Shown here piece by piece: positions 1 to 64,000 of a stretch of DNA of 64,000 bases. The DNA is from Caldithrix abyssi. GTDB taxonomy: Bacteria > Calditrichota > Calditrichia > Calditrichales > Calditrichaceae. The stretch covers positions 1 to 64,000 of the forward strand of contig DRQG01000143.1 in assembly GCA_011369465.1 (NCBI GenBank). Direction: 5' to 3'. Each line of letters begins with the position of its first letter. Position 1 is the first letter of the stretch. A program made the translations under genes and the position numbers. The notes below the pieces were generated by a model. It made no database searches. It was not told the origin of the DNA and worked only from the letters and a program-made list of their open reading frames with translations.

Positions 1-3
1 AAA

Positions 4-120
4 TGAATTATTGAATTGTTGGAGTCGTGGTGTATCTTATGTTACCAAGCTATTGTGTTTTAATCCTCGTTTTAGATATATAGACCATTAATTCAACAAA
101 TTCAACAATTCATTAATTCA
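4..120. repeat. Imperfect inverted repeat in the left intergenic region
   Basis: An 18-base arm at 4-21 (TGAATTATTGAATTGTTG) is matched in inverted orientation at 103-120 with one mismatch. No gene is evident in 1-545. The rest of this stretch holds two short perfect hairpins, TTTCCCGC/GCGGGAAA at 161-177 and CCCCTCC/GGAGGGG at 284-299, and AT-rich filler. The hairpins are typical of the dispersed palindromic repeats found elsewhere in the window; no transcriptional role is claimed. Confidence 0.55.
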
Positions 121-437
121 GCATTCCATTACTTCATTCTTCTTTTCTTCAAAAATAACATTTCCCGCGGCGGGAAACAAATTGTATTGTATCTGTGTCA
201 AAAATAAGTTCAAGTTTTTTTATAGGAGGGATCATACTTGTGAAAAATAGATTCAGAACAGGCAAACGGGAAAAAAACTAATTCCCCTCCTTGGAGGGGT
301 TAGGCCATACCTGCGGCATGCGAGAAACGTAAAATGCAAGTAATTGTAGATACCTGAATCTGGTCTTCATCTTTTTAATATCCTCCCTTGAATTTATTGG
401 TGTACTTTAGTACATTCATTTAAAAATATCAATATAC

Positions 438-525
438 AAATTCCAAATGACAAGGATGTTCCGTTTAATGAGTTATTTTACAGATAATTTATTTTTTGTA
501 TTTTGTTTTTTGTCATTTGGAATTT
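438..525. repeat. Perfect 16-bp inverted repeat, small MITE-like element
   Basis: AAATTCCAAATGACAA at 438-453 is repeated exactly in inverse orientation at 510-525 around an AT-rich 56-base core. A related, degenerate arrangement (ATTCCAA...CAAATGACAA / TTGT...TTTGGAAT) occurs at 20599-20727, so this looks like a dispersed palindromic repeat. It abuts the start of the next gene (546) and may form part of its 5' untranslated region. Confidence 0.6.
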
Positions 526-545
526 TACCCCGGGGGATTGACTCT

Positions 546-905
546 ATGAATCTTCAACAACTCATCGACCTGTGTGCGGCCAAAAAGGGCGCCGTACAGG
601 AATTTCCTTTTGACGATACCACCCTGGTGTTCAAGGTGATGGGCAAAATGTTTGCTCTGGTCAATCTGGACGAACCGCACAGCGTAAACCTTAAATGCGA
701 CCCTGTTTATGCGATAGCTCTGCGCCATAAATACAAAAACGTGCGGGCCGGCTATCACATGAGTAAAAAACATTGGAACACAATTGATCTGCAAGGGGAT
801 GTACCCGACGAGACGCTGACCGAGTGGATTGACGATTCGTACGAGCTGGTTGTTGCCGGACTGACGAAGGCACAAAAATTAAAACTCGCAGAGATGAAAA
901 AGTAA
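546..905 (+). CDS. MmcQ/YjbR family DNA-binding-like protein
   Basis: A 119-residue protein of the MmcQ/YjbR family (CyaY-like fold). It shows the family's typical features: an N-terminal helix with C-A-A-K-K-G-A and E-F-P-F, a beta segment F-K-V-M-G-K-M-F-A-L, the L-K-C-D-P segment, G-Y-H-M-S-K-K-H-W-N near the middle and D-D-S-Y-E-L-V towards the end. The ATG at 546 is preferred because the open frame upstream to 447 translates inverted-repeat DNA and does not resemble the family. The family is annotated as DNA-binding from the YjbR structure, but its cellular role is unsettled. It stands alone on the plus strand before the RHH-parE-parC group. Confidence 0.88.
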   Translation: MNLQQLIDLCAAKKGAVQEFPFDDTTLVFKVMGKMFALVNLDEPHSVNLKCDPVYAIALRHKYKNVRAGYHMSKKHWNTIDLQGDVPDETLTEWIDDSYELVVAGLTKAQKLKLAEMKK

Positions 906-960
906 ACGTACCTCCCGGAACGATGGAACCGTTTGTGTACAATTGTATCGGTATGTATTT

Positions 961-990
961 TTGACAATATTTTTATATGTATAATATTAC
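961..990 (+). promoter_or_regulatory. Candidate sigma70-type promoter for the RHH-parE-parC group
   Basis: A perfect -35 hexamer TTGACA lies at 961-966. A possible -10 is TATTAC at 985-990 with an 18-base spacer; a perfect TATAAT at 980-985 is only 13 bases away, which is too close for a standard pair. The site is 66 bases upstream of the small RHH gene. The call rests on sequence match only. Confidence 0.4.
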
Positions 991-1055
991 AGTAAAAAAG
1001 ATTGCATTATTTAAAGTGATACTTTAAATTGGGGCAAACCAAATTTGGATACGAT

Positions 1056-1259
1056 ATGGCACAACAATCCCAATCGACACCCATACTCCCCAGCCCCGAA
1101 GAACTGGCTACCCGGGAAGAAACCGTTAAGGTAACCATTTCGCTGAGTAAAAGCAGTGTGGACTTTTTTAAACAAATCGCCAAAAATCACAAAACGCCCT
1201 ATCAAAAAATAATACGACGACTGCTGGACGAATATGTGCGTCGGCATGTGGGCAGTTGA
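1056..1259 (+). CDS. Small ribbon-helix-helix (CopG/BrnA-like) protein
   Basis: A 67-residue protein. After a 20-residue polar leader it has one ribbon-helix-helix unit: a beta strand V-K-V-T-I-S-L, then helix [10 protein letters not shown], then a turn with T-P-Y-Q and helix [10 protein letters not shown]. This matches the DNA-binding domain of CopG/BrnA-type antitoxins. No BrnT or other toxin lies beside it. The preceding 150 bases have no gene, and the next gene, parE, starts 22 bases after the stop. It may be an orphan antitoxin or a regulator of the topoisomerase genes. A TTG start at 1029 is possible, but ATG 1056 gives the usual domain layout. Confidence 0.7.
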
Positions 1260-1281
1260 AATAAGAAGGATTGTATCGACT

Positions 1282-3165
1282 ATGGCAGTAAAACAATCAA
1301 ATTACACCGAAGAAAGCATCCGTTCGCTGGACTGGCGCGAGCATATCCGAATGCGCCCTGGTATGTATATCGGCAAGCTGGGCGACGGCTCCTCTCCGGA
1401 TGACGGGATTTACGTTCTGCTCAAGGAAACCATCGATAATTCCATTGACGAATTTGTGATGGGATTCGGCAAAACCATCGATATTACCATAAAGGATTGC
1501 ATGGTAACCGTGCGCGATTACGGACGCGGTATTCCGCTGGGCAAAGTGTACGATTGCGTGGCCAAAATCAATACCGGCGGTAAGTACGATACCGAGGCCT
1601 TTCAGAAATCTGTGGGACTGAACGGCGTGGGCACCAAAGCGGTGAACGCTCTGTCCCGCTATTTTAAAGTGCAGTCCATCCGCGACGGCAAAACCAAAGT
1701 GCAGGAATTTGCTTACGGCGAGCTGATAAAAGATCACAAAATTCAAAAAACCGATGAAAAAAACGGCACCATTATCTGGTATCAACCCGATGAGGAGATA
1801 TTTAAGAATTTCCGCTACCTGCCCGAATTTGTGGAAAACCAGCTCTGGAATTATGTGTACCTCAACGCCGGATTGACCATCCATTTCAATAAAAAACGAT
1901 TTTATTCCAAAAACGGTTTGCTCGACTTGCTGTCCCGCAAGACCGAAGCCGACAACATGCGCTATCCCATCATCCATTTTAAAGATAGGGATATCGAAGT
2001 GGCGCTGACGCACGGGAATCAATACGGGGAAGAGTATTATTCTTTTGTAAACGGACAATACACCACACAGGGCGGCACTCATCTGGCCGCATTTCGCGAA
2101 GCCATTGTAAAAACAGTGCGCGAATTTTACAAAAAGGATTTCGACGCTACCGATATCCGCGCCTCCATAATCGGCGCCATCAGCGTGCGCATTCAGGAAC
2201 CGGTGTTCGAATCGCAGACCAAAACCAAACTCGGCTCAACCGCTATGGCGCCCGACGGTCCCAGCGTACGCAATTACATTAACGAATATATTCGTAAACA
2301 ACTGGATGATTATTTACACAAAAATCCCGAAACGGCTAACGCTCTGTTAAAACGGATTCAGCAGTCCGAGCGGGAACGCAAAGATATGGCCGGGATAAAA
2401 AAACTGGCCAACCAAAGGGCTAAAAAGGCCAATCTGCACAACAAAAAACTGCGCGACTGCCGCATCCATTACACCGATATTAAAAATGATCGCCGATTTG
2501 ATTCCACCATATTCATTACCGAGGGCGATTCGGCCAGCGGTTCGATTACCAAAGCCCGCGACGTGGAAACACAGGCCGTGTTCAGCCTGCGCGGCAAGCC
2601 GCTCAATTCTTTCGGGATGACCAAAAAAGTGGTTTATCAGAACGAAGAGTTTAACCTGCTGCAACATGCTCTCAATATTGAAGACGGGCTGGACGGCCTG
2701 CGTTACAACAACGTGGTTATCGCCACCGACGCCGATGTGGACGGTATGCACATCCGCCTGTTGTTGATGACGTTTTTCCTGCAGTTCTTCCCCGATCTGG
2801 TAAAAAACGGACACGTTTATATATTGGAGACTCCGCTGTTCCGGGTGCGCAATAAAAAGGAGACCATCTACTGTTATTCCGAAGAAGAAAAACAGGAGGC
2901 CCTCCAGAAGCTGGGTTCCAAAGCCGAAATCACCCGTTTTAAAGGTTTGGGCGAAATCTCGCCTGATGAATTCGGCGCCTTTATCGGTCGCGACATCCGC
3001 CTGCGGCCGCTGGTACTGGATGACAAAACTTCGGTGCAAAAGCTGCTGAGCTATTACATGGGCAAAAACACACCCGAACGGCAGGAGTTTATTATCGAAA
3101 ACCTGCGCATCGAAAAAGATATGCTGAACGAAGAGAGCCGCATTTTGCTGGCCTCGAAAATGTAA
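1282..3165 (+). CDS. parE: DNA topoisomerase IV subunit B (ParE-like ATPase subunit)
   Basis: A 627-residue type IIA topoisomerase ATPase subunit. The GHKL ATPase domain is at the N-terminus: the E-T-I-D-N-S-I-D-E helix with the Mg-binding Asn, D-Y-G-R-G-I-P, and the ATP lid [13 protein letters not shown] transducer domain follows. The TOPRIM domain has E-G-D-S-A-S-G with Glu414 and the D-A-D-V-D motif at 483-487. With ParC it decatenates daughter chromosomes using ATP. Length and the adjacent 879-residue ParC fit the Bacteroidota-type topoisomerase IV better than gyrase, but the paralogues cannot be fully separated by eye. The ATG at 1282 follows A-G-A-A-G-G-A at about 11 bases. parC follows 30 bases downstream. 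Confidence 0.92.
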
Positions 3166-3195
3166 ACCCTTAAACGACTAAAAGACGGATTTACG

Positions 3196-5835
3196 GTGAG
3201 CAAGAAAAAGACGCACAAGAATATTTTAGAAATGAATACGCAATCAGAGAATACCAACAACGGTAATGGCGAAAACGGCTTAACCGAGGGCACCGTTCAT
3301 GTGCCCGGCCTGTACAAAGACTGGTTTCTGGATTATGCCTCTTACGTTATTATGGAACGCGCCGTACCCGCTCTGTTCGACGGGCTGAAACCGGTACAAC
3401 GGCGCATTCTGCATTCCATGAAACGCATGGATGACGGTCGCTACCATAAGGTGGCCAACATCATCGGCCACACCATGCAGTTTCATCCCCACGGCGACGC
3501 CGCCATCGGCGACGCCCTGGTCAATATGGGACAAAAGGAACTGATGATCGACACACAGGGCAACTGGGGCGATGTGCGCACCGGCGATTCCGCCGCGGCC
3601 CCGCGTTACATCGAAGCGCGGCTGTCCAAATTTGCCCTGGAAGTGGCTTTTAATGCCGATACCACCGAATGGCAGCTCTCTTACGACGGCCGGCAAAAAG
3701 AACCGGTGCATCTGCCGGTTAAATTTCCGTTGGTGCTGGCTCAGGGCGCAGAGGGGATTGCCGTGGGACTGGCCACCAAAATCATGCCGCATAATTTTAT
3801 CGAACTCTGTGAAGCCTCCATCGACGTGCTGCGCGGTAAAGACATAGACATTGTACCCGATTTCCCCACCGGCGGGCTGGCCGATTTCAGCAATTACAAT
3901 GGCGGCCAACGCGGCGGACGGATTCGTTTGCGCGCTCAAATCGACACCGTTGACCGCAAAACTCTGGCCATCCGCAGCGTGCCCTACGGCGTTACCAGCA
4001 CCTCGTTGATCGATTCCATCATCAAAGCCAACGATAACGGAAAAATTAAAATTAAAAAGGTGGTCGATAACACCGCCAAAGATGTGGAAATACTGATCGA
4101 TCTGCCGTCCGGTGTTTCCCCGGATGTCACCATTGACGCTCTGTATGCCTTTACCGACTGCGAGGTGTCCATCTCCCCCAACTGCTGCGTTATTGTAGAA
4201 GACAAACCGGTTTTTATGAGCGTTAACGAACTTCTGCGTCAATCGACCGAGCACACCGTTTTTCTGCTCAAATGGGAACTGGAAATCAAAAAGGCCGATC
4301 TGGAAGAACGGCTGTTCTTTTCTTCCCTGGAAAAAATCTTTATCGAAAACCGTATCTACCGCGACATCGAAGAATGCGAAACCTGGGAAGCGGTGCTGCA
4401 AACCATCGACAAAGGCCTGGAACCATTCAAACCGCAGTTGCTGCGCGAGGTAACGGAAGAAGATATCATCAGGCTAACCGAGATCAAGATCAAACGCATC
4501 TCCAAATACAATTCCTTCAAAGCGGACGAGCTGATCCGCAGCCTGGAAGATGATATTGCCGAGGTGAAGCATAATCTGGCCCATTTAACCGATTACGCGG
4601 TTCGTTATTTTGAAAATTTGATCCATAAATACGGCAAGGGCCGGGAGCGCAAAACCCAGATTCGTCTTTTTGATCAGATTGCCGTAACGCAGGTAGCCGC
4701 GGCCAATCAAAAATTGTATGTAAATCGCAAGGACGGATTTATCGGTTACGGGTTGAAAAAAGATGAGTTCGTCTGCGAATGTTCCGATATTGACGATATC
4801 ATTGTTTTTACCAAAGACGGCAGATTCCGGGTTACCCGCATCAGCGACAAAACCTTTGTGGGGAAGGACATCATCCACGCCGCGGTCTGGAAAAAGGGCG
4901 ATCAGCGCACGGTGTACAATATGATCTATTATGACGCCAAATCGGGGCGTAATTTTGCCAAGCGATTCGCCGTTACCTCTATAACGCGGGATAAAGCCTA
5001 TGATTTAACCCGCGGCGAAAAAGGATCCAAAGTCCTCTATTTTACCGCCAATCCAAACAGCGAATCCGAGGTGGTTACCGTTTATCTGAGTCCTTCTTGC
5101 CGGGCGCGCAAAAAGGTGTTTGATTTCGATTTTGGCGAGTTGGAAATAAAAGGCCGCGGAGCGCAGGGCAATACGGTTACCAAATGGCCCATTCGCCGGG
5201 TCGTACAACGAGAGGTGGGCGCCTCCACATTGGGCGGCGTTGATATTTGGTTTGACGAAGCCACCGGCCGGCTCAACACCGAGGGACGCGGCAAACTGCT
5301 GGGCAATTTTGATAACGGCATGCTGATTTTAGCCATATACAATGACGGTACCTATGAATTGACCAATTACGATCTGACCAACCGCTACGACATCGGTAAA
5401 CTGATGCTAATCGAAAAATTTAATTCCGAAAAGGTGATTTCCGCTGTCTATTTTGACGGTATCAAGAAGAATTTCTTCGTAAAACGGTTTAAAATTGAAA
5501 CCGAAACAACCGGAAAATCTTTCAAATTTATCACCGACCACAAAAATTCCGGTCTGCTGGTGGTAACAACGCAGGATTATCCCGTGGTGGATATTGAATA
5601 CCTGAAAGGACGGGCCAAAGAAAAAATAAGCGAACAGGCCGCGTTAAATGATCTGATCGAAATTAAAGGCTGGAAAGCGCGCGGTAACCGGCTTTCTCCC
5701 TATCGGGTCACCTACGTCGGCCTGGCGGAAGTAAAAGAGGATACGTCTGTTCCCGACGAGAAAGCCAAATCAAATTCGTCCGATCCTGCTGAAGCGGCCG
5801 AGAAAGAGCAATTGAGCCTTTTCAACGGGAAGTGA
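3196..5835 (+). CDS. parC: DNA topoisomerase IV subunit A (ParC-like breakage-reunion subunit)
   Basis: A type IIA topoisomerase A subunit of 879 residues from the GTG at 3196, or 867 from the ATG at 3232; the start is uncertain. The winged-helix breakage-reunion domain starts with Y-K-D-W-F-L-D-Y-A-S-Y-V-I and G-L-K-P-V-Q-R-R-I-L. The catalytic Tyr is in A-P-R-Y-I-E-A-R (residue 138 from the GTG). The tower and coiled-coil regions follow, then a C-terminal beta-pinwheel DNA-wrapping region from about 480 to 820. A low-complexity acidic tail ends in L-S-L-F. It forms the heterotetramer with ParE. No intrinsic terminator is obvious after the stop. Confidence 0.92.
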   Translation: MSKKKTHKNILEMNTQSENTNNGNGENGLTEGTVHVPGLYKDWFLDYASYVIMERAVPALFDGLKPVQRRILHSMKRMDDGRYHKVANIIGHTMQFHPHGDAAIGDALVNMGQKELMIDTQGNWGDVRTGDSAAAPRYIEARLSKFALEVAFNADTTEWQLSYDGRQKEPVHLPVKFPLVLAQGAEGIAVGLATKIMPHNFIELCEASIDVLRGKDIDIVPDFPTGGLADFSNYNGGQRGGRIRLRAQIDTVDRKTLAIRSVPYGVTSTSLIDSIIKANDNGKIKIKKVVDNTAKDVEILIDLPSGVSPDVTIDALYAFTDCEVSISPNCCVIVEDKPVFMSVNELLRQSTEHTVFLLKWELEIKKADLEERLFFSSLEKIFIENRIYRDIEECETWEAVLQTIDKGLEPFKPQLLREVTEEDIIRLTEIKIKRISKYNSFKADELIRSLEDDIAEVKHNLAHLTDYAVRYFENLIHKYGKGRERKTQIRLFDQIAVTQVAAANQKLYVNRKDGFIGYGLKKDEFVCECSDIDDIIVFTKDGRFRVTRISDKTFVGKDIIHAAVWKKGDQRTVYNMIYYDAKSGRNFAKRFAVTSITRDKAYDLTRGEKGSKVLYFTANPNSESEVVTVYLSPSCRARKKVFDFDFGELEIKGRGAQGNTVTKWPIRRVVQREVGASTLGGVDIWFDEATGRLNTEGRGKLLGNFDNGMLILAIYNDGTYELTNYDLTNRYDIGKLMLIEKFNSEKVISAVYFDGIKKNFFVKRFKIETETTGKSFKFITDHKNSGLLVVTTQDYPVVDIEYLKGRAKEKISEQAALNDLIEIKGWKARGNRLSPYRVTYVGLAEVKEDTSVPDEKAKSNSSDPAEAAEKEQLSLFNGK

Positions 5836-5941
5836 ACGGTCTTTTCGTAAACCTTATTTCGGTTTAGGCGACTCAATTTAGAAGAAAAACGAAACGGCTG
5901 TCAGTTTTTTATCAACCGAATACGGATTAATAAAGGCGGGC

Positions 5942-6035
5942 GGGGTGCTGACGAGAGTAGTAACCCCAATACCTCCGATTAACACTCGGATTTAAGCGAC
6001 AGGAGTTGGCAAATATCAAGCCGGCTCCCTGTCGC
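5942..6035. other. Hairpin-rich intergenic segment between parC and the DUF1573 gene
   Basis: Three stem-loops follow each other. GGGGT/ACCCC closes 5942-5967, TCCGA/TCGGA closes 5974-5990, and a long stem pairs 5996-6010 with 6020-6035 (GCGACAGG/CCTGTCGC plus further pairs). The last begins just past the stop codon of the convergent DUF1573 gene and could end that transcript, although no clear T-run follows on the minus strand. A structured RNA element cannot be excluded. No known riboswitch was recognised. Confidence 0.45.
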
Positions 6036-6042
6036 GACGAAA

Positions 6043-6453
6043 TTATTTCTTTCCTGCAATTTCCATTACCAGATATAGATTGCTAATCGGCTGCTTTTTA
6101 TCGTTACTGAAAACGCGTATGTTTTTCTTGTATTTTCCATGGCGATTTTTGGGATCAAAACGGGCGCGGATTTCACCGGCCTGCCCGGGTGCGATTACTT
6201 CTGAACTCAGAAGTGCGGCTGTGCAGCCTCAGGAGCTTTTTACTTTATAGATTCGTAAGGTATCCGAACCGGTGTTTTGAAATTTGAAAATATGTTCCAG
6301 AATTTTATCCTGACCTACCGACCCGAAATCATATTTTGTTTCGGCAAAGGTAATTTGCGGGCCATCCACGCGGGGCTTCTCCTGTGAAAAGAGGAGATAC
6401 ACACCTGCAAAGATAAAAATTGCAATGATGCCCGATATTCTTCGTAAAAGCAT
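6043..6453 (-). CDS. DUF1573 protein, probable selenoprotein with in-frame UGA (Sec) codon
   Basis: A 136-residue exported protein if the UGA at 6229-6231 is read as selenocysteine. The ATG at 6453 follows a strong AGGAGAGG site. Residues 1-23 form a signal or anchor segment (I-S-G-I-I-A-I-F-I-F-A-G-V). The DUF1573 immunoglobulin-like domain begins with K-Y-D-F-G-S-V and H-I-F-K-F-Q-N-T-G-S-D-T-L. The family motif V-x-S-S-C-G-C-T-A appears here as V-K-S-S-UGA-G-C-T-A, so the codon replaces the first motif Cys (residue 75). After it the frame runs through typical family sequence (I-A-P-G-Q-A-G-E-I, F-S-N-D-K-K-Q-P) to TAA at 6043-6045. dnaJ ends 31 bases upstream on the same strand, so it may belong to the hrcA-grpE-dnaJ transcript. 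The alternative is a truncated pseudogene or a sequencing error of a Cys codon. Confidence 0.82.
6197..6228 (-). promoter_or_regulatory. Candidate bacterial SECIS element downstream of the UGA
   Basis: Read on the minus strand directly after the UGA, a stem-loop forms from ACTTCTG (6214-6208) and CAGAAGT (6203-6197) around the loop AGTT; the next pair (A-T) would also match. The loop starts 21 bases after the UGA and carries G at its second position. If the stem is counted as six pairs, the loop GAGTTC starts with G. Bacterial SECIS elements are described as having a short apical loop with G in its first two positions about 16-37 bases after the UGA. A second small hairpin, GGCT/AGCC, lies between the UGA and the stem. 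Binding by SelB is inferred. Confidence 0.7.
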
Positions 6454-6484
6454 AACCTCTCCTTTTAATTTACGGGTGGAAAGT

Positions 6485-7642
6485 TTATAAATTCAATGAT
6501 TCTTTAAAGCGCTGGAATATATTGGGATGGCCGTTGGCTTTAGGCTCCAGATTGGGACTTTCCGACAACTCCTGTAAAAGCCGTTTTTCGGAGGCGCTCA
6601 ATTTTGTGGGCACATAAACCTGTATCTGCACCAGTTGGTCTCCGATACCGGCCCCGTGCAACCGGGGAATCCCCTTGCCGCGCATGCGTAATATCTTACC
6701 CGATTGCGTCCCGGGGGGGATGTTCAATTTGGCTTTGCCGGTCAATGTTGGAATTTCTACCTGCGTGCCCAGCGCTGCCTTGGGAAAACTAAGCGGTAGA
6801 ACCATGATAACATCATCGCCGCGGCGTTCAAAAATATCATGTTTTAATTCTTCGATGGTAACAATCAGATCGCCGGCCGGGCCGCCCCGTAAACCGGCGT
6901 TGCCTTCGCCTTCGATGGGAATGTAATTTCCGGTGGTAACACCGGCCGGAATATTGACTTCGATTGTTTTACTGCCCGCAATCCTGCCGTCTCCGTGGCA
7001 GGAATGACAGGGATTTTCAATGATCTGCCCCTCACCCCGACAGCGCGGACAGGTGGTTACATTGACCAGCTGACCGAACAAAGATTGGGTGACCTGACGG
7101 ATTTCGCCGGAACCGTGACACACCGGACAGGACACCGTTCTGCTGTATTTTGCGGAACCCGTTCCGTTACATTCCGAGCAGGGTACCTGCTTTTTAACTT
7201 TTATTTTCTTTTTAACGCCCGTAGCAATCTCTTCCAGCGTCAATTTGAGCCGAATTTGAATATCCGATCCGCGGCGGCCGGATTGACGGCTGCGCCGACG
7301 CGACGAGGTACGGCCTCCGAAAATATCCCCGAATCCGAAATCCTGATCCATAAACTGACGCAAGGCATCGGCAATATCGAACCCGCCGAAATCAAAGCCG
7401 CCAAAGCCCTGGGCGCCCGGCCCCTGATGACCAAAACGATCGTACTGCTGGCGTTTTTGAGGATCGCTTAAAATAGCGTAGGCCTCGGCAATCTCTTTGA
7501 ATTTGGCTTCAGCCTCTTTATCCCCCGGGTTTTTATCCGGATGATACTGCACCGCCAGTTTTCGGTAGGCCTTCTTTATTTCATCGGTGCTGGCATTGCG
7601 ATCCACGCCCAATATTTCGTAATAATCTCGTTTTGTCGTCAT
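6485..7642 (-). CDS. dnaJ: Chaperone protein DnaJ (Hsp40)
   Basis: A full-length 385-residue type I DnaJ. The J domain has Y-H-P-D-K-N-P with the HPD triad at about residue 35. A Gly/Phe-rich linker runs from about 70 to 115. The zinc-binding region has four repeats, [24 protein letters not shown] and C-H-S-C-H-G-D-G. Two C-terminal substrate-binding domains follow. It stimulates DnaK ATPase and delivers unfolded protein. dnaK is not in the window. It is 8 bases after grpE and part of the hrcA-grpE-dnaJ heat-shock group. The candidate selenoprotein gene follows 31 bases downstream. Confidence 0.97.
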
Positions 7643-7650
7643 TTGAACTC

Positions 7651-8271
7651 CTATTTAGCCACCAGGACCTGCGAATGACGGATCACTTTGTCATTCAACG
7701 TGTAGCCCTTTAAATGCTCCTCAACTATATGCCCGCTTTCGTGTTCTTCCGACTCCACCTGCATTAAGGCCTGATGCTTCTCCGGATCAAATTCCTGCCC
7801 GATTGTTTCCATCTTTTTTAAGCCCTGCTTTTCCAGGATGTTGGACAGTTTTTTATAAATCAGTTCAACGCCTTCCAGCATCGATTGGTTATTTTCGGAT
7901 TCTTTTTTGGCATGTTCCAGAAATCGTTCGAAATCATCCAAAACCGGCAGCAGCTCTACAATAAGACTTTCACTGGCATTTTGCAGTATGGATAGAAACT
8001 CTTTTTCGGTACGTCTTTTATAGTTGTCAAATTCGGCCATTTTCCGCAGGGCTTGATCCCTGAGCTGCTCTTTTTCCTGTTCCAGCTTATGGATTCGTTC
8101 CTGCAGTTCTTTTATTTTACCGCTTTCCTTGCTTTTGCCTTTTTTACTGCGGCTTGTTTTTTTACTTCCGGATGATGTTGCGGTTTCTTTCTTTTTTTCT
8201 TCTGTCGATATGTCCGAACTTTCGTCCTCTATGACGGTTGTTTCTTTAAATTCTTTATCCATTTCTGTCAT
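7651..8271 (-). CDS. grpE: Nucleotide exchange factor GrpE
   Basis: A 206-residue GrpE. An acidic and Lys/Ser-rich disordered N-terminus (about 1-50) precedes the long coiled-coil helix with [11 protein letters not shown] and [11 protein letters not shown]. The four-helix segment with [10 protein letters not shown] and the C-terminal beta domain with F-D-P-E-K-H-Q-A-L and [14 protein letters not shown] follow. It releases ADP from DnaK. It lies between hrcA (50 bases upstream) and dnaJ (8 bases downstream). Confidence 0.96.
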
Positions 8272-8321
8272 CTTTTCCTGTTTAGTTAAACTTCTGCCTT
8301 ATTCAAACAAATTACGTGCCA

Positions 8322-9350
8322 TTAAATGGAACGCAGTTTTTGGGTGATCGCCCGGGCGGTGTATTCCACCAGCGGTATCACCAGCTCATAAGGCATACGC
8401 ATAGGGCCGATAACTCCCAACACACCGGCCGCATTGCCCATATAATAGGTAGAAGTTATAACACTGCAACTCTTTATTGGTTCCGGTTTATTTTCACTTC
8501 CGATCGTTACTTTGGTTCCCGGCGGGAAATCCCGTTCTTCCATCAGATGAATAACCACATTTTTATTTTCCAGTAAATCAACCAGCATGGAAAAACGATC
8601 GGCGTCCATAAACTCGGGCTTATTTACAATATTACTGGTTCCGTTCAAGGCGTAGTTTTCATAGCGACGGAAATCGAACAAACGATCGCTAAAATCCATA
8701 AACAGGCGCACCAGCCCGGTTTCGTCATTACGCAAATCCGCCACGAGATGACGGAAATGATCGCGAATTTGCATCAGCGTTCGACCCTGCAAACGCTGGT
8801 TTATCTTACGCACCACCGGATTAAGCCGCCGGCGGTCCAGCTTGTGACGAATTTCAATCAGGATCGACTTAACGTAACCATCCTGTACTTTGATAATTAC
8901 CATTAACTTATCGGAAGAAACCGGTACGATATCCATGCGCTCAAATACGCTCTGATACAGGCGCGGTGTCACAATGATTCCCAGTTGATTGGAAAGGGAA
9001 GCCAAAACGCGCGCCAACTTGCCCATCAGCAAATCCACATCGCCGTCATAACTTTCGATCGCTTTGCGTATCGGTTTTTCCTTGCCGGGAAGAACCTTGC
9101 TTTTTTGCATCAGTTCATCCACATAAAAACGATAGCCGTTGCCTGTCGGAATGCGCCCCGCCGAAGTATGCGGATGGGTTAAATATCCCTTTTCCTCCAG
9201 TGAGGCCATAATCCGGCGAATCGAGGCCGACTTTAAACCGGTTGTACCCAGGTTCGCTATTTGGGCCGAGCCGATCGGTTTGGCGGTATCGATGTACTGA
9301 CGGATGACCGATCTTAAAATGATTTTTTCGCGATCATTTATTTCTTGCAT
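8322..9350 (-). CDS. hrcA: Heat-inducible transcription repressor HrcA
   Basis: A 342-residue HrcA. The N-terminal winged helix has I-N-D-R-E-K-I-I-L-R-S-V and P-I-G-S-A-Q-I, with the recognition segment S-A-S-I-R-R-I-M-A-S-L-E-E-K-G-Y-L and H-P-H-T-S-A-G-R-I-P. A GAF-like core and C-terminal G-V-L-G-V-I-G-P-M-R-M-P-Y follow. HrcA represses chaperone genes by binding CIRCE elements and is kept active by GroEL. No CIRCE-like inverted repeat was found upstream of this gene or elsewhere in the window. The ATG at 9350 is chosen; a TTG at 9368 would add six residues. Confidence 0.95.
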   Translation of the reverse strand: MQEINDREKIILRSVIRQYIDTAKPIGSAQIANLGTTGLKSASIRRIMASLEEKGYLTHPHTSAGRIPTGNGYRFYVDELMQKSKVLPGKEKPIRKAIESYDGDVDLLMGKLARVLASLSNQLGIIVTPRLYQSVFERMDIVPVSSDKLMVIIKVQDGYVKSILIEIRHKLDRRRLNPVVRKINQRLQGRTLMQIRDHFRHLVADLRNDETGLVRLFMDFSDRLFDFRRYENYALNGTSNIVNKPEFMDADRFSMLVDLLENKNVVIHLMEERDFPPGTKVTIGSENKPEPIKSCSVITSTYYMGNAAGVLGVIGPMRMPYELVIPLVEYTARAITQKLRSI

Positions 9351-9479
9351 TTTACCATACCATTTCAATCAAAGCCTGCAATATAACCGATGAGGGTTAC
9401 ACCTGTCAAGTTAGATAATTTGACGCGGTTAAAGTTACATAGGCGCCTGTAGAAGCAAAAGGGGAAAAATGGTTGTTTT

Positions 9480-10340
9480 TTATATATTTCGTAAATAGCG
9501 TGAAACACTCAGCCTGCTGGCCAACATACCGATCAGAATACCCGCGACAACCAAAACCACATATATTTCCACCGAATGAAAAAGATGAGGAAGAAGAATC
9601 CGCCGCGTTAATTTAACCGCTCCATAGAGCAGGGCCCCGGCCAGCAAACCGCCGATCAGTCCCTGAATTAACCCTTCCACAATAAACGGCCTGCGGATAA
9701 AGGATCGGGTTGCTCCCACTAACTTCATTATCTCTATGGTATCGCGGCGGGCGAAAATGGTCAGACGAATGGTATTATACAATAAAATAATGGAAATGGT
9801 TATCAGTACCAGCCCGATGATTACCGCCGCCAGATAAATAAGTGAAATATAGCGATCCACCAGCGCCATCAGTTCTTTTTGATATATCACTTCGCTAACG
9901 CCGGCAATGCCCTGTATGGCGGCGGAAACCTTAGCCACCCGTTCACCGGTTCGGTAGCCTTTTTTCAGAGTAACCGTGCAGGAAAGGGGCAGAGGATTGT
10001 AATCCAAAACTTCATAAATATCGCGGCCAAATTCTTTTTTGAACCGAAGAGCCGCTTTTTCTTTGGTGATATAGTTGACCTGATCGACTCCGCGAACTGA
10101 TTGTATTTTTTGCGCGATTTGCCTACCTTCGCTTTCCGTCAAATCGTTATCTAAAAAAACCTCCAGCTCAATTTTTTTCCGAAAGTCACCGATCCAGCGT
10201 TCCACATTAAGCGAGAGCACCAGAAAGACGCCCACCAGCAACAGCGCGAAAGCCAATGAAGAAATGGTGATGGTTGTAGCCAGGCGCGCCCGTTTAAAAC
10301 CTTTTAGTCCTTCCTTTATCGAGAATCCGATCCTGCTCAT
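9480..10340 (-). CDS. ftsX: Cell division ABC transporter permease FtsX
   Basis: A 286-residue integral membrane protein with the FtsX layout: a cytoplasmic N-terminus, TM1 at about 20-45 (L-A-F-A-L-L-L-V-G-V-F-L), and a periplasmic domain of about 120 residues with D-N-D-L-T-E-S-E-G. Three further membrane segments follow at about 165-195, 222-242 and 258-278. With FtsE it couples divisome assembly to activation of cell-wall hydrolases in the periplasm. It overlaps ftsE by four bases, which indicates translational coupling. hrcA begins 129 bases downstream and is probably separately expressed. Confidence 0.93.
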   Translation of the reverse strand: MSRIGFSIKEGLKGFKRARLATTITISSLAFALLLVGVFLVLSLNVERWIGDFRKKIELEVFLDNDLTESEGRQIAQKIQSVRGVDQVNYITKEKAALRFKKEFGRDIYEVLDYNPLPLSCTVTLKKGYRTGERVAKVSAAIQGIAGVSEVIYQKELMALVDRYISLIYLAAVIIGLVLITISIILLYNTIRLTIFARRDTIEIMKLVGATRSFIRRPFIVEGLIQGLIGGLLAGALLYGAVKLTRRILLPHLFHSVEIYVVLVVAGILIGMLASRLSVSRYLRNI

Positions 10341-10990
10341 CCCTGCTGCAGCTCCCCTTCTTTAATGGAAATGACGCGGTGAGGGAATTGCCTGATCAGC
10401 GTATTGTTATGGGTAGCCATCAACACCGCTGTCCCCTGTTTGTTGATTTTTTCCAGAATGTACATAATTTCCGTAGCGGTTTGATCATCCAGGTTGCCGG
10501 TGGGCTCGTCCGCCAAAACAATAAACGGTTCATTTACAATGGCGCGGGCAATGGCCACTCTTTGCTTTTCTCCGCCGGAAAGTTCCTCGGGTAAATGATT
10601 CCGTTTATGGCTGAGGCCCACTTCAGCCAAGACCCGCAGAACCCGTCGTTTAATTTCGCTGTTTTTGGCTCCGATCACCCGTAAGGCAAAAGCCACATTT
10701 TCAAAAACATTACGGTCGTTCAACAAATTGAAATCCTGAAAAACCACGCCGACCTTGCGGCGCAGATAGGGTATCTCTTTGGGCTTAATCTTGACCGAGC
10801 TGTAGTTTTCCACGATAATCGTCCCTTCTATGGGAAAAACATCCATATAAATGGCCCGTAAAACGGTCGATTTGCCTGCGCCGCTGGGGCCGATTAAATA
10901 GGCGAATTCTCCCCGCACCAATCTGAAAGAAATATCACTCAGAATCAGGCGTTGATCAATGGATATTTTTACATTGTAGAATTCTATCAT
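10337..10990 (-). CDS. ftsE: Cell division ATP-binding protein FtsE
   Basis: A 217-residue ABC ATPase. Walker A is G-P-S-G-A-G-K-S-T, the Q-loop V-V-F-Q-D-F-N-L-L follows, the signature is [14 protein letters not shown], and Walker B is [12 protein letters not shown]. The H-loop is A-T-H-N-N. All catalytic motifs are intact, and the short length is that of FtsE rather than a general transporter. It forms the membrane complex with FtsX, encoded immediately downstream with a 4-base overlap. It is the first gene of this minus-strand run, so its promoter should lie in 10991-11200. Confidence 0.95.
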
Positions 10991-11240
10991 CGTGTTTCGC
11001 GGTTTGTTTTGATACTTTTCTAAGTTAGCCGGAAATTAAGTTTATTCCAAATACAAAACAGGGTTTTTATTTTTCGGTTGTCCTGGTAAAACTATGGGCA
11101 TTTATTTCATTCATTATACTTACAATAGTTGATAAATCACAATTTTTAGGCATAGAAATCAATTTTAAATCTCATACTCAATTTTATCAGCTTATTTTTA
11201 CTCTTTTTTAATTGTCACCGTTCAGGTTAAGGGAGTAAAG

Positions 11241-11442
11241 AAATCCTGTAAGGATTTTTGCTCATAGCCCCGTCATTTATGGCGGGGAAAGCAAATCCAA
11301 ACAATCCGGAATGTCCCGAATGGGACATTTGGTTTCCAATTTTAGTAGCGCATCATCCGTCCCTTACGGGACTAAAATCTATCGTAACTATCTTTTCCCA
11401 TCGATGAATCGATGGGCTATGGGCATATTCCCCTTCGGGGAA
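11241..11442. repeat. Array of six short stem-loops in a 558-base gene-free region
   Basis: The 10991-11548 gap has no convincing gene. It carries six hairpins in about 200 bases: AAATCC/GGATTT (11241-11257), CCCCGTCAT/ATGGCGGGG (11268-11287), AATGTCCC/GGGACATT (11310-11329), GTCCC/GGGAC (11359-11372) flanked by TTTTAGT (11340-11346) and ACTAAAA (11371-11377), CCCATCGAT/ATCGATGGG (11397-11416), and TTCCCC/GGGGAA (11428-11442). The array resembles REP-type repeat clusters. It lacks the equal units and spacers of a CRISPR. No transposase is nearby. Confidence 0.65.
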
Positions 11443-11548
11443 CGTAAGTACCTACAGATTAAAGATTGTTTTGTCCTGCAATATGAACAATTTGATCTCT
11501 AAATTTTACCCATATATTTACCGGAAGACCCCTTTTTTCAATGTTAAT

Positions 11549-12472
11549 TTACAGAATAAAGGGGATTCGCCGCAGGCCGGGGATTGTTGTTAGCGCCAGT
11601 CTGGAAAAATTACTTTTACGGAACAAGCCCCAGAGAGAGAAAAAGGAAATATCCGGGTATCCGCATAAATAGACATTTTTCCACTGCGGATTGAATTTGT
11701 TTTTAAAGTGATACAGTCCCCGGGCGTTATAGGCGTAATTAAGCAGTCTGCCGGCCCGGTGAATTATTTGTTCCTTCATCTGCCAATGACTGCCAGCCGG
11801 CCTTATAAACGGCACTTCTCCGAGGCTCCAGCAGCCAAAGCCCTCTTTTTTCAGTTGCATAAATATATGCTCGATCAGCGCTTCCATTATGCCCGGCGGA
11901 GCGGCCCTGTGGCGAACCAGTAATTCCGTCTGAATTTTATCGTGTGCCGCACGGGATACGGTGATAGCCCCTTTCCAGGATCCGTCCGGAAATTCGAATA
12001 CAAAACAGCGGTCGTCCGGTTCAAACTCCAGGCGGAAGAGATGGCGAAGCTGCGGCTTGAAACCGTGCGGGCTTTCCCAGCGCAGTTTATTTATACGGGC
12101 CTGGGCCAAAGTCGTGTATTGAATTTCCCGCACGCGGCCTTTTTTCTTTCCGCGGCGCACCAGTTCTTTAAGTGATTTCTTTTCGAAGTGGGACGAATGT
12201 AGATTCAACACCGCTTCCTGACCGATAAAAAGCTTTTTAAAATTAAAATGACACAATTTCTCAGCCAATTCATCGTTACAGCCGCGGATTACGACGCCTT
12301 TGGGTGAACGGTTCAGCACTGTCTCTATCAGTTCCTCGAGCGGTTCCTGTTCCGGAAGTTCGGCCAGGCTGAACCAGTGTATGCGTTTGTGTCCCAACCG
12401 CACCATTTCGAAATGGGGTTTGCGGATACGGGTAATTTTCCAACTGGCGGGTAAGGTATCCAATGACGTCAT
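11549..12472 (-). CDS. DUF2156 / phosphatidylglycerol lysyltransferase-type GNAT protein
   Basis: A soluble 307-residue protein matching the C-terminal catalytic domain of MprF-type aminoacyl-phosphatidylglycerol synthases (DUF2156, double GNAT fold). Recognisable segments are K-S-L-K-E-L-V-R-R-G-K-K-K-G, V-F-E-F-P-D-G-S-W-K-G-A, C-W-S-L-G-E-V-P-F and the hallmark Y-N-A-R-G-L-Y-H-F-K-N-K-F-N-P-Q-W. No N-terminal membrane flippase domain is present. It may use aminoacyl-tRNA or another acyl donor to modify lipids or peptides at the inner membrane, but the substrate is not known. The gene stands alone between the hairpin array and the HepT/MntA pair. Confidence 0.75.
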   Translation of the reverse strand: MTSLDTLPASWKITRIRKPHFEMVRLGHKRIHWFSLAELPEQEPLEELIETVLNRSPKGVVIRGCNDELAEKLCHFNFKKLFIGQEAVLNLHSSHFEKKSLKELVRRGKKKGRVREIQYTTLAQARINKLRWESPHGFKPQLRHLFRLEFEPDDRCFVFEFPDGSWKGAITVSRAAHDKIQTELLVRHRAAPPGIMEALIEHIFMQLKKEGFGCWSLGEVPFIRPAGSHWQMKEQIIHRAGRLLNYAYNARGLYHFKNKFNPQWKNVYLCGYPDISFFSLWGLFRKSNFSRLALTTIPGLRRIPFIL

Positions 12473-12613
12473 TATTTTATTTTGGTTGTGTATTGGGATG
12501 CGGTTAAAGTGCCGTTACATGCCTCGGATACTTCCATAACGCCGATTTATCTCCCGTATGTAACGGTCAAGCTTGAACCACGGTTTATGCACCACCACGT
12601 TGTTATTTAAAGC

Positions 12614-12967
12614 TTAATTTGAATAATCTGAAACAAGATTGTTTATATCTTCTTCTAACTTTAAAATATCTTCCGTAGCGGTATTCCAAACTACCTGGGT
12701 ATCTACACCAAAATAATCGTGAATTAATTTATCACGCATCCCGGCCATAAAACGCCAAGGAATCCAAGAATAATTTTCTTCTACTTCTTTGGGAATTTTC
12801 TTTGAAGCTTCACCGATAATCTCTAATGCTCTGATTACTGCATATTGGGTCTTTATATCTTCTTGAAAGGCAGGATAATCTATATCTTTGAGAAAACTCT
12901 TTATATTAACAATTGCATCCAATATATCATTTAAATAATCGATTATTATTCTATCTTTTTCTCTCAT
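12614..12967 (-). CDS. hepT: HepT-like HEPN ribonuclease toxin (DUF86)
   Basis: A 117-residue HEPN-domain protein of the DUF86/HepT family. The catalytic R-x4-H-x-Y motif is complete at 78-85 (Arg78, His83, Tyr85). In characterised systems this motif cuts RNA, and the Tyr is modified with AMP by the partner MntA, which neutralises the toxin. It overlaps the mntA stop by four bases, with mntA upstream. The base composition is AT-richer than the flanking genes, which fits a mobile toxin-antitoxin module. Confidence 0.9.
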
Positions 12968-13263
12968 AATATAGATTGAGCTTCAGATAATATTCTTTTT
13001 CCAATATTTGGCTTTAATGAACTTTTCATAACCAAATCAACTTTTACGCCAAGAATTTTGCTTAAATAATCTTCCAATTCAATAAACTTAAATAGAGATG
13101 GCGCTTTTGAAAATGAAACCAAAATATCTAAATCACTGTTGGTATTTTCTTCATGACGAACAAATGAGCCGAATACCTCAAGGGTTATCACATTATATCG
13201 TGACTTAATCTCAGGCAACTCTGTCTGTAATTTGGCGACAATATTTTCAAGTTTCTTCTTCAT
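12964..13263 (-). CDS. mntA: MntA-like minimal nucleotidyltransferase antitoxin
   Basis: A 99-residue minimal nucleotidyltransferase. The catalytic signature G-S-F-V-R (32-36) followed by S-D-L-D-I-L-V (43-49) supplies the metal-binding Asp pair. The C-terminal half has V-K-V-D-L-V-M with the third acidic residue. In type VII systems MntA transfers AMP to the HepT tyrosine. It is first of the two-gene unit and is translationally coupled to hepT. No other defence genes lie next to it. Confidence 0.9.
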
Positions 13264-13474
13264 ATTTCAAAAATGCTAAAATATCTTTGCAATTGCAAGT
13301 TTTATACAGGTGCATATCTATGGTTATATAAATCTCCACCGGATAAGTTACCATTTTCATTTTCCGTTGAAAAGAGTTCCCCCAAAAAAGCCCGTAATAT
13401 AACTTCTAAAATCCTTGACATTAAATCCTTATCGTTCTATTTTTTAACAACCTAAAAAAGGCGGATCATTTAAA

Positions 13475-14776
13475 ATGAAAAAAATCTATTCGTTCATAAT
13501 CCTTTTTCTGCTCTTCCAGGTGGTTCAGGCTAATGTTATCCATCGTATCATTATTAACGGTGTGATTAATCCGGTTGCTACGGAATACATTACCAAATCC
13601 ATCGAGCGGGCCGAATCCGAAGATGCAGAAATGTTGATCATCCAAATGGATACGCCCGGCGGCTTGATGGAATCGATGCACCAAATCATGAAAGCGATTC
13701 AATCCTCAAAAGTTCCTATAGCGGTGTACGTGGCTCCCAGCGGTTCCCGCGCCGGTTCGGCGGGTGTTTTTATCACTTATGCAGCGCATATTGCCGCCAT
13801 GGCCCCGGCCACCAATATCGGTTCTGCCCATCCGGTGTTTGGTGGCGGAACGCCGGGCGGTATGCAGCCGGACAGCAGCAATCAGGAAACATTGATGGAA
13901 AAGGTAACCAATGACGCTGTGGCCAAGATAAAAGCCGTGGCTGTAAAACGGGGCCGTAACGCCGAATGGGCGGAAAAAGCCATCCGCGAAAGCGCCAATA
14001 TCACCGAAACGGAAGCGCTAAAACTGCACGTTATTGATTATGTTGTACCTACAGTGGATTCTCTTCTGGCCGTTGTGGACGGCAAAGAAATTGAGCTGGA
14101 CAACGGCTCAAAAAAAGTGCTGCAAACCCGAAATAAGACCGTCATTACTTATGAAATGAGCTGGCGGCAGCGCTTGCTGGATACCATCACCAATCCCAAT
14201 ATCGCCTATATATTGATGATGCTGGGCATATACGGCCTGATGTTCGAACTGTACAACCCCGGCAGTATTCTGCCCGGCGTAGTTGGTGGCATCTGCTTGT
14301 TATTGGGGTTATACGCGCTGCAAACCCTGCCGGTCAATTACACTGGTCTTTTGCTGATCGTATTTGCCATCATTCTGTTTTTGTTGGAAATAAAAATACC
14401 CAGTTACGGATTACTGACCATCGGAGGCGTTGTGTCGTTAACTCTGGGAAGCATTATGCTGTTCGACAGTCCCCTGCCTTTCCTGCAGGTTTCCTGGCAG
14501 GTCATTTTAACCGTTGTTTTATTGAGCGTGCTGTTTTTCGTTTTTGCCATCGGTATGGCCATACGCATACACCGCACCAAACCCAAAACCGGAATAGAAG
14601 GCATGATCGGAGAAATCGGCGAGGTGTACAAACCGCTTAATCCGGCAGGAACGGTTAAGGTGCATGGCGAATACTGGAAGGCTACCAGCGACCGGCCGCT
14701 TAAAAAAGGGCAAAAGGTAAAGGTTGTCCGCGTAGATGAGAAAAGCCTGCGTATTCACGTGGAAGCCGTAGACTAG
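13475..14776 (+). CDS. NfeD family membrane-bound ClpP-class serine protease
   Basis: A 433-residue NfeD long-form protein. A signal peptide (about 1-19) is followed by a ClpP/SppA-like protease domain with M-D-T-P-G-G-L-M-E-S and the nucleophile region A-P-S-G-S-R-A-G-S-A-G. Several membrane segments span about 245-365, then a C-terminal soluble OB-fold NfeD domain with G-x-V-x-V and G-E-Y-W-K-A. Family members cleave stomatin-like proteins near their C-termini. The next gene, 64 bases downstream, encodes such a slipin, which is the classic STOPP pair and supports membrane quality control. Confidence 0.92.
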   Translation: MKKIYSFIILFLLFQVVQANVIHRIIINGVINPVATEYITKSIERAESEDAEMLIIQMDTPGGLMESMHQIMKAIQSSKVPIAVYVAPSGSRAGSAGVFITYAAHIAAMAPATNIGSAHPVFGGGTPGGMQPDSSNQETLMEKVTNDAVAKIKAVAVKRGRNAEWAEKAIRESANITETEALKLHVIDYVVPTVDSLLAVVDGKEIELDNGSKKVLQTRNKTVITYEMSWRQRLLDTITNPNIAYILMMLGIYGLMFELYNPGSILPGVVGGICLLLGLYALQTLPVNYTGLLLIVFAIILFLLEIKIPSYGLLTIGGVVSLTLGSIMLFDSPLPFLQVSWQVILTVVLLSVLFFVFAIGMAIRIHRTKPKTGIEGMIGEIGEVYKPLNPAGTVKVHGEYWKATSDRPLKKGQKVKVVRVDEKSLRIHVEAVD

Positions 14777-14840
14777 TGAAATGAATTCATAAAAAAAACT
14801 TAGCGTTTAAAATTTTTCTCAATCTTAAAGGAGGTTGATT

Positions 14841-15614
14841 ATGCCTTATTATACAACCCTTGTTGTTTTTGGTATTCTTATTCTTGCCAGTGCCATACGA
14901 ATACTTAAAGAGTATGAACGCGGCGTCGTGTTCCGTTTGGGACGCCTGGTCGGGGCCAAAGGCCCGGGAATCATATTTTTGATTCCTTTGGTGGATAAAA
15001 TGGTCAAAGTTAGTTTGCGTACCGTGGTAATGGATGTGCCTCCGCAGGATGTAATTACCAAAGATAATGTTTCCGTACAGGTAAATGCGGTGCTTTATTT
15101 CCGCGTACTTGACCCCGCCAGAAGCGTGGTGGAAGTCGAAAATTTTCTTTTCGCCACCTCTCAGTTGGCCCAGACCACTTTGCGTAGTGTGGTTGGTCAG
15201 GTAGAGCTGGATGAGCTGCTGATGGAGCGTGATAAAATTAATGCCCGTCTGCAGGAAATCATCGACAGCCATTCCGATCCCTGGGGCATCAAGGTTTCCA
15301 TGGTGGAAGTAAAACACATCGATCTTCCGGAAGAGATGAAACGGGCTATGGCCAAACAAGCCGAGGCCGAGCGTGAACGCCGGGCCAAGATTATCGCCGC
15401 CGACGGTGAATTCCAAGCCTCGCATCAGTTAACCGAAGCGGCGAAGATCATCGATGCCAATCCATCGGCATTGCAACTGCGCTTTCTGCAGACCTTGGTG
15501 GAAATTGCCGCGGAAAAGAATTCCACCACTATTTTTCCGGTGCCCATCGATCTTTTTGAGCCCTTTATGACCCACATGCAAAAACGGGAAAAGACAAAAG
15601 AACAGGAAAAATAA
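14841..15614 (+). CDS. Slipin (stomatin/prohibitin SPFH-domain membrane protein)
   Basis: A 257-residue SPFH protein. A single N-terminal hydrophobic segment ([12 protein letters not shown]) is followed by the SPFH core with [12 protein letters not shown] and [19 protein letters not shown]-terminal coiled coil is rich in [11 protein letters not shown]. The ATG at 14841 lies behind a perfect AAAGGAGG at 14827-14834; an upstream TTG at 14835 overlaps that site and is rejected. Slipins form oligomeric membrane microdomain scaffolds. It is the likely substrate or partner of the upstream NfeD protease. Confidence 0.94.
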
Positions 15615-15683
15615 AATCCAGGGGCTTATTGCTACGGCATGTAAGAGAACGATTCACGTTCTTAAGTTAGAGCGACCCTGCAT

Positions 15684-15932
15684 GTCACCCTTCGATCCCG
15701 ACGCGTCGAGACTCAGGGTGACATTTTAGCGTCATAGTGAGCTTGTCCGCTTCAGCGGGCAAAGTCGAACTATGACGCGGGCGTGTGATTGAGCCGGTAG
15801 TGATCGGAACCCCGTGTCATCCTTCGACCCCGACAAGTCGGGGCTCAGGGTGACACTCGATAAGCGCGACATGACAATTTAGCGTCATGGTGAGCAGTCC
15901 CGCTACCGGCGGGACGTGTCGAACCAGGACGC
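15684..15932. repeat. Cluster of four palindromic repeats (GTCACCC and GCGTCAT types)
   Basis: Two repeat types alternate. GTCACCCT/AGGGTGAC arms close 15684-15722, and a relative GTGTCATCCT/AGGGTGACAC closes 15814-15856 with inner CCCCGAC/GTCGGGG. GCGTCATAGT/ACTATGACGC arms close 15729-15778, and GCGTCATGGT/ACCAGGACGC close 15882-15932. The same types recur at 25664-25848. The 15615-16186 stretch has no gene besides these palindromes and the following hairpin. Confidence 0.75.
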
Positions 15933-15991
15933 GGCTTGCCCGGTGTTTAAAGGTGTTTTCACAACGTTTCTGTTACTTCGGCCTGTAAGAG

Positions 15992-16024
15992 AACGATTCC
16001 ATCGTTTGGAACGATGGAATCGTT
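15992..16024. repeat. Perfect 15-bp hairpin repeat, GATTCCATC family
   Basis: AACGATTCCATCGTT is followed by TGG and its exact reverse complement. A second copy at 33524-33552 keeps the loop TGG and changes the innermost pairs from GTT/AAC to GCT/AGC, a compensatory change. The outer core CGATTCCATC also forms the ends of the 26705-26952 element. It may be a REP-type repeat or a structured RNA; no T-run follows to make it a classic terminator. Confidence 0.75.
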
Positions 16025-16186
16025 AACATTTTAAATGACAGGTGCTTTGTCATTCAGACCGCGAATTATCTGGAGAAAAATCTTTCAATCCAAAACACCC
16101 TGTGCTAATTTAAAGAAGAGTTTAGGGGGAAATTTCCAAATTTTGAAACTATGCTGAAGATGTAAATCTCATTTTGGAAAAATGTA

Positions 16187-17053
16187 ATGTATCGTAAAAC
16201 CCTTATCATCAGTTCTCTGCTCGGCGCTCTTTTTCTTTCTTCCTGCAGCCTGCAAACATTGGCCATCCGGCAGATGGAACCCATCTTTCAAAACAGCGCC
16301 GACGCCCTGTTTGCCGAGAGTGATTACGAACTGGCCAAACAGGCCCTGCCCGCCAATCTGAAACTGATCGAAGGACTGTTGCAAAGCGAACCGGATAACG
16401 AACGTTTTCTGCTATTGGCCGCGCAGGGTTACGCCGGCTACGCCATGGGTTTTTTGGAGGATGAACAGCCGCAACGCGCGCGGGCGATCTATCTGCGGGC
16501 CCGAAATTACGCCTTGCGCGCCCTTCGCTTACACCAAAAAATAGACTGGCGGAAAACGCCCCTGTCGCAAATCGAAAAACAGCTTGCCCTATGCGATGAC
16601 GACGCCCTGCCCGCCCTGTTTTGGAGCGGCTTTTCCTGGGCGGGTTATATCAATCTTTCCTTAACCGACCCGCAGGCCATTGCCGAGCTGCCGCGCGTGC
16701 AGGCTATGATGAAACGGGTGGAAGAGCTGGACGCCTCCTATTACCACGGCGCGGTATATCTTTTTAAGGGAACTATTTACGGTATGAAGCCCAAAATGCT
16801 GGGCGGTGATCCGGAAAGGGCTAAATTTTGGTTTGAGAAAAATCTGCAATTAACGCGGGGAAAGTTTTTGTTGACTTATATTTACCTGGCAAAATATTAT
16901 GCCGCCAACATTATGGACGAAACCCTGTTTGATGAATATATAAATAAAGTCCTGCAGTACGATACGCCGGATGAACCCGGCCTGGAATTGCTAAATGCCA
17001 TTGCCCGGCAAAAAGCCAAACGGTTACAGGCCATGAAAGATGAGTTGTTTTGA
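16187..17053 (+). CDS. TRAP transporter TatT component lipoprotein
   Basis: A 288-residue lipoprotein with a signal peptide ending in L-S-S-C (Cys20). The mature part is all-helical with TPR-like repeats and matches the TatT family (TRAP-associated T component, first described as Treponema pallidum Tp0956). Supporting segments are S-A-D-A-L-F-A-E-S-D, L-L-A-A-Q-G-Y-A-G-Y-A and G-G-D-P-E-R-A-K-F-W-F-E. TatT partners a TRAP solute-binding protein. The DctP-like gene here is 2.5 kb downstream, separated by an AT-rich outer-membrane protein gene whose TTG start overlaps this stop. Confidence 0.82.
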   Translation: MYRKTLIISSLLGALFLSSCSLQTLAIRQMEPIFQNSADALFAESDYELAKQALPANLKLIEGLLQSEPDNERFLLLAAQGYAGYAMGFLEDEQPQRARAIYLRARNYALRALRLHQKIDWRKTPLSQIEKQLALCDDDALPALFWSGFSWAGYINLSLTDPQAIAELPRVQAMMKRVEELDASYYHGAVYLFKGTIYGMKPKMLGGDPERAKFWFEKNLQLTRGKFLLTYIYLAKYYAANIMDETLFDEYINKVLQYDTPDEPGLELLNAIARQKAKRLQAMKDELF

Positions 17054-19446
17054 TTTCACGAGCAAAAATCATTTTTCCGTACAGATTTTTTACCTTTTTA
17101 ACCATAAAGTACGCCAATTTTATAAAAATAGTTCTTTCGATTATTATTAGCCTTTCTTCAATATACGCTCAAACGTTAAGCGGAAGGGTAAAAGATAAAG
17201 ATAACGGCAATCCTTTAGTTAACTGTAATATAGTTTTGTTGGGTACAAATCGCGGTACAATTACAAACGAAGATGGTTCTTATTCCATATATCTCGGAGA
17301 ACAAGGGCAGTACACCCTTTTATTTAAATATATAGGTTATAAGACAGATACGCTTAAGATAACCATGGAAGGCAGGGATGTTAAAAGGGATATTTTCCTT
17401 ACAAGCCAAATTTTTACTTCCGATGACATCGTTATTTTTGCAAACCTTTACTCGGAAGCGGAAGAGCTAATTTTACGAGCTTCTCAGAAAAAAAAGAAAT
17501 ATCTAAGCCAATTGAAAAATTATTCATGTAAATCATACACCAAATCAACTATTTTTTTAGAGAAAAAACCAAATAATATAAAATATGTCTTATTATTGGA
17601 ATTTTATTCCAGAGTTTTTTGGAACGTACCTGACTATTATTACGAGATTATAGAAAGTCAAAAGCAAAGCTCCAATATTCCGCAATCTATCAATATATTC
17701 TCAGGAAATGCTTTTTTAGATATTAATTCAGATAAAATACACATCAATAAAAAAATCATTATAGGGCCTTTAGCAGAAGAGGCAATACGCTTTTATCATT
17801 ATGAGATAGTTGACACACTTTTTCAGGATAACGATCGTATTTTTAAGATGCGCATTACACCCAAAGATAATTTTCGTCCTTCGATGAGCGGATATATTTT
17901 TTTGGTAGATAAAATTTTTATACTTCAAAAAATTGATGTCAAACTAAATCAACAATGCAATTACGGTTTTTATCAAAATATCCATCTTGTTCAGCAATAT
18001 GCTAAAGATCATTCGAAAATGTATTTACCGTATTACAGTTTAAACGAAGGCGACTGGATAGTTAATATTCCGCAATATCCGAAATTAAAATACAAAAAAG
18101 AAAATTTTAGGGAAGATTATGAAATAAATAAACCTGCAAATACAAAGTATTCAGGACAATCCAAAATCGTTTTTGAAAATGAGATGCCTTTTGAGGAAAT
18201 CCCCATGAATATTCCTCCTTTAACAACAGAAGAAAGAAAGGGATATTCGCAAATAGACAGCATCGTAACGAATCGACCTGCAGTAAATTTCGTTACAAAA
18301 GGGATAAAATTTATAGACTATTATTCACAGATAAAAAAGCAACCTGTCGGCGATTTTTCTGATTTTTATCGCTTTAATAAGACAGAAGGTAATTTTATTG
18401 GTCTTGCTTTTGATACAAAATCATTTATTGAACCAATCCATCTTTCAGGAGGGTATGGAAAAGGCTTAAGCGACAATAAAGATAAATTTTTTATTAACCT
18501 GGGTTATAATTATGTTGCCCCTGTTTTTAATATTGGTTTTGTTTTGCGAAGGTTCAATACGATTACTACCCGCGAAGAAATAACAGAACTTCCCATCTGG
18601 TATAATTCTTTTACTAGTTTGTTAAGCAGTTATGATTATTTCGACTACTATTACACAAATGGACGCTCATTTACCTTTAAAGTCGATTTTTCGCCCTTTA
18701 GTTTCCATACAAGCTTATTTTCCGAAAGTCATACTAACAGTAAAAGAAATAAGAGGCGCGGTTTATTGGGAAGTAAAGACTTTTTACCGGCCCTTTTAAT
18801 AGTCGAAGGAAAATATGCAGGATTCTCTATTATGTTGAAATATTCAACCGCTGCTTTTCGTCTTTCTCCATTATCTAAAGAGGTTGTTAAAAATCAAGCA
18901 TATACTGAAATTTCATATATGTATGAGAGGGCTTTAAAAAATTGGGGGAGCAACTCAAATTATGGCAGGCAACGCTTATTGGCCACTTTTCACATGAATA
19001 CATTTTACAGCGGATTTTTAGATTTTCAATTATATTTATGCACTGGCTCTCCTAATTTACCCATTCAAAAATATTTTGAACTCGAAAGCGGTACTTCCCT
19101 CTTTGAACGCTTCAGGACATTTCGCACTCTTTCGTTGAATGCCTTCACGGGGAATAAAAAAATAGCTGTATATTTTGAGCATAACTTTCATAATGCCATT
19201 TTCCGACTAAGTCATTTGCCTTATATAGAAAATATATCTTTAAACCTTACCTTTATTTATAATTGGGGTTGGGCAGGTAATCTTGATTGGGATAATTTAC
19301 AGATTAAACATTTCTATTCTGAAACCGGTTTCGCAATAGGACCTCTGTTTTCATTGATAAAAGCAGAATTTTTATGGTCATTGCAGAAAAATAATATTGG
19401 AAAGGATTTTGCTTTTCTGATCAAAATAGGCGATATTGAGCTGTGA
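17050..19446 (+). CDS. Carboxypeptidase-regulatory-like / DUF5686 outer-membrane protein
   Basis: A 798-residue protein. The N-terminal signal segment (about 25-41, I-K-I-V-L-S-I-I-I-S-L) ends in Y-A-Q. A carboxypeptidase-regulatory-like beta domain follows with L-S-G-R-V-K-D-K-D-N-G-N-P-L and G-T-N-R-G-T-I-T-N-E-D-G-S-Y. A DUF5686-type region (I-L-R-A-S-Q-K-K-K-K-Y-L, N-Y-S-C-K-S-Y-T-K) leads to a C-terminal region of alternating aromatic strands that looks like a beta barrel. The start is a TTG overlapping the TatT stop; no ATG precedes the signal segment. Codon use and AT content differ strongly from its neighbours, which suggests separate acquisition between tatT and dctP. Confidence 0.75.
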   Translation: MISRAKIIFPYRFFTFLTIKYANFIKIVLSIIISLSSIYAQTLSGRVKDKDNGNPLVNCNIVLLGTNRGTITNEDGSYSIYLGEQGQYTLLFKYIGYKTDTLKITMEGRDVKRDIFLTSQIFTSDDIVIFANLYSEAEELILRASQKKKKYLSQLKNYSCKSYTKSTIFLEKKPNNIKYVLLLEFYSRVFWNVPDYYYEIIESQKQSSNIPQSINIFSGNAFLDINSDKIHINKKIIIGPLAEEAIRFYHYEIVDTLFQDNDRIFKMRITPKDNFRPSMSGYIFLVDKIFILQKIDVKLNQQCNYGFYQNIHLVQQYAKDHSKMYLPYYSLNEGDWIVNIPQYPKLKYKKENFREDYEINKPANTKYSGQSKIVFENEMPFEEIPMNIPPLTTEERKGYSQIDSIVTNRPAVNFVTKGIKFIDYYSQIKKQPVGDFSDFYRFNKTEGNFIGLAFDTKSFIEPIHLSGGYGKGLSDNKDKFFINLGYNYVAPVFNIGFVLRRFNTITTREEITELPIWYNSFTSLLSSYDYFDYYYTNGRSFTFKVDFSPFSFHTSLFSESHTNSKRNKRRGLLGSKDFLPALLIVEGKYAGFSIMLKYSTAAFRLSPLSKEVVKNQAYTEISYMYERALKNWGSNSNYGRQRLLATFHMNTFYSGFLDFQLYLCTGSPNLPIQKYFELESGTSLFERFRTFRTLSLNAFTGNKKIAVYFEHNFHNAIFRLSHLPYIENISLNLTFIYNWGWAGNLDWDNLQIKHFYSETGFAIGPLFSLIKAEFLWSLQKNNIGKDFAFLIKIGDIEL

Positions 19447-19585
19447 TTTCCCGATTTTATCTGAAGAATAGACAATTATTTTGGAAGTTGGGATAAAATA
19501 CTAATATTTTGATCATTGGTATATTAAAAAAATACCCATGGCATTGGACCAAAATATTGAATGGCATATAGCAGGGAGATAAAAG

Positions 19586-20581
19586 ATGCAACAAACCTTT
19601 ACATGGATATTCCTATTGTTTTTTTTATCCTTTTCTTTTGCCCAAAAAGTTACCATAAAATTTGCCACATTGGCGCTGGAAGGCTCCACCTGGATGGAGG
19701 TGATGAACGATTTTGCCAAAGAGGTGCAGGATAAAACCGGCGGCGCGGTTAAATTCAAAATTTACAGCGGCGGCCGGCAGGGTGATGAAAAAGATGTCCT
19801 GCGCAAAATTCGTATCAATCAACTGCACAGCGCCGGATTTACGGGGGTTGGACTGGGCGCCATCCTGCCCGAAGTGCGCGTACTGGAAGCACCCTTTTTG
19901 TTCAAAAATCATCAGGAAGTGGATTACATCAATGAACGGTTCTTTGACCGTTTTGCCAAAGGTTTTGAAAAGAAGGGCTTTATTCTGCTGGGCTGGGCCG
20001 AAGTGGGTTTTGTTTATGTGTTTACCAATACCGAGGTCAAAACTATCGATGATTTTAAAGGCGTTAAAATGTGGATGTGGGAAGGCGACCCGCTGGCCGA
20101 ACATACTTTTCGCGCTTTCGGGTTAAGCCCCATTCCTCTTTCGGTTACCGATGTGTTAACCTCCCTGCAAACTGGTTTAATCGACGCCGTTTATGTGGCG
20201 CCACTGGCCTGCGTGGGACTGCAATGGTTTACCCGCGTCAAATATATGATCAAACCGCATCTGACCAACGCCATCGGCGCCGTGCTGGTTTCCAAACGCA
20301 TTTTTAAAAAATTGAATGCCGAACAGCAAAAAATAGTAAAAGAGGCCGGTAAAGAGTATTTTCAAAAACTAACCGAACTCAGCCGTAAGGATAATGAAAA
20401 ATCCATTCAGGTTATGCGGGATCAGGGTATTCGGGTCATCAATATAAGCGACGCGGCGACGCTGAAGTCCTTTGATGAAATCGGTGCCAAAACACGGCGC
20501 GAGCTGGTGGGCGTTTTGTACGGCAAGGATATTTTGGAAGAAATCGAAACAGCCCTCAGGGAGTTCAGGAGCAAGAAGTAA
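19586..20581 (+). CDS. TRAP transporter substrate-binding protein, DctP/TatP family
   Basis: A 331-residue periplasmic binding protein. The signal peptide (about 1-19) ends S-F-A-Q. The DctP fold is shown by I-K-F-A-T-L-A-L-E-G-S-T-W, F-K-I-Y-S-G-G-R-Q-G-D-E-K-D-V-L, L-E-A-P-F-L-F, G-V-K-M-W-M-W and V-L-T-S-L-Q-T-G-L-I-D-A-V-Y. It should capture a small ligand for a TRAP permease, probably with TatT (16187-17053). No DctQ or DctM membrane subunits follow; the next gene is Nif3-like. The permease must be elsewhere, or the protein has another role. The ligand is unknown. Confidence 0.9.
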   Translation: MQQTFTWIFLLFFLSFSFAQKVTIKFATLALEGSTWMEVMNDFAKEVQDKTGGAVKFKIYSGGRQGDEKDVLRKIRINQLHSAGFTGVGLGAILPEVRVLEAPFLFKNHQEVDYINERFFDRFAKGFEKKGFILLGWAEVGFVYVFTNTEVKTIDDFKGVKMWMWEGDPLAEHTFRAFGLSPIPLSVTDVLTSLQTGLIDAVYVAPLACVGLQWFTRVKYMIKPHLTNAIGAVLVSKRIFKKLNAEQQKIVKEAGKEYFQKLTELSRKDNEKSIQVMRDQGIRVINISDAATLKSFDEIGAKTRRELVGVLYGKDILEEIETALREFRSKK

Positions 20582-20598
20582 GCACAAAACAGGTAAAA

Positions 20599-20727
20599 AT
20601 TCCAATAAACAAATGACAAAATCCAAATAATGACTTCCCTAAACAATAGCGTTTTTTTCAAAATATAATCACAAGTTATTAATCGTGTTCGGTTATTGGT
20701 TCTTGTAATTTATTTGTTTTTTGGAAT
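20599..20727. repeat. Degenerate inverted repeat related to the 438-525 element
   Basis: ATTCCAATAAACAAATGACAA at 20599-20619, up to one base longer than shown by the core match, is mirrored by TTGTAATTTATTTG followed by TTTTTTGGAAT at 20703-20727. The arms match imperfectly and share the ATTCCAA and AAATGACAA blocks with the repeat at 438-525. It lies just upstream of the Nif3-like gene. Confidence 0.4.
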
Positions 20728-20789
20728 GTGTACTTTGGGATTTCATAACCCGGCAATTTGGTTATTCACCTCTAAAACAGGAAAAATAC

Positions 20790-21542
20790 ATGCAGCGGGA
20801 AGAATTAGTTCAGTACCTCAATGATTATCTGCGCTGTTCCGATTTTGCCGATTTGGGGCCCAACGGTTTGCAGGTGGAGGGACGGCAGGAGATACAAAAA
20901 GTTGTTACGGCGGTGAGCGCCTGCGTGGAACTGTTCGAAAAAGCCATTGAGCTTAAAGCGGACGCCATTCTGGTGCATCACGGCATTATCTGGGATTTTG
21001 AACGGCCGGTTTACCGCGGCGGCTACAAACGGCGGGTAAAGCTGCTGCTGGAAAACGATATCAATCTGCTGGCTTACCATCTGCCCCTGGACGCTCATTT
21101 GGAGGTGGGCAACAATGCGGTTATGGCCCGCCTGTTGGGTTTGCATAACATTCAGCCCTTCGGAGAATACAAGGGACAATTTGTGGGCGTGCGGGGTACA
21201 TTGCCCGCAACAGACGCCGGGGATGTATTTGATCGTATAAAGGGAAAAATAAAGCGGGACGCGCTCATATTCCCCTACGGCCCGGAAAAAATTTCACGGA
21301 TGGGGCTGATCAGCGGCGGCGCGCAAAAAGAGGTCAGGCAGGCCATCGATTTGGGGCTGGATTTGTTTATCAGCGGCGAGGTAAGCGAATTCATCATGCA
21401 TTTGGTCAAAGAGGAAGGCATTCACTATGTGGCCGCAGGTCATTACGCCACCGAGCGCTTCGGCGTACAGGCCCTGGGCGAGCATTTGCGGGAAAGATTC
21501 GACCTGGATGTGGAGTTTGTGGATATACCCAATCCGGTTTGA
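20790..21542 (+). CDS. Nif3-like dinuclear metal center protein
   Basis: A 250-residue Nif3/YbgI family protein. The metal-binding signature includes D-L-G-P-N-G-L-Q-V-E-G near the N-terminus, V-H-H-G (about 63-66), Y-H-L-P-L-D-A-H (about 94-101) and the C-terminal G-H-Y-A-T-E-R-F. These His, Asp and Glu residues hold two metal ions in the hexameric ring. The physiological role is uncertain; GTP cyclohydrolase-like annotations exist for homologues. The ATG at 20790 follows ACAGGAAAAA; longer starts translate repeat DNA. Confidence 0.92.
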   Translation: MQREELVQYLNDYLRCSDFADLGPNGLQVEGRQEIQKVVTAVSACVELFEKAIELKADAILVHHGIIWDFERPVYRGGYKRRVKLLLENDINLLAYHLPLDAHLEVGNNAVMARLLGLHNIQPFGEYKGQFVGVRGTLPATDAGDVFDRIKGKIKRDALIFPYGPEKISRMGLISGGAQKEVRQAIDLGLDLFISGEVSEFIMHLVKEEGIHYVAAGHYATERFGVQALGEHLRERFDLDVEFVDIPNPV

Positions 21543-21594
21543 CGTAAAATATTTTAGACGCATTGCCGTCGAGACGCATAGCAATGCGTCTCGA

Positions 21595-22008
21595 CTATGG
21601 CAATTTTTTTAACAATCCCACCACATCTCGATCCGCCGGCGGGAAATCAAATTGATCGAGCTGTTCAGTTTCAATCCAGCGATAGGCCTGAACGCCCAAA
21701 GGTTTAATCGTAGGGTTTTCCTCCTGCAGGGCGCAAAAATAAAAAGAGATATCCACTGTTTTTATGTCGTATTCGTAGGTTGAGCGCAGGAAACGTTCGC
21801 CTATTTGCACGTCCAGATCCAGTTCTTCTTTCAGCTCACGGGCTAAAGCCTGCTGCGGGGTTTCGCCGTTTTCAATACGCCCGCCCGGAAACTCCCAAAA
21901 ACCGCCCAGATGACTGTTTGCCGGCCGCTGAGTGATCAGTATCTGCCGATTTTTATTAAAGATAATCGCCGCAACGACAGGTACCGGCCGTTTTTTAGGA
22001 TCCTTCAT
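21595..22008 (-). CDS. Nudix hydrolase, MutT-like
   Basis: A 137-residue Nudix protein. The Nudix box is complete: G-R-I-E-N-G-E, seven residues, then R-E-L-K-E-E-L. The N-terminus P-V-V-A-A-I-I-F-N and the C-terminal W-I-E-T-E-Q-L-D-Q-F-D-F-P-P-A-D match MutT-type 8-oxo-dGTP diphosphatases, so sanitising oxidised nucleotides is the likely role. Its ATG overlaps the last base of the upstream prs stop (22008), which indicates translational coupling. Confidence 0.88.
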   Translation of the reverse strand: MKDPKKRPVPVVAAIIFNKNRQILITQRPANSHLGGFWEFPGGRIENGETPQQALARELKEELDLDVQIGERFLRSTYEYDIKTVDISFYFCALQEENPTIKPLGVQAYRWIETEQLDQFDFPPADRDVVGLLKKLP

Positions 22009-23054
22009 CAGCGCAGCAGTTCGGATACGGATTTTTTAGCGTTAATGTGATATATCACCTGTGCAAACAGGGGCGCTATGGAAACTTCGTCATACCATGT
22101 ATTGGATTCGATAAAATTCGCTCCATGAAAAACGGCGTCCGTACCGATCACCTTGGCGATATATCCCTGTTCATGGGCTTCACTCAAACGTTCTTTGGCC
22201 GGACCGTTAAAAAAGGGCAAACTACAGGTAACGTAAATATCGCGGGCGCCCTTATCCTTAAGCAATTTAGCGGCGTTGATAATCGTTCCCGCCGTACCCA
22301 CCATATCGTCGGGAATGAGCACGTTTTTATCTTTCACATCGCCCACCAGCCGCATGCTCTCAATGACGCCGGCTTTGGAATAGTCCCGCGCCTTATCCAC
22401 AATGGCAAAGTCGGTTTTGAGCACCTTGGAATAAAAACGCGCTTTTTCCGCGCCGCCCACATCGGGCGCGGTAATAATCAAATTTTCGGTACTGTAGTTA
22501 TTCTGAAAATGCTTGAGAATGGTATGCGAAGCGTGCAGGTCTTCCAGTTTGGCCGTGCTGAAAAACCCCATAATGGCCTCCGCATGTACGTCCAGGGTGA
22601 TAACGCGGTTGGCGCCGGACACTTCCAGAAAGCGGGCCACCTGCATAGCGGTAATACCCTCGCGGGTCTTTTTGCGCTCCTGCCGGGAATAGGGATATTG
22701 AGGAATGACCACCGTTATAGAATCGGCGTCCGACTGAAAAGCGGCATTGACAGCCGTAAACAAGGCGATGAGGTTGTCATTGATGGATCTGTCGGACAAA
22801 GGGTCGTCCATACATTGGACGATATAATGATCATCACCGCGGATATTTTCCTTGATAACGGTTTTTATTTCACCGTTGGCAAAGTTTACCTCTTCGGATT
22901 CGGTTAATCGCAGCGGAATATAGTGTGGTTCGTTTTTAAAGACTTTGTTTAAAGCAGTAATTATACGATTGGCGAACTCGCGACCGGAGTCACAGGCCAT
23001 AATGCTTAAGGCGCCGCGCTCGCCTTTCTTTTTGGATATGGAAGGTTCGTTCAA
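22008..23054 (-). CDS. prs: Ribose-phosphate pyrophosphokinase-like protein (PRPP synthetase)
   Basis: A 348-residue member of the PRPP synthetase family. Typical segments are V-N-F-A-N-G-E-I, Y-P-Y-S-R-Q-E-R-K, V-I-T-L-D-V-H-A-E (metal-binding His) and A-P-D-V-G-G-A-E-K-A-R. The family makes PRPP from ribose 5-phosphate and ATP for nucleotide, His and Trp synthesis. The PRPP-binding loop reads P-D-D-M-V-G-T-A-G-T, where usual enzymes have D-D-M-x-D-T-x-G-T, so one loop Asp is Gly. The chain is also about 30 residues longer than common forms. It may be a divergent subclass or a paralogue. Confidence 0.82.
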   Translation of the reverse strand: MNEPSISKKKGERGALSIMACDSGREFANRIITALNKVFKNEPHYIPLRLTESEEVNFANGEIKTVIKENIRGDDHYIVQCMDDPLSDRSINDNLIALFTAVNAAFQSDADSITVVIPQYPYSRQERKKTREGITAMQVARFLEVSGANRVITLDVHAEAIMGFFSTAKLEDLHASHTILKHFQNNYSTENLIITAPDVGGAEKARFYSKVLKTDFAIVDKARDYSKAGVIESMRLVGDVKDKNVLIPDDMVGTAGTIINAAKLLKDKGARDIYVTCSLPFFNGPAKERLSEAHEQGYIAKVIGTDAVFHGANFIESNTWYDEVSIAPLFAQVIYHINAKKSVSELLR

Positions 23055-23066
23055 AATACGCTCCTT

Positions 23067-23876
23067 TTATGATTCATCTTTTTCATGCACATCAATAAAA
23101 AAAGGAAATGGTCTTTGTACCCGCTTCAGCAGGTCCTTATGAATTTTCCCGTTGGAGGCTACAATATAATTATTATGTAAAAAATAGGATTGGTTCCAGA
23201 AATCGCTCACGCGTCCCCCGGCTTCGCGTACAATCACCGCTCCGGCGGCCACGTCCCAGGGGCTCAAACCGATCTCCCAGAATCCGTCAAAACGGCCTGC
23301 GGCTACATAAGCCAGGTCTATGGCCGCTGCGCCCAGACGCCGCATTCCTCTGCAATCCTTAAAAATTGCGGCAAAAGCCTCCAGATATTGGGGCAGCAGA
23401 TGCTTGGCCTTAAAGGGAAAACCCGTGGCAATCAAACTTTGAGCAAGGTCGCCTTTATCCGTTACCCGTATCGGCTGTTCATTCAGGAAGGCGCCCTGAC
23501 CCTTTTCCGCCCAGAACAGTTCATCACTCAGCGGATTATAAATGACTCCCAGAATCAGATCATCCCCATATTTTAAGGCGATGGAAACGGCGAAAACCGG
23601 AATTTGGTGGATATAATTGGTGGTTCCGTCCAAAGGATCGATAATCCATTGGTACTTTGAGTTTTGTCGCTGCATCCCGCTTTCTTCGGCCAGAAAGGAA
23701 TGATCGGGATAGGTTTTTTTGATATGCGAAATTATTTCAGCCTCGGATTGTTCATCCACATAACTGATAAAATCGTTCACCGCTTTTTGCCGAACGGCGC
23801 CGGGTTCCAGCTGCCCGTAATGCCGGCGTAAAATTTCGCCCGCGGCGCGAGCGGCTTCTTTAGCTATTTTAATCAT
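23067..23876 (-). CDS. Inositol monophosphatase family protein (SuhB-like)
   Basis: A 269-residue member of the IMPase superfamily. Metal-binding motifs are intact: F-L-A-E-E-S-G (about 59-65), W-I-I-D-P-L-D-G-T-T-N-Y (about 75-86) and the C-terminal W-D-V-A-A-G-A. It removes phosphate from inositol monophosphate or similar sugar phosphates; SuhB also acts in rRNA transcription in enterobacteria. It ends 12 bases before the prs gene on the same strand and probably shares its transcript with prs and the Nudix gene. Confidence 0.93.
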   Translation of the reverse strand: MIKIAKEAARAAGEILRRHYGQLEPGAVRQKAVNDFISYVDEQSEAEIISHIKKTYPDHSFLAEESGMQRQNSKYQWIIDPLDGTTNYIHQIPVFAVSIALKYGDDLILGVIYNPLSDELFWAEKGQGAFLNEQPIRVTDKGDLAQSLIATGFPFKAKHLLPQYLEAFAAIFKDCRGMRRLGAAAIDLAYVAAGRFDGFWEIGLSPWDVAAGAVIVREAGGRVSDFWNQSYFLHNNYIVASNGKIHKDLLKRVQRPFPFFIDVHEKDES

Positions 23877-24104
23877 AAGGGGTTTCAGGCTTCTGTTTTA
23901 ACGGAACTTGATATTTTCCTCAAAAATCAATTTTAATCTATTCTAACGGTTAATTCAAATTGAAATTCAAACATCTCCGGAAATTTTTTAATAACAGGAA
24001 TAGATTTGTTCTCGCTTGACTTATATAAACCCTTCTGCTTAGCTTGCGATTTTGATCTGGTTTGTAAACATTTTTTTGAGCGAAATTAAACACGGAGAAT
24101 CAAA

Positions 24105-25499
24105 ATGTCCAAATCGTACGATATAGCCATTATCGGTTCCGGGCCGGGCGGCTATGTGGCGGCTATCCGGGCAGCCCAGCTTAAAATGAAAACGGCCCTT
24201 ATCGAACGCGATCGTTTGGGGGGCGTTTGCCTGAACTGGGGCTGCATTCCCACCAAAGCCCTGCTGAAATCGGTCGAAGTGCTGCAGGAAATCAAACAGG
24301 CCAAAAGTTACGGAATAAAAGTAAGCGATGTTTCCGCCGATTTTGAACAAATTATCAAACGCAGCCGCCGCGTGGCCGATATGAATTCCAAAGGTGTGGA
24401 ATTCCTGATGAAAAAAAATGGCATCGATGTGATTAAAGGCAGCGCGCAGTTCAAAGCCGCAGATACGGTTACCGTGAAATCGGAAGACGGAAAAACGGAA
24501 ACGGTGAAAGCCAAACATATCATCATCGCCACCGGCGGGCGTCCCCGTTCCATTCCCGGCATAGAAATAGACGGCGACAAAATCATCTCCAGTAAAGAAG
24601 CAATGACATTGGAAAAACAGCCGCAAACTCTGGTGGTCATTGGCGCCGGAGCCATCGGTGTAGAGTTTGCCTATTTTTACGCAGCACTGGGCACAAAGGT
24701 AACCATCGTGGAAATGTTGGACAGTCTGCTGCCGCTGGAGGATCACGAGATTACCGATATTCTGGCCAAAAGCTTCAAAAAAACCGGCGTCAAAATACAC
24801 ACTTCTACCCGGGTGGAAGGTATCAGGACCGCTGAGGATGGCGTGGAAGTTACCATTTCCGCAAACGGTAAAAACGAGACGCTAAAAGCGGATAAGGCAT
24901 TAATGGCTATCGGAATCCGGGGCAATGTGGAAGGTTTACATTTGGAAAAAGCCGGCGTTAAAACGGAAAAAGAATTTATACCCGTTAATGAATGGTATGA
25001 AACCAACATAAAGGGCATTTACGCTATCGGCGATATCACCGGGCCGCCCTTGCTGGCCCATGTGGCTTCACACGAAGGCATTGTTTGCGTGGAAAAGATT
25101 GCCGGGCAAGAAACGCATCCGGTTGATTATAACAGCATACCCGGCTGTACCTACTGCCATCCGCAAGTGGCCAGTATCGGGATGACCGAGAGGCAGGCCA
25201 AAGAAGCCGGTTACGACGTACAGATCGGTCGTTTTCCGTATTCCGCCTCCGGTAAAGCGCGGGCCATCGGTTCGCGGGACGGCATGGTGAAATTGATTTT
25301 CGATAAAAAATACGGCGAGCTGTTGGGCGCGCACATCATCGGCGCCGAAGCAACCGAACTGATTGCCGAATTGGGCGTGGCCAAGGCTTTGGAAGCAACG
25401 CCGCTGGAACTGAGCAAAATTATGCACGCTCATCCCACCCTTTCGGAAATGATTATGGAAGCGGCAGGAGACGCCAGGGGAGAAGCCATTCATATTTAG
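24105..25499 (+). CDS. lpdA: Dihydrolipoyl dehydrogenase
   Basis: A 464-residue flavoprotein disulfide reductase. The FAD fold begins I-A-I-I-G-S-G-P-G-G-Y. The redox disulfide is in G-G-V-C-L-N-W-G-C-I-P-T-K. The NAD fold has V-V-I-G-A-G-A-I-G-V-E-F-A. The second FAD motif is G-I-Y-A-I-G-D, and the C-terminal catalytic H-A-H-P-T-L-S-E is present. It reoxidises lipoamide in 2-oxoacid dehydrogenase complexes or the glycine cleavage system. No E1 or E2 genes are adjacent. The upstream region 23877-24104 is its likely promoter region. The ATG follows CACGGAG. Confidence 0.96.
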   Translation: MSKSYDIAIIGSGPGGYVAAIRAAQLKMKTALIERDRLGGVCLNWGCIPTKALLKSVEVLQEIKQAKSYGIKVSDVSADFEQIIKRSRRVADMNSKGVEFLMKKNGIDVIKGSAQFKAADTVTVKSEDGKTETVKAKHIIIATGGRPRSIPGIEIDGDKIISSKEAMTLEKQPQTLVVIGAGAIGVEFAYFYAALGTKVTIVEMLDSLLPLEDHEITDILAKSFKKTGVKIHTSTRVEGIRTAEDGVEVTISANGKNETLKADKALMAIGIRGNVEGLHLEKAGVKTEKEFIPVNEWYETNIKGIYAIGDITGPPLLAHVASHEGIVCVEKIAGQETHPVDYNSIPGCTYCHPQVASIGMTERQAKEAGYDVQIGRFPYSASGKARAIGSRDGMVKLIFDKKYGELLGAHIIGAEATELIAELGVAKALEATPLELSKIMHAHPTLSEMIMEAAGDARGEAIHI

Positions 25500-25663
25500 A
25501 GTTGGACTTGGGCGGCTCACATGATGCTATGTTGTCTTGCTGAATCCTGGCCAGACGTCAGGACAGGCTTGGTTCAGCATCCATAAAATCGTAGTCGGGA
25601 TTCCGGAACAAGCCCGGAATGACATCACTATTTACAGTAACCGATTTGAGATTGGAAAACCGC

Positions 25664-25848
25664 TGTCATCCTGAGCCCCGTCGAAGGATGACAAGTGTCT
25701 TTTGAGTATCAGACTATCCCGCGTCATGGTTCGACATAGCTCACCATGACGCTGTGATGTCACCCTGAGTCCCGACGTGTCGGGGGTGAAGGGTGACACA
25801 TTTGTGATCATCACTGCCTCGTCATGGTTCGACGTAGCTCACCATGAC
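25664..25848. repeat. Second cluster of GTCATCC/GTCATGG palindromic repeats
   Basis: Four palindromes follow each other: TGTCATCCT/AGGATGACA (25664-25693), GCGTCATGGT/ACCATGACGC (25721-25752), TGTCACCC/GGGTGACA (25758-25798) and GTCATGGT/ACCATGAC (25821-25848). They are related to the repeats at 15684-15932, some in reverse orientation. The 25500-26082 gap has no gene otherwise; its last 80 bases form the peroxiredoxin leader. Confidence 0.75.
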
Positions 25849-26039
25849 ACTATTTTGTCCTTAAGAGTCTATCGAAGGATATTACTATTCCCATAACCTG
25901 TTAAAAAAATATTAATTTTAGCATTTGTTTTATTTGGAACACCAGGGTTAAACCAAGACCACAAAAAATTAATTTTTCTATATCTGTGGGAATAAAAAGA
26001 TTTTGCAAATCGTTTTCCGTTTTGTAAATTAATATTATA

Positions 26040-26054
26040 TGATAATTATTATTA
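26040..26054 (+). promoter_or_regulatory. Candidate PerR-type operator before the peroxiredoxin gene
   Basis: TGATAATTATTATTA matches the Bacillus Per-box consensus TTATAATNATTATAA at 13 of 15 positions, with palindromic symmetry in the core. It lies 28 bases upstream of the ATG of a 2-Cys peroxiredoxin, a gene class controlled by PerR in other bacteria. The region is very AT-rich, so a chance match is plausible. Confidence 0.35.
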
Positions 26055-26082
26055 ATTATTAATCAAATAAGGAGGAACCATC

Positions 26083-26688
26083 ATGTCCATTCAAGTATCG
26101 AGACCCGCACCAACGTTTACGGCAACGGCTGTTATGCCGGATAATTCTTTCAAAGAGGATTTTAAACTGGAGGATTACCGCGGTAAATATGTGGTGCTGT
26201 TTTTCTATCCCCTGGATTTCACTTTTGTATGTCCCACCGAGATTTTAGAATTCAATAAAAAATTGGCTGAATTCGAAAAACGCAACGTCCAGGTCATCGG
26301 TTGTTCAACCGATTCACATTTCAGCCATTTGGCCTGGAAGAACCAGGATATCAAGGAAGGCGGTATCGGAAATATACAATATCCTCTGGTTGCCGATTTT
26401 GATAAATCGATCAGTCGTGATTACGGTGTATTGCTGGAAGAAAGCGGCGTCGCTCTGCGCGGTTCTTTTCTGATTGATAAAGACGGCGTGTTGCAGCATG
26501 CCGTAGTTAACAACCTCGGGTTAGGCCGTAACATTGATGAAATGTTGCGTATGGTGGACGCTTTACAGTTTCATGAAGAACACGGTGAAGTTTGCCCTGC
26601 CGGCTGGGAACCTGGCGAGGAAGCTATGAAACCGGATCAGGACGGGTTAAAAGAGTTCTTTTCCAAACACGCCGACGAATTTAAATAA
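26083..26688 (+). CDS. 2-Cys peroxiredoxin (AhpC/Prx1 type)
   Basis: A 201-residue typical 2-Cys peroxiredoxin. The peroxidatic Cys50 is in F-T-F-V-C-P-T-E and the resolving Cys171 in E-V-C-P-A-G-W, with the C-terminal tail P-D-Q-D-G-L-K-E-F-F expected for the Prx1 subgroup. It reduces hydrogen peroxide and organic peroxides and is recharged by thioredoxin or AhpF, neither of which is nearby. A strong AGGAGG (26070-26075) precedes the ATG at 26083. A candidate PerR box is in the leader. The active site is a normal Cys codon, unlike the UGA in the DUF1573 gene. Confidence 0.96.
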   Translation: MSIQVSRPAPTFTATAVMPDNSFKEDFKLEDYRGKYVVLFFYPLDFTFVCPTEILEFNKKLAEFEKRNVQVIGCSTDSHFSHLAWKNQDIKEGGIGNIQYPLVADFDKSISRDYGVLLEESGVALRGSFLIDKDGVLQHAVVNNLGLGRNIDEMLRMVDALQFHEEHGEVCPAGWEPGEEAMKPDQDGLKEFFSKHADEFK

Positions 26689-26704
26689 ACCTTGTCTGGC
26701 TGTT

Positions 26705-26952
26705 ATCGATTCCATCCCGCCAGACAGGCTGTTTCAGTTTCTATATAAAGGCGCTAAAGCGCCTAAAAAATAGGGGAATAATTTTTTAACCCCGACTTAA
26801 AAGTCGGGGCTATTTAATTATTTTTAATAGGCTTATAAATTTTTAAATAGCCCCGCGCTTTAGCGCGGGGACAGTAAACAACCATCATATCAGGGGGCTT
26901 TAGCCCCAAATTCCATATTCTGCAATAGCCTGCAGAGCGGGATGGAATCGAT
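26705..26952. repeat. 248-bp palindromic element with 16-bp terminal inverted repeats
   Basis: ATCGATTCCATCCCGC at 26705-26720 and its exact reverse complement at 26937-26952 bound the element, with further pairing of AGGCT and AGCCT inside. Within are four GC-rich hairpins: GGCGCT/AGCGCC (26750-26763), CCCCGACTT/AAGTCGGGG (26790-26809), CCCCGCGCT/AGCGCGGGG (26851-26870) and GGGGCT/AGCCCC (26894-26907). There is no open frame of note. It fits a MITE or REP cluster, and fills most of the 26689-27087 gap. Confidence 0.75.
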
Positions 26953-27087
26953 TTAAAAATGGTAACGTGCGGTCCTATATATTTGCACATTCTCTCCGCT
27001 GTTTTTAAATTGTTTTAAAATTCATCACCTACATTCTGCATAAATCCAATTCAGTTTATGTTTACCAACTAAGAAAAGGGTCTGCTT

Positions 27088-28152
27088 ATGTTACAAAAAC
27101 TTCTTTTGCTTTTCGGGCTGGCCGCGCTAATGGCCTGTGGCCAGCAAAATGGAACAAAAACCACCGAGGCGGATTCCCTGCGCTTTCCTCAGGAAAAACA
27201 CCTTAAAAACATTCGTATGCTGACTTTCGAAGGCGAAAATGCCGAGGCTTATTTTAGCTTTGACGAAAAGAAGCTTATTTTTCAGTCCACCCATGGCCCT
27301 TACAAATGCGACCAGATTTTTACCATGAATATCGACGGCAGTAATAAAAAACTGGTCAGCACCGGCAAAGGGCGTACCACCTGTTCCTACTTTTTGCCCG
27401 GCGATACTAAAATTATTTATGCCTCCACGCATGCTGCTGCGGATAGCTGCCCGCCACCGCCCGACTTTTCCAAGGGCTATGTCTGGCGTGTGTACAGCAC
27501 TTTTGATTTATACATTGCCAACGCCGACGGCAGCAACCCGCAGCCATTCCTGCCTGCTCCCGGATACGATGCCGAAGCAACGGTTTCGCCCAAAGGGGAT
27601 AAAATCGTTTTTACTTCCATGCGCGACGGCGATTTGGATATTTACACCGTCAATATTGACGGTACGGATCTGAAACGTTTAACAAGCACATTGGGCTATG
27701 ACGGCGGGCCTTTTTTTTCCTGGGACGGAAAGAAAATTATCTACCGTTCCTATCATCCCAAAACAGAAGAACAGAAAAAACGTTATAAAGATTTATTGGC
27801 TCAGGAATTGATTGAACCGTCCAATTTTCAGGTTTGGGTGATGGATGCCGACGGCAGCAATAAACGGCAGATAACCCATAATGAGTATGCTAATTTTGCG
27901 CCTTTCTTTCACCCGGATGGCAAGCGAATTTTATTTTGCTCCTCTTACGGCAGTAAAGATAAGCGCCGCCCGGATTTCAATATCTGGATGATTAATGAAG
28001 ACGGTACCGGGCTGGAACAAATTACTTTTTTTAAGGGATTTGACGGCTTCCCCATGTTTACCCACGATGGTAAAAAACTGGTTTTCGCCTCCAACCGCTA
28101 TAACCGCAATCCCCGCGACACCAACGTATTCATAGCCGATTGGGTGGATTGA
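27088..28152 (+). CDS. TolB-like beta-propeller lipoprotein (PD40 repeats)
   Basis: A 354-residue lipoprotein with lipobox A-L-M-A-C (Cys17). The rest is a six-bladed TolB-type propeller of PD40 repeats, seen in repeated F-S-F-D-E-K-K-L-I-F-Q-S, S-P-K-G-D-K-I-V-F-T-S, F-F-S-W-D-G-K-K-I-I-Y-R-S, F-H-P-D-G-K-R-I-L-F and T-H-D-G-K-K-L-V-F-A-S-N-R. It lacks the TolB N-terminal domain, so it is not the Tol-Pal component. A surface or periplasmic binding role is likely. It is followed by an intrinsic terminator. Confidence 0.88.
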   Translation: MLQKLLLLFGLAALMACGQQNGTKTTEADSLRFPQEKHLKNIRMLTFEGENAEAYFSFDEKKLIFQSTHGPYKCDQIFTMNIDGSNKKLVSTGKGRTTCSYFLPGDTKIIYASTHAAADSCPPPPDFSKGYVWRVYSTFDLYIANADGSNPQPFLPAPGYDAEATVSPKGDKIVFTSMRDGDLDIYTVNIDGTDLKRLTSTLGYDGGPFFSWDGKKIIYRSYHPKTEEQKKRYKDLLAQELIEPSNFQVWVMDADGSNKRQITHNEYANFAPFFHPDGKRILFCSSYGSKDKRRPDFNIWMINEDGTGLEQITFFKGFDGFPMFTHDGKKLVFASNRYNRNPRDTNVFIADWVD

Positions 28153-28199
28153 TCTATTAATAAATCAAACGAGAATTTATTAATAAATTAACTGATCTT

Positions 28200-28236
28200 A
28201 AACGGGCTGTTTCTTCAGGATGCAGCCCGTTTTATT
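28200..28236 (+). terminator. Intrinsic terminator after the TolB-like gene
   Basis: AAACGGGCTG (28200-28209) pairs with CAGCCCGTTT (28223-28232) around a 13-base loop, followed by a short T-rich tail. It lies 48 bases after the stop of the TolB-like gene and may also serve the opposite strand. Confidence 0.75.
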
Positions 28237-28258
28237 CCTAAATTGTTGTATTCAACGC

Positions 28259-28375
28259 TTAATTTGTTAGTACAAACCTTGCTATCAAATCATTAAATAA
28301 AGCAGACTTTTTATCCAAACCTATATTTCCCTGTTGCGTGGAATTATCGTAAGCGGTTACCGAGATATAAATACT
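28259..28375 (-). pseudogene. Possible C-terminal remnant of a fibronectin-III-like gene
   Basis: Directly after the TAA of the upstream outer-membrane gene, in the same frame, 38 codons run to a TAA at 28259. They encode S-I-Y-I-S-V-T-A-Y-D-N-S, the usual end of a fibronectin-III domain, then a polar tail. There is no start or upstream part. It may be the leftover end of a deleted surface-protein gene. The match is short and may be chance. Confidence 0.3.
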
Positions 28376-29463
28376 TTATTTTGATCCAAAATTATAAGCA
28401 AAACCAATCCAGGGGAGAAACGGAAAGCCTTTTATCCCTTCTCCCATTAAAGGAAAAATAAGAGCAAAATCAGCCGCCAGGTTTTCGCCAAAAAAGCGGA
28501 TGCCGCCCGAAAGCAGATGTACATCACCTCCCACAAAAATCCAGTTTTCCGAGATTAGTTTTGTATATCTTCCCACTCTTAAATCGCCTCCTAAGGCCAG
28601 AACGGGCTTATCTGCAAAGTCACCGCCGGAGAAGCCATATCCCAAACCAACGGTAAGGGAAGATTTTTCCGAACCAAATGTACCTATACGCCATAAGCGA
28701 TACCCGCTCCGGCACTTTCTTCCGGTATTTTTAAATAAAGAACACCGGCCGAAACATCATAATTTTCCTGCTGAATGGGAGTTATTTTAGGCGCCAGATA
28801 AACCAGTTGTGTTGATGCGCCGGGAAAAAGCGACATACCGCCAGCCAGAGTAAAGTAATCGGTTATGCCAATTGCTACAAAAGGAAAAAATATTTCGTAC
28901 GCTGAGAAATATCCCTGTCCTTTTTTTAAGGCCCTGCCGGTGGGCGCAAAAAACAGACGGGTCGTGTTGGGGTCTTCCCGCCAAAATGTTCCCTTTACTA
29001 TTTTTCCCGTAATAATTTCTCTTTTAATAATCTGGCTTTTGGGAATTGTCGATTCAACCCCTGAGGAAGAATGAATTTTCAGGGTAGATTCGTCTTCCGA
29101 AATAATTTTTCCTATCCATACAGACCCATCTTTCAATTCAATCCGAATGATTTCGCCCTCAGTCTGTTCTTTAACCTTTTGGGCACGTCGTTTTGTATAG
29201 GCAATGAGAGAATCCAGATCAAATTTGAACCCGGATTCATTTTCATAAATTACGCCCCTTCCTTCCATAACGGCTTTTGAAAGCGTTTTCCAGGCAGCCG
29301 TAGCGGTTATATTTTCTTTGTGGATAATTTTTACCAGATTCTGATCCACTTCCTTGATAAAGCAAGGATATATTTTACCGTACTTGGTAAACAGGGTGTC
29401 AGAATATGGTACGGATTGGGCAAGAAGAATAAACGGTATCAAAAAAAGCAGTATTATTTTCAC
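28376..29463 (-). pseudogene. Outer-membrane protein gene broken by a single frameshift
   Basis: A gene of about 362 codons. The first 259 codons, from a GTG with AAGGAGA upstream, encode a signal peptide (L-I-P-F-I-L-L-A-Q), a beta-rich region with I-R-I-E-L-K-D-G-S-V-W-I-G-K-I, and the start of a barrel (F-F-A-P-T-G-R-A-L-K-K-G-Q-G-Y-F, A-G-G-M-S-L-F-P-G). They end at a TAG (28684-28686) after I-A-Y-G-V. The next frame, entered at about the same point, continues as I-G-T-F-G-S-E-K-S-S-L-T-V-G-L-G-Y-G-F-S-G and runs to TAA at 28376, completing the barrel (N-F-G-S-K). One lost base near 28688 explains the break. It may be a real pseudogene or an assembly error. The function is unknown; similar proteins occur in Bacteroidota. 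Confidence 0.75.
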
Positions 29464-29706
29464 TTCAATCTCCTTCCGGCTTTAAACCGTAAATATATTA
29501 CTAAAAACAGAAGGGAAGCACCAGAAGAAAATATATTTTGTTCTTTTTCAGCATTCGTACAACAACCGGTTTTAAGGTGATAAGAGAGAAGAAGCCGGAA
29601 GAGACAGTGTTAGTATATATTATTTTTGAAGATGGTCAAACGTTCCTACCACTAGAGTAATCACCGTGGCGGTTCTTTTTGCCACCTTTTTAGTGCTTTA
29701 TTTCGA

Positions 29707-30831
29707 TCATTTTATAGGCATATCAAATACATAATCCAGACCTATTTTTCCTACAGTAAATTTATGCCTGTCGCTGGAAAACAAACGGCTGTCCAGAACT
29801 TCCAGACGAAGATCAAAATTTTGTACCGCGGCCTTAATCCCGGCGCTTAAAAAGCCTATGGTCTCGCCCCTATTTAAAAAAGAATCGGAAGGCTCATAAA
29901 TACGATTGAGCTGATAAAATCCCAGGCTTATGGATAGTGGTTCGGAAATTTTGCAGATGGTGTTAAAAGAAATATTTAAGCTGTTTTTGTAATTATCCTT
30001 CACCTCACTCCAAAAATAGCTGACAACCGTTCCGGCAACGGACAATCGCTCGGTTGCGGATAATTCCACCCCCAGGGCAAGGCGGGACGGCGTTATAAAT
30101 GATTTCGTATTCTTATAAACTATGGAACCAATCGAGCTTTCCAAAGTCCCCTCTGCCAAAAATTTGCTCTCGTAGGTTAGTCCCATACCAAAGTATCTGT
30201 TAACCCGGTATAGTATCCCGGCTTTCCAGTTTATACCGGATGTTTTTAAATTAGAAGTCTCTTCACCGATATTTCCTTCTACCTTCCATGTATTCCAAAA
30301 AAATTGTCCGCCTATTATCAAACGGTCTTCCTGTGTAAAAAGGTTACCGAAAGAATAGGATGCCATAAAAGAAGGGCTGTAAATAATGGATTCTTCTTCG
30401 GCCTTGAGCTCGTTTTTGATACCATCCGGCAGAAGTATTAAATAGGAATTAATCTCATTCTGTTCGGAATATTTTCTACTGAACCCCAATCCCACACGCC
30501 AGTTTTTTAAAGGAAGGACAAAGCCGAAGGAGGCCGGCAGCCAAGATTTGGCATAGGTTATCTTTTGGGAAAAATTGGACAAGGTTTTTTCCGAAACCGT
30601 TTGAAAGTGGAAATCGACCCCAATGGCTATTTCGGAAAAATTATCCAAAGAAGCCGGATTAGCCGAAGCGATTTCGCCCACTGCCGAATGTATCATATTA
30701 GAGAAACCCAGCGCGTTTTGGGCGTCGATGGAAAAAGAACCCAAATATCCGGGATCAACCCGGGGGACACGATCTTCGTCTCCGGCAAAGCTCAGCGTCG
30801 TAAACAGCAATAGAAAAAATATGGTTTTCAT
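29707..30831 (-). CDS. PorV/FadL-like outer-membrane beta-barrel protein, copy 1
   Basis: A 374-residue protein with a signal peptide (about 1-16, ending S-F-A-G). The start of the mature part has A-Q-N-A-L-G-F-S-N-M followed by A-N-P-A-S-L, the N-P-A-x-L signature seen in PorV/PorQ and FadL-type barrels. The rest is amphipathic strands ending in a C-terminal strand L-D-Y-V-F. The next gene (31117-32220) is a clear paralogue with the same layout. PorV-like proteins carry T9SS cargo to the cell surface; T9SS substrates exist in this window, but that role here is inferred. Confidence 0.72.
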   Translation of the reverse strand: MKTIFFLLLFTTLSFAGDEDRVPRVDPGYLGSFSIDAQNALGFSNMIHSAVGEIASANPASLDNFSEIAIGVDFHFQTVSEKTLSNFSQKITYAKSWLPASFGFVLPLKNWRVGLGFSRKYSEQNEINSYLILLPDGIKNELKAEEESIIYSPSFMASYSFGNLFTQEDRLIIGGQFFWNTWKVEGNIGEETSNLKTSGINWKAGILYRVNRYFGMGLTYESKFLAEGTLESSIGSIVYKNTKSFITPSRLALGVELSATERLSVAGTVVSYFWSEVKDNYKNSLNISFNTICKISEPLSISLGFYQLNRIYEPSDSFLNRGETIGFLSAGIKAAVQNFDLRLEVLDSRLFSSDRHKFTVGKIGLDYVFDMPIK

Positions 30832-30916
30832 ATTAACTTCCCGTATTTATAAATATACATCAAATCATACTTGTCCAAAATAGAAATTATAACACCATCC
30901 TGCTTGAAGAAAACGG

Positions 30917-30980
30917 CAACTCACCCCCTTTATTTCCCCCTCTCTTTTCGAAAAGAGAGGGGGACCAAGGGGGAGAGTTG
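30917..30980. repeat. Nested palindromic repeat between the two barrel genes
   Basis: A perfect inner stem CCCCCTCTCTTTT/AAAAGAGAGGGGG (30936-30963) sits inside an outer inverted repeat CAACTCACCCCCTT/AAGGGGGAGAGTTG (30917-30930 with 30967-30980, 13 of 14 matched). The 30832-31116 gap holds no gene. The nested layout is like a REP or small MITE element. Confidence 0.7.
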
Positions 30981-31116
30981 GCGGATGGGCAGAATTGACA
31001 ATGAAGATAAATATTGTTGTAACTTCTTAAAAAAACAATGCCTGATATTGTAATATTTAATTCTTTTGGACAGCAATGACATCAAATGTTTAAACGATCC
31101 CCTTCATTCGAAGCGT

Positions 31117-32220
31117 TTATTTATTCAGGCTGTAATCCAAGCCTAATTTAAATACAGTGTATTTCTGTTGATCGCTGGAAAAGATATGGCTGTCCAATAC
31201 TTCTAAGCGAATGGCAAAAGAATTAAACAACGTCTTTGCGCCTGCGCTTAGAAAAGTGCCTGTTTTTAATTGTGAGCCGAAATAGTCGCTGCGTTGATAA
31301 ATCAGATTTTGTTGGTACACTCCCAGGCTCAGCTTAACGGCTTCCCCTGCATTGTATAAAATGTTAAACGATAAATTGAGCGAATTCTCATGCTCATTTA
31401 CCACATCGCCCCAAAAAAGAACGGCGGCTGTCCCGGCAAAAGAAAATCGGGATTTTGAATCTATTGTCATCCCCAACATCAACCGGGACGGCAAACTCAA
31501 AAGTTCTGCAGCCGGCCCGATTGATGCCAATCCCTCTACCGTTCCTTCCAAATCCAAGCCGTTTTCATAAGAAAGGCCGACTCCGCTGCTTTCATTCCAT
31601 TTATAAGCGAGACCGATTTTCCAATTAAACGCAGAGCTGTGCACCGTTACATCCTGAACTGTTTTCAGACGGTCGTTCCATACATTCCAGTTTATCTGAC
31701 CGCCTGTTGTTAGCCTGTCACCCCTATTAAAAACGTCCGAAAACGAATAAGACACAATAACGACGGCTCCCTGTACCAGACTTTCATGCCATGATTCAAC
31801 CGTTTCGCTGCCTTCCGGATCGATAATAGTTGTAACGGGGATTTCGCCGTAATCGAGATAATTGGAATAAACCTGCCGGTACGCCAATCCAAAATGCCAG
31901 TTGCCTACTGGATACACGATTCCAAAAGAAGAGGGCAACCAGGGCCTGGCCCGGGTTGCGGAAATATCTTCAAAATAATCCGCTGCCGTTTGAAGATCAT
32001 AATTCAGGCCGATGGAAAAAGACGCAAGATGATCCAGAGCCGCGGGGTTTCCCATACCCATCTCTCCCGTTGCGGAAAAAACCATATTGGAAAAGCCGGT
32101 GGCATGGCCGGCTTCTATGGAAAGCGCATTAAGATAAACTGGCACCCGTGCAGTAGTTCCGCAAATTCCTGCCGCAAAACCCGCCAACAGAAGGAGCGGA
32201 ATCAACAAGTTTGCTTTCAT
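31117..32220 (-). CDS. PorV/FadL-like outer-membrane beta-barrel protein, copy 2
   Basis: A 367-residue paralogue of the protein encoded at 29707-30831. Shared blocks include G-F-S-N-M-V/I-x-S-A, G-N-P-A-A-L-D, L-P-S-R-L-M-L-G, N-S-L-N-L-S-F-N and the C-terminal R-L-E-V-L-D-S-H-I-F-S-S-D-Q-Q-K-Y. A signal peptide (about 1-20) precedes. Both genes are on the minus strand in tandem, which suggests duplication followed by divergence. The role is probably the same; cargo or substrate is unknown. The ATG follows AGGGAG. Confidence 0.72.
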   Translation of the reverse strand: MKANLLIPLLLLAGFAAGICGTTARVPVYLNALSIEAGHATGFSNMVFSATGEMGMGNPAALDHLASFSIGLNYDLQTAADYFEDISATRARPWLPSSFGIVYPVGNWHFGLAYRQVYSNYLDYGEIPVTTIIDPEGSETVESWHESLVQGAVVIVSYSFSDVFNRGDRLTTGGQINWNVWNDRLKTVQDVTVHSSAFNWKIGLAYKWNESSGVGLSYENGLDLEGTVEGLASIGPAAELLSLPSRLMLGMTIDSKSRFSFAGTAAVLFWGDVVNEHENSLNLSFNILYNAGEAVKLSLGVYQQNLIYQRSDYFGSQLKTGTFLSAGAKTLFNSFAIRLEVLDSHIFSSDQQKYTVFKLGLDYSLNK

Positions 32221-32251
32221 TGGTACTCCCTATGAAAATGAGAAGTTAAAA

Positions 32252-32782
32252 TTAAAACCGGCTGCCCATACCGAAAAACAAAGAGGGGTCTTCCAGATAT
32301 TGCCGGGATTTGACCAAAACCGCATGATGGGCTTTTTCTTCATCGGAAAGCATCTGCAGAAATTGCTTCAATTTTGGGTCCCGGGCTTTTTTAGCGGCTT
32401 CGGCGTAAAACAAATCGGCATGGTTTTCCAAATCTATGGCCATCTGAATGATTTCCACATCATCCACGCCGGTCTCCTGCAGGTCTTCGATAGCGCCTTC
32501 CAGCTGTTCCTTTAAGCGGTCAAATACCTCATCAAAGGTCGTTGGAGGCACATTTTTAAGTTCAACATTTTCAATATTGTTATTGGTCAGCGCATTGTAC
32601 ATCTCGGTAAAGCGCTGAATGTGATTTTTTTCGTCATTGGCCAGGCGCTCCAGCATGCGCTTACCAACAGAGTTTTTGATCCGTTCAGCCGATTCGCTGT
32701 AGTATTTGTAACCGTTTTCTTCCAACTGAATGGCGATTTTCAGCACTTCTTCCATCGAGTCGGGGACGTTTAGTGGCTCCAT
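32252..32782 (-). CDS. Rubrerythrin/ferritin-like diiron protein
   Basis: A 176-residue four-helix ferritin-like protein. The first half has E-E-N-G-Y-K-Y-Y and D-E-K-N-H-I-Q-R-F; the second half has E-N-H-A-D-L-F-Y-A-E-A and D-E-E-K-A-H-H-A-V-L. These E-x-x-H patterns supply the diiron ligands of the rubrerythrin subgroup. There is no C-terminal rubredoxin domain. Such proteins reduce peroxide or handle iron. It lies alone 31 bases upstream of barrel copy 2; the two share a strand and may be co-transcribed. Confidence 0.85.
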   Translation of the reverse strand: MEPLNVPDSMEEVLKIAIQLEENGYKYYSESAERIKNSVGKRMLERLANDEKNHIQRFTEMYNALTNNNIENVELKNVPPTTFDEVFDRLKEQLEGAIEDLQETGVDDVEIIQMAIDLENHADLFYAEAAKKARDPKLKQFLQMLSDEEKAHHAVLVKSRQYLEDPSLFFGMGSRF

Positions 32783-32855
32783 AGTATTTTTCCTTATTTT
32801 AGATTATACTTCGTTATTCAACATTCGCCCGCCTCAGGCGGACAGGTTAATTGAT

Positions 32856-32907
32856 ATTCAGAGTTCAACGAAAAAGTTTAGGTTTTTTGTATAACGAACA
32901 CCGATTA
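32856..32907 (+). repeat. Dispersed direct repeat, copy 1
   Basis: A block beginning ATTCAGAGTTCAACGAAAA and ending ATAACGAACACCGATT recurs at 34430-34480 in the same orientation with a few changes. It occupies the gap between the ferritin-like and DUF1648 genes. No coding role is seen. Confidence 0.6.
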
Positions 32908-32977
32908 ACGATATGCGATTTTGGAAATTTACACGCTATCGACAATTTACTAAGCGCCAAGCAAAATTTAAAGAAAA

Positions 32978-33484
32978 TTATTCGCTATTTTTATCCGATT
33001 TGATCCGGTTGAAATAAACGTAGAACCATATCACGCTGCCTGTAACCAGAGCCATGTACAGCACAATAGCAATGAAGAAATATGGCATTCCCTGCCCCGT
33101 CGATTGAAGATTCAGATTATATATTTTTTCATCTAAATAAAGAATAAGTATAAGGGTAAATATTCCGATTAAATCGAGAAAAAAACCAAGGTCTTTGCGG
33201 GTTTGCTCTTCGCGTTCCGGTGCAAACCAATAGGCGCGATGCGGCATATTAACAAATTCTTTCGGTACTTTTCGTATGAAACGAAACAGGAAATAGATAA
33301 AAACATATAGTACGATATTAAACGTTACAAAAAATTCCCGGCTGCCCCAGCCATCGGGTCGACCGTCCGCGCCAAAATGTATGGCCACCTGTTCGGGTAG
33401 CCGGGGATAGTAGTAAACACTATGAATAATGCCGATAATAAACAGAATGAAAAAAATTGTTTTTGCCCATTGATAACGTTCCAT
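32978..33484 (-). CDS. DUF1648 domain membrane protein
   Basis: A 168-residue protein with four predicted membrane segments (about 8-24, 48-65, 96-116, 128-152). The first extracytoplasmic stretch has Y-Y-P-R-L-P-E-Q-V-A-I-H-F-G and G-x-P-D-G-W-G-S, the DUF1648 hallmark (P-x-x-V-P-x-H-W/F-x-x-x-G-x-x-D). The family includes the N-terminal region of the Bacillus immunity protein SdpI, but this protein is shorter and its role is unknown. Confidence 0.8.
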   Translation of the reverse strand: MERYQWAKTIFFILFIIGIIHSVYYYPRLPEQVAIHFGADGRPDGWGSREFFVTFNIVLYVFIYFLFRFIRKVPKEFVNMPHRAYWFAPEREEQTRKDLGFFLDLIGIFTLILILYLDEKIYNLNLQSTGQGMPYFFIAIVLYMALVTGSVIWFYVYFNRIKSDKNSE

Positions 33485-33523
33485 AGATACCTCGCTTAAA
33501 AGAACAGATTAGCGATTAGTTAG

Positions 33524-33552
33524 CGATTCCATCGCTTGGAGCGATGGAATCG
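33524..33552. repeat. GATTCCATC hairpin repeat, second copy
   Basis: CGATTCCATCGCT, loop TGG, then AGCGATGGAATCG. Compared with 15992-16024 the innermost G-T-T/A-A-C pairs are G-C-T/A-G-C, keeping the stem. It lies between the DUF1648 gene start and the end of the TrmJ gene. No T-run follows. Confidence 0.75.
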
Positions 33553-33562
33553 TTTTACCTGT

Positions 33563-34354
33563 CTAATAAATGTCCTTCTTATCCCTCTCGGTCACCAATT
33601 CTTCCAGCCGCTGTATCCGCGTTTCAAAAATCTGTAACAACTTATGCAACAAACGAACATCTCGTTTTTCGGCCATAGATCGTCCGATAAGCCGACGGAA
33701 ACGTGTGATAAAGTTATCGATGCCATCCCGCGGTACAAAGTGCACCAGATCCAGCGCAGACTGTAAGTGCTCGTAAAATTTTTCCAGTTCATATTGGGTA
33801 GCCAGCCGATAGGAATACCCGCTCTCCACTTTATTCATATTCATAAAGAAAGTATGAGCGTAAATCATAACCGCCTGTGCCAGATTTAAGGCGGGATTTT
33901 GCGTTGCGGTTGGTATGGTGGAATGCAAATGACATTTTAGAATCTCTTCATTGGTCAAACCGTTTTTTTCCCGGCCGAAAACAACCGCTACGGGATGCTC
34001 GAAAGCCACGTCCAGCAGTTTTTGGCTTATTTCCTGCGGCGTAAAAAAAGGAAATTTAAAATGGCGTTTGCGCATGGTGGTTGCCACGACCAGCCGCATT
34101 CCGGCAACGGACTTATCAAAAGAGTCAAAGATTTGTGCTTTTTCGATAATATCATAAGAACGGTGGGCCATCATGCGGGCTTCGTCATTATCCAGCGGGC
34201 AGGGATTGACCAGAATGAGCTTTTCAAAACCGCTGGTGCGCAAAGCCCGGGAGGCTGCGCCCACGTTTCCGGGCGACTCCGGTTCCACCAAAACAAAATG
34301 CAGATTTTGGCGGATTTGCTCAAAAGTTTGTGTGAGTTGTATTCGTTGTTTCAT
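33563..34354 (-). CDS. SpoU-family RNA 2'-O-methyltransferase, TrmJ-like
   Basis: A 263-residue SPOUT methyltransferase. The N-terminal V-E-P-E-S-P-G-N-V-G-A-A-S-R-A-L (motif 1), the middle V-V-F-G-R-E-K-N-G-L-T-N-E-E (motif 2) and N-P-A-L-N-L-A-Q-A-V (motif 3) fit TrmJ/LasT, which methylate ribose at position 32 of tRNA. A C-terminal helical extension is as in TrmJ. The ATG at 34354 is chosen because the longer frame to 34417 translates repeat-like intergenic DNA. Confidence 0.88.
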   Translation of the reverse strand: MKQRIQLTQTFEQIRQNLHFVLVEPESPGNVGAASRALRTSGFEKLILVNPCPLDNDEARMMAHRSYDIIEKAQIFDSFDKSVAGMRLVVATTMRKRHFKFPFFTPQEISQKLLDVAFEHPVAVVFGREKNGLTNEEILKCHLHSTIPTATQNPALNLAQAVMIYAHTFFMNMNKVESGYSYRLATQYELEKFYEHLQSALDLVHFVPRDGIDNFITRFRRLIGRSMAEKRDVRLLHKLLQIFETRIQRLEELVTERDKKDIY

Positions 34355-34429
34355 ACTCCAACCACATTCGACATCCGATTTTCGATTTTCGAAGTTTGAC
34401 ACTTCGGCATTCGACATTCCTTAATCGAC

Positions 34430-34480
34430 ATTCAGAGTTCAACGAAAACGTTCTGAATTTTTGAATAACGAACACCGATT
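34430..34480 (+). repeat. Dispersed direct repeat, copy 2
   Basis: Copy of the 32856-32907 repeat, with the ends ATTCAGAGTTCAACGAAAA and AATAACGAACACCGATT conserved and the centre changed. It fills most of the gap between the sfsA and TrmJ genes. Several short GATTTTCGATTTTC-like runs flank it. Confidence 0.6.
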
Positions 34481-34500
34481 TTCGATTTTCAAAATCCCTA

Positions 34501-35205
34501 TTATTCATAAAGCCGCATTTCCACTTTTTCACAAATATAGATTTCTTCCGGCGTTACCTCGGCGCGGTAAGCCAATGCTTCTACACCGTGATTAACGGCC
34601 TGCCGCAAAGCCGTTCCGTATTTCGTATCGATATGATCGGCAGGTTTGAAAATATCGCCATCACTGCGCTGGATAATGAACAACATCACCGCGCGATGTC
34701 CCTGGCGCACCATATCTTCCAACTCACCCAAATGTTTGCGACCTCGTTCGGTTACCGCATCCGGGAAGTAATAATGCCCGTCCTCTTCCACCAGCGTAAC
34801 GTTTTTGATTTCCACATAGCATGGCGCGCCATTGCCGGATAAAAGCAAATCGATACGGCTGTTTTGGCCGTATCTTACTTCCGAACGAATTTCTTCATAA
34901 CCGGTCAGCTCATCGATTGTTCCGTTTTCAATCGCCTCCCGGGCAATACGGTTGGCCAGATGGGTGTTTATGCCGATCCAACACCGGCCGTTATGCACCA
35001 TTTCCCAGGTATAGCGCAGCTTGCGCTTGGGATTGTTGCTGTCCGACAGCATTACCCTCCAGCCCGGTTCTTTACAGGTTTTCATGCTTCCGGAATTGGG
35101 ACAATGGGCTGTGGTTATACAGCCGTCTTTCAGCCGCACATCAGCTAAAAAGCGTTTGTATCGTTTAATGAGCGTGCCTTCAATTAACGGTATTTTAAAC
35201 TTCAT
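34501..35205 (-). CDS. sfsA: SfsA family protein (sugar fermentation stimulation protein homologue)
   Basis: A 234-residue SfsA. Family blocks are present in order: R-Y-K-R-F-L-A-D-V, C-P-N-S-G-S-M, W-I-G-I-N-T-H-L-A-N-R, C-Y-V-E-I-K-N-V-T-L and F-P-D-A-V-T-E-R-G-R-K-H-L. The fold has a nuclease-like (PD-(D/E)XK) core and an OB-fold, and the E. coli protein was reported to bind DNA. The physiological role is unclear. Length is normal. Confidence 0.93.
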   Translation of the reverse strand: MKFKIPLIEGTLIKRYKRFLADVRLKDGCITTAHCPNSGSMKTCKEPGWRVMLSDSNNPKRKLRYTWEMVHNGRCWIGINTHLANRIAREAIENGTIDELTGYEEIRSEVRYGQNSRIDLLLSGNGAPCYVEIKNVTLVEEDGHYYFPDAVTERGRKHLGELEDMVRQGHRAVMLFIIQRSDGDIFKPADHIDTKYGTALRQAVNHGVEALAYRAEVTPEEIYICEKVEMRLYE

Positions 35206-35292
35206 GATGCATGTAAGGTAAACAAGTTTGTAAATAAATTCTAAAAATTTTACATTTGATTTAATTCAACTTTGCCCCGGGAAAAATTAATT

Positions 35293-36534
35293 ATGATGAA
35301 ACGTCTATATTATGCCGGAATTTCAGTACTTGTTCTTTGTCCATTCCTCTTCGCACAACAACAGCAGGCGCGCACCGGACTGGATAATATTTTAAAATAT
35401 CAGAGCATATTCAAAGGGAAACGGCTCGGTTTAATCACCAATCATACCGCCTACAACCGGGAAGGCAAGCATTTAATCGATGTAATGGCCGAATTACCGG
35501 ACGTACAGATAACGGCGCTTTTCGGGCCGGAACACGGCATACGGGGCAAAGAGGACGCCGGGCGGGCGATAGATTCCGGTGAGGATAGCACACTGCAAAT
35601 CCCTGTTTACAGTTTATACGGCAAAACGCGTAAACCCACAGCGGAGATGCTGCAAAAGGTGGATGTGCTGGTATTTGATATTCAGGATATCGGCGCCCGT
35701 TTTTATACCTATATCTGGACGATGGCTCTGGCTATGGAAGCCGCGGCAGAACATGGAAAAGAGTTTGTCATTTTGGATCGACCCAATCCCATTAATGGTC
35801 TGGCTGTAGAAGGGAATATTTTGGATACCACCTTCAGCTCCTTCGTCGGTTTATTTCCCATTCCGGTACGCCATGGGATGACCGTCGGTGAACTGGCGCG
35901 TCTGTTTAAAGAAGAAGGCTGGCTGAACACCGAGCGTACCTTAAAGCTGACCGTCATTCCCATGAGCGGCTGGCAGCGCTCCATGTGGTTTGATGAAACC
36001 GGCCTGCCTTTTATCAAACCTTCACCCAATATGCCCGACTTGCAAACAGCAACGGTATATCCGGGCATTTGTCTGTTGGAGGGAACCAATGTATCGGAAG
36101 GACGCGGTACGTTAACTCCCTTTATGCACTTTGGCGCCCCCTGGATAGATGCCGATTCTCTGGCTGTTTGGTTAAATGCTCTCAGCTTACCCGGCATTCG
36201 ATTTAAACCAACCGTTTTTACACCCAGGTCCATTTCCGGTATGAGCACCTATCCGAAATATGAAAACGAAATCTGTAACGGCGTAAAAATAGTACTCACC
36301 GATCGCGATAAACTGCAACCGTATTGGACCGGCATCCGTATTATAGAAACCATTTATCAACATTATCCACAGCTTTTGAAATGGCGGAAAAAGCATTTTG
36401 ACCGTTTGTGCGGCACAAAGGCCATTCGCAATGCGATTTTGCAAAGAAAGGATTTACAGGCGCTTCGCCGCCGGTGGAGTGTGCAATTAGACCGTTTTAA
36501 ACAAACCAGAGAGGCCTGTCTTCTTTATCGTTAA
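35293..36534 (+). CDS. DUF1343 protein, exo-beta-N-acetylmuramidase NamZ family
   Basis: A 413-residue secreted protein with a signal peptide (about 1-21, ending L-F-A-Q). The DUF1343 core shows G-K-R-L-G-L-I-T-N-H-T-A, F-G-P-E-H-G-I-R-G, F-D-I-Q-D-I-G-A-R-F-Y-T-Y, L-D-R-P-N-P-I-N-G and S-P-N-M-P. The family founder NamZ of Bacillus removes terminal MurNAc from peptidoglycan fragments, so cell-wall recycling is likely. The ATG at 35293 is preferred over TTG 35272 because it directly precedes the signal peptide. No amiE or murQ genes are adjacent. Confidence 0.88.
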   Translation: MMKRLYYAGISVLVLCPFLFAQQQQARTGLDNILKYQSIFKGKRLGLITNHTAYNREGKHLIDVMAELPDVQITALFGPEHGIRGKEDAGRAIDSGEDSTLQIPVYSLYGKTRKPTAEMLQKVDVLVFDIQDIGARFYTYIWTMALAMEAAAEHGKEFVILDRPNPINGLAVEGNILDTTFSSFVGLFPIPVRHGMTVGELARLFKEEGWLNTERTLKLTVIPMSGWQRSMWFDETGLPFIKPSPNMPDLQTATVYPGICLLEGTNVSEGRGTLTPFMHFGAPWIDADSLAVWLNALSLPGIRFKPTVFTPRSISGMSTYPKYENEICNGVKIVLTDRDKLQPYWTGIRIIETIYQHYPQLLKWRKKHFDRLCGTKAIRNAILQRKDLQALRRRWSVQLDRFKQTREACLLYR

Positions 36535-36631
36535 TATATATGTCTTAAATTGTTTTTCCTTGTATTCTTGTCGGCCTGTCAATAAATTGCATGAAACTGT
36601 ATGGATGTAATACGCAATAAGAAAAATTCTT

Positions 36632-37405
36632 ATGAAAAATAATATCCGTAGAGAATGTACAACACCCCCATATCTGGCTATCTTCCATAATTTTCTAAGA
36701 ATAAATAAAACCTTTGCGATGGTTTTTTTAAGCTGTCTTTTTATACTTTCCTGCGGAAGCAGTGAAACCGTTTCTTCTTCCAAAAACAAGCAGGAAGAAT
36801 CCGATTATTTTGACAATCTGGAAGAACGATGGAATAAAAACTGGCAAAAGGGAGCCGCCCGGGTAAGCCGGACAATGAATGAAATGCGTCAGGTGATGAG
36901 CGGCGAAAATAAAACCGAACCTGTGAATCCTCAAGAATTAGCACAAGTCCTGCCAGATTTTTTTTCCGGGTTGAAACCGGTTAATCGTGAGGCTCAAAAA
37001 ACAGAACTTTGGGGCATAAAAATATCCGAAGCGGTTAAGGAATTTCAGTCCGGCTCTTCGCACTGGACCATCCGGTTATCGGTAACCGATCTGGGAAGCC
37101 TGGCCGGTATGAGTTCATTAATACGGAAAGATTGGATAAAAAACGATGTAAACATCCGTACAGAAGAAGGGTATCAAAAAACGATTATATATAAAAGCTA
37201 TCGAGCGCTGGAATCGTTTAACCGTTCAAAAAATTTACTTAGATATGAAGTCATTATCAATGACCGTTTTTTAGTGGAAGTACAGGGAGCCGGCACCTAT
37301 CCTCATAAGATTCGGGAAGCACTGGAACAGATAAAGTGGGATCGTTTGCGTCTTCTGTACACCGAAAATTCGCCGTCATCCAACGACGGAACAGTACATC
37401 CGTAA
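36632..37405 (+). CDS. Hypothetical lipoprotein
   Basis: A 257-residue protein of unknown family. A hydrophobic stretch ending F-I-L-S-C-G-S-S gives a lipobox with Cys at about 41. The mature part has a charged helix (E-E-R-W-N-K-N-W-Q-K) and a mixed region with W-T-I-R-L-S-V-T-D-L-G-S-L-A-G-M and V-E-V-Q-G-A-G. An internal ATG at 36719 would place the signal peptide at the N-terminus, and either start is possible. It ends 2 bases before the convergent symporter stop. Confidence 0.7.
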   Translation: MKNNIRRECTTPPYLAIFHNFLRINKTFAMVFLSCLFILSCGSSETVSSSKNKQEESDYFDNLEERWNKNWQKGAARVSRTMNEMRQVMSGENKTEPVNPQELAQVLPDFFSGLKPVNREAQKTELWGIKISEAVKEFQSGSSHWTIRLSVTDLGSLAGMSSLIRKDWIKNDVNIRTEEGYQKTIIYKSYRALESFNRSKNLLRYEVIINDRFLVEVQGAGTYPHKIREALEQIKWDRLRLLYTENSPSSNDGTVHP

Positions 37406-37407
37406 CG

Positions 37408-38880
37408 TTAGTCGTTTTCGGTGCTCAGCATCCCGATAAAAAACCCGGCCGCAGAAAACAAAAACCCCCAGATGATATATCCTAAACCTGTGTTACTAAA
37501 TATTTCCGGTTCATAACCGCTTATCCATCCTTTGGTTTCCAGAAAATAAAAGATGAGCGTAGCCGAAAGCCCCAGAACAACGGCCAGTTTAATTTGTAAT
37601 CGTTTTGTACCGGGAATGAAGCTGGCAATTACCGGAATGAAAATCGTTGTGGTTAATATACCGGATGAGAGATAAAAAATATCCCATAAACTATCCGTGA
37701 ATACAGCGTACACGAAGGAGACAAACACCGCGCCAACCGAAGAAAGGCGGGCCAGTCTGTTCAACTTTGGTGCATCCCACTTCTTTTTTAGAAAAGGTTC
37801 CAGTAAATCATGGGAAAAAGACAGGGCCACAATATTGGCGCAGGTATCAATCGTTGACATTGCCGCTGCGATTAATCCCACCGAAAGAAAGATGTTTAAC
37901 CACAACGGAGCATAGTTTTGCATAATGTTGGTAAAAATTAAGGTACCGTCCTCCAGGTCGGGCGGAACATTTCCGTTCAGCGGAGGAAAAAGTACCAGCG
38001 CGCTCAATCCGATCATAAGCGGTAGCAGCCCCACAAAAAGGAATGAGTTAAATCCGGCTAACAAAATACCTTTGCGGGCAGCTTTATTCGAGCGGGCGGC
38101 CTGAATGCGGATCCAGACATCCGTTTCTATAAGCCAGCCGGGAAGGTAAGCAAATAAAGTGATGAGAATAAGCCCAATGCCCGGGGACAGCCATGAGCTG
38201 TTGGTTTGTGATCTGGGAGGGCTCGGAATGTTCCAGTTCATTATCTTTTCAGCGGAGGCATTAAAACCGAGTACGGCGATCACGGTAATAAACACCGCCA
38301 CCAATGCAAATTGAATTTTATCTGTAGAAACAACCGCAGAAAATCCGCCGCTGTAAGAATACACGGCGACTACCAGAGAAATCAGAAACAATGTCCAGTA
38401 ATGGGAAACCCCCAAAAGCGGTGCAATTATTTTTCCGGCGGCGTATATTTCTGCGCCTGTCCAGGTAATAAAGACAATAATCAGAGCAGGGGCCAGATAC
38501 CAACGGGCCGAATGACCAAATCTTTTCTCCAGTAATTGTGGTTGAGAAAAGGCTTTAAATTGCCGGAACATCGGTGTAAAAATATAAAATCCGGCCATGG
38601 TCATCAGCCAGGGAATGATCAATAACCAGGCTCCCCCCAGGCCATACCAATAAAAAAGCTGTACACCGTACACCCCGGACCAACTTATGGACATCATACT
38701 GGCCGAAATGGACAAGCCGATAGACCACCCCGTCAGTTTGCTCCCCGCTTCCCAGTATTCGCTGTTATCGTTTTGCCGGCCCTGTTTTTTTTCCTTTGCC
38801 CATACATATAAGCCGATAGCTATAACCGTAATGCTATACGCAATAAACCCAAGCCAATAATAAACAGCTGCGGAGAACAT
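37408..38880 (-). CDS. Sodium:solute symporter (SSS family)
   Basis: A 490-residue membrane protein with about 13 predicted helices. SSS family features are E-Y-W-E-A-G-S-K-L-T-G-W-S near the first helix, S-A-S-M-M-S-I-S-W-S-G-V-Y-G and Y-S-Y-S-G-G-F-S-A-V-V-S-T-D (the family signature with the sodium site), and A-A-A-M-S-T-I-D-T-C-A-N. It imports a solute with sodium; the substrate cannot be read from sequence. It stands alone on the minus strand. Confidence 0.9.
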   Translation of the reverse strand: MFSAAVYYWLGFIAYSITVIAIGLYVWAKEKKQGRQNDNSEYWEAGSKLTGWSIGLSISASMMSISWSGVYGVQLFYWYGLGGAWLLIIPWLMTMAGFYIFTPMFRQFKAFSQPQLLEKRFGHSARWYLAPALIIVFITWTGAEIYAAGKIIAPLLGVSHYWTLFLISLVVAVYSYSGGFSAVVSTDKIQFALVAVFITVIAVLGFNASAEKIMNWNIPSPPRSQTNSSWLSPGIGLILITLFAYLPGWLIETDVWIRIQAARSNKAARKGILLAGFNSFLFVGLLPLMIGLSALVLFPPLNGNVPPDLEDGTLIFTNIMQNYAPLWLNIFLSVGLIAAAMSTIDTCANIVALSFSHDLLEPFLKKKWDAPKLNRLARLSSVGAVFVSFVYAVFTDSLWDIFYLSSGILTTTIFIPVIASFIPGTKRLQIKLAVVLGLSATLIFYFLETKGWISGYEPEIFSNTGLGYIIWGFLFSAAGFFIGMLSTEND

Positions 38881-38994
38881 ATTTAACCCCGTAAAAAAAA
38901 CGTTTATCAGAGATTGTTAATTTAGGAGGGAGTTTACTGCTTTTAATAAAATAATGCGAGAAAATTTTCTTTGATTACAATCATTATATGATAA

Positions 38995-39029
38995 AAAAGG
39001 GGAACAACTTTCTTCGTTGTTCCCCTTTT
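38995..39029 (-). terminator. Intrinsic terminator of the EF-hand gene
   Basis: AAAAGGGGAACAAC (38995-39008) pairs with GTTGTTCCCCTTTT (39016-39029) around a 7-base loop. On the minus strand a T-run follows. It lies 25 bases after the stop of the EF-hand gene. Confidence 0.85.
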
Positions 39030-39054
39030 ACAGTGTTACTATCTTATGAAATGA

Positions 39055-39738
39055 CTATTTATCCGCGCCACATTTTCCCTGGCCGCATTTCATTTCTTTT
39101 TTCTTTGCTGCTTTTTTTTCTCCACCGCATTTTCCCTCGGCCTTTTTAGCGGCTTTGCCTTCACCACATTTGCCTCCACCGCATTTGCCGGATTCCATCA
39201 TAGACTTATGAAACGCTGACAATTCGCTTTTGTCAATCGAGCCGTCTTTGTTGGTATCAATTTTACCAAACATCATTTCATGGCCTTTAACAAATTCATC
39301 TTTGGTAACAAATTCATCACCATCTTTGTTGAACTTGTCGAACATTTTGCATTCGCTGCTTTTCAATTTGCCGTCATTGTCTTTATCTTTGCTGGCATAT
39401 TTTTCAGCGGCATGGGCAGCAAACTCTTCTTTGGATACTTTACCGTCTTTGTTGGCATCCATAGCCTTGAACATATCCCCTTTGGCAGCCATGGCTTTAT
39501 CGCCACCGCACTTACTTTCACCACATTTGCCTTCGCCGCATTTGGCAGCAGCTTTCTTAACATCTTTTGTTTTATCACCGGCACATTTCAGATTCATGCC
39601 TGCATCAGCCTGATTAGAGTAAACGGACGGAATCGCGTCATTTACTTTGGCTGTAACCTGATTGGGTATCTGGAAAAAGATAAGACCCGCAATGGCAGCA
39701 ACTACAAAAGCCACTTTTGTGATTGATTTGATACTCAT
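39055..39738 (-). CDS. Exported EF-hand protein with GKCG-type Cys repeats (bufferin/HvfA-like motifs)
   Basis: A 227-residue protein. A signal or anchor segment (about 8-30) is followed by a Cys-rich block (K-C-G-E-G-K-C-G-E-S-K-C-G-G). EF-hand loops follow: D-A-N-K-D-G-K-V-S-K-E-E, D-K-D-N-D-G-K-L-K-S-S-E, an irregular F-N-K-D-G-D-E-F-V-T-K-D-E and D-T-N-K-D-G-S-I-D-K-S-E. The C-terminal 45 residues carry more G-K-C-G units, including E-G-K-C-G. E-G-K-C-G repeats mark HvfA-type bufferins, exported RiPP metallophores modified by the DUF692 enzyme HvfB. No DUF692 or HvfC gene is in the window, so modification is open. The calcium or metal role is inferred. The ATG follows AGGAGG. Confidence 0.8.
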   Translation of the reverse strand: MSIKSITKVAFVVAAIAGLIFFQIPNQVTAKVNDAIPSVYSNQADAGMNLKCAGDKTKDVKKAAAKCGEGKCGESKCGGDKAMAAKGDMFKAMDANKDGKVSKEEFAAHAAEKYASKDKDNDGKLKSSECKMFDKFNKDGDEFVTKDEFVKGHEMMFGKIDTNKDGSIDKSELSAFHKSMMESGKCGGGKCGEGKAAKKAEGKCGGEKKAAKKKEMKCGQGKCGADK

Positions 39739-39946
39739 ACTGTAACCTCCTGGGTTTTGATTGAGTTGATTTACGTATAACCTTTAGTTAGTTTTTAGTT
39801 TAAATGTAAAACATTACTATTTATATCTTTACAATATGAATGTCTCAACGGATGAATCAAACAATTTATTCCCGATTTTTTGTATTGGACGAAAATCATA
39901 CCCACAAATTATCACCAAATGATCACGAAACAATCATTTTTCAAAA

Positions 39947-40759
39947 ATGAAAGTACAACTTAACCGTTTTATAATATTATTATTTCTACTCGTTGTTGTA
40001 GGATGCGATCCATCTGCAAAGGATTCCGACGAGTCAAAAGAAGTTACTTTGCGCTATAAAAAGGCCTTACAGGAAGTTAAGATTGTTCATAGCAGCCTTA
40101 ATGCGTATATCCCGTTTAGCGGCTATTTAAGAGCCGGGCAGAAAACAGACATTCAGGTTAAACAAAGATCGAAACTTATCGCTCTTCTTGTAGATAACGG
40201 AAGCTCTGTGGAAAAGGGGGATCTCATCGCCGGTCTGATGCCACTCTCGCAGGGTGATGATTTTACTCCACAAGAGATTTATGCGCCCTTCGCCGGTGAG
40301 GTATCCGGGATAGGATTTAAAATTGGGTCCGTACTTTCTGCCGGTGAAATTCTTATGACCATTAAGAACCTGAAATCACTGATGTGTACTGTTTCTCTTA
40401 CGCCGTATCAAACATCTCTGGTAAAAAAACATAATAAAGTTTTACTGAATATCCATGGTAAAAATCTTACGACAGACATTGATTTCCTGGATCGAAAAAA
40501 TAATATGCTCAAGATTGTTATTCCCAATTCGGAAGGGTTATTCAGTGAACAAGATTATATAGAAGGGAAGATTTTTTGCGGTTTGGTGGAAGGGACTTAT
40601 CTGCCTAAAAAATATGCTCAACACGATCCTTTACGTGTGTATCTGGAAGAAGGCATTGAATTAGATATATCTTTTCCTGCCGTTACAGATGACCTTGCTC
40701 TCATTTATCCGCCCATACCCGATCAAAACAAAATATGGATTGTTTCGAAGACCCATTGA
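39947..40759 (+). CDS. Orphan HlyD/RND-adaptor-like lipoprotein
   Basis: A 270-residue lipoprotein with lipobox V-V-G-C (Cys20). The mature part resembles the core of RND periplasmic adaptors: a barrel-sandwich (lipoyl-like) segment with Y-I-P-F-S-G-Y-L-R-A-G, L-L-V-D-N-G-S-S-V-E-K-G-D-L-I-A and I-Y-A-P-F-A-G-E-V-S-G-I. The alpha-helical hairpin between lipoyl halves is almost absent, and no RND pump or outer-membrane channel gene is adjacent. It is probably a reduced adaptor acting with a pump encoded elsewhere, or another binding protein. Confidence 0.65.
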   Translation: MKVQLNRFIILLFLLVVVGCDPSAKDSDESKEVTLRYKKALQEVKIVHSSLNAYIPFSGYLRAGQKTDIQVKQRSKLIALLVDNGSSVEKGDLIAGLMPLSQGDDFTPQEIYAPFAGEVSGIGFKIGSVLSAGEILMTIKNLKSLMCTVSLTPYQTSLVKKHNKVLLNIHGKNLTTDIDFLDRKNNMLKIVIPNSEGLFSEQDYIEGKIFCGLVEGTYLPKKYAQHDPLRVYLEEGIELDISFPAVTDDLALIYPPIPDQNKIWIVSKTH

Positions 40760-40796
40760 AAATCCATTTATTATATCATCCGTATTGAATAACAGA

Positions 40797-41015
40797 TCAG
40801 TGTACTACAATGTCATCATTAAAAACGAATGCCGTTTTCCCGGAGTGCTGAAGTTTTGATTTTAACTGCAGCATTTGCTGCGATATTAAAATTATTTCCT
40901 CTAAAAAGGATTGATCATAATCGGATTCGAAACGGGCATTCTGCAAAATCAAAATCCGGAGACGTTCACTCAAACGTTCCAACTGTGTTTCCATTATTTT
41001 CTTATTCATGACCAT
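40797..41015 (-). CDS. Small coiled-coil hypothetical protein
   Basis: A 72-residue protein made of two helices (L-E-R-L-S-E-R-L-R-I-L-I and E-E-I-I-L-I-S-Q-Q-M-L-Q-L-K-S-K-L). The two-helix layout with a S-Q-x-x-L-x-L end recalls Spo0E-like phosphatases, but the S-Q-E-L-D motif is not met, so that is only a guess. A GGGG run lies before the ATG. No conserved neighbour. It may be a real small gene or chance. Confidence 0.4.
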   Translation of the reverse strand: MVMNKKIMETQLERLSERLRILILQNARFESDYDQSFLEEIILISQQMLQLKSKLQHSGKTAFVFNDDIVVH

Positions 41016-41214
41016 GCCCCTTTTTATATACTATACTTTTATAGTCGATGTAAGTTCTCTATCCTTAAAAAGATGAACGGCAAACAGCTGAAACTGGTCA
41101 ATTATATAAAATGAAGTAATGCGCCGCAGTTGCATTATTTCTGGTATTCGGTTAATTTGTTTTACAGGCTTTGATTGGCTTTGTACTATATAAAACATAA
41201 AACGGAGGTATGGC

Positions 41215-41865
41215 GTGAAGTATTTTGCTGTCTTTCTTTTACTCGTTTTTGTTTCATGCCGCGACCGGGATCTGGCAAACGAAAACGAAACTCTGCGCAA
41301 ACAAATAAAGGAATTAAAAAAAATGGTACAACAGGCACAAAAAGATCAGGACAAATTTCGTTTCCTGGCCGATCAGATGAAAGGAATTAAGGCGACGATT
41401 GTTACAAATTATGGAAACATTGATCTGGAATTTTTCCCGGAAAAGGCGCCGCTGCATTGTTTCAACTTCATAACCAGGGCTGAGAGCGGATTTTATGACG
41501 GAACACAATTCCATCGTGTTATCCCTAATTTTATGATCCAGGGAGGCGACCCGAATACCCGTACAGATGACATTGCTTCTTATGGGATAGGCGGTCCGAT
41601 CGTTCATATCCCGCACGAGTTTAATGATATCAGCCACGGACCGGGGATTTTATCTATGGCCCGAACTTCAAACATCAACGATGGCGCCGGTTCGCAATTT
41701 TTTATCATGCACGGCAGTTCCCCACAACTGGACGGGCAATATACGGTATTCGGCAGGGTAACCAACGGACTGGAGGTTGTCGACAAAATTGCCACTACCC
41801 AGCGCACCGAAAATGACCGGCCGGTAAAACCGGTACGCATTCAGACCATTAAAGTTTTTCGCTGA
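41215..41865 (+). CDS. Cyclophilin-type peptidyl-prolyl isomerase lipoprotein
   Basis: A 216-residue protein from a GTG behind ACGGAGG. A lipoprotein signal with V-S-C (Cys15) and a short coiled coil (about 22-55, L-R-K-Q-I-K-E-L-K-K-M) precede the cyclophilin domain. Catalytic and binding segments are F-H-R-V-I-P-N-F-M-I-Q-G-G-D-P, M-A-R-T-S, G-S-Q-F-F-I and V-F-G-R-V. It should speed proline isomerisation in proteins of the periplasm or outer membrane. Confidence 0.93.
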   Translation: MKYFAVFLLLVFVSCRDRDLANENETLRKQIKELKKMVQQAQKDQDKFRFLADQMKGIKATIVTNYGNIDLEFFPEKAPLHCFNFITRAESGFYDGTQFHRVIPNFMIQGGDPNTRTDDIASYGIGGPIVHIPHEFNDISHGPGILSMARTSNINDGAGSQFFIMHGSSPQLDGQYTVFGRVTNGLEVVDKIATTQRTENDRPVKPVRIQTIKVFR

Positions 41866-42032
41866 ATTGATTCAAATCATAATGTTGACATTTTTTATTA
41901 ATCCCGGTAGATATTTAACAAATTTATATATATATTTACAGCCCGCGACGGAAGCCAATCAGCATCTGTTTGCTTAACTAACCACCACGGAGGGTGAACA
42001 TGGTTATGTAATATGGGATATTTACTCAAAAT

Positions 42033-43904
42033 ATGCGCCTTCTGTGGATTAATTTTGTCCTCTTTTTAGCCTTTGGTCAATTCATTTTTGCCACAGGCAA
42101 TACGTTTGATTCCGGTCGTGGCCAGGCGCCTGATTCATCGGCAAACTTTAGTCTGCCGCTGCCCCATCTTAAGGCACCCTCTGATAATGCTTTTGATGTA
42201 ACTACAAAACCGCTGTTTGTCTGGGAAAGTGATAACAGCAGCGATAATTACCGCTTTCAGCTTTCCGCAGACAGCCTTTTCGGCAATCCACTCATTAATG
42301 ATACTACTCATTTGAATCTTTTTATGTCGCCCATAAAGCTTGAACACTATACAACCTATTATTGGCGCATACGGGCAGAGAAGGCCAATGTGCACGGCCC
42401 ATGGACGGAAATTCGGCGTCTTACTACTTTGCGGGCCGGTCCGACTTTGTTAAATCCGGTAAACAATAAAACAGGTATCCCTATTAACAGCAGCTTAAAA
42501 TGGCAAAACCTGGAATCTGCGGAAAAGTACCAGATTCATGTATTCGATAACCCTGAATTTTCACAACCATTATACGATGTTGTTGTCAACGAGCCGTTCG
42601 CAGCGCGGCTGCCACTGGAAATTGCCCGAAGATACTACTGGCGCGTGAGAGCCTATATTGACGGTTCATGGAGCGATTGGTCAAATACGGGTACATTTAC
42701 TACAGAAGAGCCGGAAGAAGGTTGGTTTTTGGTGCCGGACATGCAGAAACCACCCTTAAAAAAAGTCTTCTTTAACGACTCCAAAATAGGATGGGCTATT
42801 ACGCCGCAGGGCGGTGTTTGCCATACGGAGGATGGCGGAATAAGCTGGACCATACAGTTTTACGATTCGCTGCGGGTTTTCAATGATTTATATTTTGTTT
42901 CTGACTCGAACGGCTGGGTTATTGGTGAAGAAGGCATTATACTGAAAACCGAAAATGGAGGCAGAGACTGGAAACGGCAGAACAGCAAAACACCCAATAG
43001 TTTAAGTGCTCTCTGTTTTTCCGATGCACGAAACGGTTGGGCGGTTGGGCGGTACGGCACCATTCTTTTAACCAAAGACGGCGGCCGGAATTGGCAGGCA
43101 TTGCCCCCTCTTCGTGATTACAATTACACGGCCGTTTCATTTTGCTGCAATGATACCGGCTGGATTGCCGGATACTATATAAATAACAACTTCAATGACC
43201 CGGTTTTGCTCAAAACAACGGATGGCGGCCAAACCTGGATCAGTACTCAACCGGACCAACTCACAACTATTCGCGACATCCTGTTTGTGGAGTCATCCCA
43301 CGGCTGGATGACTGCGGACAACGGTTTGCTGCTGTACAGCAATGACGGTGGAACAAGCTGGAACGAACAACTTCACAAATCCGGTTTAAATTTATCCTCT
43401 TTGTGGTTTTCGGATCCGATAAGCGGTTATGTGGTTGGTTCTGAAGGAACGATATTTCGTACATCGGATGGCGGAATAAGCTGGGAAAAGGAAGAATCCG
43501 GGACAACCGAAAATCTGATCACCCTTCAATTTGTTCGGGGAGGGCCCGGCTGGGCGGTTACGGAAAGCGGGCGCCTGCTGAAAACCAATACCGGAATATC
43601 ACCTACACTAATTCAGAAAACTCCTGTTACCGCTGTTACACAGGATTTTATCCTATTTCAAAATTATCCCAATCCGTTTAATCCGACAACAGCAATCCGC
43701 TATCAGCTTTCGGCTGTTAGTGATGTGGAACTAACGGTGTATAATATACTGGGACAAAACATACAAACTCTGGTCAAGGAAAGACAGAACCCCGGGAAGT
43801 ATCAATTGCAATGGAAAGCGGATAACTATCCGAGCGGTGTATATTTTTACCGTTTAACGGTAAATGGTTCCAGCCGTATGCGCAAAATGATGCTTTTGAA
43901 GTAG
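42033..43904 (+). CDS. T9SS-secreted protein with Fn3-like and Ycf48-like repeats
   Basis: A 623-residue secreted protein. The signal peptide is at 1-20. Two Fn3-like domains (about 45-225) have Y-Y-W-R-I-R-A and Y-Y-W-R-V-R-A. A propeller of BNR/Ycf48-like repeats spans about 245-525, with repeated G-W-x-x-G-x-x-G-T-I-L-x-T-x-D-G-G-x-x-W. The last 85 residues are a type A T9SS sorting domain: N-Y-P-N-P-F-N-P-T-T-A-I-R-Y, Y-N-I-L-G-Q and S-G-V-Y-F-Y-R-L. The tail is cut off during export and surface attachment. The binding target is unknown. Confidence 0.9.
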   Translation: MRLLWINFVLFLAFGQFIFATGNTFDSGRGQAPDSSANFSLPLPHLKAPSDNAFDVTTKPLFVWESDNSSDNYRFQLSADSLFGNPLINDTTHLNLFMSPIKLEHYTTYYWRIRAEKANVHGPWTEIRRLTTLRAGPTLLNPVNNKTGIPINSSLKWQNLESAEKYQIHVFDNPEFSQPLYDVVVNEPFAARLPLEIARRYYWRVRAYIDGSWSDWSNTGTFTTEEPEEGWFLVPDMQKPPLKKVFFNDSKIGWAITPQGGVCHTEDGGISWTIQFYDSLRVFNDLYFVSDSNGWVIGEEGIILKTENGGRDWKRQNSKTPNSLSALCFSDARNGWAVGRYGTILLTKDGGRNWQALPPLRDYNYTAVSFCCNDTGWIAGYYINNNFNDPVLLKTTDGGQTWISTQPDQLTTIRDILFVESSHGWMTADNGLLLYSNDGGTSWNEQLHKSGLNLSSLWFSDPISGYVVGSEGTIFRTSDGGISWEKEESGTTENLITLQFVRGGPGWAVTESGRLLKTNTGISPTLIQKTPVTAVTQDFILFQNYPNPFNPTTAIRYQLSAVSDVELTVYNILGQNIQTLVKERQNPGKYQLQWKADNYPSGVYFYRLTVNGSSRMRKMMLLK

Positions 43905-43942
43905 ACGGTTGCTTTGCACGGGTAAGGAAAGTCATTATCTTA

Positions 43943-45274
43943 TTAATACAGATACATGCGAGCAATATGAGGATAGATCATTTCAAATTGCCGGATGCGC
44001 CAACCGGTTTTGCTATGCTCAATCTGGGCATGAATAATATCTCCCGTTTCAAGATTCTCAAGAGTCGAACCGCCTTGTAATTTCACCGGATCGTATTCCG
44101 CTTTTAAGTGAATATCCTCTAATTTAAAACCTCTTTTCGAATGACGGGTTATCTCGAAGAAGCCCTCAAACAACGTCTCTTCTTTTGGAGCGCGGGATAA
44201 AAGAGCATCTATATATGAATTATTCTTTAATAAACTTCTGCTGATTTCCATCGTTCGTTTGATCTGGCAGGCATATTTATCTGTAAAATTTTTGAAAAAG
44301 ATATTCAAATGTATATCGTGATTAAACTCTAAAAATTTGAACAGTTTGCCAAATACTTCAAATACGTCATCCAGTTCAACGTGTTCATCTAAGACCAATT
44401 CGCCGTACAATACAATAAAGAAAAATTCACTTAAATCTTCGTTGTTTACATCCTCAAAACGGGTGAGCTCCAGGAAATTTGTCAGATACTGGTTGAAGGT
44501 GTCTAAATATCTGAGTAAATGCGAATCGCCGGATAATTGTACGTAGTCACTCTTAAATTCCTGCATTGTGACTTCTATGGCCGACGATGTATTCTTCCAC
44601 GGTTCGGAATCATCTTCATCTTCCATATCGTTTATTTCATTTACATCAAAATCTTCCCAGGTGGTTTCGTCATTTTGCAGCAGGTCTTCAAACAGGGAAC
44701 CGGCATTTTCAGTTGGAGCGTTAAGAAGTTTTTGCCCTTTTTCTTTAATGACCGAAAGAATAATTTTCATACAAAAATCGGCAAAGCTTAAAATTCGTTC
44801 ATCCGATTCATTTAATATGACGCCCATTTCATAATTATAAAAATCGAGAATAGAGTCCAGAACAACATAATTAAGTACATCTGCATACAGACATTGTTCT
44901 TTGGTAAGACAATCGAGGGAGATAAAAAGGCCTTCCGGTAAGGAATGCAGCCGTTCTTTATGTTCGTTTTCTTTTAATTTATCATGAAGCTTAATGGGGC
45001 AATTCAAATTACAGGCGCCAAAACAATTTTTTTCAAAAAAGAGCTGTAAACCGTCGCCTATATTAAAGGAAAGGGTGCCTATTTCCTCGCTGTGCAAATA
45101 TAACAAATCATCCGCAGAGGTCCGGTTAAAATAGGACTTCTCAATTTGTTCAGCCAAATTATTAATAAGCAGAAAAACGAAATAGTCCAGATTGTTCAGC
45201 TCGTATATTTCTTTTTCCCACGAATTAATGAATTCGCGCGGTGAAATGTATATTTTTTTAAATTGTTCCGCCAA
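43943..45274 (-). CDS. Hypothetical protein with a Cys cluster
   Basis: A 443-residue, mostly helical, acidic protein not recognised as any family. It has C-F-G-A-C-N-L-N-C-P at about 87-96 and one more Cys in K-E-Q-C-L-Y at about 128, a possible zinc or Fe-S site. The acidic middle (N-D-M-E-D-E-D-D-S-E-P) is low complexity. The C-terminus has a beta-like segment with G-D-I-I-H-A-Q-I-E-H and no membrane segment. Likely cytosolic. Its promoter region is shared with the divergent alpha/beta hydrolase. Confidence 0.75.
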   Translation of the reverse strand: MAEQFKKIYISPREFINSWEKEIYELNNLDYFVFLLINNLAEQIEKSYFNRTSADDLLYLHSEEIGTLSFNIGDGLQLFFEKNCFGACNLNCPIKLHDKLKENEHKERLHSLPEGLFISLDCLTKEQCLYADVLNYVVLDSILDFYNYEMGVILNESDERILSFADFCMKIILSVIKEKGQKLLNAPTENAGSLFEDLLQNDETTWEDFDVNEINDMEDEDDSEPWKNTSSAIEVTMQEFKSDYVQLSGDSHLLRYLDTFNQYLTNFLELTRFEDVNNEDLSEFFFIVLYGELVLDEHVELDDVFEVFGKLFKFLEFNHDIHLNIFFKNFTDKYACQIKRTMEISRSLLKNNSYIDALLSRAPKEETLFEGFFEITRHSKRGFKLEDIHLKAEYDPVKLQGGSTLENLETGDIIHAQIEHSKTGWRIRQFEMIYPHIARMYLY

Positions 45275-45610
45275 GGCGACCTTCTTTCTCTTTAAGCAAA
45301 TTTACTTTCACTTGTTCGATCTGTCAAATAAAATATTTTCACAATAATGCTTCCCCGTATTAGGCTGATTTCTTTGTATAACAATTATACGCCCGTCCAA
45401 TAAATTCGTTTTTGAATTATGCATTGTAATTTTGATTCTCGGAAAAACTTGTAAAAGGTAAAGTGTACACGCACAAAATCAACCACTGAGGGGCCTGCTT
45501 TGTTCTCTCGGATGAATATTTAAACGATTACCGGAATTCAATAATTCCCTTTGAAACGGTATCTATCTATGCGACTATTTGGCGATACTTTTACCGGTCG
45601 TGCTCTAAAT

Positions 45611-45639
45611 TTGACGGGCAGGGGTCATTTTGATATATT
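45611..45639 (+). promoter_or_regulatory. Candidate sigma70-type promoter of the alpha/beta hydrolase gene
   Basis: TTGACG (45611-45616) and TATATT (45634-45639) are 17 bases apart, near consensus. It lies 80 bases before the ATG. The rest of the 45275-45718 divergent gap shows no gene and no obvious RNA. Confidence 0.5.
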
Positions 45640-45718
45640 GTTGGATTGTAAATGTACATAGTAGTGCCGGGCAATTTTGTTAGAAACTCCTCTCATTCAT
45701 AAAATTAAGAATTAAATT

Positions 45719-47161
45719 ATGTCTATTAAATTTGTGAAAATGTTGGGGAAAAAAATACTTAAATACGCTTTGGTTATTAGCGTTTCGTTTATTGCAGCCT
45801 ATACCCTTTTTTTGGCCTACAACGCGAATCGACTGCCGGACTTAAAACCCTGGCACCAGCGGGATTTAATGGATGATACGCTCACCTATCCGGTATACAG
45901 TGATTTTTCTGCTTATCTGCGGGCCGAAAAGAATTATTTGGATAAAGTCTATAACGAAGTCGTCGTTCCTGAAACTAAACTGTTCAATCGGTACGCTAAA
46001 AACAACCCCAGTTCACCATATTTTAACGGTCAAAATTTAAATGCTTCTTTCCAGCTTGAAGCGCAAGGGCAGCGGTTCCGGGGAGGCATGCTGCTTATTC
46101 ACGGTTTAACCGATTCACCTTACCATATTCTTTCTACGGCAAAGCTGTTTGCCCAAAACGGTTATTATGTAATTGGGTTACGGTTGCCCGGCCATGGTAC
46201 CGTGCCGGGAGCTTTAAAACATATATCCTGGACCGACTGGTATCAGGCAGTAAAGTTTGCCGCTTCCTATGTTCTTGAAGAAATTGAGAAACGGGGCGGC
46301 GGCGATTTTTACGCCGGAGGATTTTCTACCGGCGGGGCTTTGATTTTACACTATACGCTGCAGGGGCTTCTCAATAATACGCATCGGGTTCCGGATAAAT
46401 TGCTTTTTTTGTCGCCTGCAATCGGTGTTATGCCGGCGGCAAAAATAGCCAACCTGCACCGGCTGCTTTCCTGGATACCTGGATTCGAAAAACTGGCCTG
46501 GTTGGATATTCAACCCGAGTATGATCCATTTAAATATAATTCTATGCCTTACAACGCCGGCTATCAGATTTATGCTCTCACCGGGGAAAACCGGGAGCTG
46601 GTTGAAAATTTGCACGAAAATCCATCTCTGCTGGCTCAGATGCCCGATATGTTTGCCTTTCAGTCTCTGGTGGATGCCACGGTCATCAGCAAAGAATTAG
46701 GCCTTCTTTTCAGCAAAATTGCTTCCGATAACAGCCGTATCTTACTTTTTGGCGTAAATCATCATTACGATACAATCATTTCCGAGGAAATCGCCCGTTT
46801 TGATGTGGAAACAATTTCTTTGGAAAACTTAAAAAACAAAATCCTTTTTTTAAGCAACGAAGTTTCTACACCTCCTACAACATTCACACAAACAGACCGG
46901 GCTTTTATTGCCGACTACGGCAGCGGACAAAAAACTTTTTTGGATACAAACTGGCCGGAAAACGTCTTCGCCCTTTCGCATGTGGCGATTCCTATTGCAC
47001 CAAACGATTCCGTTTATGGCAAGGAGTCCGTTTTAGGCGGTTTGAATATCAAAGGTGAATATGACGTGCTGGATTCCGGCATAAATTTTATGCGTCTGCG
47101 CTATAATCCTTTTTGGGGAACCGTCGAAAAATATATAACCGATTGGTTTGAACTCCAATAG
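45719..47161 (+). CDS. Alpha/beta hydrolase with N-terminal membrane anchor
   Basis: A 480-residue protein. One hydrophobic segment (about 15-34) anchors it. The hydrolase fold has G-M-L-L-I-H-G-L-T-D-S-P-Y (oxyanion region), L-R-L-P-G-H-G-T and the nucleophile elbow G-G-F-S-T-G-G with Ser203. A late L-S-H-V-A-I-P may hold the catalytic His. The chain is longer than usual, with an insertion of about 100 residues between strands 6 and 8. It is probably an esterase or lipase on the periplasmic side; the substrate is unknown. Confidence 0.85.
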   Translation: MSIKFVKMLGKKILKYALVISVSFIAAYTLFLAYNANRLPDLKPWHQRDLMDDTLTYPVYSDFSAYLRAEKNYLDKVYNEVVVPETKLFNRYAKNNPSSPYFNGQNLNASFQLEAQGQRFRGGMLLIHGLTDSPYHILSTAKLFAQNGYYVIGLRLPGHGTVPGALKHISWTDWYQAVKFAASYVLEEIEKRGGGDFYAGGFSTGGALILHYTLQGLLNNTHRVPDKLLFLSPAIGVMPAAKIANLHRLLSWIPGFEKLAWLDIQPEYDPFKYNSMPYNAGYQIYALTGENRELVENLHENPSLLAQMPDMFAFQSLVDATVISKELGLLFSKIASDNSRILLFGVNHHYDTIISEEIARFDVETISLENLKNKILFLSNEVSTPPTTFTQTDRAFIADYGSGQKTFLDTNWPENVFALSHVAIPIAPNDSVYGKESVLGGLNIKGEYDVLDSGINFMRLRYNPFWGTVEKYITDWFELQ

Positions 47162-47262
47162 AACTCATCAATAATTTAGCCTTTCCATCCCGAAGGAGAC
47201 CTCTTGCCCTAATACGCTTTATTGTGTAAACTTGTGGCTCAATTTATTTATACCGGAAGCAC

Positions 47263-47724
47263 ATGGCCGAAGAAAAAATACGTATTGTAACAAGCAATAA
47301 AAAAGCCCGACACGACTATCATATTATACGCAGTATTGAAGCCGGTATAGCGCTGAAGGGTACCGAAGTAAAGTCCGTACGCGAAGGCAAGGTCAGCCTT
47401 AGTGAAGCCTATGCCCGCTTTATTAAAGGCGAGTTGTGGATTGTTGGGATGCACATTGCTCCCTATCTTAAATCGTCTTTTGTTAACCATGATCCGGCAC
47501 GCACGCGTAAATTGCTGCTACACCGTTCCGAGTTGAAGAAACTGGCCCGGCAAGTGGAAGAAAAAGGCGTAACTCTTGTTCCGCTAAAGGTATATTTTAA
47601 ACGGCATCTGGTTAAAGTGGAAATCGGTCTGGCCCGTGGTAAACGGCAGTATGATAAACGCGCTGCCATTGCCGAACGGGATATGAAACGTGATATGGAC
47701 AGAAAAACAAAAATGAGATTTTAA
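47263..47724 (+). CDS. smpB: SsrA-binding protein SmpB
   Basis: A 153-residue SmpB. It has the N-terminal I-V-T-S-N-K-K-A-R-H-D-Y-H-I, the O-B barrel segment G-I-A-L-K-G-T-E-V-K-S-V-R, L-L-H-R-S-E-L-K-K-L and the basic tail R-D-M-K-R-D-M-D-R. It binds tmRNA and mimics the codon arm in trans-translation. tmRNA is not next to it here. Downstream is tyrS. Confidence 0.96.
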   Translation: MAEEKIRIVTSNKKARHDYHIIRSIEAGIALKGTEVKSVREGKVSLSEAYARFIKGELWIVGMHIAPYLKSSFVNHDPARTRKLLLHRSELKKLARQVEEKGVTLVPLKVYFKRHLVKVEIGLARGKRQYDKRAAIAERDMKRDMDRKTKMRF

Positions 47725-47882
47725 GGACTATTGATGAATGTTCATGAATTGATGAATAGTTAAATAGGGGTTAAGGTAATGCTTATATGGCCTCGGCCTC
47801 GGCTGTTTCTCCATCACCCCGGTCTGGCATTCATTGATTCTTTTAAGCATTTGAAATAATAAACACAGAGGAATTTTAATTC

Positions 47883-49094
47883 ATGGCATTTCCCGGCATC
47901 AACGAACAAATGGACGTGATTAAACGCGGTACGGTAGAAGTACTGCCTGAAGACGAGCTGGTAAAAAAACTGGAACGATCACTTAAAACAAATAAACCGC
48001 TCATAATTAAACAGGGTTTTGATCCCACAGCGCCGGACATCCATCTGGGGCACACCGTCGGCATCCGCAAACTGCGCCATTTTCAGGAACTCGGCCATCA
48101 GGTAGTGGTCATTATCGGCGATTATACAGCTATGGTGGGCGATCCGAGTGAAAAGAACACCACCCGGCCACGGCTTACCCACGAAGAAGTAATGGAGCAC
48201 GCCAAAACATATCAGGAACAGTTCTTTAAAATTTTGGATAAAGAAAAAACCATCATACGCTATAACGGGGAATGGTTTGCCAAACTGAATTTTGCGGAAA
48301 TTATGGAACTGGCTTCCAAATTTACGGTGGCGCGCATGCTGGAACGGGACGACTTCGCCAAACGTTATGCCGCCCAACAGCCGATTAGCATCCATGAATT
48401 TTTCTATCCTCTGATGCAGGGTTATGATTCGGTAATGATTGAAGCCGACGTGGAATTAGGCGCCACCGAGCAAAAATTCAATCTTGTTATCGGTCGGAAT
48501 ATCCAGCGCGAATACGGACAGGAACCTCAGGTTATTCTGACGCTTCCCGTACTGGAAGGTTTGGACGGGAAACAGCGCATGAGCAAATCCATCGGTAACT
48601 ATATTGGGATTGACGAACCGCCCAAGGAAATTTATGGCAAGGCCATGTCCATCCCGGATGATTTGATTTACCGCTATTTTGAATTGGTTACCGATGTGGA
48701 CCAGGCTGAGCTTAATAAGATCCATAAACAACTACAGGACCCCTCGATTAATCCGCGGGATGTGAAAAAATACCTGTCCCGTACACTGGTGCGCATGTAT
48801 TATGACCAGGATGCCGCCCGGCAGGCCGAAAAGGAATTTGAGAACATCTTTGTTAAAAAAGATCTGCCCGATGAAATCCCGGAAATACCCGTTACCGAAA
48901 ATAAAATCCGCATATCCGACCTGTTGGTACAAACGAATACAGCCGAATCCAAGGGGCAGGCGCGCCGGCTAATTCAGGGTGGCGCAGTTTCGATAGACGG
49001 CAATAAAATAAACGATCCCTTTTATGAAGTGGAAATCCGAAACGGTCAGATTCTTAAGGTGGGCAAACGAAAATTTGTAAAATTGGTACAATAA
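47883..49094 (+). CDS. tyrS: Tyrosyl-tRNA synthetase
   Basis: A 403-residue class I synthetase. The HIGH motif is H-L-G-H (in [10 protein letters not shown]) and the KMSKS motif is R-M-S-K-S (in [10 protein letters not shown]). It has the TyrRS variant with an N-terminal extension and a C-terminal S4 RNA-binding domain (about 340-400, [18 protein letters not shown]). It charges tRNA-Tyr. It is followed by a strong terminator. Confidence 0.95.
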
Positions 49095-49096
49095 AT

Positions 49097-49133
49097 AAAA
49101 AAAGCCGGACGGAGTTAACGTCCGGCTTTTTTT
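49097..49133. terminator. Bidirectional intrinsic terminator between tyrS and the DJ-1 gene
   Basis: AAAAAAAGCCGGAC (49097-49110) pairs with GTCCGGCTTTTTTT (49120-49133) around a 9-base loop. It gives T-runs on both strands and serves the convergent tyrS and PfpI-family genes. Confidence 0.95.
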
Positions 49134-49134
49134 G

Positions 49135-49722
49135 TTACAGCTCGATTTTTGTTCCTAAAACCTGAAGGAATTTTCCAATCCATTCCGGATGGGCCGGCCA
49201 GGCCGGCGCGGATACCAGATTTCCATCTACATGGGCATTGGTAAACGTTTCGTTATTTGCAATCCAGGTACCGCCGGCAAGTTCTACTTCCGGTTTTACC
49301 GCAGGATAGGCTGAGCAGGATCGGCCTTTTAATATGCCGGCAGCCGATAAAATTTGCGCGCCGTGGCACACTGCGGCAATGGGTTTATTGGCTTCGGCAA
49401 AATGACGGGTTATCTCCAGAACCCGGTCATCCAAACGCAGATATTCCGGCGCTCTTCCTCCCGGTATGAGAAGCGCGTCGTAATCCGCCGGATTCACCTG
49501 CTCAAAGTTAGCCGTCACTCTAAAATTATGACCCACTTTTTCCGTGTACGTTTGGTCTCCCTCAAAATCATGAATGGCGGTTTTTACCGTTTCACCCGCT
49601 TTTTTGCCCGGACAGACCGCATCAACGCTATGCCCCACCATGAGCAGCATTTGGTATGGAACCATGGCTTCGTAATCTTCCATGAAATCGCCGACAAGCA
49701 TCAGAATTTTCTTTTTAGCCAT
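49135..49722 (-). CDS. DJ-1/PfpI family protein
   Basis: A 195-residue class I glutamine amidotransferase-like protein. The nucleophile elbow A-A-V-C-H-G-A-Q-I has the reactive Cys. [10 protein letters not shown] and the acid region near the N-terminus complete the fold. Family members are proteases, deglycases or stress proteins; which applies is open. The ATG follows GAGGATAGC. It is 56 bases after the start of the PorD-like gene on the same strand. Confidence 0.9.
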
Positions 49723-49778
49723 GAGCTATCCTCCTCGTTAAGGGGTTGTGGTCGATATGATATCTATGTTTAATATAA

Positions 49779-50615
49779 TCAGCGCTTTTTTTCACGATAT
49801 GTTTCGCGGTGCTTTCCATCCATTTGGATAAGTTCTTCCAACTGGTCATTTTTCCCATCAAACAAATTGGCCAAATCACGATAATGGGCGCTGAAAAACA
49901 TTTGCAGGTACCAGTTGTTTGGCTGAACATCGTACACTTTTTTAATTCCGGCCAGTGTCTTTTCGGCCAGTTTCAGGGCCTGGTCGTATTTTCCTTCATC
50001 CAGCAAATACAGCGCTTCAAAAAATTGTGGTTTTACTTCACGCAAGGGCCGCGTGCGGATATCGGTTATTTTAAGAAGATATTCTTTGCGCTGCGTCCAA
50101 CCGCGGGCATATTTGGAGAGCAAGGCCTGGTTCACTATGTTCATTGCTTCTTCATAAAGAGCATTTCCCAATAAATATCCGTTGGTGTCCAATTCGCCGG
50201 CTAACACCACCAGGGCGTAATAGTCCAAAAATTGGGCAATCGGATCAAACTGACCCTGAGCGTGTCCTAAAGAGCGGTTTTTGTCGTAGGGGAATTCCCA
50301 GAGTTTATCATAAAAATTCTCTCCGGATTCGCTGGAAATTAAAAATTGAGCACGATATATTTTCTCGAATGTTTTTTGCTGTACCGTTTCTATAATAATA
50401 TGCACATTACAGTTTACATCATACTCAAATTCGTCTTCTATATAATCGAAATTATTGTAGTAGTCCTCTATTTTTTGATTGAAACCCTCCAGTTCGTTGC
50501 GCTCTTCTTCCGTTAAATGATCCGCCTGGATTTTGACAGAGACATTTAATTTTTGAGCATACAGACCGGCAATGCTAATTATAAAGATGAAAAAGCAAAC
50601 AATAATTCGTCTCAT
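49779..50615 (-). CDS. DUF4835 protein, T9SS accessory PorD-like
   Basis: A 278-residue protein with a signal peptide (about 1-20, ending L-Y-A-Q). The DUF4835 features follow: L-N-V-S-V-K-I near the N-terminus, I-E-D-Y-Y-N-N-F-D-Y-I, F-D-P-I-A-Q-F-L-D-Y-Y-A-L-V-V-L-A-G, a helix with E-E-A-M-N-I-V-N-Q-A and R-P-L-R-E-V-K-P-Q. DUF4835 is the PorD family, required for type IX secretion in Bacteroidota. Together with the two sorting-domain proteins it supports a working T9SS. The other por genes are not in the window. Confidence 0.78.
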   Translation of the reverse strand: MRRIIVCFFIFIISIAGLYAQKLNVSVKIQADHLTEEERNELEGFNQKIEDYYNNFDYIEDEFEYDVNCNVHIIIETVQQKTFEKIYRAQFLISSESGENFYDKLWEFPYDKNRSLGHAQGQFDPIAQFLDYYALVVLAGELDTNGYLLGNALYEEAMNIVNQALLSKYARGWTQRKEYLLKITDIRTRPLREVKPQFFEALYLLDEGKYDQALKLAEKTLAGIKKVYDVQPNNWYLQMFFSAHYRDLANLFDGKNDQLEELIQMDGKHRETYREKKR

Positions 50616-50696
50616 ACATACCTCGTTTTTGTTTAACCGTCTGTTATCGGTAATAATATAAGAAAATAAGCTCGGAAATTAAATGCAATTTTTATT

Positions 50697-51806
50697 TCAC
50701 TTCAAATGTTCTCTCGGAACCCGGGCGGATACCCGGCAGGTTACTTCGTAAGGAATGGTATCCTGCAAACGAGACATCTCTACAATTGTAATATGCTCAT
50801 CCCCTTGTGCGCCAAACAAAACCACTTCATCTCCAACCCGAATATCCCTGCTATCTTCCAGATTTACCATTATGGCGTCCATGCAAACCGTACCCACAAC
50901 AGGAAATCGTCTGCCCCGGATGAGTACCTGGGCACGATTGGTAAGTTGGCGACTATATCCGTCTGCATAACCTACTGGTATGACGGCTATACGGGTGTTC
51001 TTTCGCGTATAAAAACGACGGTTATAACTAACCGCTTCGTCCGGTTTTAGTTCCTTAATGAGCGTAACCTGAGAAACAAAACGCATCACCTCTTTCAGCG
51101 GCCAGCTCAGCTTAAAATCCGGTCCGGGCGGATTACCATACAGCATAACTCCGGGACGCACCATGTCCAGATACGCCTGTGGAAATTTCATGATTGCCGC
51201 TGAATTAGCAGCATGAAACAACAATTTGGACTTGTTATGTTTCCGAATGGTTTCTTTTACATGTAAAAATCGTTCCAGCTGAAACAACGTATAGCTGGGG
51301 TCTTCTTCATCGGCGCTGGAAAAATGTGTGTAAACGCCTTTAACGTCTATATATGGAAGATCAAATATGTTTAAGATTGTTTCGTCAAACGTCTCGTAAG
51401 GAAAACCAAATCGGTTCATTCCTGTATCTACCTTTATGTGCACTTTGGCTTTTTTTCCGGTTTTTTCGTATAGTTTGCGCAGCCGTTCCAGTTGATAGCC
51501 GTCCGTAAGAGTGATTTCCAGATTGTTTTCCAGGCACATTTCAAACAGATCGCCGTTCTGAGCGCCAAACACCAAAATCGGCGTGCGGATTCCTGCCTGG
51601 CGTAATTGCAGCCCCTCCTCCGGAAAGGCCACCCCCAGATAAGCGGCACCCGCTTTAACAAGGGAATGCGCGGCTTCAACAATGCCATGGCCATAAGCGT
51701 TTGCCTTTACGACTCCCATCACGCCGGCCGGAGCAACGGCTTCCCGAATCAGGTTAAAATTGTGCAAAAGGTTTTTGTGTGAGATATAAACTTTTGTCGG
51801 TCCCAT
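50697..51806 (-). CDS. alr: Alanine racemase
   Basis: A 369-residue PLP enzyme of fold type III. The cofactor Lys34 is in V-V-K-A-N-A-Y-G-H-G. The catalytic Tyr lies in the second domain, in V-S-Y-N-R-R-F. Supporting blocks are H-I-K-V-D-T-G-M-N-R-F-G and P-V-V-G-T-V-C-M-D. It makes D-alanine for peptidoglycan. It starts 2 bases after the lysA stop, so both are likely in one operon for cell-wall and lysine precursors. Confidence 0.95.
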   Translation of the reverse strand: MGPTKVYISHKNLLHNFNLIREAVAPAGVMGVVKANAYGHGIVEAAHSLVKAGAAYLGVAFPEEGLQLRQAGIRTPILVFGAQNGDLFEMCLENNLEITLTDGYQLERLRKLYEKTGKKAKVHIKVDTGMNRFGFPYETFDETILNIFDLPYIDVKGVYTHFSSADEEDPSYTLFQLERFLHVKETIRKHNKSKLLFHAANSAAIMKFPQAYLDMVRPGVMLYGNPPGPDFKLSWPLKEVMRFVSQVTLIKELKPDEAVSYNRRFYTRKNTRIAVIPVGYADGYSRQLTNRAQVLIRGRRFPVVGTVCMDAIMVNLEDSRDIRVGDEVVLFGAQGDEHITIVEMSRLQDTIPYEVTCRVSARVPREHLK

Positions 51807-51808
51807 GG

Positions 51809-53068
51809 TTATCCGTATTGGTTGTATATTTCTTCGATGCTTTGTTCTTTGGCTATCGTCCGTAGTTGGTCGCCTTCTACCAGATACTCGCCTATCCTGG
51901 GACGAAGATTATAATTGGAAGAAAGCGATTGTCCATAAGCGCCCGCTCCTACCACAGCGATTAAATCTCCTTCTTCCAAACGGGGCAGTTGGCGATCCTT
52001 TGCTAAAAAGTCGCCGGTTTCACAGACCGGGCCAACCACATCCACAACCTCTGTAGGTGCGTCTTTTTTAATCAGCGGGACGATATGGTGATAGGCCTGA
52101 TACAAACTGGGCCGGATCAGATTATTCATCGCCGCATCCACAATAATGAATATTTTATCAGCAGATTCCTTTCGATAAATCACTCGGGTAATCAAAATCC
52201 CGGCTGAGCCAATGACGGAACGGCCCAGTTCAACCGTAAATCGCTTATCCATTTGCCCGAACGCTTGCAGATACGCGGGCAAAATATGGCGGATATACGT
52301 TGACGGCTTATGAGGATCGCTAAAATCGTCTTCATAATTTATGCCAATGCCCCCTCCCAGATCGATATTGGATATGGAAATTTCCTCCTTTTCCAACTGC
52401 TTTACAAAATTCTCAATTACATGCGCTGTCCGTTCAAATGGGGTTTTGTCCGTAATTTGTGAACCGATATGGACATGAATACCTTCCGGCGTCAACCATT
52501 CATCTTTTTTTAGTTTTTTGTATAACTGCAAGGCCTTTTCCGGTTCTACGCCGAATTTATTCACTTTTTTACCTGTGGAAATGTATTCGTGAGTGGATGC
52601 ATCAATATCGGGATTGACCCGAATAGCCACCGCTGTTCTTTTTTTTAACCGCCCGGCTACGTGCGACAGTAGATTGATTTCACTCTCCGACTCCACATTG
52701 ATGGAAGCAATGCCTTTTTTAACGGCCAGTTCCAGTTCTTCTTCTGTTTTGCCTACACCGGCAAAAACAATTTGCTGCGCTTTAAAACCTGCTTTTAAAG
52801 CGAAAATGAGCTCACCGCCCGAAACGACATCGGCGCCGAAATTATGTTTTTGTATGATTTCCAACAAATGCGGATTGTAATTTGCTTTTAGAGCATAGCA
52901 TGGCAGGAATGTATATGGCCTTCCGATATTATTTACTGTGTTTAGGTTATCCTTAAGTTCTGCTGCACTGTAAAGATATAGCGGTGTCTTTTTTTCTGCC
53001 GCCCATTCTGCCAGATTAACGTTTTCACAAAAAAGCGTTTGGTTTTTGTATTGGAAATTTTTACTCAT
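51809..53068 (-). CDS. lysA: Diaminopimelate decarboxylase
   Basis: A 419-residue PLP decarboxylase. PLP Lys61 is in Y-A-L-K-A-N-Y-N-P. Other blocks are G-V-G-K-T-E-E-E-L, H-I-G-S-Q-I, D-L-G-G-G-I-G-I-N-Y, E-L-G-R-S-V-I-G-S-A-G and C-E-T-G-D-F-L-A. It turns meso-DAP into lysine. ATG 53068 is chosen over TTG 53086. alr follows. Confidence 0.95.
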   Translation of the reverse strand: MSKNFQYKNQTLFCENVNLAEWAAEKKTPLYLYSAAELKDNLNTVNNIGRPYTFLPCYALKANYNPHLLEIIQKHNFGADVVSGGELIFALKAGFKAQQIVFAGVGKTEEELELAVKKGIASINVESESEINLLSHVAGRLKKRTAVAIRVNPDIDASTHEYISTGKKVNKFGVEPEKALQLYKKLKKDEWLTPEGIHVHIGSQITDKTPFERTAHVIENFVKQLEKEEISISNIDLGGGIGINYEDDFSDPHKPSTYIRHILPAYLQAFGQMDKRFTVELGRSVIGSAGILITRVIYRKESADKIFIIVDAAMNNLIRPSLYQAYHHIVPLIKKDAPTEVVDVVGPVCETGDFLAKDRQLPRLEEGDLIAVVGAGAYGQSLSSNYNLRPRIGEYLVEGDQLRTIAKEQSIEEIYNQYG

Positions 53069-53200
53069 AATATGGATTTTTCTCAAGGATTGTAAGTTTG
53101 CAAAACTAACTTAAATTAAAAAGGAATATAAATATTAAGTTTGATCGGTGGCAAGTTTATTACTTTAAGAAATGTTTTGTCTAATAAAGTGAGGATATTC

Positions 53201-54538
53201 TCAATTTAAACCGTATTGGCGCATTTTCTCCCGCAAAGTCGTACGCGAAATATCCAGTATGCTGGCCGCCCTGGATTTGTTGCCATTCGTATTCATTAAA
53301 ACCTGCTTAATATGTATTTTTTCGATTTCCCGGATACTACAATTACCAAAGTGTTCCTCATCGGAACTGGTTTCGATTTTGTATGAAAGTGTTTCGGGAA
53401 ACGATTTATTGGTGATCTGTTCCGATGTGCTGGTAAAAACCGCTCGTTCAATTACATCCTTTAGCTCCCGTATATTACCGGGCCATTTATAGTCTTTAAG
53501 TACATTCATAGCCGACGGCGAAAAGGATGTGATCTTTTTTGCGTACAAATAACTGAAGCTTTGCATGTAATAGTGGGCAAAAAGCTCAATATCTTCCTTT
53601 CTTTCGCGAAGCGGCGGCAGATGTATTTCGAAAGCATTTAAATAGTAGTATAAACCCGAATTGAAATTTTGCTGCTTTACAAACCATTCCAGGTTGTGTT
53701 TCGTCGTACCAATGAGCCTGATTCTCGACTCGACAACCCGGTTGCTGTCCAATGGGCGGTACACATGGTCTTCCATAACCAAAAGCAGCTTGTCCTGAAC
53801 CTCTCTGGGCAATTTTTCGATATTTTTAAGGACTAATGTACCTCCCGCATATTTTTCGAACAGACCGATTCTTTGTCCGTCCGGATGATTGTCTTCTCCA
53901 AAGAATTCCCTTAAAAGATCATTGGTTGTTCTGTTTTCACAGTTTATTTCATAAAACTGAGACTCATCCAGACCGCCTGATTTATGGATAAGGCGGGCGC
54001 AAAGATTTTTACCGGTGCCCGTTTCTCCCCTTATCAAACAGGGTGCGAATCGGGCTTTGCTGATGATTTCAATATAGTTGTTTATACTTCGTATAGCCGG
54101 ATGAAACCCTAAAAGGCCTCCGCTTACAACGGAATTTACATTTAAATTGTTTTCTTGAGGATAGCGGTGTTCTCTAATGAGACGGTTAGCCTCTTCCATT
54201 ATTTCCGGTAATTCATGTAAAGCAAGTTTCGGGTTGATTACCCGAAATAAACGATTGCCCACAAGCTGCTGTAATTCGGCTGTGATTGGTTTTTCCGTAA
54301 GAAAAATAAACAGATAGTAATATTCATGATGCGACTGCTCGCGTAACCACGGCGGGACAGCCAGGAAAGGTGTATCAAAATCAACAATAAATAATTTATA
54401 ATAAGATTGGTAAATCAATTTGCGGTTGGCTTCTACATGATCGAATAAATCCGCATCATACAAAGCAGATTGTCGTTCTTTGATTAAATTTTGGTAAAAA
54501 TCTATTCTATTCGAAATAAATGCTGTTTTTGAGTGCAT
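53201..54538 (-). CDS. Sigma54-type AAA+ regulator with degenerate motifs
   Basis: A 445-residue protein with a receiver-like N-terminus (about 1-125, with L-F-I-V-D-F-D-T-P), an AAA+ domain (about 145-370) and a Fis-type C-terminal helix-turn-helix (N-G-N-K-S-R-A-A-S-I-L-D-I-S-R-T-T-L-R-E-K). Walker A G-E-T-G-T-G-K-N and the P-L-R-E-R-K-E-D-I block are intact. The sigma54-contacting G-A-F-T-G-A loop is missing; the site reads F-F-G-E-D-N-H-P-D-G-Q. Walker B reads G-G-T-L-V-L-K-N-I-E rather than the usual L-D-E-I. It may bind DNA without activating sigma54. The family is clear; the function is changed. Confidence 0.85.
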   Translation of the reverse strand: MHSKTAFISNRIDFYQNLIKERQSALYDADLFDHVEANRKLIYQSYYKLFIVDFDTPFLAVPPWLREQSHHEYYYLFIFLTEKPITAELQQLVGNRLFRVINPKLALHELPEIMEEANRLIREHRYPQENNLNVNSVVSGGLLGFHPAIRSINNYIEIISKARFAPCLIRGETGTGKNLCARLIHKSGGLDESQFYEINCENRTTNDLLREFFGEDNHPDGQRIGLFEKYAGGTLVLKNIEKLPREVQDKLLLVMEDHVYRPLDSNRVVESRIRLIGTTKHNLEWFVKQQNFNSGLYYYLNAFEIHLPPLRERKEDIELFAHYYMQSFSYLYAKKITSFSPSAMNVLKDYKWPGNIRELKDVIERAVFTSTSEQITNKSFPETLSYKIETSSDEEHFGNCSIREIEKIHIKQVLMNTNGNKSRAASILDISRTTLREKMRQYGLN

Positions 54539-54746
54539 AGTTATTAAAAATTCTTTTTTAGTGCCCTACCTGTTCATAGAGTAAGCAAATTAAGGTATCG
54601 GACAATTGAGAAAACAGATTAGCGATTTATCAAAAAATACCGATCTTTTCTTTATCATATTTTTTAGGAATATTAAAGTTGTCAACTTTTAAGTCGTTAT
54701 TCTTTACAATTGGTTACAACTATATTCTTGATAATGGAGTATCGTT

Positions 54747-54825
54747 CAAAGCAAGGATGCTTTTTTGCTCCTTTGGGTTAAGAATCTTCCGGAGCTTTCC
54801 AACTTACATGGAAAGCTCTTTTTTT
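54747..54825 (+). ncRNA. Possible small RNA with intrinsic terminator
   Basis: In the 54539-54932 gap, a hairpin (CAAAG at 54747-54751 with CTTTG at 54771-54775, plus inner AGCAA/TTGCT) is followed by a strong terminator: GAGCTTTCC (54792-54800), loop AACTTACAT, GGAAAGCTC (54810-54818), seven Ts. No plus-strand gene precedes it, since the sigma54-type gene reads the other way. So the terminator must end a short untranslated RNA or act as an attenuator. No promoter is clear, and the T9SS gene starts 107 bases later. Confidence 0.5.
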
Positions 54826-54932
54826 GTGACCAACGCCCCAAATCATTTTATTAAATATTCTTTATATTTAACCGATACCTGAACATAAAAGATAACCCGG
54901 AATATTTTATAATCTTAAGGAGACTATAGACA

Positions 54933-56828
54933 ATGTTAATCAAGAAATTTTTTCATCTCTTTCTTCCTCTTTTGATGTTATTTTTTATTACCGGCTATGT
55001 TTTTGCAACACAACGCGTGCGGCCACCCAAAGATGTTACAGTTACTGAATCTCCTCAGGGACCTAAAATAAGCTGGGATTATTCTCAGCCGGATACGATT
55101 TTTTCGTTTAATGACGGGTTCCCCGGCGGGATATGGCAACTTACAGAAAAAGCTGGCCTGGGCGTGATTTTTGATTTAAGCGATTATCCGGATGCCACTT
55201 TGGAAGAAATTGATTTTGTCCATTATGCAAAACAGAGCCTATACGGCCCATATTATTTCAGAGTGCATGTATATGATATGGACAGTTTGAAAGAGGTTGC
55301 CACAATTGATAGTCTGGTTGCCGGTGATGCCTACGAAATGCCCCGCTATGAAACATATGTTTCTTTGGGATCGCTGCCCTACATCCCTCATGTGGGCATT
55401 TTTATACAGGGTCTGTCAACGGTGGACACGGTTGATTATTATTATCCCTCTGTAATGACAGATACGTCTCCCTATGTTCCCGGCGTTAGCTATATGTGTA
55501 TCAACTTTGATGATCCTTTTAACAGCAGTGATCCGAACTATTTAAATATATACGAACTAAATGTTGTAGAAAGCCAGGCTACCAATGTCTTAATCGATTT
55601 ATGGATTAATTTTGGCGCCAATAAAAAGGTGCGGGTTAGCAATAATTCTTTCTTTGCCCCAAAGCCCGGCGCCCCTTATAATTTACCCCAATCCTCGTTT
55701 CAACTCTTTAAATCTCCTTCAAAAACGGTTCAAAATACTATTGCCCAAAAAGGATTTTATATATTTAAAGGTATTAACGGTGATTCATTAGAAAAAATTG
55801 ATGAAGTTCCTTTTGATGTATGGGAATATATCGATTCGGAAAGCACAATGGGGGATAGTGTCATCTACGGTGTAAATGCTTTTTCGGATACCTTATTATC
55901 CGAAATAATGGCTGTGCCGTACAACAACACTGTTATATCCATCGCTGCGGCAAGACAGGACACCAACTGGGATTTCGTACCGGATCGACTCTCAGATACG
56001 GTCGAGGTTCGCGGGATGATCAATTCAGTGAATTTCGGTATCGGCACCCATTATTTTCTGCAGGATTACAGCGGAGGTATCTATTTAAACAGCGATGATT
56101 TTGCCGTTGATTTGAAGATTAAAGACAGCATTTATGTTAAAGGAGTTATCCAGCAGATTGACGGCCTTACGGCCATCGTACCTTTATCGATGGAAAGTAT
56201 CGTTGTTCTTGATTCTGTTCATCAAATTCCCGTTCTAACCCTCGATGATGTAGAGCATCCGGAGAATGCCGAAGGAATGCTTTTATCGATAAAAAACCTG
56301 CACCTTTTAAATCCGGATGACTGGCCTGATTTAGGAAACAGCGGCACCGTTTCCGCAACCAACGATGCCGATACATTTGATATTTATATAAGCCCCTTTA
56401 GTGAGCTTGACGGTTGGTCAGCGCCAAATGATTTTAATCTTGTTGCCGTCATCGATCAGTACACACAAAAATCCCCGCCTGACGACGGCTATCGTTTGAG
56501 ACCCAGTTTAAAATCGGACTTTACTCCCATCGCCGGCTTGGAAGATGGCACAGATGGTATTCCGCTATCCTTTTCTTTAGATCAAAATTTTCCGAATCCT
56601 TTTAATCCGGTCACGTTTATTACCTATCATTTGCCTAAAACAAGCAAAGTACAAGTCGAAGTGTATAATCTGTTGGGTCAGAAAATTGAAACCCTTGTTC
56701 ACACCCTTCAACCCGCCGGCACCTATACCGTACAGTTTAATGGCGCCGGGCGAGCCAGCGGAATATATTTATACAAAATATCTGCCGGTTCTTTTTCCGC
56801 TGTCCGTAAAATGATTCTTCTCAAATAA
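54933..56828 (+). CDS. T9SS-secreted protein with OB-fold-like domain
   Basis: A 631-residue secreted protein with a signal peptide (about 1-25). The central part is not recognised; it has S-F-N-D-G-F-P-G-G-I-W and long beta-rich stretches, and resembles the cleaved-adhesin-like beta-sandwiches of surface proteins. About 345-540 shows D-T-V-E-V-R-G-M-I-N-S-V and Y-F-L-Q-D-Y-S-G-G-I-Y-L, a DUF5689/OB-fold-like unit. The end is a type A sorting domain: N-F-P-N-P-F-N-P-V-T-F-I-T-Y, Y-N-L-L-G-Q-K-I-E-T-L. A strong terminator follows. Confidence 0.85.
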   Translation: MLIKKFFHLFLPLLMLFFITGYVFATQRVRPPKDVTVTESPQGPKISWDYSQPDTIFSFNDGFPGGIWQLTEKAGLGVIFDLSDYPDATLEEIDFVHYAKQSLYGPYYFRVHVYDMDSLKEVATIDSLVAGDAYEMPRYETYVSLGSLPYIPHVGIFIQGLSTVDTVDYYYPSVMTDTSPYVPGVSYMCINFDDPFNSSDPNYLNIYELNVVESQATNVLIDLWINFGANKKVRVSNNSFFAPKPGAPYNLPQSSFQLFKSPSKTVQNTIAQKGFYIFKGINGDSLEKIDEVPFDVWEYIDSESTMGDSVIYGVNAFSDTLLSEIMAVPYNNTVISIAAARQDTNWDFVPDRLSDTVEVRGMINSVNFGIGTHYFLQDYSGGIYLNSDDFAVDLKIKDSIYVKGVIQQIDGLTAIVPLSMESIVVLDSVHQIPVLTLDDVEHPENAEGMLLSIKNLHLLNPDDWPDLGNSGTVSATNDADTFDIYISPFSELDGWSAPNDFNLVAVIDQYTQKSPPDDGYRLRPSLKSDFTPIAGLEDGTDGIPLSFSLDQNFPNPFNPVTFITYHLPKTSKVQVEVYNLLGQKIETLVHTLQPAGTYTVQFNGAGRASGIYLYKISAGSFSAVRKMILLK

Positions 56829-56853
56829 ATTTCTTTTCCGAATTTCTCCTCTG

Positions 56854-56886
56854 AGGCGTGTTTTAAATTGAAGCACGCCTTTTTTG
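56854..56886 (+). terminator. Intrinsic terminator after the T9SS protein gene
   Basis: AGGCGTG (56854-56860) and CACGCCT (56874-56880) close a 13-base loop, followed by six Ts. It lies 26 bases after the stop. Confidence 0.85.
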
Positions 56887-56948
56887 TTTTTATTTTTATT
56901 TCTTCATATCTTCGTTTTATCTGATCAGTCTATTCTAAAGGAGCACCT

Positions 56949-57908
56949 ATGAAGTACACCAATCTTGGCAAACGCGGGCCCAATGTATCCACAATCGGTT
57001 TTGGGGCATGGGCCATCGGAGGAATGAACTGGGGGAAAACAGATGATGATATATCAATAAATGCCTTGAATACTGCGCTTGACGAGGGAGTTAAATTAAT
57101 AGATACCGCCGACGTGTATGGATTTGGTCACTCCGAAGAATTGATTGCCCGGGTTTTGAAAAACAGAGGCAAAAAGGATGTAATTATTGCAACCAAGGCA
57201 GGAAATGATTTTTATTTTGCTTCCAAGGAAGACGATACCGGCTATGGGCCAATCCGTCAAACCTATACCAAAGAATATTTGATTTATGCCGCGGAACAAA
57301 GTATCAAACGGCTTGGTGTTGAAACGTTGGATATTTTACAATTACATAGCCCAAACCTGGACAAACTGGAACAGGATGAGCCCTGGCTTGCTCTGGAACA
57401 ATTGAAAAAGGACGGTAAAATATTACATGCCGGACTGAGCATACAATCTTTTAAAGAGACCGAACAAGCCCACCTGCTTGATCTGCATCATGATATTTTG
57501 GACAGTATCCAGGTACGCTACAATTTACTGGAAAGAGAAGCGGAAAAGGTTTTATTTCCAAAAGCTTTGGAATATGGAATAGGAGTTATTGTACGGATCC
57601 CCTTGCTATTTGGATTGCTTACCGGAAAGTTTGATGAACATTCGACCTTTAGTGAAGATGATCACCGAAGGATGAATCTTTCTCCGGAAAAACTGAAGAG
57701 CTATTTGCAAAAATTAAAAGCCATGCAACCTTTGTTCGACCGCTATCCGGATCAGTCTATGACACAGGTGAGTTTGCGGTTTTGTATTACCCACCCGGCC
57801 TGCCAGACAGCCATTCCCGGGGCAAAAACACCGCAGCAAGTCGCCGAAAACTGCTCCGCATCGGATTTGGGACCGATACCATCGGAATATATTCCACCGC
57901 TTTCATAA
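56949..57908 (+). CDS. Aldo/keto reductase
   Basis: A 319-residue AKR. N-terminal I-G-F-G-A-W-A-I-G-G, catalytic D-T-A-D-V-Y-G-F-G-H-S-E (Asp, Tyr) and later I-A-T-K-A-G (Lys), L-D-I-L-Q-L-H-S-P (His) are present. The end has the cofactor segment A-I-P-G-A-K-T-P-Q-Q-V. It reduces aldehydes or ketones with NAD(P)H; the substrate is unknown. It converges with the MFS gene; 8 bases separate the stops. Confidence 0.93.
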   Translation: MKYTNLGKRGPNVSTIGFGAWAIGGMNWGKTDDDISINALNTALDEGVKLIDTADVYGFGHSEELIARVLKNRGKKDVIIATKAGNDFYFASKEDDTGYGPIRQTYTKEYLIYAAEQSIKRLGVETLDILQLHSPNLDKLEQDEPWLALEQLKKDGKILHAGLSIQSFKETEQAHLLDLHHDILDSIQVRYNLLEREAEKVLFPKALEYGIGVIVRIPLLFGLLTGKFDEHSTFSEDDHRRMNLSPEKLKSYLQKLKAMQPLFDRYPDQSMTQVSLRFCITHPACQTAIPGAKTPQQVAENCSASDLGPIPSEYIPPLS

Positions 57909-57916
57909 AATAGTTT

Positions 57917-59509
57917 TTAAAGCGTATTTTTTTCGCCTTTTTTCATCCAGTTTCTGGCCATCCAAAGGGCAATGGGGGAAGTAATCGCAATCAATCCGTA
58001 GATAAACCACATCTTTCCGGAGTGAATGGGCAATCCGCTTTCCGGTTTGGGCACGTAAGTTGCGATGAAATATCCCGAATAAAAGCCGGTAATTACCTTA
58101 GTCAAAAACCAGGGCATCTGACCGATACCCATGTAAGCTCCCGTTTTTCCTTCCGGCGCTATTTCGGCTATCCACTGCAGAAAACGGGGCTGCCACATCG
58201 CTTCGCCGATGGACATAATAAGCACATATAGCAAAAACAGATAGACATTCGGACCAACCGCCAGTAAAAAGGTTGGGGCGGCCATGACCAGGGTACCCAA
58301 AATCATCATTTTGTAAATATCTGCCTTTGCGGTTAAGCCGGCAACAAGAGGCGCCAATACAAAAATCAGAATAGGATTGATATTGGAAAAAAATTCGAAA
58401 TACTCACTTACCGCCGTACCGTGGAAAGCTCTGTCCAGATAATAAGGAAGAGTTAGCCAGTTGTGGGCAAACAGAGTTTGCACCGGAATCAGAATAAAAA
58501 TAAAAAAGACGAACCGCATATCCCTGAACGGGTGATCCGGTCTGTGACGCAGAAATTCCCAAACACCTATTATTACCACAATGGTTAATATTGATACCGG
58601 TGCCGTTATTCCAATGTGCAGCGAGCCTGCTTTTACGGCCAAAACAACGGCCAGTAAAACGACCGCCAGAAAGGATAACCCAAACAGCGGCCAATTGTTA
58701 ATTTTTATTTCCGGTTTTGCTTCTTCTTTTTCTTCCGCTTCAGTTTCTTTCTGGTCTGCCATATCAGCTGTTTCACTGGCTATTTGCTCAACGGCTTTGC
58801 TGTCCGTTTTTTTGGTAATGAGGATAACGGTGATGATAAGAGCCAGAAAGGTCAACCCGGCATATACCCAAAATACGGCCGTTAACCCGTTCGGCGGAAA
58901 CACCGATTCAAAATTGTGCCGGACCATAGGAGAGATAAAACCGGAAAAGAAGGCGCCCAGATTCATCAACCCGTAAATAACGGCATAGCCCATAGCTGCG
59001 GTTTGCGGATTGGTATATCGTTTTACACCGGCATAAGAGGCCGGTTGATACAACCCATAACCGCTAACCATTAAGAACAGTCCCAATATCATTACCAGAA
59101 ACATTGGCGAGCCCATTCCGCTGCCCAGCGGTATTGTGCCGGATAAGCCTACCAGTGCCCGGCCTAAAAACATAATGGAAAAGGCAAAGATTAGAGACTT
59201 TCTTACGCCGATCTTGTCCGTTACTCCACCGAGAATGAGCATGGCAAAAGTGATTCCGCCCGTTACAAACGAATACACCCATCCGGCGTGTACATCGGAA
59301 AGCGCGACATTCTCCGAGCAGTATTTTCCTAAAATGGTCAGAATGCCGAAATAGATTAATCCCTCTATGATATAAGGGATGTTTATGCCCCATAAAGCCC
59401 GAGGCGCTTTTACAAAGGCAATAGCGGTTTCTTTCAGTTCTTTAAAAGAGTCTTTAACTACAAGCAATAATGACTTTTGTTCCGCTTGAGTGGCTGATTT
59501 TTCTTGCAT
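57917..59509 (-). CDS. MFS transporter, POT-like
   Basis: A 530-residue protein with 12 or more membrane helices. It has G-G-V-T-D-K-I-G-V-R-K-S in the first cytoplasmic loop, a long acidic cytoplasmic insert between the halves (about 235-270, K-Q-E/E-A-E-E-K-E), and M-S-I-G-E-A-M-W-Q-P-R-F-L near helix 10, which recalls peptide transporters (POT). It may carry peptides or other solutes with protons; the substrate is not certain. Confidence 0.8.
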   Translation of the reverse strand: MQEKSATQAEQKSLLLVVKDSFKELKETAIAFVKAPRALWGINIPYIIEGLIYFGILTILGKYCSENVALSDVHAGWVYSFVTGGITFAMLILGGVTDKIGVRKSLIFAFSIMFLGRALVGLSGTIPLGSGMGSPMFLVMILGLFLMVSGYGLYQPASYAGVKRYTNPQTAAMGYAVIYGLMNLGAFFSGFISPMVRHNFESVFPPNGLTAVFWVYAGLTFLALIITVILITKKTDSKAVEQIASETADMADQKETEAEEKEEAKPEIKINNWPLFGLSFLAVVLLAVVLAVKAGSLHIGITAPVSILTIVVIIGVWEFLRHRPDHPFRDMRFVFFIFILIPVQTLFAHNWLTLPYYLDRAFHGTAVSEYFEFFSNINPILIFVLAPLVAGLTAKADIYKMMILGTLVMAAPTFLLAVGPNVYLFLLYVLIMSIGEAMWQPRFLQWIAEIAPEGKTGAYMGIGQMPWFLTKVITGFYSGYFIATYVPKPESGLPIHSGKMWFIYGLIAITSPIALWMARNWMKKGEKNTL

Positions 59510-59619
59510 AGAATAACCTCTGTAATCGATTAAACCATTAAATGAAAAGTTGTAATTTACGAATAAATATAATTGAGGTAAAAAAAATATTGATGTATGT
59601 TAAAAGTAAAAATGGCGTT

Positions 59620-61218
59620 TTATTCTATTACCTCAGGACGGTCCCAATGAAATACAGTAACTCCTTTTTCTGTGCTTAACCACAAATCCGCTCCATCCAC
59701 ATCAATATTGTAAACTCTGTTGGAGGCCAGCCCGTCTTCTATGGTATATAAATACCAGTAATTTCTTTTACGATCGTATTTTAACAGGCCGGAATTCGTA
59801 GCAAACCAGACGATATTCGGAGTAAATTTGATCTGATTTATTCTTCCCGGCACATATTGTTTAATATTGGGGAAAGATATCCATTCCTGCCGCTTGGGTT
59901 CATAATACATGATACCATACTTCCCTGCCAGCCAGATCATTTTTTTGTGCGTATTTACTGCGGTGATATACATATCCGTTAAAGCAGCCCGGACATTTAC
60001 AAAACGCAACTCGTCCTTTTCCGGCAGGTACTCAAATAAACCTATCTTTGTAGCCAGTAAAACCGTACTATCTGTTGCAGCCATACGATATACAGGAATG
60101 TTGCGCAGTTGCTGATCTTTTAATGATTCGATGGTTCGGTAGGCCGGTTTTATGTAATTAAGGCCCAGGTCGGTAGCAACAAACAGGGTCTTCTTAAATA
60201 GAAGCAGGTCGTTAATTTTATCCGATTCCAGTTGATCGCCTGTTGTAAAGGTTTTCCATTTTTTCTTTTTACGCCAGTATTTAACCAGGCCGTAATCCGA
60301 GCCTAAAAAGATATGTTTTTTATTGGCCGCAATACAATAAATATTGGATCGGTACAATCCCGGAATAAATCGCATTTCTTTGTATTGCCAGGAGTCCTCT
60401 TTCATATTCCATATAGAAATGCCACCCGGTCGGGTTCCCGTTTCCACTCCGCCAATCCACATAACATCTTCGTCTTCCAGATATATCAAATCACGCGGGG
60501 CGATGTTTCCGATCGATTTCTGATATGTTCTTAACGTGTAATCGTACAGATCCGCACTGGCTACCCCCAGCCCGTTTGTTGATAACCACAGCGTATTCCA
60601 TTCATCCACTACCCGGTCTTTACCCAGCCGAAACACCCGGTTGTGTTCATCGATTATTTCATTGGGCGGACGAAACAAAATGTTGTGATCCGTAAAAAAA
60701 TCGGGGAGCTCTTTATTCCCTGGCCGGTAGAAAGGCGGAAAACGGTAATCCTTTCGTCTTCGATAGGCTTCCACCTCTTCCGGATCCGGTTGACGAGGAT
60801 AGGGCATGCTTTTTATATGCGCCTTTTTCCAATAGTTGGCTACCGGATCAAATTCATCAATACCTTTATCGGTTAAAGCATAAATGATGTGTGAACGCAA
60901 ATTTTTTTCGAAATTATCCGGATAATTGTAAACAATTTCTTTTATATGGTTGCTTCTCAAGCCGCTGCTTGTTGTCCAGGGGTAATCCCATTCTTTGTCA
61001 TATAAATTATATCGTAAAATGCCTCCGTCTCTGGTTCCGAAATAAACATATTCCAATCCAATATCAATGGAAGTAATATGCGTGGCAGGCGCATAGGTTA
61101 TCCAGTCGTCAATGGTATAATGGGTAAAACGATCGAAGGTTTTTTTATGTACCACCTGCGCTGTAAGAAGTGTGATTGCGGATAGAATAAAAAAATAACT
61201 TTTTATGCTAATCATCAA
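59620..61218 (-). CDS. Two-component-regulator-type beta-propeller protein
   Basis: A 532-residue secreted protein with a signal peptide (about 1-20). Repeated units with Y-x-x-W-x-x-x-T-x-x-x-G-L-x-S-N, V-Y-F-G-T-R-D-G-G-I-L, L-W-L-S-T-N-G-L-G, I-F-L-G-S-D-Y-G-L-V-K-Y and V-W-F-A-T-N-S-G-L-L-K-Y form a propeller like those at the N-terminus of hybrid sensors and in PorZ-like proteins. There is no membrane, kinase or sorting domain. hflX is 9 bases upstream, so co-transcription is likely. Role unknown. Confidence 0.83.
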   Translation of the reverse strand: MMISIKSYFFILSAITLLTAQVVHKKTFDRFTHYTIDDWITYAPATHITSIDIGLEYVYFGTRDGGILRYNLYDKEWDYPWTTSSGLRSNHIKEIVYNYPDNFEKNLRSHIIYALTDKGIDEFDPVANYWKKAHIKSMPYPRQPDPEEVEAYRRRKDYRFPPFYRPGNKELPDFFTDHNILFRPPNEIIDEHNRVFRLGKDRVVDEWNTLWLSTNGLGVASADLYDYTLRTYQKSIGNIAPRDLIYLEDEDVMWIGGVETGTRPGGISIWNMKEDSWQYKEMRFIPGLYRSNIYCIAANKKHIFLGSDYGLVKYWRKKKKWKTFTTGDQLESDKINDLLLFKKTLFVATDLGLNYIKPAYRTIESLKDQQLRNIPVYRMAATDSTVLLATKIGLFEYLPEKDELRFVNVRAALTDMYITAVNTHKKMIWLAGKYGIMYYEPKRQEWISFPNIKQYVPGRINQIKFTPNIVWFATNSGLLKYDRKRNYWYLYTIEDGLASNRVYNIDVDGADLWLSTEKGVTVFHWDRPEVIE

Positions 61219-61227
61219 ATGCTCCGG

Positions 61228-62508
61228 CTATTGATACTGTTCTACAATATGCAATATTTTCGCTTCGTTTTCTTTGGGATATTTTAGTTTCAAATAGATA
61301 TATTGTTCATCGTATTTTTTTTCCACAATTTTGGCCAACGGATGGATCAAATGTTCGGGCGAGCCTTGTGTAAAGTTTAACCGCACCCGTTTAACTTCAT
61401 ACAATTCTTCAACAATTTGGCCGATACGTTGTTTTAAACTCACCAATCCCAGTCCTTTTGCAGCCGAAACGAACACCGCCTGGGGATAGGTTTCTTTTAA
61501 CTGCTCGAGCAGGCCGGAACGTTTGATTAAATCGACTTTATTAAATACCAGCAATCTGTCTTTCTGTTCGATTTTTAATTGCTTCAATAAATCACGTACC
61601 ACTAAAATCTGCTCTTCAAACTGAGGATGCGACACGTCAACTATATGCAGCAGCAAATCCGCCTCGAGGCTTTCGGCAAGCGTGGTTCGGAAAGAAGCCA
61701 CCAGATGATGCGGCAGTTTACGAATGAATCCGACCGTATCGCTCATTAATATGAGTTTTTCTTTATCAATTTGAAGCCTGCGGACGGTCGTATCCAGTGT
61801 GGCAAACAGCTTGTTCTCCGTTTTTACTCCCGCTTTGGTGAGAGCGTTCATCAGAGTGGATTTCCCTGCATTGGTATAGCCGATTAAAGCCGCCCGGAAC
61901 AGGTCTTTTCTTTTCTGCCGCTGTACCGTGTTTTGATGATCTATTTTTTTTAATTTTTCTTTAAGATGTGCAATGCGCGTACGCACCAAACGGCGGTCGG
62001 TTTCCAACTGGGTTTCACCCGGGCCTTTGGTGCCAATGCCTCCCACCTGCCGGGAAAGGTGCTGCCATTGACGGGTAAGCCGGGGCAGCAAATAGTTCAG
62101 CTGCGCCAGTTCCACCTGCACTTTGGCCTCATTTGTTTTAGCGTGATCGGCGAATATATCCAGAATAAGGGTGGAACGGTCGATGACTTTTATTTTTAAT
62201 ATTTGCCCGATATTTTTTATTTGCGCCGGTGAAAGTTCGTCATCAAAAATGATGACTTCAACATCATTTATTTCAATAAAATCGGCCAATTCCTGCACTT
62301 TTCCCTTGCCGATAAAAAATGCGGGATCAGGCGTCGGTCGGCTTTGCACAAAGGTGTCTATAATTTCGGCGCCACTGGTTTCTGCCAGGGCACGTAATTC
62401 ATCCAAATGATCCAATACTTCCCAACGAGACTCTTCTTTGCAGATCAGTCCCACTAAAACGGCGCGTTCCGGTGTTTCTTTAAAATTATTGCCAAAGGTC
62501 TCTATCAT
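61228..62508 (-). CDS. hflX: GTPase HflX
   Basis: A 426-residue HflX. The N-terminal HflX domain has F-I-G-K-G-K-V-Q-E-L and I-I-F-D-D-E-L-S-P-A-Q. The linker G-I-G-T-K-G-P-G-E-T-Q-L-E-T-D-R follows. The G domain has G-Y-T-N-A-G-K-S-T (G1), D-T-V-G-F-I-R-K-L-P (G3) and F-N-K-V-D (G4). It binds and splits ribosomes under stress. The propeller gene follows. Confidence 0.96.
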   Translation of the reverse strand: MIETFGNNFKETPERAVLVGLICKEESRWEVLDHLDELRALAETSGAEIIDTFVQSRPTPDPAFFIGKGKVQELADFIEINDVEVIIFDDELSPAQIKNIGQILKIKVIDRSTLILDIFADHAKTNEAKVQVELAQLNYLLPRLTRQWQHLSRQVGGIGTKGPGETQLETDRRLVRTRIAHLKEKLKKIDHQNTVQRQKRKDLFRAALIGYTNAGKSTLMNALTKAGVKTENKLFATLDTTVRRLQIDKEKLILMSDTVGFIRKLPHHLVASFRTTLAESLEADLLLHIVDVSHPQFEEQILVVRDLLKQLKIEQKDRLLVFNKVDLIKRSGLLEQLKETYPQAVFVSAAKGLGLVSLKQRIGQIVEELYEVKRVRLNFTQGSPEHLIHPLAKIVEKKYDEQYIYLKLKYPKENEAKILHIVEQYQ

Positions 62509-62601
62509 ACGTCATCATAATCATTTTTTGATCGCCAATCTCCGATATATTCCGGTTAAATGCAAGGGAAACCTTTTTCCCCGCCCGGTCTTTATTAAAA
62601 T

Positions 62602-62640
62602 AAAAACCGGTATGAACGCCTATCATTCATACCGGTTTTT
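62602..62640 (-). terminator. Intrinsic terminator of the citrate synthase gene
   Basis: AAAAACCGGTATGAA (62602-62616) pairs with TTCATACCGGTTTTT (62626-62640). On the minus strand a T-run ends the stem, 31 bases after the gltA stop. It separates gltA from hflX. Confidence 0.9.
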
Positions 62641-62671
62641 CGAATCACAAGTTCCTTCTAAATCATGTCTA

Positions 62672-63976
62672 TTATTTGATGCCGGCAATTTTTTCCAGCA
62701 TTTCCGTGGTGAGCGATTTCGGACGTTCGATGGCCTGCCCGACAGCACGATCCCAGATCAGATTGCTAAGCACGCCAATGGCACGACCAACTCCAAACAT
62801 AACCGTGTAGAAATCATACTCCGTTACGCCGTAATGCCACTGGATTACTCCGGAATGGGCGTCCACATTTGGCCATGGGTTTTTGGCTTTACCGTGTTTT
62901 TGCAGAATTGGCGGAACCACTTCGTACAACATACTTACCAGTTTAAAAATGGGATCATCCGGTAAATGTTTCAATGCAAATTCTCTTTGCGCGGTATAAC
63001 GCGGGTCGGTTTTTCTTAATACGGCATGTCCGTAACCCGGAATTACCTGACCGGAATTTAAAGTATCCCAAACAAATTTCTCCAATTCTTCTTTGGTTGG
63101 CAGTTTGTTGCCCAGTTTATGCATAAGCTGCTGGATCCAGCGCAGCACTTCCTGATTTGCCAATCCGTGTAACGGGCCGGCCAATCCGTTCAATCCGGCA
63201 GAAAGGGAATAGTAGGGATCGGACAGCGCCGAACCAACCAGGTGAGTGGTATGTGCGCTTACGTTTCCGCTTTCGTGGTCGCTGTGTAAAATAAAATACA
63301 GACGGGATATTTCTTCATAAGGATGATCGATGCCCATCATATAAGCGAAATTGGCACCAAAATCAAGATCCGGATCGGGTGCGATGGGTGTATCCCCTTT
63401 ATATTTCATTCTGTAAATATAAGCCGCTATTTCCGGCAGCTTGGCCAAAAGGTTCATGCTGTCTTCATATACCGGATCCCAGTATTCCATTTTACTCAAA
63501 CCAGCATTGTAGCGCGGTACAAATTCCGATTCGCGCTGCAGGGCCAATACGGCGGCGGAGAACATCGTCATCGGATGGGTATCCCGTGGCATGGCGCGCA
63601 GCATATCATAGATATAATGAGGAACACGACGGCGTTTTTTAAAATCTTCCACCACATCTTTGATTTCACTTTCGCCGGGAATATCTCCCGTTAATAAGAG
63701 ATAAATATGCCCTTCCACATACGGCATTTCTGCGCCTTTGGGTTTGGGTAGTTTTTCCAGACATTCCGGAATGGTATAACCCCGAAAGCGGATACCCTCT
63801 TCCGGATCCAGATAAGAGATATCGGTAGTAAGGCATTTTAAGCCGCGCATACCGCCATAAAACTGTCGTATATGCACCTGATCAACTACGGTGTCACCGT
63901 ATTCTTTCATTAGTTTGGTGACGCGATCCCGGTAACCCGGAATCTTTTCTGCGAGTTTTTGCTTGAGTTTTGACAT
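62672..63976 (-). CDS. gltA: Citrate synthase, eukaryote-like type I
   Basis: A 434-residue citrate synthase. Catalytic blocks are H-S-D-H-E-S-G-N-V-S-A-H (His), P-G-Y-G-H-A-V-L-R-K-T-D-P-R (His, Arg) and V-D-A-H-S-G (Asp region). N-terminal G-G-M-R-G-L, D-P-E-E-G-I-R-F-R-G-Y-T-I and the P-R-D-T-H-P-M block resemble mitochondrial and type I enzymes more than E. coli GltA. It condenses oxaloacetate and acetyl-CoA. The ATG at 63976 follows AAAGGACAGGT; only 24 bases remain to the window end. Confidence 0.95.
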   Translation of the reverse strand: MSKLKQKLAEKIPGYRDRVTKLMKEYGDTVVDQVHIRQFYGGMRGLKCLTTDISYLDPEEGIRFRGYTIPECLEKLPKPKGAEMPYVEGHIYLLLTGDIPGESEIKDVVEDFKKRRRVPHYIYDMLRAMPRDTHPMTMFSAAVLALQRESEFVPRYNAGLSKMEYWDPVYEDSMNLLAKLPEIAAYIYRMKYKGDTPIAPDPDLDFGANFAYMMGIDHPYEEISRLYFILHSDHESGNVSAHTTHLVGSALSDPYYSLSAGLNGLAGPLHGLANQEVLRWIQQLMHKLGNKLPTKEELEKFVWDTLNSGQVIPGYGHAVLRKTDPRYTAQREFALKHLPDDPIFKLVSMLYEVVPPILQKHGKAKNPWPNVDAHSGVIQWHYGVTEYDFYTVMFGVGRAIGVLSNLIWDRAVGQAIERPKSLTTEMLEKIAGIK

Positions 63977-64000
63977 TACCTGTCCTTTCTAAAAAGTAGT

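Follow-up and report, generated by a model that had tools for sequence, protein, structure and literature searches.

DUF1573 proteins that carry a U-G-C motif are already counted among prokaryotic selenoproteins. In the passages that deal with this family, two papers (PMC9312934, PMC13188914) list DUF1573 with U-G-C as a selenoprotein family, both citing Zhang and Gladyshev 2007, and a third (PMC2398784) enters it as OS_HP2, equated with pfam07610 and a UxC motif; the figure of 354 in the last column of that entry is read here as Cys homologues. The part of the NCBIfam description of NF041425 (OS_HP2 family (seleno)protein) that concerns its source likewise attributes this DUF1573 (PF07610) U-G-C selenoprotein to Zhang and Gladyshev 2007. 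Here we describe a short DUF1573 gene with an in-frame UGA, located in a 64-kb window (the whole stretch of DNA analysed). A first-pass annotation of this DNA had read the UGA as selenocysteine (Sec) and added that the family may be new. The latter suggestion was wrong, as the three papers above already list the family. According to the passages cited, the family has been listed since 2007, and what is new here is an RNA signal conserved among relatives and a possible connection to an enzyme of protein repair.

The window protein resembles OS_HP2 in its Pfam domain, its U-G-C motif, the apparent placement of Sec at the first Cys and the occurrence of Sec/Cys exchange, and its S-S-U-G-C-T motif fits the literature definition of pfam07610 with U-G-C. 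Membership in PF07610 is clear (99.1 bits; the Pfam gathering cut-off is 26.1). NF041425 was matched by all 17 members of alignment A2, and the window protein aligned to it with 74.8 bits (E 5.3e-21), below the curated cut-off of 100. Judged by these scores, the window clade is related to OS_HP2 but outside the curated subfamily model, and forms a new, uncurated branch within an established selenoprotein family. Because the clade falls below this cut-off, annotation pipelines may well truncate the protein at residue 74. The clade differs from OS_HP2 in that its members have just one short domain and share a hairpin with an AGUU loop in their mRNA, whereas two U-G-C relatives from outside the phylum have longer frames without this hairpin. 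Cys-containing DUF1573 proteins (C-G-C-T) from the same class share the domain and the alignment column with the window protein, but have Cys for Sec, frames of about 230-270 aa and a separate, well supported branch in the tree.

Results and Discussion

A DUF1573 frame continues through an in-frame UGA

The gene (Table 1) starts with an ATG at 6453 preceded by a ribosome-binding site, AAAAGGAGAGGTT. Codon 75 is a TGA within V-K-S-S-U-G-C-T-A-A-L-L, after which the frame runs on as G-C-T-A-A-L-L-S-S and stays open, without another stop, to a TAA ending at 6043. The 136-aa read-through product matched Pfam DUF1573 with an E-value of 1.5e-28 over residues 34-123, a region that spans the TGA. These data confirmed the minus-strand frame as first described, including its passage through the UGA after V-K-S-S and the fit of both sides to DUF1573 without a second stop. 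They also bore out the proposal that the UGA replaces the first Cys of C-G-C-T, as relatives have Cys at this column.

Table 1. Positions of the DUF1573 gene and its features in the window
Feature	Position	Strand	Remarks
DUF1573 selenoprotein gene (very likely)	6043..6453	minus	136 aa, apparent Sec at residue 75; predicted single Ig/PapD-like domain after hydrophobic N-terminus
In-frame TGA, putative U75 of U-G-C-T motif	6229..6231	minus	TGA kept in 14 other single-domain and 2 multi-domain relatives
SECIS-like hairpin CUUCUG-AGUU-CAGAAG	6198..6213	minus	agrees with bSECIS rules; codon freeze
Probable signal peptide MLLRRISGIIAIFIFAGVYLLF	6388..6453	minus	judged by eye

An open frame beyond a TGA is not rare and, by itself, is unremarkable: of the 98 open stretches in the 64-kb window that span 60 codons or more and end in TGA, 9 remain open for at least 61 codons past it. 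For the DUF1573 gene, chance is excluded by the homology that flanks the TGA and by 14 further single-domain relatives that carry TGA at this column. UGA is a stop codon by default, and termination competes with Sec insertion. This general behaviour would favour a true stop, with a short exported peptide of 74 residues as the only product, but the DUF1573 match extends across the TGA and the sequence after it is conserved at the protein level in all relatives, making such an outcome very improbable.

Separately, a mechanical scan of the window returned four further TGA codons that lie in open frame and have a Cys no more than three residues away (21230 and 60885 on the plus strand, 25338 and 47981 on the minus strand); these most likely reflect chance.

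The TGA is retained among divergent relatives

Every close match among 60 relative genomes contained exactly one in-frame TGA. In the aligned relatives, this TGA always occupied the same column and was followed by G-C-T or G-C-A. Single-domain members, including the window protein, number 15, all with TGA, and represent 12 genera in two families of the window's phylum. The TGA form occurs in 13 of the 15 genomes of the window's family (window counted) and in two of three genomes of another family in the class; the three genomes of these two families without a match are 72-80% complete. Single-domain relatives are 37-51% identical to the window protein, so the TGA has persisted despite deep divergence. 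Conservation at the protein level extends over the downstream half in all relatives and is strongest in G-C-T-A-A-L-L-S-S. U-G-C was also found beyond the phylum, in two multi-domain relatives (L031 from G040 and L048 from a genome of candidate division CSSED10-310), and C-G-C-T, with Cys at the Sec column, in other relatives. The exchange of UGA and Cys that the first-pass annotation had suggested looking for was thus found, with TGA conserved at the column and Cys across the wider family. Together, the single-domain members provide a clean, phylum-wide orthologue set, fixed for Sec, of a poorly studied selenoprotein family. A single origin of the Sec form as a clade was considered; with 17 open branches among its 28 inner ones, the tree does not resolve this point.

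This pattern bears on a reading in which a sequencing error, or a pseudogene stop confined to one genome, produced the TGA and the real codon is Cys. The draft state of the assembly and the presence of Cys at this column in distant relatives speak for such a reading. It is refuted by the 14 single-domain and two multi-domain relatives that share the TGA at this column, and is further opposed by the frozen codons and covariation downstream of the TGA (see below), leaving it exceedingly improbable.

The genome encodes a complete Sec-decoding pathway

The window's genome is a draft of 4.31 Mb in 161 contigs with an estimated contamination of 3.7%. It encodes tRNA-Sec (70.9 bits, and also called by ARAGORN, anticodon tca), SelB (346 bits versus a cut-off of 242), SelA (507 bits) and SelD (369 bits), with all four scores exceeding the respective curated cut-offs. 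All of the components that the first-pass annotation had named for a genome search were therefore present, on contigs other than the window's. Among the 60 genomes, SelB scored above cut-off in 15 of 16 with the TGA form, the exception (G003) being 89% complete. In the other family of the order, represented by six genomes, neither the TGA form nor SelB above cut-off was found.

SelD is known in a selenoprotein form. The selD gene of the window's genome (L056, G000:C153:1142-2068) contains a TGA within its reading frame, in V-A-C-A-G-U-A-S-K, and the stretch after it is foldable and able to form an AGGUU loop. This SelD is probably itself a selenoprotein, and its TGA provides a second credible Sec codon in the same genome.

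The pathway also bears on an altered genetic code in which UGA would specify another amino acid throughout, for example Trp. The open frame is all that speaks for such a code. Many open stretches of the window stop at TGA, and the Cys, not Trp, found at this column in relatives, together with the full Sec pathway and its tRNA-Sec gene (anticodon tca), refutes it in practice; we regard its probability as negligible.

A SECIS-like hairpin with frozen codons follows the UGA

The hairpin lies inside the coding region, with 21 nt from the UGA to the loop. Rules for bacterial SECIS (bSECIS) elements specify a stem of 4-16 bp, a loop of 3-9 nt with G in position 1 or 2, a location 16-37 nt after the UGA and a minimum free energy of -7.5 kcal/mol or lower (PMC13188914). 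The window hairpin agrees with all of them, having a stem of 6-7 bp, a 4-nt loop (AGUU) with G at position 2 followed by U, the 21-nt distance and a free energy of -13.4 kcal/mol over 45 nt. The hairpin was found in all 15 single-domain members, each within the same bounds.

One stem pair varies among these members, being U-A in 12 and C-G in three. The covariation score was reached by four of 500 shuffles, and the perfect U-A/C-G association has an exact p of 0.002 assuming independent rows. The C-G genomes (G013, G024 and G007) belong to three genera in two families; the tree lacks the resolution to prove that the C-G form arose independently in them. Codon entropy under the hairpin, across the four residues L-L-S-S, was 0.18 versus a mean of 1.62 at 16 other conserved degenerate positions. 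At the sequence level, covariation alone is modest evidence, because just one pair varies, and the codon freeze is the stronger. In the C-G form, the G on the 3' side turns Glu into Gly in the protein. Pairing thus seems to have been maintained at the expense of the protein, and this exchange offers a worked example of RNA structure apparently taking precedence over the encoded amino acids. When a 64-nt segment around the UGA was folded as a single sequence, the result was uninformative (z -0.30); the case for a SECIS element rests on comparative evidence.

Collectively, the sel genes, the conserved TGA, its exchange with Cys, and the SECIS-like hairpin with its codon freeze and single covarying pair support the original proposal that the UGA is read as Sec, which we consider almost certain from comparative sequence data. 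In the proposed mechanism, tRNA-Sec and SelB would decode the UGA, recruited by the hairpin 21 nt downstream. That Sec is decoded in a DUF1573 protein that is also exported is very likely.

The predicted fold is Ig/PapD-like

Export is suggested by the probable signal peptide recognised by eye, and single-domain relatives also have hydrophobic N-termini. No solved structure was found by sequence search. A structure model built from two sequences is all-beta, with a mean pLDDT of 76, and Foldseek related it to PapD/ASH-like Ig domains (VesC 6bqm, 2qsv, HYDIN 2e6j), not to thioredoxin folds. The predicted fold is accordingly an Ig/PapD-like domain, not thioredoxin, and the protein also matched Pfam PF22544, sharing by both searches the fold of HYDIN/VesB/ASH-type PapD-like domains. 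Such domains are mainly known as structural or anchoring modules, and we know of no Sec-Gly-Cys pair described in them. In the model, U75-G-C77 occupies the turn leading into strand 77-81 and the beginning of that strand.

A possible role in the cell envelope

At this beta-strand edge, the Sec-Gly-Cys pair would most likely form a reversible selenenylsulfide, making the DUF1573 selenoprotein a candidate selenol/thiol redox protein of the cell envelope. A redox role in the envelope is probable. Its most plausible task would be to help repair envelope proteins after oxidation, perhaps as the reductant of an exported methionine sulfoxide reductase B (MsrB).

Gene order provides the lead to this partner. 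No neighbour was common to more than four of the 15 genomes. An MsrB-type gene lies just downstream, on the same strand, in three genomes of one genus (G012, G005, G013) and one of another (G001). These genes (L089, L090, L091, L094) form one cluster; Pfam recognised the SelR (MsrB) domain in the G012 member, the others being assigned by sequence similarity, and all four encode hydrophobic N-termini. The window genome's own MsrB is encoded on a different contig and has a lipoprotein-like N-terminus. In four other genomes, each of a different genus (G006, G007, G003, G008), a co-directional gene of one conserved cluster (L092, L096, L099, L100) lies just upstream, and Pfam assigned the G006 member to MATE-type transporters.

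In the window itself, grpE and dnaJ directly precede the DUF1573 gene on the minus strand, and the frame upstream at 8322-9368 resembles hrcA by eye; together these genes cover 6485-9368. A conserved link to grpE-dnaJ was rejected: of the flanks read, only those from the window's genome have dnaJ beside the gene.

MsrB as the partner remains a tentative assignment, and we are equally doubtful that an exported Sec-Gly-Cys clade on an Ig/PapD-like, non-thioredoxin scaffold serves as the dedicated reductant of exported MsrB in this phylum. Somewhat better than even is the prospect of a selenoprotein whose partner is not MsrB, with U-G-C acting in the envelope as a disulfide isomerase, a peroxidase or a metal-binding site; this alternative disputes just the last step of the mechanism, not Sec decoding. 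It is favoured by the confinement of msrB adjacency to two genera, by the single conserved upstream cluster of four other genera (MATE-type where scanned) and by the position of the window gene after grpE-dnaJ, an order not kept in relatives. Against it, MsrB is the only recurrent neighbour with thiol/redox chemistry, and its adjacency constitutes a directly testable functional lead for the DUF1573 selenoprotein family.
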